Part shown: one piece after another, positions 1 through 32,053 of the stretch
How positions within the stretch are numbered: position 1 is the stretch's first letter
Layout: each line of letters opens with the position of its first letter
Program-made: the position numbers and the translations under genes
Notes under the pieces: model-generated
Database searches by the model: none
What the model was told of the DNA's origin: nothing
The model's input: the letters and a program-made list of their open reading frames with translations, nothing else
NCBI RefSeq assembly: GCF_017306585.1
Contig: NZ_JAFKIC010000170.1
Coordinates: forward strand, 1-32,053
From: Mesorhizobium sp.
GTDB lineage: Bacteria > Pseudomonadota > Alphaproteobacteria > Rhizobiales > Rhizobiaceae
Length of the DNA stretch: 32,053 nucleotides
Reading direction: 5' to 3'

Positions 1-1
1 G

Positions 2-445
2 GGGCCCGCGGATGTATCGCGCGAGGAACTCGTGGCGCGGGCCTTCGGCGGCAAGCATGCCGATGAGTCGCACCGCGCGCGGCTGCGCGTCGAGATCGGG
101 CGGCTGCGCGCCGAGCTTGGCGCGCTGGCCGACATCAGCGCCACCAGGCGCGGTTTCACGCTGGCGCCGGCGAAGGGGCGGGCGGTGGTGGTGCTGGCGC
201 GGCCGATCGAGGAACGCCACGCGGCGGTGCTCGCCTTGCTGGCCGATGGCGAAGCCTGGTCGAGTTCGGCCCTGGCGCTGGCGCTCGGCACCGGCCAGCG
301 CAGCGTGCAAAGGGCGCTCGAGCCGCTGGCCGAGGCCGGCAAGGTGCAGTCCTTCGGCCATGGCCGGGCGCGCCGCTGGATGACGCCGCCGGTTGCCGGA
401 TTCACGACCACCTTGTTACTCCCGGCGCCGCTTCCAGATGGTTAA
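2..445 (+). CDS. C-terminal part of an HTH transcriptional regulator (5' end outside window)
   Basis: The frame is open from the first bases of the window and reads through to a TAA at 443-445, so only the C-terminal ~147 residues are visible. They are rich in Arg, Ala and Leu. The stretch LALALGTGQRSVQRALEPL followed by AEAGKVQSFGHGRARRW reads like a winged helix-turn-helix: a recognition helix, then a basic wing ending in the R-R-W-x-T pattern common in such regulators. An internal GTG at 32 could start a shorter protein, but the coding pattern continues upstream of it, so truncation by the window edge is preferred. The next gene on the same strand is a small beta-propeller protein, which may be its target or partner. 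Which ligand or target it uses cannot be told. Confidence 0.6.
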   Translation, partial: GPADVSREELVARAFGGKHADESHRARLRVEIGRLRAELGALADISATRRGFTLAPAKGRAVVVLARPIEERHAAVLALLADGEAWSSSALALALGTGQRSVQRALEPLAEAGKVQSFGHGRARRWMTPPVAGFTTTLLLPAPLPDG

Positions 446-587
446 GGTGTGCCGATATTCAGGTGAGGCCGGCCTGCAAATGGCGGCTTCCTGCGCTTCC
501 GGTGCTCACGTACGAAAAGTACGCTCCGCTCCGGTTCTCGGAAGCCGCCATTTTCGGCGCGGCCTGACCTGAATCTCGACACACCTT
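444..587. repeat. 144-bp intergenic palindrome (RIME-like)
   Basis: The ends AAGGTGTG (444-451) and CACACCTT (580-587) are perfect inverted copies. The arms stay similar inwards: ATTCAGGT against ACCTGAAT, then AAATGGCGGCTTCC against GGAAGCCGCCATTT. The centre is a small hairpin, GTAC-GAAAA-GTAC, near 510-522. The element begins inside the stop codon of the regulator and ends about 25 bases before the propeller gene. Its structure is like the palindromic intergenic mosaic elements described in rhizobia, but I cannot assign it to a named family. It could form a long cruciform or, when transcribed, a strong RNA hairpin ending the upstream transcript. Confidence 0.8.
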
Positions 588-611
588 GGGACCAGAATCG
601 AGGATCAAGAC

Positions 612-1244
612 ATGAAACATTCGCCCGCCGAGATTTTGCGCGAATACGGGCCTTTTGACGGCGTCGAGCGCATCCATGGGGTGAGCTTCGACGGCGAGAA
701 CGTCTGGTTCGCCTCGGGTGACAGGTTGAACGCCTTCGATCCGCAGAGCGGCACGCCGTTGCGTTCGATCGATGTCGCAGCCCATGCCGGCACCGCCTTT
801 GACGGGCAGCATTTCTTCCAGCTGGCCGGCGATCGCATCCAGAAGATCGACCCCGACACCGGCAAGGTGCTGTCCACCATTCCGGCGCCCGGCGGCGGCC
901 GCGATTCCGGGCTGACCTGGGCGGAGGGCACGCTCTGGGTGGGGCAGTACCGGGAGCGCAAGATCCACCAGATCGACCCCGAAACCGGCGCGATCCTGCG
1001 CAGCATCGAATCCAGCCGCTTCGTCACCGGCGTGACCTGGGTGGACGGCGAATTGTGGCATGCCACCTGGGAAGGCGACGAGAGCGACCTGCGCCGCGTC
1101 GACCCCAAGACCGGCAAGCTGCTGGAGACGCTCGACATGCCGCCGGGCATAGGCATTTCCGGCCTGGAGTCGGATGGCGGCGACCGGCTGTTCTGCGGCA
1201 GCACGTCCAGTCCCGTGGTGCGGGCCGTGCGCCGGCCGAGGTGA
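612..1244 (+). CDS. YncE/Vgb-like beta-propeller protein
   Basis: This 210-residue protein has at least four blade-like repeats. Each has an aromatic 'LW' or 'FF' strand followed by a D-P-x-[TS]-G-x-x-L-x-[ST]-I turn: FDPQSGTPLRSI, IDPDTGKVLSTI, IDPETGAILRSI, VDPKTGKLLETL. This is the signature of small WD40/YVTN-like or glutamine-cyclotransferase-like propellers. There is no signal peptide, so a cytoplasmic place is likely, unlike the exported Vgb and cyclotransferase relatives. At 210 residues it is shorter than a full six- or seven-bladed propeller and may dimerise or be an open solenoid. The ATG at 612 is preceded by a GAGG-type ribosome site (599-603). It follows the HTH regulator on the same strand. 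Catalytic activity is unknown; binding of a small molecule or protein is an inference. Confidence 0.75.
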   Translation: MKHSPAEILREYGPFDGVERIHGVSFDGENVWFASGDRLNAFDPQSGTPLRSIDVAAHAGTAFDGQHFFQLAGDRIQKIDPDTGKVLSTIPAPGGGRDSGLTWAEGTLWVGQYRERKIHQIDPETGAILRSIESSRFVTGVTWVDGELWHATWEGDESDLRRVDPKTGKLLETLDMPPGIGISGLESDGGDRLFCGSTSSPVVRAVRRPR

Positions 1245-1287
1245 GGGGCGGGGGACGGCTTGCGCATAAAGCGTCTCATTCCTTCCC

Positions 1288-1443
1288 ACCCCCCTCTGTC
1301 CTGCCGGACATCTCCCCCGCAAGGGGGGAGATTGGATGACACGGACGATTTCGCCAATCTTGGGCGTTGCAGGAATGGAGCCATCGGCGGAGCTGCCAAT
1401 CTCCCTCCTTGCGGGGGATATGGCCGGCAGGCCAGAGGGGGGT
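1288..1443. repeat. Inverted pair of 48-bp intergenic repeats (family A)
   Basis: Left arm 1288-1335 and right arm 1396-1443 are reverse complements at about 44 of 48 positions, separated by a 60-bp loop. Each arm contains CCCCCTCTG, a CTGCCGG core and a C-run/G-run mini-hairpin flanking GCAAGG. The flanking sequence GTCTCATTCC also occurs, inverted, beside the family B repeat near 29.37 kb. Such C/G-rich repeats are typical of Mesorhizobium intergenic DNA. Together with its flanks it takes up most of the 338-bp gap between the propeller gene and the aldo/keto reductase; no gene is seen there. Confidence 0.85.
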
Positions 1444-1582
1444 GCTTCACGCTGGTGCCCGCGATCTGGCGTAATCACCCCTACGCGAAATTGTCCTCTC
1501 GCGACTGGCCGTCGCCCAGCCGCGTGCCTAGATAGGCTGCGATGGGCGACCGCCCGGACATTCCCACGCAAAGGACCCGACC

Positions 1583-2413
1583 ATGCCCGAACAGATCCCG
1601 TTGAACGACGGCGCCGCCATTCCCCAGCTTGGCCTTGGCGTCTGGCAGGTTGATGAGAAGATCACCGCCAAGGTGGTCGGCTGGGCGATCAAGGCCGGCT
1701 ACCGGCTGATCGATACCGCGCAGGGCTACCAGAACGAGGAAGGCGTCGGCGAGGCGATCCGCGCCGCCGGCGTGCCGAGAGGCGAGCTGTTCATCACCTC
1801 GAAGCTGCGCAACGGCGCCCATCAGCGCGACGCGGCGCTGCGCGCCTTCGACGATACGATGACGAAACTCGGCATCGAGCAGCTCGACCTGTTCCTGATC
1901 CACTGGCCGGTGCCCAGCCAGGACAAATATGTCGAGGCCTGGAAGACGCTGATCGAGCTCCAGAAGGCCGGCCGCATCAAGTCGATCGGCGTGTCGAATT
2001 TCAACAGGGATCATCTGGAGCGCATCATCGGCGAGACCGGCGTGGTGCCGGTGGCCAACCAGATCGAACTGCATCCGCGCTTCCAGCAGCGCGCGCTCAG
2101 GGAATTCCATGCCAGTCACAATATCCAGACCGAAAGCTGGAGCCCGCTGGGCAGCGGCCGGCTGCTCAAGGACGCAACCATCGCCGGCATCGCGGCCAAG
2201 CACGGCAAGTCCGCCGCGCAGGCCATCATCCGCTGGCATCTCCAGCAAGGGCTGATCGTCATCCCGAAATCGGTCCATCAGGATCGCATATCGGCCAATT
2301 TCGACGTCTTCGACTTCGAACTGGACGAGCAGGACCTGAAGACGATCGCGGGCATGGATTCTGCCGACGGCCGCGACGGACCGAACCCGGCCACGGCGTC
2401 GTTCCTGTTTTAG
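1583..2413 (+). CDS. Aldo/keto reductase
   Basis: This 276-residue protein has the NADPH-dependent aldo/keto reductase TIM-barrel pattern. The N-terminal IPQLGLGVWQ, the YRLIDTAQGYQNEEGVG segment, TSKL, and LIHWPVP supply the family tetrad: Asp and Tyr in the second motif, Lys in TSKL, His in LIHW. Also present are SIGVSNF, NQIELHP and the C-terminal IPKS(V)x4RI motif that contacts the 2'-phosphate of NADPH. Length is normal for the 2,5-diketo-D-gluconate reductase / prostaglandin synthase-like branch. The start ATG follows AAAGGA at 1570-1575. It is monocistronic, flanked by family A repeats on both sides. The physiological carbonyl substrate cannot be predicted; detoxification of aldehydes or keto-sugar reduction are the usual roles. 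Confidence 0.93.
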   Translation: MPEQIPLNDGAAIPQLGLGVWQVDEKITAKVVGWAIKAGYRLIDTAQGYQNEEGVGEAIRAAGVPRGELFITSKLRNGAHQRDAALRAFDDTMTKLGIEQLDLFLIHWPVPSQDKYVEAWKTLIELQKAGRIKSIGVSNFNRDHLERIIGETGVVPVANQIELHPRFQQRALREFHASHNIQTESWSPLGSGRLLKDATIAGIAAKHGKSAAQAIIRWHLQQGLIVIPKSVHQDRISANFDVFDFELDEQDLKTIAGMDSADGRDGPNPATASFLF

Positions 2414-2431
2414 GAGCCGGCGGCGAAGCTG

Positions 2432-2478
2432 CCGATCTCCCCCTCGTGGGGGAGATGCCCGGCAGGGCAGAGGGGGGC
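2432..2478. repeat. Single family A intergenic repeat
   Basis: A third copy of the 48-bp repeat, in the orientation of the right arm at 1396-1443, starts 19 bases after the aldo/keto reductase stop. It carries the same CCGATCTCCCCC, GGGGGAGAT, CCGGCAGG and CAGAGGGGGG blocks. Just after it the sequence GGGGCGCTGTCCCGC occurs twice, about 41 bases apart (near 2475 and 2516), a short imperfect direct repeat. Its internal C-run/G-run hairpin may act as the 3' end of the reductase transcript. Confidence 0.75.
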
Positions 2479-2541
2479 GCTGTCCCGCGACGTATCAGTC
2501 TCCGCCGGGGCGCTGTCCCGCAGACCTCTCAGTCCGAGTGC

Positions 2542-2847
2542 CTAAATCCCCGACCCATCCAGCTGCTGGGCATCATCGCCCTCCCAGGGGGCCGGCATCG
2601 AGGCGCGGGCGAGGTTGGCGGAGGGCAGGGGCATCCAGCATTTCAGCTCCGGCTCGGCGTATTCGATGACGCGGCCGGGTGAGGAATCGGAGGCGCGCCA
2701 GCCCTCGTCGGCGAACTGGTCGGCGCGTGACCAGAAGGCGAGGTCGACTTCCGCCGGTCCCTGCTCGGAGGGACGCACCGTGACCAGGATCCGGCTGCCG
2801 TCCTTCGGGGCCGTCGACATGTGGCGCCACCGTTCGGGCTCGTCCAT
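2542..2847 (-). CDS. Small conserved-type hypothetical protein with TAPKDG motif
   Basis: The protein is 101 residues from the ATG at 2847, which has a strong Shine-Dalgarno sequence (AGGAGG, complement of 2853-2860) a few bases upstream. A longer frame starting at 2892 lacks this. It opens with D-E-P-E-R-W followed by MSTAPKDGSRILVTV and goes on with AFWSRADQFADEGW and a K-C-W-M-P-L-P end. The T-A-P-K-D-G-x-x-I-L opening followed by tryptophan-rich segments and a final W-x-P-L-P is seen in small proteins of unknown function from proteobacteria and phages. No signal peptide or membrane segment. It is divergent from the glutathione S-transferase and shares the 230-bp region between them. Function is not known. 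Confidence 0.75.
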   Translation of the reverse strand: MDEPERWRHMSTAPKDGSRILVTVRPSEQGPAEVDLAFWSRADQFADEGWRASDSSPGRVIEYAEPELKCWMPLPSANLARASMPAPWEGDDAQQLDGSGI

Positions 2848-3077
2848 CGCATTTCCTCCTGCCTTGGTGCGGATCAAGTGTCGCCTCGCCATCGGAGGCG
2901 GTCAACCCAAACTTTTTACAATCCGTCCCGTTTCGACAGGCAGGCAAATCGTCGATCCTGCCGTATGGATTGCTTCCCCCAAACTCCGTGCAAAAATGTC
3001 GGATCGCGCGGGCCTGTTCCGTCCTAGGCGTGGCGATGGTCGCCAGGACGATTCTTCAGGACAAGGGAGAGCCATTC

Positions 3078-3767
3078 ATGAACGAAAAGCTTGAACCGCT
3101 GCGGGCAACGGGCGAAATGAAACTCTACTTCAGCCGCAATCCCAATCCGCGCCTTGCGGTCGCGGTGGCGCGTCACCTCGGCGCCAGGGTAACCTTCGAA
3201 TTCGCCTCGCCCTTCGCGCCGGGACAGGCGGACCGGTTCCGGCCGCTCAATCCCAACCTCTACATACCGATACTGGCGTGGCCGGGCGGCAGCCTGTGGG
3301 AGACCGACGCCATCGCCTGCCGGCTGTCGCGCGACATGGGCTCGGATTTCTGGCGCGGCGGCGACGACCAGCCCGAGATGATCCGCTGGATAAGCTGGGG
3401 CAAGGACCATTTCGCAAGGGCCTGCGACATGGTGCATTTCGAGCGCGGTACCAAGCAGCGCTATCAGATAGGCCCGATCGATCACCAACTCGTCGAGGAG
3501 GGGCTGAAACTGTTTCACACGACCGCTTCGATCCTGGAGGCGGAGCTTGCCGGCCGGCAGTGGCTGGTGGGAGACGAAGTCTCCTACGCCGACTTCCGCA
3601 TGGCGACGTTCCTGCCCTTCAACGATGTCGGCGGCCTGCCGCTCGACGATTATCCCGCGCTGGCGCGCTGGTATGGCCGGCTCGAAGCCATAGATGCCTG
3701 GCGCGATCCTTTCGAAGGGCTCGATGCGCCGCGCCTGCCGCCGGTGCCGGGGCAGGCCAGAGACTGA
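3078..3767 (+). CDS. Glutathione S-transferase family protein
   Basis: This is a 229-residue cytosolic glutathione S-transferase-like protein. The N-terminal thioredoxin-like half has KLYFSRNPNPRLAVAVA (beta1 and the start of alpha1, where the catalytic Ser/Cys would lie), YIPIL with the conserved cis-proline, and W-E-T-D-A-I in place of the usual E-S-x-A-I glutathione-contact motif. The C-terminal helical half has AGRQWLVGDEVSYADFRMA, the conserved N-capping/Asp motif of the fold, and PALARWYGRLEAIDAWRD. The ATG at 3078 follows AAGGGAGA; a further in-frame ATG at 3117 would start directly at MKLYFS. The E-T for E-S change and the non-classical SRNPN segment make the exact reaction uncertain. 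A detoxification or stress role is usual for the family. Confidence 0.88.
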   Translation: MNEKLEPLRATGEMKLYFSRNPNPRLAVAVARHLGARVTFEFASPFAPGQADRFRPLNPNLYIPILAWPGGSLWETDAIACRLSRDMGSDFWRGGDDQPEMIRWISWGKDHFARACDMVHFERGTKQRYQIGPIDHQLVEEGLKLFHTTASILEAELAGRQWLVGDEVSYADFRMATFLPFNDVGGLPLDDYPALARWYGRLEAIDAWRDPFEGLDAPRLPPVPGQARD

Positions 3768-3782
3768 AGCCGACAATGGGGC

Positions 3783-6353
3783 TCACTTAGCCTGGGCGAT
3801 CTGCTCAGCCACCAGGCGAAGTTCCTTCTCGTAGAAGCCTTCGAAGCCTGTGGAATAATGCTGCTCGCGAAAGATGTCGCGGGCGGTGATGAAGGCGTCG
3901 CGGGCCGCAAGCAGGCTTGCCTTGTCATGGGTTCTGGTGCCGATGGCGAGCAGGATCTCGCCGCGCACCGAATGGGTCTTGCCCCAGATGATTGGCGACT
4001 TGTCGCGCGTCAGTTCGGTCAGCGCCAGGTCCATCTGTTCCAGCGCCTTGCGGTAGCGGGGCAGGCTGTTTTCGGCGTCGCCCATGAAGCGGTAGGCGCG
4101 GCCCTGATTGTAGGTGATCGTGGCCCAGGTGAAGGGGTCCTGCTTGCGGGTAATCACCTCATGCGCCCTGTCGAAGGCGGCAAGCGCCTGGTCGAAGCAA
4201 TCCGGGCATTTGCCGCGCTGGCCGAGCGACAGAAGCACGGCGCCGAGATTGCTCTGCGTGTTGGCCCAGTCGACAGGCTGCGTCTCGCGGGTGCGGACTT
4301 GCAGGACATCCTGGAAGGCGGCCCGCGATGCTTCCAGTTTCTCGGTTCCGTCCTCGATCTCGCCGAGCTTCTGCAGGGCGACCGCCATGTTGGCCATCGC
4401 CATCGCCCATTGCACCGGCACCTTGGCGCGGGTCCAGACGGTGAGGGCGCCCTGGAAGGCGTCGATCGCGGCGGTGTAGTTCTTTCTTGCATCGCCGGCG
4501 TCGCCAAGCGCGGTGAACTCGTTGCCGATGTTGTTCTGCAGCCCGGCCCATTCGTCGGGGCTGGTCTTTTTCGTGTAGACCTTCGTCGCCTGCCGGTAGG
4601 CGTCCATCGCCCTGGAGTAATAGGCCGCGCCACCGGCGCGCTGCCCCATCAGGTCGTAGGCATTGCCCAGATTGATCAGCACGGTGGCCCATAATTCCGG
4701 CGTGCGCTTGCGGTTGAAGATCTTGAGGGCGTCCTCATAGACCTTGATCGCCTGTTCGACCCGAGCCGTGCCGTTCTCGCGCGCGGCCAGCGCCGTAAGG
4801 GTGATGCCCTCGTTGATGGCGACGCCGGCGGGACCGCCGGTGAAGACGGTGACGCCGGGCAACAGCTTGGCCGCTTCATAGACATCGACCGCTTGCGACA
4901 GGGCGGCGTTTTCGCCCTTGATCATGCCCTGGTCGGTCAGCGCGTCGCCCTCGAATATCTTGTAGATGAAGGCGGTCTTCGGATCCCAGCGCTCGGCCTG
5001 GCGGAACGCGTCTTCATAGCGCTGCGCGGCGGTGCGGTAGTCGAAATTCAGGATCGCGGTGCGGGCATGGTCGGCAAACGTGCCGGCCAGTTCCAGCCGC
5101 CGCTGGCGGATGTTGGCTTCAGCCTCGTCCAGCTGCCTGTCGATCTCCTCGGCGCGGGCGCTGGCCTTGGCGCGGAAGGTCAGGGCCAGCTGGACGGCGC
5201 CTTCCGATTGCGCGCGGTCGGCAAGGCCGGAAAGCCGAATCAATTCCGGGTCCTGCCGGGTTTCGGTGTCGTGCCGGGCGAGGATTTCACGCAGCTTCTG
5301 GGCGCCGGCGGCAAGCTGCGCCTGCAAATCGCTCGGCCCGGCCGAGGTGTCGACCTGAAGCGCGCCCAGCATGCCGTAGAGCTGGTCGAGCGGCACCTCG
5401 TTCTGGGCAGCTACGGTCTCGACCATGGAGCGCTGCTGCGCCGGCGTGGCGGCGATCGTCAGCAGCAGCTGGCGGCGGGCCGAACGGATCGAGGCTTCGT
5501 CGCCGCCGGTTTCTTCCGGCGCCTGGCCGAAATAGAGCAGGCGCCGCAGGCTGGCATTGGTCCATGGCAGTTGCCGGCCGCCGGTCTTCACGTAGACTTC
5601 CTCGGCAACCATGGTCATGACGTCGCCGAAGGCGAAACCGCCGGCGGCCAGATGTTTCAGCAGCGCCGCGGCATAGGGGCTGTTGCCGCCCGGCTCACCA
5701 TCCAGCGCGGCATGGCCGGGCTCGGCGGCGAAGCCGATGACCTCGCCCAGGCTTTGCGGCGCGCCCGACGCATCCGCGAGGGGCGCCGCGCCGCGCGCGA
5801 GATCGAGCCCGGCGGCGGCGACCGGCGCCGGACCGGACGGCGCTGCCAGCGTCGCACCCGCAGGAAACGGGTTCGAACGGCAGGCGTCGAGCAGCATGAT
5901 CGCCACCGGAACGGCGGCCTTAAGCTGCGCCAGCAAGGCGGATACGGGCACCAGCCGGTTCGCCGGATCGGAGAGCGAGGAGGCATCCGCGTCGACCGGC
6001 ACCAGATAGTTCTCGCCGCCGGCCTCGATGCCGTGGCCGGAATAGTAGAGCAGGGCGACATCGGCGCCGGCGGCGTCCTCGACGAAATGCTTGAGGCCGC
6101 GCGCCAGACGGGCGCCGTCACCGTCGGGAATGGAGCTGACTTCGAAGCCCAGGCTGTTCAAAAGCTGGGCCACGGCGCGCGCGTCATTGGCCGGGTTGGG
6201 CAGGGCGGGGAGCGACAGATACCGGGATTCGCCGATAACCAGCGCCACGCCGCGCAGCGGCCTGGCGTCGTCGGCCCGCGCCGGCCATGCCGACACGAGA
6301 CCTTGCGCCAGAAGCAGTACGGCGCAGAAAGCAAAGCGATACCACGCCGCCAT
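3783..6353 (-). CDS. Exported caspase-like (peptidase C14) protein with TPR-type repeats
   Basis: This 856-residue protein has a cleavable signal peptide (hydrophobic FAFCAVLLLAQGLVSA, then A-R-A-D-D). It continues with a metacaspase/caspase p20-like domain, residues ~32-290: RGVALVIGESRY, then YYSGHG with catalytic His107, then LLDACRSNPF with catalytic Cys158. A coiled, charged linker follows (~340-430). The C-terminal half is a helical repeat array with the recurrent unit R-x3-P-x2-WA-x5-N-x-G, visible six times (for example RTPELWATVLINLG, TSPDEWAGLQNNIG, TQPVDWANTQSNLG), typical of TPR-like scaffolds. The product is expected in the periplasm, where the repeats would bind partners or substrates. 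It is monocistronic, convergent with the GST. Bacterial caspase-TPR proteins are widespread but their substrates are mostly unknown; proteolysis after Arg/Lys is a family expectation, not shown here. Confidence 0.92.
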   Translation of the reverse strand: MAAWYRFAFCAVLLLAQGLVSAWPARADDARPLRGVALVIGESRYLSLPALPNPANDARAVAQLLNSLGFEVSSIPDGDGARLARGLKHFVEDAAGADVALLYYSGHGIEAGGENYLVPVDADASSLSDPANRLVPVSALLAQLKAAVPVAIMLLDACRSNPFPAGATLAAPSGPAPVAAAGLDLARGAAPLADASGAPQSLGEVIGFAAEPGHAALDGEPGGNSPYAAALLKHLAAGGFAFGDVMTMVAEEVYVKTGGRQLPWTNASLRRLLYFGQAPEETGGDEASIRSARRQLLLTIAATPAQQRSMVETVAAQNEVPLDQLYGMLGALQVDTSAGPSDLQAQLAAGAQKLREILARHDTETRQDPELIRLSGLADRAQSEGAVQLALTFRAKASARAEEIDRQLDEAEANIRQRRLELAGTFADHARTAILNFDYRTAAQRYEDAFRQAERWDPKTAFIYKIFEGDALTDQGMIKGENAALSQAVDVYEAAKLLPGVTVFTGGPAGVAINEGITLTALAARENGTARVEQAIKVYEDALKIFNRKRTPELWATVLINLGNAYDLMGQRAGGAAYYSRAMDAYRQATKVYTKKTSPDEWAGLQNNIGNEFTALGDAGDARKNYTAAIDAFQGALTVWTRAKVPVQWAMAMANMAVALQKLGEIEDGTEKLEASRAAFQDVLQVRTRETQPVDWANTQSNLGAVLLSLGQRGKCPDCFDQALAAFDRAHEVITRKQDPFTWATITYNQGRAYRFMGDAENSLPRYRKALEQMDLALTELTRDKSPIIWGKTHSVRGEILLAIGTRTHDKASLLAARDAFITARDIFREQHYSTGFEGFYEKELRLVAEQIAQAK

Positions 6354-6791
6354 GCGAAACCCCGATAAGCCCGCGCGATGCTAACCGGCATAAAGTGGCG
6401 GCTCAATGACGGATTGGATTGTAGCAGGGTCGGATTGCGGTTGATCCTGGGTAAGGCTCGGAGCCCGGATGCAAGGCTTGAATTGACGACCGGCGCATAC
6501 ATGAGAAAACTTGAAGACGCCGGCCGCCATTTGGGGCGTTGGGGTGCATCACGTTGGGGCGCGACGCAGGGTCACGCTAGACGGAAGGCCGGCATGCGCA
6601 ACCGGAACGCCGGCCGGTGGTGAACGAATGGTTACTATCCACAGGCGTGGTCGTCCCGCGATCTCTGCTGTCCCATGCTTCCGGCCGAATGGCGGTGTCC
6701 TTCTCATCTGTGCGCAACGCCGGGCAAGCGGCCATCGGCGCTCGACGCGCCGCGCCGGGGTTGGTAAGCCCATGCCGCGCAGGAGACCTTT
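6354..6791. other. 438-bp intergenic region without a convincing gene
   Basis: This stretch separates the divergent caspase and ATPase genes and should hold both promoters. I see a GGCCGGC/GCCGGCC stem (6587-6593 and 6609-6615) and scattered TTGA-type hexamers, but no well-supported promoter pair, repeat or RNA gene. Short open frames here have no ribosome site or recognisable product. Confidence 0.5.
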
Positions 6792-8306
6792 TTGAGTCGA
6801 GACATGACCGTTGCGATCGAGATGGGCCACACCTCGGCGGGAGCCCCGGCAAACCTCGATCTGGAGGAGCTGCTGGCGACCCGCCTTCTGGTGCAGGGCA
6901 ATTCGGGCTCCGGCAAGTCGCATCTGTTGCGGCGTCTGCTCGAACAGAGCGCGCCCTGGGTGCAGCAGACCATCGTCGATCCCGAAGGCGACTTCGTGTC
7001 GCTGGGCGAGCGCTACGGCCATCTGGTGATCGATGCCGAGGAGCACACCGAGCGCGGCCTGCAGGCGGCCGGCGAGCGGGCGCGCATCCATCGCGTCTCC
7101 ACCGTGCTCAACCTCGAAGGCCTCGACGCCGAGAACCAGATGCGGCGCGCCGCCGCGTTCCTCGGCGGGCTGTTCGAGGTTGCCCGCGACCACTGGTATC
7201 CGATGCTGGTGGTGGTGGACGAAGCGCAGCTTTTCGCGCCGGCCGTCGCCGGCGAGGTTTCCGACGAAGCGCGCAAACTTTCGCTGGGCGCCATGACCAA
7301 CCTGATGTGCCGTGGCCGCAAGCGCGGACTGGCCGGTATCATCGCCACCCAGCGCCTGGCCAAACTCGCCAAGAACGTCGCGGCGGAAGCGTCCAACTTC
7401 CTCATGGGCCGTACGTTCCTCGACATCGACATGGCGCGCGCGGCCGACCTGCTCGGCATGGAACGGCGCCAGGCGGAAGCCTTTCGCGACCTGGAACGCG
7501 GGCAGTTCATGGCGCTCGGGCCGGCGCTGTCGCGGCGGCCGCTGGGGCTGCGCATCGGGCCGACCGACACCAGCCCGCGCAACGGCACGCCGAGGCTGAT
7601 GCCACTGCCGGAAGCGGCATTGGAGGATGCACGCGCCATCATCCTGGCCGCGCCGCCGCCGGACGCGGTGCGCGCGCCGCGCCGCGTGGCGTCGCCGGAC
7701 CTCCTGGAACAATTGATGGCGGCGAAATCCTCGCCGCTGGAAATCCGTCCCGAACCGGCCGAGCCGGCGCCCAGCGCCGAGGACCTTGCCGAACGGCGCG
7801 AGCGCATGGACCGCATCCTGCGCGCTATCCTGGCCGAACCCGATGCCGGCTTCCGCGTCATCGGCGTGCTCTACCAGGAATTCGTCGTGCGCTGCCGCAT
7901 CGAGGGGCTGGCCTCGGTGGTGCCGGACCTGCAGGAATTCCGCCGCATGCTGACGCGCGCCCGCGCCGGCGTGGGTTCGGACATGGCCGAGGACGATGCC
8001 TGGCGCGACGTTTCGGTGCGCGCCTCGCTGCTGCCCGAGGATATGCAGGGCGTGTTCATGATGATCGCGCGGGCCGCCAAGGAGGGCTGGGCGTGCCCCA
8101 GCGACGCGGCGATCGCGCGCGCCTATGGCTCGCACTCCATGCGCCGCGCGCGCCGCCTTCTCACCTATATCGAGGAGCAGGGCCTGATCGTGTGCCAGCT
8201 CGATGGCACGGGAAAACGCACGGTGACGCTGGTGGAGCTCGCCTGGGCGACCGCACCCGGCGACCCCAATGCCGAGGAGGCGGAGCAGGGGAGCCTGGCG
8301 CTATGA
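6792..8306 (+). CDS. HerA/DUF87-type ATP-binding protein
   Basis: This 504-residue P-loop ATPase has Walker A GNSGSGKSH at residues 36-44 and Walker B MLVVVDEAQLF with Asp143-Glu144. An arginine-rich CRGRKRGLAGIIATQR segment follows, of the sort that forms sensor or arginine-finger regions in the HerA/FtsK superfamily. The C-terminal third (~330-490) has no P-loop; around residues 435-480 it reads as a winged helix (GWACPSDAAIARAYGS, ARRLLTYIEEQGLIV). The TTG at 6792 is chosen because AGGAG (6781-6785) lies six bases before it; the ATG at 6804 would be too far. Its last codon overlaps the next gene as ATGA. HerA ATPases usually drive DNA translocation, often with NurA nuclease, but no nuclease is nearby. 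DNA binding is inferred from fold only. Confidence 0.88.
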   Translation: MSRDMTVAIEMGHTSAGAPANLDLEELLATRLLVQGNSGSGKSHLLRRLLEQSAPWVQQTIVDPEGDFVSLGERYGHLVIDAEEHTERGLQAAGERARIHRVSTVLNLEGLDAENQMRRAAAFLGGLFEVARDHWYPMLVVVDEAQLFAPAVAGEVSDEARKLSLGAMTNLMCRGRKRGLAGIIATQRLAKLAKNVAAEASNFLMGRTFLDIDMARAADLLGMERRQAEAFRDLERGQFMALGPALSRRPLGLRIGPTDTSPRNGTPRLMPLPEAALEDARAIILAAPPPDAVRAPRRVASPDLLEQLMAAKSSPLEIRPEPAEPAPSAEDLAERRERMDRILRAILAEPDAGFRVIGVLYQEFVVRCRIEGLASVVPDLQEFRRMLTRARAGVGSDMAEDDAWRDVSVRASLLPEDMQGVFMMIARAAKEGWACPSDAAIARAYGSHSMRRARRLLTYIEEQGLIVCQLDGTGKRTVTLVELAWATAPGDPNAEEAEQGSLAL

Positions 8307-9115
8307 GCGCCATGTCCGGACAGGGTGGATGGCCGGACGGCAAGGCCGCCCGGGTCCGCATTATGGGGACGCCGAGGTCCGGGACGAATCTCGCCAAGCA
8401 TCTCGTCGAAACATATCTGGGAGCCCCGGCCGTCTTCGACCGGAGCTTCTGGAAGCATGGGGTCTTTCCGGCGCTGATGGACGGGCGCGTGCTGCAATAT
8501 GGCGGCCTGCCCATCATCGTCATGAGCAAGGACCCTATCAGCCAGCTCCTGTCCTGGTTCCGGTTCACCAGGAACGACAGCATTTTCAGGCCGAACAGAT
8601 ATCTTGGATCGTTCCTGAGCGGACCTTTCGAGATCAGGCAGGATTTCACGCAGCCGAACCAGATGGAGTACAGGTTCCGCACGCCGGCCGACTACTGGAA
8701 CCAGTTCTACTTCGCCTTGGGCGCCCTTCGCCGGGCCGGCGCGCCAGTGCATTTCGTGCGCTACGAGGATCTTGTCGCGAAGCCGGACCAGTGCCTGAAT
8801 TCGATTTCACGCTTTCTCGACTCCGCCATGCCCTTTGATGCAGGCACGGCTGTACCGCTCCCGCAATATGCGATCGGCTCAAGCAACGACATCGACCGGC
8901 CCGCGGATCCGGCCGCCAATCAGGGTCCGTTCGACCCTTCGCGTGCGACCCTGTCATCGGCGCTTGCCAGGATCGGTTGGCGCAATGCGCGCCGCATCCT
9001 GCGCGACATAGACGATGACGTGCTCGATACGACGGGCCGCGCCGGCTTTCGCGAAACCTGCCGGCGGGCACTTGGCCCGGCGGCGATGGCGAGGTCGCTT
9101 ATCGGCTATTGGTAA
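8303..9115 (+). CDS. Sulfotransferase-like protein, paralogue A
   Basis: This is a 270-residue protein. The P-loop-like 5'-phosphosulfate motif GTPRSGTNL (residues 22-30) and the segment K76-D-P-I-S-Q-L-L-S84 fit the PAPS-binding plan of sulfotransferases. In that plan an R-x7-S pair holds the 3'-phosphate; here Lys replaces the usual Arg and the Ser is kept at the right spacing. The start ATG overlaps the TGA of the ATPase gene (ATGA, 8303-8306), so the two are translationally coupled. It is by eye about 60% identical over its length to the product at 14607-15452, sharing blocks such as FWKHGVFPALM, GGLPIIVMSKDP, ADYWNQF and SALARIGWRNA. The acceptor is unknown; a glycan or lipid is the family expectation in rhizobia. 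No signal peptide or membrane helix. Confidence 0.82.
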   Translation: MSAMSGQGGWPDGKAARVRIMGTPRSGTNLAKHLVETYLGAPAVFDRSFWKHGVFPALMDGRVLQYGGLPIIVMSKDPISQLLSWFRFTRNDSIFRPNRYLGSFLSGPFEIRQDFTQPNQMEYRFRTPADYWNQFYFALGALRRAGAPVHFVRYEDLVAKPDQCLNSISRFLDSAMPFDAGTAVPLPQYAIGSSNDIDRPADPAANQGPFDPSRATLSSALARIGWRNARRILRDIDDDVLDTTGRAGFRETCRRALGPAAMARSLIGYW

Positions 9116-9127
9116 GGCGGGTGTGGC

Positions 9128-9622
9128 CTACTTTCCCTTGCGGCCCAGCCCCATGGATTTGGCGAGCCTGGAGCGGGTGGCGGAGTAGTTCGGCGCCACC
9201 ATCGGGTAGCTGGGCGGCAGGTTCCATTTCTTGCGGTACTGGTCCGGGGTGAGGCCGTAATTGGTTTCGATATGGCGTTTCAGGGATTTGAACCGCCTGC
9301 CGTCCTCCAGGCAGATGATGAAATCGGGCATGACCGATTTTTTCACGGGCACCGCAAACCTGATTTCGTCCGGCCCTCCATTGGTGGCGCCATCGGAGAT
9401 GGCTTTGATCGAGGCGTGTATCCTGCCGATGAATTCGGGGAGCTCCGCGGCGGGAACGGGATTGTTCGAGACGTAGGAGGAGACGATATCGGCGGTGACG
9501 GAAATGATCGGGTCGAGTTGTCCGCTGCTTTTCGGGGCGCCTGTATCGGCGATGTCTATCAGCCTTTCCTCCAGTGCCCCGTCGGTTCGGATTATGGTTG
9601 GTCTCACATAAGGCTTCTTCAA
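9128..9622 (-). CDS. MucR/Ros-family transcriptional regulator with incomplete zinc site
   Basis: This 164-residue protein matches the MucR/Ros family. An acidic helical N-terminal part (about 35-80) carries oligomerisation in homologues. It is followed by the DNA-binding core DFIICLEDGRRFKSLKRHI, LTPDQYRKKW and the characteristic PPSYPMVAPNYSATRS-(R)LAKSMGLGRK tail. In Ros the zinc is held by Cys-x2-Cys and two His. Here Cys104 and His117 remain, the second Cys is Asp107, and the final His positions are Asn121 and Tyr122. Several M. loti Ros/MucR homologues (Ml proteins) are known to fold with altered or no zinc, so function is likely kept. MucR proteins regulate exopolysaccharide, motility and symbiosis genes and are autoregulated. 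The gene faces away from the DUF6502-like operon and shares its control region. Confidence 0.93.
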   Translation of the reverse strand: MKKPYVRPTIIRTDGALEERLIDIADTGAPKSSGQLDPIISVTADIVSSYVSNNPVPAAELPEFIGRIHASIKAISDGATNGGPDEIRFAVPVKKSVMPDFIICLEDGRRFKSLKRHIETNYGLTPDQYRKKWNLPPSYPMVAPNYSATRSRLAKSMGLGRKGK

Positions 9623-9705
9623 ACGATCTCTCCTTTGGCGCGCGGGCTCGGCGCATAGGCTGGGTGTAATGCGGGGAATCTGGTGGTTGCGGCAGATGGA
9701 GTTGT

Positions 9706-9734
9706 AAATTGTGGGAAAATTTCACACGTGTCAA
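9706..9734 (-). promoter_or_regulatory. Candidate mucR-like promoter with operator in the spacer
   Basis: On the minus strand a perfect -35 hexamer TTGACA (9734-9729) is followed after 17 bases by a weak -10, CAATTT (9711-9706). The spacer is almost wholly the palindrome at 9711-9727. Transcription would start near 9700 and read into the MucR-like gene, leaving about a 75-base leader. The weak -10 makes this a candidate only. Confidence 0.5.
9711..9727. promoter_or_regulatory. 17-bp palindromic operator, site 1
   Basis: GTGGGAAAATTTCACAC has 8-base arms around a central A with one arm mismatch. It is one of four related sites in this window (others at 9790, 12973 and 13015). It sits right after TTGACA on the minus strand, so a bound protein would block the MucR-like gene's own promoter. 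Confidence 0.7.
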
Positions 9735-9787
9735 CTGGGCGCGAGCCAGGGAAAGCGCCGCCGGTGCTGTACCTTCAGTCGGCGCTA

Positions 9788-9816
9788 TTGTGGAAACATT
9801 TCCCACGCGTTATTTT
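9788..9816 (+). promoter_or_regulatory. Candidate promoter of the DUF6502-like operon
   Basis: TTGTGG (9788-9793), 17-base spacer, TATTTT (9811-9816), pointing towards the gene at 9877. Both hexamers are imperfect (TTG kept at -35; four of six at -10). Operator site 2 covers the -35 element and most of the spacer. The leader would be about 55 bases. Confidence 0.4.
9790..9806. promoter_or_regulatory. 17-bp palindromic operator, site 2
   Basis: GTGGAAACATTTCCCAC, arms matching at six of eight positions around a central A. Its centre is 79 bp from the centre of site 1. It is the least perfect of the four and is the only one without an adjoining TTGAC element. Confidence 0.6.
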
Positions 9817-9876
9817 CGACAGGAATATCCGAGGGATGGATGACCAGTCACGGGATTGGCAAGTGAAGGACGACCG

Positions 9877-10746
9877 ATGAGCAAATCGGGGGGACAATAT
9901 CTGGATGCCGCCGGGATCCAGACCGCGTTGAACCGGGTGTTGCGCCCATTGGTGCGGCTGGCCATCAGATGCGGGGTGACGTTCCCGGCCTTTGTCGATC
10001 TGCTGCGCCAGCTCTATGTCAATGTGGCGGAGCACGAGTTCGCCTTGCCCGACAAGCAGCAGACCGACAGCCGGGTCAGCCTGCTGACGGGCGTGCACCG
10101 CAAGGAAGTCAGCCGGCTGAGAGGGGCGGGCGCTCCGGTGCGGGTGGTGCCCGATGCCGTTTCCAGGACGAGCGCCATCGTGGCGCGCTGGCTCGCCGAT
10201 CCGGCCTTCGTCGACGCCAGGGGCATGCCGTTGCCGCTGGCGCGGACAGGCGAGGCGGGAGAGCCGTCCTTCGCCGGGCTCGTCGAATCGGTGACGCGCG
10301 ATCTCAGGCCACGGGCCGTGCTCGACGACTGGCTCGACCGGAAACTGGTCGAGATCGACGGCGAGGACCGGATCGTGCTGATGGAAGGCGCCATGGTGCC
10401 GCGCGGCGACGGCGAGGTTCGGCTCTACTATTTTGCCCGCAATCTCGGCGATCACGCCGCGGCCGCGGTCGACAACGTGCTGGCCGACGCGCCGCCCTTC
10501 CTGGAACGCGCCGTCCACTATGACGGGCTGTCGGAAGAGCTGGCGAAATCGCTGGAGGCCTACAGCCGCGAGATCGCGGTCGAAACGCTGCTGCGCCTCA
10601 ACAAATATGCCAACCAGGCCATTCAGAGCGATCCGGGCGGGACCAGCCGCTGGAACTGGGGTGTCTATGTCCTCACCTCGGATGGCACGTCGCTCGTTGC
10701 CGGGGAAAAGCCGGAGACCAGCAATGCCGGCGGAGAGACGGCATGA
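9877..10746 (+). CDS. DUF6502-like protein
   Basis: This protein is 289 residues from the ATG at 9877, which has GAAGGA six bases before it; a longer frame from 9856 lacks a ribosome site. The N-terminal part (ALNRVLRPLVRLAIRCGVTFPAFVDLLRQLYV) and LLTGVHRKEVSRL look like a helix-turn-helix-type fold. This is followed by an all-alpha region and a segment RYLYYF-like (E-V-R-L-Y-Y-F-A-R-N-L-G-D-H) towards residue 195. This arrangement is that of the DUF6502 family, whose role is unknown and which I recall being encoded beside a DUF5666 exported protein, as here. The next gene starts by ATGA overlap at 10743. No signal peptide, so it should be cytoplasmic. A regulatory role is plausible from the N-terminal helices but is not shown. 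Confidence 0.75.
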   Translation: MSKSGGQYLDAAGIQTALNRVLRPLVRLAIRCGVTFPAFVDLLRQLYVNVAEHEFALPDKQQTDSRVSLLTGVHRKEVSRLRGAGAPVRVVPDAVSRTSAIVARWLADPAFVDARGMPLPLARTGEAGEPSFAGLVESVTRDLRPRAVLDDWLDRKLVEIDGEDRIVLMEGAMVPRGDGEVRLYYFARNLGDHAAAAVDNVLADAPPFLERAVHYDGLSEELAKSLEAYSREIAVETLLRLNKYANQAIQSDPGGTSRWNWGVYVLTSDGTSLVAGEKPETSNAGGETA

Positions 10747-11867
10747 GCTGGAGGCCGACGCGGCGTGAGTTCCTGACGCTCGGCGCCGCCCTGCCGGCGG
10801 TGATTTGCGCGATCCCGGCAAAAGCCGGCGACGCGTCGAAGGACCAGGGCATCGGCGGCACCGGCTGGACGGCCGGGACCGATGGCGACCAGGGCATTGG
10901 CGGCACCGGCATCGTCGGCACGATCCAGCGCTTCGGCAGCATTTTCGTCAATGGCGTGCGGGTTCAGTACCAGGCCGATGTGCCGGTCTGGATGGATGGC
11001 GTGCGCGTTACCCCGGACAGGCTGAAGGTGGGGCAAGTGGTGCGGGTCGCGGTGGTCAACAAGGACGGCCGCGTCGTCACTTCGGCAATCCATGTCACCA
11101 GCGAAGTGGTCGGGCCCGTCGAACGCAAGACAGCCGGTTCGATGTGGGTCGTGGGCCAGCATGTCGACATCAGCGGCATCGACGGAACGAAAATCGCCCT
11201 GGGCGATATCGTGGCGGTCCATGGCATCCGGCGGCCCGATGGAAAGATCGTCGCCAGCCTGGTGGAATCGAGGCCGAAGGGGACACCCTATCTGGTGCAC
11301 GGTCTGGCCACCGTGAGAGCGGGCGACTTGCTGGTCGGGCGGCTCAGGATCGGAACGGGGTCGTCGCCGCTGGCAAACCGGCGCGTCCAGCTTACGCTTG
11401 CCAAGGCGTCGGGCGGCTACAGGATACTGCATCTCGAGGCGGAGGCGCCGGTGCCGCGGAGCGCGGTCGCGAGCGTGCTTTACGAGACCTTCCTGCAGCG
11501 CCGTGGAGACCGTCTGGCATCGGGCCTCGGCGTCACCGTCGACAGCCAGAAGGGCGATGTGAAATCGGCCGGATTCGTCCGCGCCTTCCTCGATGTCGGT
11601 TTCGACCGGTCGGGAAATGTCGTGTCGGCATCGCGTGATCCGGGTCCGGGCGGGCCTTCGCCAAACCAGTCCGGCGCGCCCGGTCAGCCTCCGGGTGGAC
11701 CAAACGGGCCGAACGGCCCTGGCGCGCCGGGCGGCCCTGGTGGGCCTGGTGGCCCCGGCGGACCTGGCGGACAGAACGGCCCGGGTGGACCTGGTGGCCC
11801 CAGTGGACCTGGCGGACAAAATGGCCCGGGTGGCGGTCCCGGCAATGGTGGGCCGGGAGCCCCTTAG
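10743..11867 (+). CDS. Tat-exported DUF5666-like protein with collagen-like Gly-Pro tail
   Basis: This 374-residue protein starts in an ATGA overlap with the gene before it. Its N-terminus has a twin-arginine signal, [15 protein letters not shown], cleaved around A-K-A-G. A short Gly-rich segment contains D-Q-G-I-G-G-T-G twice. Residues ~55-290 form beta-rich repeats such as [18 protein letters not shown] and [12 protein letters not shown], the OB-like pattern of DUF5666 proteins. The last ~75 residues are a low-complexity Gly-Pro-Gly/Gly-Gly-Pro tail with Asn and Gln spacers, resembling collagen-like sequence. Tat export implies folding in the cytoplasm, perhaps with a bound factor. The mature protein is expected in the periplasm or at the cell surface, with the tail acting as a stalk or polymer contact. 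Function is unknown. Confidence 0.8.
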
Positions 11868-11933
11868 ATAAGGTCGCCTTTCACCGGGACAGCGACTGTT
11901 CCGACGCCCTGTCCGGATTTTCGGGAGCCTGCG

Positions 11934-12218
11934 ATGCGTGAAAAATACGATCTCGAAAAGGAGCTGACCATCAGCCTGTCGCAAGCCAGGGCGGCTGTTT
12001 TGATGGATATCTGTGCCAGGTGCGCCGGCTTCGGCCTCGCGCCGGAAGAGGAGCATGTGCTGCGCGAAATCGAAGCTGCGGTCGAGGCGCGGATCGATTT
12101 CATCCTCGATCCCGACTACGGGGCGATCCTGGCCGACATCAGGAGCGGGCTGCGGAGGGAGATCGGCTTCGGGGATGCCGGGGAAGAAGGGCCTTCCGGC
12201 CCGGCTGGCAACCCATGA
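11934..12218 (+). CDS. Small hypothetical protein (94 aa)
   Basis: Acidic helical protein beginning MREKYDLEKELTISLSQA, with a GGGAG ribosome site just before the ATG and a 66-base gap after the DUF5666-like gene. It contains C-A-R-C-A (two Cys, residues ~27-30) and ends in a Gly/Pro-rich piece. Its stop overlaps the start of the next gene (ATGA), which supports real translation. It belongs to no family I recognise. The position suggests it serves the same process as the DUF6502/DUF5666-like pair. Confidence 0.65.
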   Translation: MREKYDLEKELTISLSQARAAVLMDICARCAGFGLAPEEEHVLREIEAAVEARIDFILDPDYGAILADIRSGLRREIGFGDAGEEGPSGPAGNP

Positions 12219-12625
12219 TCTGGTTCGACGCGGCCCTCGAATATCCCGCGGACGACGAGCTCCTGAGGCGCGGTATCGCGGCGTTGCTGGGGTTGGAAGC
12301 CTCGGAGGTGGATGTGGTCCATGACATGGGCGGCCTGCGTGACGCGCCCGTGACCTGCCTTGTCCGCGACGGTTCGGGGCACGCCTATTCGCAGATGGTC
12401 TCGCTCTACCTCGCCACCGACGTCCAGCAGCCTGATGCCGTCGAGAGTGGCGCGCGGCTGGCGCGATTGCTGGACCGGTCGTTGCTGCTTGCCAACGATG
12501 CCACGGCGGACCCGTATTCGTTCATTCTCGCAACGAGGACGGGAGCGTGGTCGGTCGTATCCGTCGACCGTGCGGCGCTGGACGAGCACGGCATTCATGT
12601 CATCTCGACGCAGGAGACGCCTTGA
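12215..12625 (+). CDS. Hypothetical protein (136 aa), last gene of the DUF6502-like operon
   Basis: The ATG at 12215 overlaps the preceding stop. A longer frame from 12020 runs out of phase through the previous gene and is rejected. The sequence starts MIWFDAALEYPADDELLRRG, has EVDVVHDMG, GHAYSQMVSLYLATD and ARLARLLDRSLLLANDATADPY, and shows an alternating strand/helix pattern of a small alpha/beta protein with no signal peptide. I do not recognise the family; the pattern of a compact cytoplasmic protein with N-terminal W-F-D-A resembles small immunity- or adaptor-like proteins, but this is weak. It is coupled to the 94-residue protein and probably works with it. Confidence 0.65.
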   Translation: MIWFDAALEYPADDELLRRGIAALLGLEASEVDVVHDMGGLRDAPVTCLVRDGSGHAYSQMVSLYLATDVQQPDAVESGARLARLLDRSLLLANDATADPYSFILATRTGAWSVVSVDRAALDEHGIHVISTQETP

Positions 12626-12682
12626 GCGGGCAGGGCGACGCCGGCCGCGATGACGGCATGCCGGTCCAGGGGAAGCGATGAT

Positions 12683-12721
12683 CCGGCCGGCCCGTCCCTT
12701 GCGATGGACGGAACCGGCCGG
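12683..12721 (+). terminator. GC-rich hairpin after the DUF6502-like operon
   Basis: CCGGCCGGCCCGTCC (12683-12697) pairs with GGACGGAACCGGCCGG (12706-12721), loop CTTGCGAT. It lies 58 bases after the last stop codon. There is no T-run on either side, so if it ends transcription it is not a classical intrinsic terminator. Confidence 0.45.
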
Positions 12722-12967
12722 CACAACCGTACGGGGCTCGTTGTAGGGGCTCGAGCTTTCCTGGGGTACGGCTGCTCTTCCACGGACCATGCGGGGGGCG
12801 GATGGTCCTTGGAAATACCGAGAGGAAATCGTGAGAGCATTGCCGGCGAAAACGGTCTCGCCGCGCCTGCCCGATCTCGTCTTTTTCATGCAATTCCCAA
12901 GGCAAGACCGCCGCGCGCTTTTGCCGGGATCGCTCGGTTCCTTTCCGCTGATATCGTCGACGAAATC

Positions 12968-12996
12968 AGTATGTGGGAAAAATACCCACAAGTCAA
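12968..12996 (-). promoter_or_regulatory. Candidate leftward promoter containing operator site 3
   Basis: On the minus strand TTGACT (12996-12991), 17-base spacer, CATACT (12973-12968; four of six consensus bases). The operator at 12973-12989 occupies the spacer. It points left into a stretch with no recognised minus-strand gene, so any transcript may be an untranslated RNA or antisense to the end of the DUF6502-like operon. Confidence 0.4.
12973..12989. promoter_or_regulatory. 17-bp palindromic operator, site 3
   Basis: GTGGGAAAAATACCCAC, arms matching at six of eight positions around a central A. Flanked on the minus strand by TTGACT. Its centre is 42 bp, about four helical turns, from the centre of site 4, a spacing that would let two bound dimers face the same side of the DNA. 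Confidence 0.7.
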
Positions 12997-13009
12997 GCGA
13001 TGTGATCTC

Positions 13010-13038
13010 TTGACGTGGGTAATTTTCCCACGTATTTG
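13010..13038 (+). promoter_or_regulatory. Candidate glycosyltransferase operon promoter with operator in spacer
   Basis: TTGACG (13010-13015), exactly 17 bases, TATTTG (13033-13038). Operator site 4 runs from the last base of the -35 to one base before the end of the spacer. The glycosyltransferase start is about 155 bases downstream. Confidence 0.55.
13015..13031. promoter_or_regulatory. 17-bp palindromic operator, site 4
   Basis: GTGGGTAATTTTCCCAC, the best palindrome of the four: seven of eight arm positions pair around a central T. It fills the spacer between TTGACG and TATTTG, which fits direct repression of the glycosyltransferase-sulfotransferase operon. Confidence 0.75.
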
Positions 13039-13192
13039 AAATCGATAGCGGGGACGATCATTCGCAGAGCCCCGGGGCCCCTCGATGGGGACAAGACAGC
13101 AGAATCCGGAATGCCGCGGCTCAGACCGCCACGGATGTCTCGTTGCCTCCGCATCGAGCCAATGCCCTGAAGCAATTTCGGAAGGTAAGCCG

Positions 13193-14614
13193 TTGAAGAC
13201 ATTGTATATCGATGCCACCCTGCCTTTGCGCTGGGGGTCGCATCCGCCTGTCGGCATCCCGCGCGTCGAGACGGCTCTCATCCGGCAGGCGCTGCGCTGG
13301 AAGGCCTCGCCGGTCGGTTTCTTCATCGTCGACAAATGGGGCCACGGGCACACGCTCGACGAGGCCGAGCTTGCCTATCTCAGGCGGCTCGTCGAAGGCG
13401 AACTGCCGCAACCGATCGGCGGCGAGGGGAGTTCTTATCCGGCGCGCCTGTGGAAAGTGCTGTCGATGATCCGGGCGGCACCCTTCGCCTGCGGCCGCGA
13501 GTTCGATCGGGTCGCGGCGATCTTCCTGTCGGGCTCCGAGAAGCGACGCGGCATCAAGTTCCAGCTGTCCAAGACGGCCATCCGGCTCTTCAAGCTCGTC
13601 AAGTCAGCGCTGCGGCCAAGCAGGCTCGACACCGGCGATCCGCTCAGGGATGAAAACGCCATATGTTTCCTGTCGAGCACCAGCGTGCATGAGCTTGCCT
13701 CGGGCAAGCTCGCGGCGAAGAAAGCCAGATGCGGCATCTTCACCCTGATGCACGATCTCATCCCGATCGACTATCCGCAATTCATCGGCCCGCATCATGC
13801 TCGCGGCTTCGTGCGCAACACGGCATGGCAGCTGGAGAATGCGCGCCTCCTGCTCTGCGTTTCGAAATACACCGCCGAGAGGGTAAGGAGCCACGCGATG
13901 GCGACCAATCCCCAGCGCATTCCGGAGGTCGCGGTCGCATCGCCCGGGGCCTTCCTGAAGGAGGGCGTCGCGGACCGGGGCATGTCAGCCGAAAGGCAGA
14001 GGCGCGGCCGCAAATTCGTCCTCTACTGTTCGACGATCGAGATCAGGAAAAACCACATCCTGCTGCTCAAGGTCTGGCACCGGCTTCTGCCCCTGTTGGG
14101 AGACCGGCTGCCGACGCTCGTCCTGTGTGGCCGCTGGGGCTGGATGTATGAAGAGCTCACCGCCTTCATGGCTGAGCATCCCGAACTCGGCGAGCATGTC
14201 CAGTTTCGCTCCGGCATTGGCGACCAGGAGCTGGCGGAACTCTATCGGGACGCCGAGTTCAGCGTCTATCCCTCGGCGGTCGAAGGCTGGGGCCTGGGCG
14301 CGGCCGAGTGCCTCGATTTCGGCCTGCCGGTGCTGATCTCGGACGCGCCCTCGCTGACGGAAGCCACGCAAGGGCTGATGCCGACGCTTCCCGCGCGCGA
14401 TGTCGAAGCCTGGTGCGCCGCGGTCGCCAAGGCCTGCACCGATCCGGTCTGGCTCGCCGAACTGCGCCACACGATCGCGTCGCGATACCGTCCGATCAAG
14501 GAGCGTGAGTTCTTTGCGACGGTGTTGAAGCATGCCACGGCGCTTGGCCTTGGCCACGTACAAGATGCCGTGAGCAGCGAGGCCATGCCGCAGCGGGTCC
14601 GGGCCTATGGGTGA
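13193..14614 (+). CDS. GT4-type glycosyltransferase
   Basis: The protein is 473 residues if the TTG at 13193 is the start, which has GGAAGG about six bases before it and begins directly at the first beta strand (KTLYIDATLPLRWG). An ATG at 13085 would add 36 unlikely residues without a ribosome site. The C-terminal Rossmann half has LYCSTIEIRKNHILLLKVW, LPTLVLCGRWGW and the nucleotide-sugar motif SAVEGWGLGAAECLDFGLPV (E-x7-E type, ~residues 362-381), which places it in family GT4 with a retaining mechanism. The N-terminal half has CGIFTLMHDLIPIDYP, the acceptor-side H-D motif of mannosyl/rhamnosyltransferase-like members. No signal or membrane helix, so it acts in the cytoplasm on the inner face. 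It overlaps the next gene by 8 bases. Sugar and acceptor are unknown. Confidence 0.9.
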   Translation: MKTLYIDATLPLRWGSHPPVGIPRVETALIRQALRWKASPVGFFIVDKWGHGHTLDEAELAYLRRLVEGELPQPIGGEGSSYPARLWKVLSMIRAAPFACGREFDRVAAIFLSGSEKRRGIKFQLSKTAIRLFKLVKSALRPSRLDTGDPLRDENAICFLSSTSVHELASGKLAAKKARCGIFTLMHDLIPIDYPQFIGPHHARGFVRNTAWQLENARLLLCVSKYTAERVRSHAMATNPQRIPEVAVASPGAFLKEGVADRGMSAERQRRGRKFVLYCSTIEIRKNHILLLKVWHRLLPLLGDRLPTLVLCGRWGWMYEELTAFMAEHPELGEHVQFRSGIGDQELAELYRDAEFSVYPSAVEGWGLGAAECLDFGLPVLISDAPSLTEATQGLMPTLPARDVEAWCAAVAKACTDPVWLAELRHTIASRYRPIKEREFFATVLKHATALGLGHVQDAVSSEAMPQRVRAYG

Positions 14615-15452
14615 AAGACCAGTGTTTCCGCAGGATCGGGCGGCGGCGATCGTGGGAAGTTCCGCTTTCGGCACCGTATCGCCGGACCTTGCCGGCGTGC
14701 GCGTGATGGGCACGCCGCGCTCGGGCACCAACCTCGCCAGGCACCTCATCGAACGCTATCTCGGTGTTCCCGTGGTCTTCGACCAGGGGTTCTGGAAACA
14801 CGGTGTTTTCCCGGCGCTGATGAACGGGCGCGAGATCGACCATGGCGGCCTGCCCATCATTGTCATGAGCAAGGATCCGGTCACCCAGATCCTGTCCTGG
14901 TTCCGCCTGGCGAGGAACGACACGATCTTCAGGCCGAACGGCAGCTTCGCCTCGTTCCTGCGCAGCCCGTTCGAGGTCAGGCAGGATTTCACCGAGCCGA
15001 AGCGGATGGAATACAGGTTCGGCTCGCCGGCCGATTACTGGAACCAGTTCCATTTCGCCATGGATGCGTTGCGCCGCGCCGGCGCTCCGGTGCATTTCCT
15101 GTGCTATGAGCGGCTGGTTTCGGAACCGGCCCTGTCGCTGCACATGCTGTCGCATTTTCTCGGCCGCGCCGTGCCTTTCGACGTGCGCTGCCCGGTCGAC
15201 ATTCCGCGCCATACGCTCGACGCCGGCAATGATGTCGAGGATGCCGACACGCATGGGCGAAGGCCGTTCGACCCCGCCCGCGCCGAGCTGGCCTCGGCGC
15301 TGGCCAGGATCGGCTGGCGCAATGCGGCCATGATCCTGCGCGGCATCGACGAGGATGTGCTTGCCGCCACGGACCGGGCCGGGTTCCGCGCGGCGTGCCG
15401 CGAGGCGGCTGGCGCCAGGGCGATGCTGAGGTCGCTTCTGGGGCCTTGGTAA
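14607..15452 (+). CDS. Sulfotransferase-like protein, paralogue B
   Basis: This 281-residue protein is encoded with an 8-base overlap on the end of the glycosyltransferase gene, so the two form one operon. The 5'-phosphosulfate loop GTPRSGTNL is at residues 35-43 and the 3'-phosphate pair K89...S97 lies in SKDPVTQILSW, again with Lys for the usual Arg. Conserved blocks with paralogue A at 8303-9115 run over nearly the full length, without large gaps; B has about 11 more N-terminal residues. Catalytic base cannot be assigned with certainty. Coupling to a GT4 enzyme suggests sulfation of the glycan that enzyme builds. Rhizobia are known to sulfate Nod factors, K-antigens and LPS, but this protein is not clearly NodH, NoeE or LpsS. 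It could instead use another nucleotide donor. Confidence 0.82.
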   Translation: MGERPVFPQDRAAAIVGSSAFGTVSPDLAGVRVMGTPRSGTNLARHLIERYLGVPVVFDQGFWKHGVFPALMNGREIDHGGLPIIVMSKDPVTQILSWFRLARNDTIFRPNGSFASFLRSPFEVRQDFTEPKRMEYRFGSPADYWNQFHFAMDALRRAGAPVHFLCYERLVSEPALSLHMLSHFLGRAVPFDVRCPVDIPRHTLDAGNDVEDADTHGRRPFDPARAELASALARIGWRNAAMILRGIDEDVLAATDRAGFRAACREAAGARAMLRSLLGPW

Positions 15453-15474
15453 GGCAGGATCCCGCTCAAGCGAA

Positions 15475-16146
15475 TTAGGTGGCGTAGGCGACCCAGCCCC
15501 TGAAGCTGAAGCCGGCATAGAACAGTCCGACGTCGGCAAAACCCGCTTGACGCAGCATGGCCTCTTCCTCTTGCGGATCAAGGATCGTCAGCCTTGTGGC
15601 AATCGCCTGGCGCGCGCTTTCCAGCTGCGCCGGGCCGGCGCCCTGTGGCGCGCCAAAGGCGACATGGCGGGCAATCCAATTGGAGCGTTCGGGCTCGGCC
15701 TGCGGAAAGCTGATATGGGCGAGCACGAAGGGCGCGCCGGGCCGCAAGCGGCGCCTGATCTGGCGCAGCGTCGGCAGGCGTTCTTCGCGCGCGATGAAAT
15801 GGAAGGTGAGCAGCGAGCAGGCGCCGTCGAACGGGCCCTCCGGCGCCGCATCGATGAAGCCTTCATGCAGGCGCATGCGCGGCGCGTGATCGGCCACCAT
15901 GCCTGCGGCCAGCGCCAGCATGTCGGCGGACGGGTCGACGCCGTCGAACGACCAGCCTGGCTCGGCCTCGGCGAATGCCCTGAGTTCCAGCCCGCCGCCG
16001 GCGCCCAGCACCAGCAGGCGGCCATCCCCAGGCATGCGCTCTGCCAGCAGCAGCGTGGCCATGCGATGCAGGCCGGCAAAGCCCGGCACCTGCCGGGGCG
16101 GTCCTTCGGCGTAGGCCGCGTGTCCCTCGAAGGCGGTTCGGCTCAT
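15475..16146 (-). CDS. SAM-dependent methyltransferase
   Basis: This 223-residue class I methyltransferase starts at the ATG at 16146, which overlaps the end of the Rrf2 gene as ATGA. The frame upstream of that ATG lies out of phase through the regulator gene and is not coding. Motif I is [16 protein letters not shown], followed by [13 protein letters not shown] with the acidic residue that binds the SAM ribose. Later motifs are [10 protein letters not shown] (motif IV/post IV) and [17 protein letters not shown] (motif VI). The pattern recalls small-molecule methyltransferases of the UbiE/trans-aconitate type. It is co-transcribed with, and probably controlled by, the Rrf2 regulator. Substrate unknown. 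The gene is convergent with the sulfotransferase B gene, with a 22-base gap. Confidence 0.9.
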
Positions 16147-16613
16147 GCGGCACCGGCATGGACGGTTTCGAAATCGGCGAGTTGCCGGCGGTCCGCGCCG
16201 CGCGCACGGATATCGGCATCGAGCATTGCGAGCGTCACTTCGCCGAGGCGGGCGAGCAGCCGCTGCTCCGCCTCTTCCAGCGCCTTGTCGAGGCTCGCGT
16301 TGACCGCCTGCTCCACGAGGCATTGCGGATTTGCGGAGCGGTTGCCGAGCGCGAAGAGAGCCGGACTGCCGAGCGCGGCGTAGATGTCGCGCAGCGTGAT
16401 ATCGGCGGGGTCGCGGGTCAGCGTCCAGCCGCCGCCATGGCCCTTTTCCGAGCCGACATAGCCGGCATCGCGCAGGCCGGCCATGATGCGGCGCAGCACG
16501 ACCGGGTTGGTCTGCATCGCCCTTGCCAGGGTTTGCGAGGTGATGGGCGCGCTGTGATGCGCCATGTGGAGGAGGACGTGGAGCACGCCCGACAAACGGC
16601 TGTCTCTGTTCAT
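16143..16613 (-). CDS. Rrf2-family transcriptional regulator
   Basis: This 156-residue winged-helix regulator has the Rrf2 plan. An N-terminal HTH ([30 protein letters not shown]) is followed by the glycine-rich wing [13 protein letters not shown] and [16 protein letters not shown]. The sensor region has one Cys only (Cys98 in [10 protein letters not shown]), in place of the three Cys that hold the iron-sulfur cluster in IscR and NsrR. It is thus closer to the YwnA/CymR-like members, which sense by protein contact, thiol chemistry or small molecules. It is the first gene of a two-gene operon with the methyltransferase. The divergent GNAT gene lies across a 93-bp region that probably holds its operator. 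Autoregulation is likely but not shown. Confidence 0.92.
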
Positions 16614-16706
16614 GTAACTTCATATGTTGCGTGATAGCCGCGATGTCAAGCCACGCGGTGGACGCGTGGCCTCGACAGCATGGGCCGCCTCTGCGAGGGT
16701 CGTGGC

Positions 16707-17645
16707 ATGACGACTCTCGGACCGACCGAATTGCGGCTGATGCAGGGCCTGGCCCAGAAGGTGACCGCCTTGCGGCCGGAGCTGCTCAACGGCGACGCCA
16801 CCATTGGCGAACTGGCCTGGGTCTGGGGCAAGGATGTTGACACGCTCGCTCCATTCTGGCGGCACCGGTTCTGGTTCGCCGATGGCGAGCTTGCCGCGTG
16901 GGGCTGGGCGTGCCTGCCGCATCATATCGCACGCGCTGGCGGCGCGGCGATCGCGGCCGAAGCGGCCAACCTGACCTGGCAGGCGCATCCCGACCGGCCG
17001 GAACTGCTGGATGGCATACTCGACTGGTACGACGCGGTGGCCGACGGCGCCGACCGGCTCGTGACGGTGCAGTCCGCCGATCAAGCGGCGCAAGCGATCG
17101 TCGCCGCGCATGGCTATGTGTTCGACACCGAGGCCGGTTCGGACGACGGCTCCTGGGTGCAGTTCAACACCCGGGATCTGGCCGACGTGCCCGAGCCGGT
17201 GCTGCCGCAAGGCTTCCGGTTCCTGACCGCCGGCGACGTCCCGGCGGCCGATGCGGTCCAGGCGCATCGCGACGCCTGGCCGGGCTCGCGTTTCAGCGAG
17301 GCGGCGTTCGCAAGAGTGCGGGGGACATGGCCCTACCGCGCCGACCTGCATGTGCTGGTCCAGGCGCCGGACGGCACGCTGGCTGCCACCGCAATCATCT
17401 GGCTGGACGAAGCGACCCGGACCGCCGAGTTCGAACCTGTCGGCACGCATCGCGATTTCCGGCGGCTCGGGCTCGGCACCGCATTGCAACTCAACGGCAT
17501 GCATCTGGCGAGGGCGGCCGGCGCCACGCGCATGCTGGTCGCCTGCCGGGGCGTTGCGTCGCAGCCGGCGGCGCGCAACATGTATTACGGCGTCGGCTTC
17601 CGCCAGCTGAGCCGCGACCTGCCGCAGATCAAGGCCAAGGGATAG
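16707..17645 (+). CDS. GNAT-family N-acetyltransferase
   Basis: The protein is 312 residues from the ATG at 16707, which follows GAGGGT (16695-16700); an ATG at 16680 has no ribosome site. The C-terminal GNAT domain (~175-305) has the acetyl-CoA motif A, EPVGTHRDFRRLGLGTAL (R-x-x-G-x-G), then MLVACRGVASQPAARNMYYGVGF with the N-x-x-x-x-x-Y-x-x-x-G-F motif B. The N-terminal half is a second, degenerate GNAT-like module containing TVQSADQAAQAIVAAHGYVF, so it is probably a tandem-GNAT protein with one active site. The gene is divergent from the Rrf2 operon. Its substrate is unknown; small amines or antibiotics are common for the family. Confidence 0.88.
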   Translation: MTTLGPTELRLMQGLAQKVTALRPELLNGDATIGELAWVWGKDVDTLAPFWRHRFWFADGELAAWGWACLPHHIARAGGAAIAAEAANLTWQAHPDRPELLDGILDWYDAVADGADRLVTVQSADQAAQAIVAAHGYVFDTEAGSDDGSWVQFNTRDLADVPEPVLPQGFRFLTAGDVPAADAVQAHRDAWPGSRFSEAAFARVRGTWPYRADLHVLVQAPDGTLAATAIIWLDEATRTAEFEPVGTHRDFRRLGLGTALQLNGMHLARAAGATRMLVACRGVASQPAARNMYYGVGFRQLSRDLPQIKAKG

Positions 17646-17667
17646 CGGTCCCGGGCTGCTGTCCCGA

Positions 17668-18828
17668 TCACCCCGGATACAGCGGACCGCCATCGGCGAA
17701 GGCGAAGTCAGCGAAGCGTTGGGCGATGCGGCGGTGCGCGGCAGCGTCCGGATGCAGGGCGTCGGGCAGCGGCAGTTCGGCGAAGTCCGCCGGTCCATAA
17801 AGGTCGAGCCCGTCGAGATAAGCGAGGTGCGCGTCGCTTTCCCCGCGCTGGCGCGCGATCCGCTCCAGCTCCTGCCGGATCGTGACCAGCGTCAGCTTTC
17901 CGGCGGCGCGCTCGGCGGGATTTCCGGTCGCCCGGAAAGCAACCTTGCCCGCCGCAAGCGCCTCCATGTCAAACGCGCCGGGGCCGGGAGTGTCCTCATG
18001 GATCGGGCAATGGAGCGGCGACACCAGGAGGATCGGCGTGTCGGGCTTGCCGTCGCGGATGGTGTCGAGGAAGCCGTGCACGGCCGGCGCGAAGGCGCGC
18101 AGCCGCATCAGGTCGGCGTTGACGAGGTTGATGCCGATCTTGAGGCTGACGAGGTCGGCCGGCGTATCGCGCATCACGCGCGCGACGAACGGGTCGAGCA
18201 GGGCGCTGCCGCTGAATCCCAGATTGACAAGCTCAACCCCGCCCTGGGCGGCGGCGAGTGCCGGCCAGCTCGCCGATGGGCTGTCGGTGTTCGAGCCCTT
18301 GCTGATGGAACTGCCATGATGCAGCCAGACCTTGTGGCTCCCTTCGGAAAAGGGCTCGACCGGCGCATCGGTGCGCAACGCCACCAGTTCGGTGGTCTCG
18401 TTGTAAGGTAGCCAGATCTCGACCGCCTTGTCGCGCTCCGGCAGGCCGGCAAAGCGCAGCGTGCTGATGCCGACCTCTTGCTTCGTCACGCTGCCGGTGG
18501 CCATGTCGAACGTCACCGTATCGGCGCCGGTGGCGGAGGCCTGTGCGGTGAGCCGGCCATCGACAAGCAGATCATAGACCCCGGCGGGCCGCGCCGGCAC
18601 CCCGAGATAGACGAACCGTGTCGGCACCGTGTCGAGCTCGATCACACTCGCCCGCGAGCGGAAAGCAATGCGCACGCCCGCAGGCTCGGATTCGGCCATG
18701 GCCAGTTGCTGGTCGGGGCACTGCGCCCGAGCCCAAAGAGGCAGGCGATGTGGCTGCAGGCCCCGCGCGCCCTGTTCGAGGGAGAGGCAGCCGCGCACGA
18801 GGGCTGGGGTGATGGGGATGGTGAGCAT
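17668..18828 (-). CDS. SGNH/GDSL-type hydrolase
   Basis: This is a 386-residue protein. An N-terminal beta-rich region (~20-160) is followed by an SGNH hydrolase domain. That domain has block I HHGSSISKGSN (nucleophile Ser in G-S-S in place of G-D-S), block II GFSGSA, block III G-I-N with the oxyanion Asn, and block V DALHPD with the catalytic Asp and His. The order and spacing agree with esterases or acetyl-xylan esterase-like enzymes that carry an extra N-terminal domain. The start is uncertain: ATG at 18828 is taken, but a TTG at 18858 is also in frame and neither has a clear ribosome site. No signal peptide is seen from either start, so it probably acts in the cytoplasm. It is convergent with the GNAT gene. 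Confidence 0.85.
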   Translation of the reverse strand: MLTIPITPALVRGCLSLEQGARGLQPHRLPLWARAQCPDQQLAMAESEPAGVRIAFRSRASVIELDTVPTRFVYLGVPARPAGVYDLLVDGRLTAQASATGADTVTFDMATGSVTKQEVGISTLRFAGLPERDKAVEIWLPYNETTELVALRTDAPVEPFSEGSHKVWLHHGSSISKGSNTDSPSASWPALAAAQGGVELVNLGFSGSALLDPFVARVMRDTPADLVSLKIGINLVNADLMRLRAFAPAVHGFLDTIRDGKPDTPILLVSPLHCPIHEDTPGPGAFDMEALAAGKVAFRATGNPAERAAGKLTLVTIRQELERIARQRGESDAHLAYLDGLDLYGPADFAELPLPDALHPDAAAHRRIAQRFADFAFADGGPLYPG

Positions 18829-18933
18829 GGGAAGGTATTGGGAGTGTGATTGTGTCAAATCAAAAGCTCGCCTGACGCATAATCATCGTCGACTTCCGCT
18901 TCACACCACAAAGTCTGTCGTCCCGGGCCAAGG

Positions 18934-19992
18934 TCAGCCGCACGACCGCGCGGTCTTGAGCGCCTCGGAGCGGGCGGGCTGGGGCAGGGCGGCGATGCGG
19001 CGGACGGCATCATAGAAGCGCGGATAGTCGCCGCCGCACAGATCGTAGAGGCGCAGGAACGCCGGCACCTGTTCGCCGTAGACGGAGGTCGCGGCGAGCT
19101 TGGCGTTGTTGATCGGGCTGTCGAACCAGCCGTCATAGCCCTTATATCCGCCCCATCGGCCGTCGCGCATCTTGCGGTAGCGCGCCCGCAGCCTTTCGAT
19201 CGCGGCGTCCTTGGCGGCGGCCATCTTTTCCGGCGTGCGCGGGCTGCCATAGACCTGCCGCAGCTCCTCGCGCGTCTGCCCGATCAGCCGCAGGAAGTCG
19301 GCGCTGCGATTGCGGTTGGTTTCATAGCGGCGCAATCCGGCGCTGTCGCCCGTGGCGCGCAGCCATTTACGGGTGCCGCTGGTCTCGACGGAGACAGCGA
19401 AAGCCTCGTTGAAGGCGGAATCGCCGTTCACATAGAGTTTCTGATGCGCCAGCTCATGGAAGATGAGGGTGGCGAGATAGGTGTCGTCCTCGCGCATCAT
19501 GGTGCTGAGCAGCGGGTCGCTGAACCAGCCCAGCGTCGAATAGGCGGTGACGCCCGAGACATAGACGTCGAGCCCCTTGGCTCGCAGTTCGGCAGCACTT
19601 TCGATCGCGTCCTTGCGCGAGAAATAGCCCTTGTAGGGGACGCAGCCGAACACCGGAAAGCACCAGGTGACCGGCGCCAGCGAGAAGCGCGGCGCGGCGA
19701 ACACGGCCAGCGTCACATCGTCCCGGCCGATGTCGACATAGGAGCGGTAACTCGAATTGTCGGGCAGCGCCAGCTTCTCCGAGGCAAAGCGCCTGATGGC
19801 GGCGGCGGTCTCCAGCTTGGCGCGCAACGGCGCCGGCGTCGCGGGATCGCGGATCAGCCGCCCGACATTCCGGCGCTTGGCCATGATCTCGACATGGCCC
19901 TCGATCGACTGCGCGTAATAGGAAACGGTGGTGCATCCGGCCACGGCGGACGCCATGACCATTGCGGCGAGCAATCGAAAAAAGCGCTTCAC
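18934..19992 (-). CDS. Lipoprotein metallo-aminopeptidase (COG4324-like)
   Basis: The protein is 352 residues from the GTG at 19992, directly preceding a lipoprotein signal: KRFFRLLAAMVMASAVAGC with the lipobox A-V-A-G-C. It carries a zinc-binding H-E-x-x-H motif (LIFHELAHQKLYV) with a downstream Glu in NEAFAVSVE that fits the third ligand of a gluzincin-type peptidase. Upstream it has SGVTAYSTLGWFSDPLLSTM, characteristic of the bacterial 'predicted aminopeptidase' family. Attached to a membrane by its lipid, it would act in the periplasm on peptides. A TTG start at 20025 would put 11 residues in front of the lipoprotein signal and is less likely. Monocistronic. Substrate specificity is not known. 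Confidence 0.88.
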   Translation of the reverse strand: MKRFFRLLAAMVMASAVAGCTTVSYYAQSIEGHVEIMAKRRNVGRLIRDPATPAPLRAKLETAAAIRRFASEKLALPDNSSYRSYVDIGRDDVTLAVFAAPRFSLAPVTWCFPVFGCVPYKGYFSRKDAIESAAELRAKGLDVYVSGVTAYSTLGWFSDPLLSTMMREDDTYLATLIFHELAHQKLYVNGDSAFNEAFAVSVETSGTRKWLRATGDSAGLRRYETNRNRSADFLRLIGQTREELRQVYGSPRTPEKMAAAKDAAIERLRARYRKMRDGRWGGYKGYDGWFDSPINNAKLAATSVYGEQVPAFLRLYDLCGGDYPRFYDAVRRIAALPQPARSEALKTARSCG

Positions 19993-20219
19993 AGACTCAC
20001 CGCTTGCTCGTCCCTCATGAAGCAAATGTCTCCCGTTTGCCGCGAGAGTCTGAAACAGGCGCGCCGATTTTCGTCAAGGCCTTCCGCGCCCGGCGAGCGG
20101 GAGCGTAGCCTTGCGAAACAACGTCTGTGGCCGGTCGGTCAGCACATAGCCAGCGGTCTTGCTGGAACCGCGCCTGGGCAAAACACCCGACGCTGCGGGG
20201 AATGGCGTGGGCGGCAGGC

Positions 20220-21110
20220 TCAGCCGGCGAAGGCCTTGAGGCTGTCGCCGGAGGTCAGCATCACCTCGCCGTTGAACGAGATCGAGAAGGTGCCAAGCTG
20301 GTATTGGCCCTGGTCGTTCTTGACCAGTATGTCGCCCGTCACATGGTTGAGGCCGCTGCCGATGCTTTTGACGAGCCTGTCGACGTAACGCAGGTTGCTC
20401 CTGGCGGAGAGCGCTTCGTTGCTCGCCAGTTGCCGCGCCAGAAGCTGGCGCTTCGGGTCGTCGCCCATGCCTTGCTGGCGCTGTTCGACGGCCTCGGGCG
20501 CGGTCCGGGCCAGGGCTGCATTCAGATCAGGCAATGCCTTTTGCAGGCTGAGCAGAGCATCCGACGTCATCCTGCTCGCGTCGCTGAAGTTCAGCGCTTC
20601 GCTGGCGTATGCCTTGTATGCCTGAGCCTGCGGGCTGCGGTCGGCCGCGGCCTCCATCTCGTCCTGGACGGCCCACATATAGTCATGCTGGTCCATGGCC
20701 GTCACCGTTTCGGCTGTCTGGCCGGCAGGGATGAAGTAGCGCGGGACGGTGGAGTCCTTGTGCTGGCGGTCGGCCTCGACCATCGAGCCGATGAACCGCG
20801 TATATTCGGCATGGAGCTCGTCATAATTGGCCTTGCCGGCGCGAAGATAGGGATCATCAGCCGTTGTGGTGGGCAGCAGCGGCGCGCTGATGGTTGAAGA
20901 CAGGTGCCTGCCCGCCCTGGGAGCGTCACCCATGCCGGTCAACGGATCGTGGTCGATGTCGTCCTGATTGCCGACGGCGCCGGGCCGGACCACCGGAGCC
21001 TCGGCCCGCAACGCCATGCCCGCCTTCCAGTCTGTCGGCTGGCCGGCGAGGCCGCTCCTGGCCGAAACCAGCTTCTGTATCGTGGCGGTGAGGTTCGAGG
21101 TGATCTGCAT
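20220..21110 (-). CDS. Hypothetical protein (296 aa), no family recognised
   Basis: The reading frame starts MQITSNLTATIQKLVSARSG behind an AAGG ribosome site and has the codon usage of its neighbours. Residues ~30-100 are rich in Ala, Pro, Asp and Gly and probably disordered. Residues ~100-245 are strongly helical (DELHAEYTRFIGSMVEADRQ; ALLSLQKALPDLNAALA). The C-terminal ~50 residues form strands (GDILVKNDQGQYQLGTFSIS) ending in LKAFAG. No classical signal peptide or membrane helix. The N-terminal N-L-T/I-Q-K-L pattern and the helical core recall proteins that leave the cell without a cleaved signal (flagellar-type or type III/I cargo), but this is weak. It lies next to an RTX protein on the same strand, separated by 263 bp with a terminator. 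Function unknown. Confidence 0.7.
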   Translation of the reverse strand: MQITSNLTATIQKLVSARSGLAGQPTDWKAGMALRAEAPVVRPGAVGNQDDIDHDPLTGMGDAPRAGRHLSSTISAPLLPTTTADDPYLRAGKANYDELHAEYTRFIGSMVEADRQHKDSTVPRYFIPAGQTAETVTAMDQHDYMWAVQDEMEAAADRSPQAQAYKAYASEALNFSDASRMTSDALLSLQKALPDLNAALARTAPEAVEQRQQGMGDDPKRQLLARQLASNEALSARSNLRYVDRLVKSIGSGLNHVTGDILVKNDQGQYQLGTFSISFNGEVMLTSGDSLKAFAG

Positions 21111-21329
21111 CGCGAGCCTTGAATTTCACGTGCCCTGCATTCGATTCGCACAATGGAGTAGGTTGGTTAATCAATGATTTAAGACAAGCAACTCGAAAAG
21201 TAACCGCTTCGACATCGCTTCCTTTTCAAAACACAATTCAACAATGTCTAATATACTTCTCAAACCCCGAAACGCGGCGAATTTGCCGTAAACCGGCTCC
21301 GTCGCTACTCGCCCGGCGCGCTTGTGAAA

Positions 21330-21357
21330 TTCGCGGCGGCTGGCCGGCCGCCGCGAA
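21330..21357 (-). terminator. Terminator hairpin of the RTX gene
   Basis: An 11-bp perfect stem, TTCGCGGCGGC (21330-21340) with GCCGCCGCGAA (21347-21357), loop of six. On the minus strand it lies 16 bases after the RTX stop codon and is followed by AATTTCAC, a short T-rich stretch. Confidence 0.65.
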
Positions 21358-21373
21358 GTCTGTTGCTTGTTAT

Positions 21374-22558
21374 CTATACAAAGAAGTCGAACTGCGCGGC
21401 GGTCAGGTCGGTCGCGGTGATGCCGGTCAGGGTAAGCGTGTCGCCGCCGCCGAAGTCGATGACCGTATCGGCGCCGACCTGCGACATCAGGCCGGCGAGG
21501 TCGGAGAAGTCGTCGACACCCGCGAAGGCGCCGATGCTGATATGCTCGCCCGTCGTCGCCAGCGACAGGTCGGTGATGGTGTCGGCGCCATCGCCAAAAT
21601 GGAAAATGAACGTGTCGGCGCCGGCGCCGCCGGTAAGCACGTCGCCATTTCCCGCGCCGCCGGCGAGCGTGTCATTGCCGTTCTGGCCGTTCAGCGTGTC
21701 GCTGCCATAGCCGCCGTAAACGATGTCGTCTCCGTCTCCGGCATTGACGAGGTCGTCACGGCCAAGCGCGACGGCGTCCGTGGCGTTCTTGCCAGCCAGA
21801 TAAATGATGTTGTTGTCGGTGCTGTAGCCCCGGATTTCCTCGATGCCGTTGAGGGCCGTCTGGGTGAAATCGAGAGGCGCCGATCCCGCATAGGCTGAAA
21901 TCTTCACGCCGGTGAACGTGCCGAACTCCAGACTGGTGTTGGTGATCTCCTCGATGCCGGTGATGGACTTGATGCCGATGAGGAAGTTGTTCTGGATGGC
22001 GACGATCCGGTCCGTTTCAGTGCCGCCGTCATATTTCGTGCCGCCGTAGCAGGGCTGTCCGACAAAGAAGTCGTCATTGCCCTGTCCGCCAATGGCGGTC
22101 AGATTGCCGCTATAGCTGAGATACAGATCGTCGTCATCGTAGCCGCCATCGATGATGGATGCGGCGGTCGAGCTTCCAATGCCCATCTTGATGACGTCGT
22201 TTCCGGTGCCGCCATAGAGGCTGTCGGCGCCGCCGCCGCCGTCGATGTAGTCGTTGCCGCTGCCACCGTCGATGACGTCGTTGGCGCCGAGGCCCCAGAT
22301 CTGGTCATCACCCTGTTCGCCATAGGCGTAGTTGGTGACGTTCGAATTCTGCAGATAGATCTTGTCGTTGCCGTCGCCGCCCCAGATGCGGGCATTGCCG
22401 ATATAGAATGATGTGTAGCCGACGCTGTAGGCGTAGATGACATCGTCGCCCCCGTAGCCGTAGATGATGTCGTTTCCGCCCTTGCCGGAAATGACGTCGG
22501 CCGAAGACGTGCCGGTCAAGGTCTGACCGGCGCTCGTGCCATTGATTATCATATTCAT
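21374..22558 (-). CDS. RTX calcium-binding protein, probable type I secretion substrate
   Basis: The protein is 394 residues from the ATG at 22558, which is preceded by GGAGGA; the upstream frame to 22633 has no ribosome site. It lacks an N-terminal signal and starts MNMIINGTSAGQTLTGTS. It contains two blocks of nonapeptide RTX repeats (GGxGxDxxx): one at ~20-160 (GGNDIIYGYGGDDVIYA, GSGNDYIDGGGGADSLYGG) and one at ~290-345 (GDGDDIVYGGYGSDTLNG, GGAGADTFIF). Between them is a repeat-poor segment of ~100 residues. The C-terminal end DLTAAQFDFFV is the hydrophobic, acidic tail that type I exporters recognise. Calcium outside the cell would fold the beta-roll. No transporter genes are nearby, so a distant system would have to export it. 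Its activity is unknown; such proteins serve in adhesion, biofilm or nodulation (NodO-like). Confidence 0.88.
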   Translation of the reverse strand: MNMIINGTSAGQTLTGTSSADVISGKGGNDIIYGYGGDDVIYAYSVGYTSFYIGNARIWGGDGNDKIYLQNSNVTNYAYGEQGDDQIWGLGANDVIDGGSGNDYIDGGGGADSLYGGTGNDVIKMGIGSSTAASIIDGGYDDDDLYLSYSGNLTAIGGQGNDDFFVGQPCYGGTKYDGGTETDRIVAIQNNFLIGIKSITGIEEITNTSLEFGTFTGVKISAYAGSAPLDFTQTALNGIEEIRGYSTDNNIIYLAGKNATDAVALGRDDLVNAGDGDDIVYGGYGSDTLNGQNGNDTLAGGAGNGDVLTGGAGADTFIFHFGDGADTITDLSLATTGEHISIGAFAGVDDFSDLAGLMSQVGADTVIDFGGGDTLTLTGITATDLTAAQFDFFV

Positions 22559-22855
22559 TCTCCTCCAAAATTCGACGGGTTTTGCCAGGGAACGGGTCTC
22601 CCGAGGTGTTTTTAACCCGGCCTGTGGCGGCAATGGAGGAAGTCTAGCAGTGTTTTATTTTGCCGCCAGTAGTCAGATCAAGTTTTTGTTATCGAGAGGA
22701 AGTTCTATCGAAATATATATTGTATTTCTAAAATTAGATATTGCTTGCATTGCGATGGTGTCGGGGAGGCGTGCCCGCTCCGGCTGCCATCCCGGCCTGG
22801 CATGTTGCCGGACCCGCCGGTAAGGTGTGCCCAGAACGATTCACGGGAGCACGCC
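22559..22855. other. AT-rich divergent intergenic region, RTX gene and cupin gene
   Basis: The 297-bp gap is clearly richer in A and T than the rest of the window, most of all at 22680-22745. It should contain both promoters. No RNA gene, repeat or small protein gene was recognised. Confidence 0.5.
22652..22681 (-). promoter_or_regulatory. Candidate RTX gene promoter
   Basis: Minus strand TTGATC (22681-22676), 18-base spacer, TAAAAC (22657-22652), about 95 bases before the RTX start codon. The AT-rich tract directly upstream could act as an UP element. Confidence 0.35.
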
Positions 22856-23197
22856 ATGCCGCCAACCTTGATCCGCATCGAAGGCGAGGGCGCTTTCGGC
22901 GAGCCTGTCGCCGTCGCCCGGCCGACGAGCGAACAGGTGGCGCGGGTCAGGGTGGCGGGCGATCAGCCGATACCGGTCGGCGCGACCGGCTTCTGGGAAT
23001 GCACGCCGGGCCGGTTCCGGCGCCAGGTGGCGGAGGCCGAGTACAGCTATTTCATCGCCGGCCGCGGCAGCTTCACGCCCGACGGCGGCGAGCGGATCGA
23101 GTTCCATGCCGGAGACGCGATCTACTTTCCCGCCAACTCGCAAGGCGAGTGGGATATCGTCGAGACCGTCCGCAAGACCTATCTGATCTTCGGCTGA
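22856..23197 (+). CDS. Cupin-domain protein (DUF861 type)
   Basis: This 113-residue protein starts at the ATG at 22856 behind GGGAG; an in-frame ATG far upstream at 22745 is in the AT-rich control region and is rejected. The sequence TGFWECTPGRFRRQVAEAEYSYFIAGRGSF followed by GGERIEFHAGDAIYFPANSQGEWDIVETVRKTYLIFG fits a single small cupin barrel. It is of the kind named after ureidoglycine aminohydrolase-like proteins (EYSYFIAGRG, GDAIYFPA and W-x-I-x-E-x-x-R-K). Family members bind a metal or small ligand; in this sequence the usual His ligands are mostly missing, so catalysis is doubtful. It is convergent with the nucleoside hydrolase gene, 39 bases away, and purine/ureide metabolism would link the two, but that is inference. 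Confidence 0.85.
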   Translation: MPPTLIRIEGEGAFGEPVAVARPTSEQVARVRVAGDQPIPVGATGFWECTPGRFRRQVAEAEYSYFIAGRGSFTPDGGERIEFHAGDAIYFPANSQGEWDIVETVRKTYLIFG

Positions 23198-23203
23198 GCG
23201 TTT

Positions 23204-23224
23204 TGCCCGCTGCCGGCGCGGGCA
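23204..23224. terminator. Short hairpin between convergent genes
   Basis: TGCCCGC (23204-23210) pairs with GCGGGCA (23218-23224) across a 7-base loop, placed between the stops of the cupin and nucleoside hydrolase genes. No T-run on either strand; a bidirectional weak terminator at best. Confidence 0.35.
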
Positions 23225-23236
23225 GGCCGTGACGGA

Positions 23237-24211
23237 TCATGCCTTCTGCCTGGTCAGCCGCTCCACCGCATCGACGATCAGGTCGCAGAATTTCGTGTGA
23301 TCGAGCTTCATCGCCACGGTGTGGCGGAAGTTCACCTGTTCGCTCGCGGTGCCGCCGAAATGGCGCATGCCGCCCATCTTCTCGAAATTGCAGACCGTCA
23401 TGCCCTTGGTCCAGTGGCCGGCGATCTCGACGCGGATGTCGGCCTTTTCGGTGGAGAAGACCTCGGGGTCGATCAGGGCCGCCACGCAGCAGGCGTCATG
23501 GATGGCTGGATACTCTATCTGCAGCAGGCCGCCATGGGTGGTGGCAATGAATTCCCAGATGTCGAGGATGAACCGGGATATCGAGCCGCCCAGCGCGCGC
23601 ACCCTGTCCTGCAGGTCGGGGGTAGCCAGCGCCTGATGGGTGAGGTCTAGCCCGACCATGGTGACGTCCCAGCCGGCGCGGAACACCACGTCGGCGGCCT
23701 CGGGGTCGGCATAGACGTTGAACTCGGCCGCGGGCGTGATGTTGCCGCGCGAAAAGCTGCCGCCCATCGCGACGACACGCTTCACCCGTTCGACGATGCG
23801 CGGCTCCTTGCGGGCGGCGAGCGCGATGTTGGTGTAGGGACCGACCGGCACCAGCGTGACGGTCTTCGGCTCATGCGCCATTACGGTGTCGATGATGAAG
23901 TCGACGGCATGGCGCCTGTCGAGCTCGAACGAAGCGGGCGGCAGTTCGGGACCGTCGAGCCCGGTCTCGCCATGGATTTCGACGGCCAGCACCTGATCGA
24001 TGAGCAGCGGGCCGGGCGAGCCCTTCGCGACCGGCACCTTGATGCCATAGGCGGTGCAGACCGACAGCGCGTTGCGCGTGGTGTTGTCGACATTGTGGTT
24101 GCCCGAAACCGTGGTGATGCCGAGGAGGTCGATCTTCGGGTTGGCGGCGGCGAGCAGGATGGCGATGGCGTCGTCGTGCCCGGGATCGCAGTCCAGGATG
24201 ATCTTTTCCAC
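23237..24211 (-). CDS. Nucleoside hydrolase (IunH/RihA-like)
   Basis: This 324-residue protein cleaves the N-glycosidic bond of ribonucleosides. The N-terminal IILDCDPGHDDAIAI is the D-x-D-P-G-x-D-D calcium-binding motif. GITTVSGNHNVDNTTRNAL and LVPVGPYTNIALA supply further active-site contacts, and VVAMGGSF-(S)RGNITPAAEFNVYADPEAA binds the ribose and calcium. The GTG at 24211 is preferred because GGAGGAG lies seven bases upstream; an ATG at 24226 stands before that ribosome site and has none of its own. Length is normal. It is convergent with the cupin gene and four kilobases from a ribose-type ABC importer on the same strand. Together they would take up and use nucleosides or ribose, but the genes are not adjacent. 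Base preference cannot be predicted. Confidence 0.92.
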   Translation of the reverse strand: MEKIILDCDPGHDDAIAILLAAANPKIDLLGITTVSGNHNVDNTTRNALSVCTAYGIKVPVAKGSPGPLLIDQVLAVEIHGETGLDGPELPPASFELDRRHAVDFIIDTVMAHEPKTVTLVPVGPYTNIALAARKEPRIVERVKRVVAMGGSFSRGNITPAAEFNVYADPEAADVVFRAGWDVTMVGLDLTHQALATPDLQDRVRALGGSISRFILDIWEFIATTHGGLLQIEYPAIHDACCVAALIDPEVFSTEKADIRVEIAGHWTKGMTVCNFEKMGGMRHFGGTASEQVNFRHTVAMKLDHTKFCDLIVDAVERLTRQKA

Positions 24212-24459
24212 TGATGTCTCCTCCATGTCGGTGCGCGGCGATTACGCACTGTCGCGTCCGGCGCCGTCAATATGCCAGGCGGTCGCGCGCCCGGTGGCGA
24301 CCGGGTCGCGCGGGTCATGCTGACGCAATGTTTGCGGGTCATTTGCGGCTCCAGGCGCGGCCGGCCGCTCGCGGGAGCGATCGGTCTGAAACCCTTTGTG
24401 AGTCGGCAATCGCGCCAAACGCCCCATATTGGCCTGAGAATCGCGAGGACCTGTCAGGG

Positions 24460-26676
24460 ATGAAGAGCTTCCTTTTCGCGCTGGCGTTGCTGTTCAGCAC
24501 TGTCGCAACCGCAGCGCTGGCGCAGCAATCGCCGCCGGCGGCCGCCACATCCGACCCGATGGGCGCGCTGCTCGACGTCATGAAGGACGAGACGCTGCGC
24601 AATGAACTCATCCGCAAGCTGGAGGAGAGCCGTGGCCAGCCGGCCGAGGCCGCATCCCAGGCCAGTCCGTCAGCCGCAAAACCCGCTGCAGACAAGCCCG
24701 CCGCGGAGAAGCCCGCGGCCGACAAGCCGGCGGCTGCCGCGGCGGCCGTGGCCGACGTGTTCAGCAACAAGGGCCTGGCTACCGGCCTGCTCGAATGGCT
24801 GCGCGACCTGCAGAACCGCTTGCCGTCGGCCGCGCTCGGCGCTCCCATCGACGACAAGTTCAGGCAGGCCGGCTTCCAGATCGAACGGCGGCTTTCGACG
24901 TCCGACATGTCGGGGCAATTGCGCGATATCGGCCTGCGCTGGGTGCCCGGCTGGCTGGTCGGCACGCTGGCGGCGATCGCCACGCTTATGCTGGTGCGCC
25001 GCCGCATCCGGGCAAAGGTGGCGCGCTCGTCGACGCTCGGCCATGTCGCCAGGGAAGCGGCGCTGCGCGGTGGGATAGGCCTGCTGCCGCTCGTCGCCTG
25101 CCTGGTGGTGGTGCTGGCCTGGATCGCGCTGGTCGGCCTCTCGCAGCAGGGCGGCATCGTGTTTTTCGTGCTGTGCATGCCGTTCGTCATGGCGCTGACG
25201 GCCTCGGAGCTCACCTCCTCGCTGCTCTTGTTGCTGGCACCGTCCAAGGGATGGCGGCTCGTCGCCTACGCACAGCGGCGTTTGTCGCCGGTGGTCGGGC
25301 TGCTGGTCGGCGTCGCCACCGGCGCCACGGTGATGCTGATCCCGGAACTGAGCGCGGCGATAGGTCCCGCGACAGCCGATATCGCCAAGCTCGTGCTGGA
25401 CCTCGCCGTGCCGCTGATCGCTCTTTTCATCATCCTCCGCGACCGGCGCATCGTGCGGGCGCTGATCGTGCGCGGGCATGTGCCGGAGGAGGACAGTTCG
25501 CCGCTCGACCGCGCCATCTACCGCGTCGGCTCCAACTGGCACCGGCTCGGCATCATCTTCGTGGTGCTCAACATCGGCGCCCGGCTGTTCGGCACGGAGA
25601 CCGGCGGTTTCCTCGTGCAGTCCTTCCTGTCGGTGGCGATCATCGTTCTGGCGCTCATCGCGTCCACCACCTTGCGGCGGCTCGGCGAGGAGAAGGAGAC
25701 GCGCTACATCAGGCCGGGCAAGCGCGGCGTGCAGCGGGCCGTGTTCATGCGCGCCAAGTCGATCCTGTTCAAGGCGCTGCAATTCATCATCGGCGTCGGC
25801 GCGGTGGTGATCTGCCTCGACCTGTGGGGCGTCGACATCCTGGCCTGGGCGCGCAGCCAGGCCGGCCTGTCGGTTCTGGGACCGCTCGCCTCCATCGGCG
25901 TGGTGCTTTTGACGGCCTGGACGCTGTGGGTCATCCTCGACGCCTGGATCAGCCACGCACTGTCGCCTGACAATGCGGTGGGCGGGCGGCCACGATCGGC
26001 GCGCATCATGACGCTGCTGCCGCTCTTGCGCAATTTCGCCTTCGTGGCGCTGTCGGTGCTGACCATCATGGGCGTGCTTTCCAATATCGGCATCAATATC
26101 GCGCCGCTTATCGCCGGCGCCGGGGTCGTCGGCCTGGCGATCGGCTTCGGCTCGCAGCAACTGGTGCAGGACGTCATCACCGGCCTGTTCATCCTGCTGG
26201 AGGACACGATCGCCATCGGCGATACGATCAGCACCGGGGACCGGACCGGCACGGTCGAAGCCTTGACCATCCGGACGGTGAAGATCAGGGATGGCGACGG
26301 CGCGCTTCACTCCATTCCGTTCTCCACCATCAAGGCGCTCAAGAACAGCTCGCGCGGCTTCGGCGTCTATACGGTGAGCGTAACCATCGACACCGACGCC
26401 GATGTGGAGCGTGCGATCGATGTGATGAAGGATGCCGGCAACGAGGTGCGCAAGGACCCGAAATTCGCCTCGCGCATCATCGGCCCTTTCGACGTGTCGG
26501 GGATAGACCAGATCGGTCTCGACGGCATCGTGGTCAAGGGATCGATCAAGACACGGCCGCTGCAGCAGTACGGCGTCGGCAATGAACTCAACCGGCGTGT
26601 CCGGGAGGCGCTGCAACGGGCCGGCGTGCCGCTCGCCAGGCGGTCCCTGCCGCCGATGGTCGCCGAGGGCGCGTAA
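24460..26676 (+). CDS. Large mechanosensitive channel, MscS family (YbiO/MscK-like)
   Basis: This 738-residue inner-membrane protein has a signal peptide (MKSFLFALALLFSTVATAALAQ) and a periplasmic part with a low-complexity A-A-x-K-P-A repeat (~65-95) and a helix-rich segment. It continues with about nine or ten hydrophobic helices from residue ~165 onwards. The channel domain begins at LLPLLRNFAFVALSVL, with the pore helix IAGAGVVGLAIGFGSQQLVQ (Gly/Ala packing of TM3) and VQDVITGLFILLEDTIAIGD. It ends in the C-terminal vestibule (TGTVEALTIRTVKIRD and the SIPFSTI strand). It gates under osmotic down-shock and lets small solutes out. The ATG at 24460 gives the only sensible signal peptide; the frame upstream of it has none. 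Monocistronic; a photolyase gene follows after 144 bases on the same strand. Confidence 0.92.
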   Translation: MKSFLFALALLFSTVATAALAQQSPPAAATSDPMGALLDVMKDETLRNELIRKLEESRGQPAEAASQASPSAAKPAADKPAAEKPAADKPAAAAAAVADVFSNKGLATGLLEWLRDLQNRLPSAALGAPIDDKFRQAGFQIERRLSTSDMSGQLRDIGLRWVPGWLVGTLAAIATLMLVRRRIRAKVARSSTLGHVAREAALRGGIGLLPLVACLVVVLAWIALVGLSQQGGIVFFVLCMPFVMALTASELTSSLLLLLAPSKGWRLVAYAQRRLSPVVGLLVGVATGATVMLIPELSAAIGPATADIAKLVLDLAVPLIALFIILRDRRIVRALIVRGHVPEEDSSPLDRAIYRVGSNWHRLGIIFVVLNIGARLFGTETGGFLVQSFLSVAIIVLALIASTTLRRLGEEKETRYIRPGKRGVQRAVFMRAKSILFKALQFIIGVGAVVICLDLWGVDILAWARSQAGLSVLGPLASIGVVLLTAWTLWVILDAWISHALSPDNAVGGRPRSARIMTLLPLLRNFAFVALSVLTIMGVLSNIGINIAPLIAGAGVVGLAIGFGSQQLVQDVITGLFILLEDTIAIGDTISTGDRTGTVEALTIRTVKIRDGDGALHSIPFSTIKALKNSSRGFGVYTVSVTIDTDADVERAIDVMKDAGNEVRKDPKFASRIIGPFDVSGIDQIGLDGIVVKGSIKTRPLQQYGVGNELNRRVREALQRAGVPLARRSLPPMVAEGA

Positions 26677-26820
26677 AGTATCGCCTATGCCTGCAATCGC
26701 GCTGGTCACCGAAGCGCTGGCGCTCTAGATCACAATCGATACCCGCGTCGATCGTTCGGCCGGCGCGGGTTGCTCGATACCGCGGCGCGGGGTTGCGGAC
26801 TGGTTCTGAAGGAAGCGGGT

Positions 26821-28260
26821 TTGGAGCGGAATGGATCGAGCGGCGCGCCTGTGATCGTCCTATTCAGGGACGACCTCAGGGTTTCGGACAATGGCGCGCT
26901 CGCGGCCGCCGACGACACGGGGCGGCCGGTCGTGCCGCTTTTCATCCTCGACGAGGAGGGGAAGGACGCGCGGCCGGCGGGCGCGGCCAGCCGCTGGTGG
27001 CTGCACCATTCGCTGGCGGCGCTGGAGCAATCGCTGGACAAGCTCGGGGCCAGGCTTTTCCTGAGACAGGGCCCGACGGAAAAGATCGTGGTCGAGGCGC
27101 TGAAGGCGACCGGCGCGGAGGCCGTGTTCTGGAACCGCCGCTATTCTCCGGCCGGCATCGAGACCGACAAGGCGCTGAAGGTCGGGTTGCGCGAACAGGG
27201 GATCGAGGCGAAGAGCCATGACGGCTTCCTGCTGCACGAGCCGTCGCTGGTGGCGACGCAGTCGGGCGACTTCTACAAGGTGTTCACGCCGTTCTACAAA
27301 CGGCTCTCCCAGGACGAAGTGCGCGATCCGATCGACCCGCCGAAATCCCTGAAGGGGTGGAAGGGGCGGTTTCATTCGGACACGCTCGCCGACTTCGCCT
27401 TTCTGCCGCGACATCCCGACTGGTCGTCTGGCATGGCGGAGCGCTGGGAACCCGGCGAGCAGGGAGCCAGAAGCAGGCTGGAGGCGTTTCTCGACGACGG
27501 GCTGAAAGGCTACGCCGACAACCGGGACATTCCCGGCATCGAGGGCACGTCGGGCATGTCGCCATATCTGGCGCAAGGCGACATATCGCCATTCCAGATC
27601 ATGGCGGCGTTCCGGCGCCGGCATGGCAGGGACGCCGAGACGTTCCGCAAGGAACTATGCTGGCGCGAGTTCTCCTACCATCTGCTGTTCAACCGGCCCC
27701 GCCTGCACAAGGAGAACTTCCGGCCGGCTTTCGACGCCTTCGAGTGGAGAAGCGCGCCGGCCGCGCTCAAGGCCTGGCAGCGGGGCCGCACCGGTTATCC
27801 GATCGTCGACGCCGGCATGCGCGAGCTCTGGCAAACCGGCTGGATGCACAATCGCGTGCGCATGATCGCAGCATCCTTCCTGATCAAGGACCTGCTGATC
27901 GACTGGCGCGCCGGCGAGGAATGGTTCTGGGATACGCTGGTCGATGCCGACGCCGCCAACAACCCGGCGAGCTGGCAATGGGTGGCCGGGTCGGGCGCGG
28001 ACGCCGCGCCTTATTTCCGCATCTTCAATCCCGTGCTGCAGGGCGAGAAGTTCGATCCGAAGGGCGAGTACATCAGGCGCTACGTGCCGGAGCTCGCCAG
28101 GCTGCCCGACCGCTACATCCATCGCCCCTGGGAAGCGCCGTCGTCGGTGCTCGACGATTGCGGCCTTTCGCTTGGAAAGGACTATCCGGCGCCGATGGTC
28201 GATCATGCCAAGGCGAGGGATCTCGCCATGGAGATCTATCGCGGCACGCGCGAGGACTAG
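26821..28260 (+). CDS. phr: Deoxyribodipyrimidine photo-lyase (class I CPD)
   Basis: The protein is 479 residues if it starts at the TTG at 26821, which has GGAAG at 26811-26815; from it the product reads M-E-R-N-G-S-S-G-A-P-V-I-V-L-F. No ATG is near, and the longer open frame from 26770 has no ribosome site. The N-terminal antenna domain has IVLFRDDLRVSDNGAL and VFWNRRYSP. The FAD-binding domain has the family motifs CWREFSYHLL, TGYPIVDAGMRELWQTGWMHNR(V)R and DADAANNPASWQWVAGSGAD-(A)APYFRIFNP, the last with the electron-carrier Trp and FAD contacts. It repairs cyclobutane pyrimidine dimers with blue light; cryptochrome function is a less likely reading. Convergent with the ABC permease, 15 bases away. 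Confidence 0.93.
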   Translation: MERNGSSGAPVIVLFRDDLRVSDNGALAAADDTGRPVVPLFILDEEGKDARPAGAASRWWLHHSLAALEQSLDKLGARLFLRQGPTEKIVVEALKATGAEAVFWNRRYSPAGIETDKALKVGLREQGIEAKSHDGFLLHEPSLVATQSGDFYKVFTPFYKRLSQDEVRDPIDPPKSLKGWKGRFHSDTLADFAFLPRHPDWSSGMAERWEPGEQGARSRLEAFLDDGLKGYADNRDIPGIEGTSGMSPYLAQGDISPFQIMAAFRRRHGRDAETFRKELCWREFSYHLLFNRPRLHKENFRPAFDAFEWRSAPAALKAWQRGRTGYPIVDAGMRELWQTGWMHNRVRMIAASFLIKDLLIDWRAGEEWFWDTLVDADAANNPASWQWVAGSGADAAPYFRIFNPVLQGEKFDPKGEYIRRYVPELARLPDRYIHRPWEAPSSVLDDCGLSLGKDYPAPMVDHAKARDLAMEIYRGTRED

Positions 28261-28275
28261 GCGCGAGGCTGCCCC

Positions 28276-29262
28276 CTACCTGTCCTCGACAATTCTCAGA
28301 TACGCCGCCGTCACGAATAGCACGATCAGGCCGAACAGGATGCGCCTTGCTCCCTCCGGCATCTGCAGGATGGTCAGCAGCGTCGTCAGCACGGTCAGGA
28401 TCAGCGCGCCGATGATGGTGCCGGTGTAGCCGCCGCGGCCGCCGAAGATCGACGTGCCGCCGATGACGGCGGCGGCCACGGAAGGGAGTACCAGCGGTTC
28501 GGCGAGCGACAGGGATGGGGCCTTGATCAGGCCGATATAGAGCAGGCCGGTGATGCCGGCGAGCAGGCTGGAGACGATGTAGAGCGCCGTGATGACCTGC
28601 CAGTATTGGACGCCGGACAGGCGGGTGGCGCGCTCATTGTCGCCGACGGCGTAGAGCAGGCGACCGAAGCCGGTGCGGGCGAGCGTGAAGACGATGAGTA
28701 CCGCCAGCGGCACGAACAGGAGCAGCGCGTTGGGGAAGCCATAAGTGACGCCGGTGCCCAGCCAGTTGAGAAAGTCCGGAATCTTGGCGCCGGAGGCGAT
28801 CACGGTGCGCTGGTAGACCTGCAGGCAGCCGGTGCCGATCAGGCTGGTGCCCAGCGTCATGATCAGCGGGTGGACGCGGAAGACGCCGACGCCGATGCCG
28901 TTGACGAGGCCGATCAGCACCGCCGGCATCATCGCCAGCAGGAAGGCGACCGCCGGGTCCTGGTTGACGATCTGGGTCGCCATGATGAAGGCGCTCATCG
29001 TCGCCACGGTGCCGACCGAAAGGTCGATGCCGCCGGTCAGCATGGTCATGGTCTGGCAGCCGGCCAGGATCGCCAGCGGAATGGCGAATTTGATGGTGTT
29101 GGCGATCCAGCGCTCGTTGACGATGCCGGGTCGCAGGATCTGCAGGATCACCACCAGGATGACCAGCAGGATGATCAGCGGCACCAGCGGCCGGTCGGCC
29201 ATAAAGCGCTTGATGCGGCGGCCGAGGGGGAGGGGTGGAGGCGTGATCGCTGATGTGCTCAT
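28276..29262 (-). CDS. CUT2-family sugar ABC transporter permease 2
   Basis: This 328-residue permease of the ribose/galactose (BPD_transp_2) type starts at the ATG at 29262 behind GGAG. About eight to ten transmembrane helices are visible. The family motif AGCQTMTMLTGGIDLSVGTVA lies after the second helix, then GIGVGVFRVHPLIMTLG, and VIGGTSIFGGRGGYTGTIIGA is the conserved glycine-rich coupling region near the C-terminus. It forms a heterodimeric channel with the permease at 29480-30451 in the inner membrane. It is the last gene of the leftward operon, separated from its partner by an intergenic repeat. Substrate class ribose, other pentoses or nucleosides; not decidable from sequence. Confidence 0.92.
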   Translation of the reverse strand: MSTSAITPPPLPLGRRIKRFMADRPLVPLIILLVILVVILQILRPGIVNERWIANTIKFAIPLAILAGCQTMTMLTGGIDLSVGTVATMSAFIMATQIVNQDPAVAFLLAMMPAVLIGLVNGIGVGVFRVHPLIMTLGTSLIGTGCLQVYQRTVIASGAKIPDFLNWLGTGVTYGFPNALLLFVPLAVLIVFTLARTGFGRLLYAVGDNERATRLSGVQYWQVITALYIVSSLLAGITGLLYIGLIKAPSLSLAEPLVLPSVAAAVIGGTSIFGGRGGYTGTIIGALILTVLTTLLTILQMPEGARRILFGLIVLFVTAAYLRIVEDR

Positions 29263-29303
29263 GGGGTGGCTCCAACTCGCGACTGGCGTGGCGCGACGCA
29301 TCT

Positions 29304-29457
29304 CTTCCTTCTCCCCCTGTGGGAGAAGGTGGATCGGCGCGCAGCGCCGAGACGGATGAGGGGTGCTGGAGGGAATGAGACGTTGGTGTCTTCTGGAACA
29401 CCCCTCATCCGACCTCGCTTCGCGAGGCCACCTTCTCCCACAAGGGGAGAAGGGAAG
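29304..29457. repeat. Inverted pair of ~60-bp repeats (family B) between two permease genes
   Basis: Left arm 29304-29365 and right arm 29399-29457 are imperfect reverse complements. Each has CTTCTCCCC, TGTGGGAGAAGGTGG, a private mini-hairpin (CGGCGCGCAGCGCCG or CCTCGCGAAGCGAGG) and GGATGAGGGGTG. The loop contains GGGAATGAGACG, found inverted next to family A at 1271-1281. It is a second class of the C/G-rich palindromic elements common in Mesorhizobium. It sits inside an operon, where its RNA hairpin may weaken expression of the second permease or protect the upstream mRNA from decay. Confidence 0.82.
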
Positions 29458-29479
29458 TCGGCGTGCGGATGCCCCCTCA

Positions 29480-30451
29480 TCATTGCCGCCCTCGCATGGT
29501 GATAAACGCGCCGAACATCACCACGGCGACCATGATCAGGCCCTCGATGATGGCGGTGACGTTGGGGTCGATGGCGAGCAGGGTGAGATCGGTGCGCACC
29601 AGGCGCAGCACGAAGACGGCGATGATGGGGCCGAGCAGGCCGCCCTTGCCGCCGCCCAGCGCCACGCCGCCCAGCACCACGGCGGCGACGCTGGCGAGCA
29701 GATAGGGGCCGGGGATGGGCGCGCCGATGCCGGTGCTCATGGTCAGCGCCAGCCCGCCAAAGGCGGCGAACAGGCCTGACAATGCGTAAGCCAGGATGCG
29801 GGTACGCTTGACCGGCACGCCTGAGCGGAACGCCGCCAGTTCGCTGGAGCCGATGGCGTAGATGGAGAGGCCGAGGCGCGAGCGCCTGAGCGGGATCCAG
29901 ACGACGCACAGGCAGATGACCAGCACCAGCAGTGCCTTCGGCAGCCAGGCATCGATGGCGTCGGGCAGGCCGGGTATGGGCACCGTGCCTGAAATCAGCG
30001 CCTTCAGCCATTCGGCGGCCCCGCCACCTGGTGCGTCGAGCACGAGCAGGGCCGCACCCTGCAGCACGAACAGCATGGCGAGCGTGACGACGATGTCGGG
30101 CACGCGGGTGACGACGATGAGCAGGCCGTTGAGCGCGCCGAGGACGAAGCCCATGGCGAGCACGAAGGGCACCACGAACAGCGCGTATTCTTCCGAGGCG
30201 CCGGCCATCATCGAGGCGGCGGTGACGCTGGTCAGCGCCATCATCGCCGCGACCGAAAGGTCGATGCCGCCGGCGATGACGACGACCGTCTGCGCGGCGA
30301 CCGCGAAGGCATAGGGCAGCACGGCCCGCGCCAGCGAACCGAAGTCGCCGCTGCCATAGCCGGGCTGGATGATCTTGGTGATGATGAAGAGAGCGACCAG
30401 CAGGGCGAACAGGCCCGATACCCAGCCCTGGCGGCGCAGGAAATGGCTCAT
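29480..30451 (-). CDS. CUT2-family sugar ABC transporter permease 1
   Basis: This 323-residue permease starts at the ATG at 30451, which overlaps the ATPase stop (ATGA), so the two are translationally coupled. A longer in-frame run upstream lies within the ATPase gene. The motif VVVIAGGIDLSVAAMMALTS near residue 60 and VVLGGVALGGGKGGLLGPI near residue 260 are those of BPD_transp_2 permeases. About nine hydrophobic helices are seen. It partners the permease at 28276-29262 in the inner-membrane complex. It is about the same length as its partner but clearly different in sequence, as in two-permease CUT2 systems. Confidence 0.92.
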   Translation of the reverse strand: MSHFLRRQGWVSGLFALLVALFIITKIIQPGYGSGDFGSLARAVLPYAFAVAAQTVVVIAGGIDLSVAAMMALTSVTAASMMAGASEEYALFVVPFVLAMGFVLGALNGLLIVVTRVPDIVVTLAMLFVLQGAALLVLDAPGGGAAEWLKALISGTVPIPGLPDAIDAWLPKALLVLVICLCVVWIPLRRSRLGLSIYAIGSSELAAFRSGVPVKRTRILAYALSGLFAAFGGLALTMSTGIGAPIPGPYLLASVAAVVLGGVALGGGKGGLLGPIIAVFVLRLVRTDLTLLAIDPNVTAIIEGLIMVAVVMFGAFITMRGRQ

Positions 30452-32016
30452 GGGCGTGCCTCCGGCGTATCGGAAGCATTGGTCGAAACCGATGGGTTTG
30501 CCGAGGGATCGGCCAGGATGCCGACATCGGCCTTGGCGCCGCGCGGCAGGCCGTAGGCGGCGCGCATCAGCGCCGGCTCGTCCGCTTCCTCGACCGGGAA
30601 GATGTCGACGAGGCGGCCGCCGAAGATGACGATGACGCGGTCGCAGACGCGCTGCACCTCTTCCAGCTCGGAGGTGTAGAACAGCACCGACTTGCCGTTG
30701 CCGGCGAGCTCGCGCAGCAGATGATAGATCTCCTGCTTGGTGCCGACATCGATGCCGCGCGTCGGGTCGAAGCACAGGATGGTGCGGGCGTCCGCCGCGA
30801 TCCAGCGGGCAATCGTCACCTTCTGCTGGTTGCCGCCGGACAGGCGCTGCACCTCGCCCTGTGCGCGGGTGTCGATCTGCAGGCGCTGGATGGCGCTGAG
30901 CACCGTCGCGCGCTCCTTGCGCATGGCGATCGGACCCCAGTTTCGCAGCGCGGCGCTGAAGGGCAGCGCGATGTTTTCACGCACCGAGCGCTGCATGGCG
31001 AGCGCCTCGGAACGGTCGCCCGGCACATAGGCGATGCCCGAGCGGATGGCGTCGATCGGGTGGGCGAATTTCACCTGGTTGCCATCGACCTCGATCGTGC
31101 CGCCGCTCGGTTTGATCGAGCCGGCCAGCGCGGAAAACAGTTCGTCCTGGCCTTGGCCTTCCAGCGCCACCACGCCGGCCACCTCGCCATCCCTGAGATC
31201 GAAGGAGACATCGTTGAGCTTGGCGCCGACGCGCAGATTGCGCACCGCGATGCGCGGGCGGGCAGGGGCCGATGCCGTGCCCTGACCGGCGGCGCGGGGC
31301 TGGACCTTGGTCTTGACGATGCGGGTGCCGAGCATCAGCTCGACGATCTTTTCCTCCACGCCCGGCACGATGTCGACGACGCCGACAGTCTCGCCGTCGC
31401 GCAGCACGGTGGCGCGGTCGCAAAGTGCCGCGATCTCGACGAAGCGGTGCGAGATGAAGATCACGGCGCGGCCGGCGTCGCCCTGGCGGCGCACCACTTC
31501 CAGCACCTTTTCCGCGAGGTTGGCGGGCAGCGCCGCCGTCATCTCGTCGAGCAGCAGCACGTCGGGCTCGACGGCGAGCGCACGGGCGAGGTCGAGCACG
31601 CGCAATATGGCCAGCGGGATGTCGCGCGCTGTGTCGCGCAGATCGAGATCGGGAATGCCGAGTTCGCGCACCCAGGCGCGGAACGGCTCGACCGGCGTGG
31701 CGGTGAGCCTGAGATTGGACAGGACGTCGAGATCGGGGATCAGCGACGGCTCCTGGTAGACCGGCAGCAGGCCGGCGCGGCGCGCGGCGGCGGGCGAGCG
31801 TATGTCGCGCGCCTCGCCACGGATCAGGATGCGGCCGGCGGAGGCGGGAACCGCCCCGGTCAGGATCTTCACCAGCGTCGACTTGCCGGCGCCATTGGCG
31901 CCCATCAGCGCATGCACCTCGCCCGGCAGCACGGACAGCGACGCATTGCGCAGCGCGGCGACCGCGCCGTAATTCTTGGCGACGCCGGAGGCGTCGAGGA
32001 GGGGGTTGGTGGTCAA
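30448..32016 (-). CDS. CUT2-family sugar ABC transporter ATP-binding protein (RbsA/MglA type); start uncertain
   Basis: This tandem nucleotide-binding protein is ~522 residues. Domain 1 has Walker A MGANGAGKSTLVKIL and Walker B VLLLDEMTAAL, but its signature is degenerate (PLAILRVLDLARAL instead of L-S-x-x-Q). Domain 2 has a weak Walker A (EGQGQDELFSALAG), a full signature LSGGNQQKVTIARWIA, and Walker B ILCFDPTRGIDVGTK in place of L-D-E-P-T-R-G. Such asymmetry is normal for RbsA-type ATPases, and the F-D-P-T-R-G form occurs in a subset of them. The start is doubtful: a TTG at 32016 is in frame, but the frame stays open to the window edge without a stop, so the true start may be outside. It powers import with the two permeases downstream. 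No binding-protein gene is seen in the window; it is probably further right. Confidence 0.9.
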   Translation of the reverse strand: MTTNPLLDASGVAKNYGAVAALRNASLSVLPGEVHALMGANGAGKSTLVKILTGAVPASAGRILIRGEARDIRSPAAARRAGLLPVYQEPSLIPDLDVLSNLRLTATPVEPFRAWVRELGIPDLDLRDTARDIPLAILRVLDLARALAVEPDVLLLDEMTAALPANLAEKVLEVVRRQGDAGRAVIFISHRFVEIAALCDRATVLRDGETVGVVDIVPGVEEKIVELMLGTRIVKTKVQPRAAGQGTASAPARPRIAVRNLRVGAKLNDVSFDLRDGEVAGVVALEGQGQDELFSALAGSIKPSGGTIEVDGNQVKFAHPIDAIRSGIAYVPGDRSEALAMQRSVRENIALPFSAALRNWGPIAMRKERATVLSAIQRLQIDTRAQGEVQRLSGGNQQKVTIARWIAADARTILCFDPTRGIDVGTKQEIYHLLRELAGNGKSVLFYTSELEEVQRVCDRVIVIFGGRLVDIFPVEEADEPALMRAAYGLPRGAKADVGILADPSANPSVSTNASDTPEARP

Positions 32017-32053
32017 ATCGATGTCCGCATTAAAATTTGGGTTGCGCTCTATG

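Follow-up and report, generated by a model that had tools for sequence, protein, structure and literature searches.

Four 17-bp palindromes in the window, a stretch of 32,053 nucleotides of Mesorhizobium sp. DNA analysed at its full length, are predicted to be operators of the DUF6502 protein encoded between them (9877–10746). This protein would repress its own operon, the mucR-like gene, a glycosyltransferase–sulfotransferase gene pair and a leftward promoter at the third palindrome, a reading to which we assign a probability of roughly 0.8. A preliminary description of this DNA had reported the four palindromes, all of which were found where it placed them, and its proposal of a new operator, read by one factor and serving a small regulon confined to these control regions, was supported. 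The features concerned are as follows.

9128–9622, minus strand: mucR-like gene (ROS_MUCR, 164 aa; PF05443, E 3.6e-47), probable target
9706–9734, minus strand: TTGACA-17-CAATTT around O1, a consensus match reading towards the mucR-like gene
9711–9727, no strand: predicted operator O1, GTGGGAAAATTTCACAC, inside the leftward (mucR-like) promoter-like region
9788–9816, plus strand: TTGTGG-17-TATTTT around O2, with a weak −35
9790–9806, no strand: predicted operator O2, GTGGAAACATTTCCCAC, inside the rightward DUF6502 promoter-like region
9877–10746, plus strand: DUF6502 gene (289 aa; PF20112, E 3.1e-31), proposed regulator and autorepressor
10743–11867, plus strand: gene of a DUF5666-domain protein (PF18914, E 9.8e-8), second in the operon
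11934–12218, plus strand: 94-aa ORF without Pfam or NCBIfam match
12215–12625, plus strand: 136-aa ORF without Pfam or NCBIfam match
12671–12816, no strand: non-coding element, conserved and structured, present once in this genome
12968–12996, minus strand: TTGACT-17-CATACT around O3, directed leftward and facing the conserved structured element
12973–12989, no strand: predicted operator O3, GTGGGAAAAATACCCAC, 17-bp palindrome
13010–13038, plus strand: TTGACG-17-TATTTG around O4, reading towards the glycosyltransferase gene
13015–13031, no strand: predicted operator O4, GTGGGTAATTTTCCCAC, 17-bp palindrome
13193–14614, plus strand: GT4 glycosyltransferase gene (PF00534, E 2.8e-16), probable target, TTG start assumed
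14607–15452, plus strand: sulfotransferase gene (PF00685, E 1.4e-5), overlapping the 3′ end of the glycosyltransferase gene

The four palindromes stood out both in the window and in the genome. With up to two mismatches, GTGGGN5TTCCCAC matched just these four places in the window, in agreement with the earlier statement that no other convincing copy was present; with up to three, 20 matches were found against 31.6 expected, so that the result has meaning for close matches only. In the whole genome (7,086,805 bases, 7.09 Mb, in 385 contigs), GTGGGW7CCCAC matched without mismatch only at 12973 and 13015, with one mismatch only at 9711, and with two mismatches at three places, namely, 9790, C218:19759 and C149:6091. 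By eye, the match at C218:19759 resembles a tRNA arm. With up to three mismatches, the 43 genome sites, compared with 73 for the reversed control pattern, represent background. When the A/T rule was dropped (GTGGGN7CCCAC), the pattern was found at four places in the genome, including two in the window, whereas the control gave 11. The genome-wide search that had been recommended thus produced no flood of equal matches. Five exact operator sequences were also searched for in the literature, and no mention of them was found.

The sites were also conserved among relatives. The preliminary description had called for a comparison within Mesorhizobium, and in all nine Mesorhizobium-type loci fetched (seven named Mesorhizobium and two MAGs) the sites were present. 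Across the window and these nine relatives, the operator columns were 0.99 and 0.95 identical, compared with 0.73 and 0.68 for the other columns, counting columns with a base in 9 or all 10 of the rows. Among the same ten sequences, the TTGACA at O1 was kept in 10/10, with a weak and variable −10-like hexamer, and TTGAC was kept in 9/10 at both O3 and O4.

Each of the four sites in the window falls between −35-like and −10-like hexamers, which by sequence match mark putative promoters; a consensus scan recovered one of the four pairs, that at 12973. The proposed autoregulatory site O2 likewise lies between such hexamers of the DUF6502 gene's own promoter-like region, and these were kept in all ten sequences. 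The arrangement of one site per orientation in each region, proposed earlier from the better half-site, holds: 9711 faces left and 9790 right, as do 12973 and 13015, respectively. The divergent promoter-like hexamers are firmer ground for it than the comparison of half-sites. Of 187 sites, 73 had TTGAC at one or the other edge, compared with 3.2% of other upstream positions.

Placement of an operator inside the −35/−10 spacer is usually linked to steric repression. DUF6502 would accordingly be expected to occupy this spacer, acting through O2 on its own operon, through O1 on the divergent mucR-like gene, through O4 on the glycosyltransferase–sulfotransferase pair, and through O3 on the leftward promoter facing the conserved structured element. 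We infer repression rather than activation from this location of 4/4 window sites, which speaks against the alternative that DUF6502 activates all of these promoters, or activates some and represses others. We consider that alternative unlikely, although the variable spacing of paired sites (24–197 bp) could allow cooperative or looping contacts and the nearest structural lead, HetR, is described in the available text of PMC4649674 as a master regulator of heterocyst development.

Downstream of O3, no convincing leftward protein-coding gene was found. The element at 12671–12816 is a possible candidate for an RNA under O3 control. An Rfam search gave no match at gathering scores and, below these, weak rows at chance level. 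The surface-glycan theme shared by several of the targets is suggestive.

The identity of the binding protein was approached from the distribution of the motif. In a sample of 297 genomes of the order, DUF6502 was encoded in 22 (21 over the cut-off), and the exact site was present in 11, all of which encode DUF6502 (Fisher 1e-14 by genome, 1.7e-7 by genus). In four of these 11 genomes the exact site lies on a different contig from the DUF6502 gene, and for these four the co-occurrence gave Fisher 3.5e-6. Seven other Mesorhizobium genomes of the sample had neither the motif nor DUF6502. Of 578 DUF6502 loci found, the best 80, all named, were examined, and every one carried two or more sites in the 400 bp that precede the DUF6502 gene; these 80 are not independent cases, since they come from relatives in about a dozen genera. 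Their upstream regions contained 190 sites (5.5 per kb), compared with 98 sites in the remaining 912,589 bases (0.107 per kb).

This distribution bears on the earlier suggestion that the MucR-like protein (9128–9622) is the palindrome-binding factor, regulating its own gene as well as the neighbours. The mucR-like gene does encode a regulator, lies next to the sites and has one of them in its promoter region, but a MucR-like gene was detected in just 9 of the 80 loci, the nine Mesorhizobium-type ones (tblastn, approximately 6 kb on each side), and the motif is kept without an adjoining MucR-like gene in Bradyrhizobium, Methylobacterium, Kaistia and others. Within the order sample, moreover, the exact motif is confined to DUF6502-encoding genomes. 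For Ros/MucR proteins, recognition through the minor groove of short, AT-rich cores containing a T-A step has been reported (PMC5693944, available text). Because of both the distribution and this reported mode of binding, we regard the MucR-like protein as a highly improbable binder and probably a target. The other earlier suggestion, a separate dimeric HTH protein, fits the data; the most likely candidate is the product of the DUF6502 gene, which had been placed among the targets.

Co-occurrence by itself cannot name the binder, and a third regulator, encoded away from the locus and always occurring with DUF6502, might bind the sites. Such a regulator would need the patchy distribution of DUF6502 (22/297) across genera, and the sites cluster in front of the DUF6502 gene itself; we therefore consider it improbable. 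A gene always linked to DUF6502 would co-occur with the motif too, as may the DUF5666 gene, present in 77 of the 80 loci. The DUF5666 protein was judged an unlikely binder because its N-terminus reads, by eye, as a Tat-like export signal.

In 398 genomes sampled across the phylum, occurrence of the exact motif outside the order was at chance level (seven genomes, none with DUF6502, compared with six for the control pattern), and all 14 DUF6502 genomes there were without it. The exact motif was thus rejected as a phylum-wide signature. In a wider set of 81 DUF6502 rows, 67 carry a loosely defined palindrome, some probably by chance, and 14 carry none of this kind, including the top PF20112 scorers L082–L084, L198 and L199.

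The DUF6502 protein matched the PF20112 profile at 108.7 bits (gathering cut-off, 27). At E 0.01 this was its only Pfam match, with no HTH family; NCBIfam gave no match, PHROGs gave one family of unknown function (E 0.036), and no mention of DUF6502 or PF20112 was found in the literature searched. Two structure models of moderate confidence (mean pLDDT 75.5 and 69.6) both showed HTH-like geometry, in one of them as an HTH-like helix pair followed by a second winged-helix-like region; predicted helices 64–71 and 75–81 form the putative HTH. Partial matches included DeoR, TetR-type and sigma HTHs, and Foldseek gave no significant match for either model. We infer that DUF6502 probably binds the palindromes directly, through an N-terminal helix-turn-helix at about residues 64–81, and, from the palindromic form of the site, as a dimer.

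Residue 76 of the predicted recognition helix was compared with the operator variant, using the best palindrome per locus. Rows with K76 had 38 TGGG, 3 TGTG and 6 mixed sites, and rows with R76 had 7 TGGG, 12 TGTG and 1 mixed (Fisher 1e-5, kinship ignored); after correction for kinship, 4 (at most 7) independent pairs remained and the pairing was not significant. Contrary to the prediction, seven R76 rows had G (L048, L182, L183, L210, L212, L215 and L223) and three K76 rows had T (L203, L206 and L219); L048 and L203 also carry a site of the other kind. L207, L209, L222 and L224, in which no helix was matched by the pattern, were excluded from the count, and the tree was made without seven rows whose half-sites were mixed.

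If our main reading is correct, DUF6502, a family of no known function, gains a testable role, that of a DNA-binding autorepressor whose operator and targets can be named. In rhizobia, a gene of the MucR family, described as xenogeneic silencers in the title of PMC8857273, would share a dedicated local switch with glycosyltransferase and sulfotransferase genes. A broader proposal, which we regard as doubtful, is that DUF6502 represents an unrecognised proteobacterial transcription-factor family of HetR-like architecture, in which a lysine/arginine switch of the recognition helix reads a 17-bp NTGGG-N7-CCCAN operator, and that in Mesorhizobium its control extends to a MucR-type silencer, to genes that modify surface glycans and to a new structured small RNA.

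Among known systems, the Ros/MucR family shares with this locus a member encoded beside O1. The difference lies in the binding site: instead of a 17-bp palindrome, the reported targets of the M. loti and B. abortus proteins are five-bp, AT-rich cores that contain a T-A step (PMC5693944, available text).

HetR, a cyanobacterial regulator of heterocyst development with a novel fold, acts as a dimer on a partly palindromic 17-bp site whose half-sites are GGG/CCC, and binds its own promoter; the spacing differs, being GGGN7CCC here and a GGGN5CCC core in the 17-bp HetR site (PMC4649674, available text). A single HetR chain comprises a DNA-binding, a flap and a hood domain, and HetR binds PatS-type peptides. 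Among the 50 matches listed per DUF6502 model, HetR gave the only full-length colinear alignments, at ranks 1, 6, 7, 15 and 21 for one model and 1, 4, 6, 8 and 11 for the other. Homology by sequence was not supported: hhalign gave probabilities of 0.1 and 0.3%, with two near-identical sequences on the HetR side, and a PDB profile search with DUF6502 returned no HetR up to E 10. A plasmid search found no further HetR sequences, and the literature searched contained no report of HetR-like proteins in proteobacteria. The HetR-like architecture is thus a lead from predicted structure, not backed by profile comparison; if the resemblance is real, a cyanobacterial development regulator would have proteobacterial counterparts.

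TetR, MarR and DeoR types include autorepressors with the operator in the −35/−10 spacer. Unlike them, DUF6502 has no Pfam HTH family match at E 0.01, but TetR-, MarR- and DeoR-type domains appear among the partial fold matches of its models, and with such autorepressors the predicted system would share divergent promoters, palindromic operators and its own gene as a target.

The palindromes of this window constitute a local operator set rather than a global motif. The four 17-mers claimed in the preliminary description were all present at their positions, arranged as follows.

9128–9622, minus strand, MucR-like gene
9711–9727, palindrome O1
9790–9806, palindrome O2
9877–10746, plus strand, DUF6502 (PF20112) gene
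10743–11867, plus strand, DUF5666 gene
12671–12816, conserved non-coding element
12973–12989, palindrome O3
13015–13031, palindrome O4
13193–14614, plus strand, glycosyltransferase gene
14607–15452, plus strand, sulfotransferase gene

The whole genome (7,086,805 bases, 385 contigs) was scanned with the pattern GTGGGW7CCCAC, using the reversed pattern as a control. Exactly two perfect matches were found, at 12973 and 13015, both within the window, together with a single one-mismatch match, at 9711 in the window, and two-mismatch matches at three places, including 9790. Allowing as many as three mismatches gave 43 matches genome-wide, fewer than the 73 of the control, indicating that the remaining matches are background. 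The original observation is real, and stronger than had been claimed.

To assess conservation, both control regions were aligned between the window and nine Mesorhizobium-type loci (L100–L108), counting columns filled in at least nine of the ten rows. Mean identity was 0.99 in operator columns versus 0.73 outside in the MucR-like/DUF6502 region, and 0.95 versus 0.68 in the glycosyltransferase region, with invariant columns at 97 versus 24% and 79 versus 19%, respectively. All nine loci also kept the pair of sites ahead of the glycosyltransferase gene, at spacings of 39–146 bp.

A query with a 23-protein DUF6502 alignment against named genomes gave at least 578 relatives, of which the best 80 were used (Mesorhizobium, Bradyrhizobium, Methylobacterium, Bosea, Kaistia, Methylocystis, Lichenibacterium and others). 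Under a fixed rule (up to two mismatches in GTGGG/CCCAC, at least 4/7 A/T in the centre), each of the 80 loci carried at least two sites in the 400 bp preceding the DUF6502 gene. These upstream stretches held 190 sites (5.5 per kb), compared with 98 (0.107 per kb) in the remaining 912,589 bases, some of the latter being conserved operators too, for example the sites that precede the glycosyltransferase gene. Paired sites lay 24–197 bp apart across the 80 loci; such variable distances indicate that the sites are kept and the spacing is not. Most Bradyrhizobium and Methylobacterium loci had an extra site starting about 41 bp ahead of the start codon. Among these best 80 loci, DUF5666 was detected at 77, and the MucR-like gene at nine, solely L100–L108. 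DUF6502 is most likely the regulator, and the MucR-like gene most likely one of the genes it controls.

In a sample of 297 genomes of the order, the exact pattern gave 18 sites in 11 genomes, while the reversed control gave four sites in four genomes, none with DUF6502. Pfam search detected DUF6502 in 22 genomes, 21 above the family cut-off, and all 11 exact-motif genomes fell within these 21; the exact site was absent from the other 10. The association was tested by genome (Fisher test, 1e-14), by genus (1.7e-7; seven motif genera, each one of the 16 DUF6502 genera among 122 in total) and for exact sites on a different contig from the DUF6502 gene (G045, G174, G188 and G293; 3.5e-6), kinship being incompletely corrected in all three tests. 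At each of the 22 over-cut-off DUF6502 loci, the gene had beside it a near match (score at least 13 of 30.8) to a matrix trained partly on those very loci. Two palindromes lay between divergent DUF6502 and glycosyltransferase genes in four genomes of a single genus (G099, G130, G225 and G278). In a phylum sample of 398 genomes, all three motif genomes of the order carried DUF6502; outside the order, the exact motif occurred in seven genomes, none with DUF6502, and the control in six, i.e. at chance level, and the 14 genomes with DUF6502 there all lacked the exact motif.

The distribution of the locus is patchy: it is present in seven named Mesorhizobium species, while neither DUF6502 nor the exact motif occurs in seven other genomes of this genus sampled within the order (G069, G105, G136, G209, G229, G248 and G265).

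In other orders, related palindromes often lie upstream of DUF6502 genes: ATGGGAAATTTTCCCAT at locus L096 and its reverse complement at L090, TTGGGTAAACTACCCAA at L099, and ATGTGTAAATTGCACAT at L094 and L095. From five cases, we predicted a pairing of lysine at position 76 of the protein with TGGG, and of arginine there with TGTG. A palindrome was present in 67 of 81 rows; when these were scored on the fourth base, the five cases included, lysine gave 38 TGGG, three TGTG and six mixed, and arginine seven, 12 and one (Fisher test, 1e-5), under a loose palindrome rule by which some picks are probably chance. QRR helices had TGTG in 9/9 and QRK helices TGGG in 2/2. On the tree, the link comprised four independent pairs (seven on all branches) and was not significant, and the 14 rows without a palindrome of this class included the top-scoring PF20112 members.

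Next to the palindrome, TTGACA adjoined O1 in 10/10 sequences (window plus nine loci) and TTGAC adjoined O3 and O4 in 9/10 each, while O2 carried TTGTGG-17-TATTTT in 10/10. Across the best 80 of the at least 578 relatives, TTGAC stood at either edge of 73/187 sites, compared with 3.2% of other upstream positions. The −10-like hexamers around O1–O4 were for the most part poor, and a consensus promoter scan of 9500–13300 gave a single match, around O3. Since the operators fall within the −35/−10 spacer, their occupancy would be expected to repress transcription.

Downstream of the leftward promoter bearing O3 lies the element 12671–12816, which is single copy in the genome. All nine Mesorhizobium-type loci showed nucleotide similarity to it in the corresponding position (only 51–75 bp in L101 and L102), and the alignment spans all ten sequences. 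The element folds into hairpins, with 93.6% of cells paired versus 91.5% in shuffles. Compensatory base changes were detected across the nine relatives: both sides had changed in eight pairs and 16 cells (shuffles, 5.2 and 7.5), levels reached by 17/500 and 0/500 shuffles, respectively, and slid versions gave 0–5 pairs and 0–9 cells. Further pair types were not above shuffles (372/500 as high). All these comparisons are biased towards the structure, as it comes from the very alignment on which they were run. No family match was found in Rfam, and G-U versus C-A counts gave no decision on the strand. The element is possibly an RNA controlled by DUF6502; alternatively, it may be a 3′ element of the operon.

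Further candidate targets, taken from a small, hand-picked set with rough gene calls, were assigned by nearest ORF alone.

Candidate targets near further sites, by nearest ORF
L129 (Bradyrhizobium macuxiense): glycosyltransferase fused to ABC-2 exporter domain, then ABC ATPase
L154 (Bosea): ABC-2 permease
L061, L063: sulfatase, about 0.6 kb from the site
L175 (Methylocystis): outer-membrane beta-barrel
L067: Sir2 protein and divergent GDSL lipase
L064: response regulator and divergent HlyD-type protein
L070: histidine kinase
L068: methyltransferase
L065, L062, L154, L136: ORFs without family
L069: ORF with another DUF

Export, surface and sulfate-ester genes recurred in this set.

Related sulfotransferase genes, 8306–9115 (plus strand) and 14607–15452 (plus strand), lie on either side of the DUF6502/glycosyltransferase block, and in several relatives both match one single gene. 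Elsewhere in the window, reading by eye indicated an 856-aa protein in which TPR-like repeats follow a caspase-like domain (3783–6353, minus strand) and a 419-aa protein with glycine/aspartate-rich RTX-type calcium-binding nonapeptide repeats (21374–22633, minus strand). In the MucR-like protein (9128–9622, minus strand), the C, D and one H of the zinc-ligand pattern are kept, with asparagine (HIETN) for the last expected histidine. Because of this replacement, the protein may fold without zinc. Zinc-free folding is reported for some M. loti relatives (PMC5693944).
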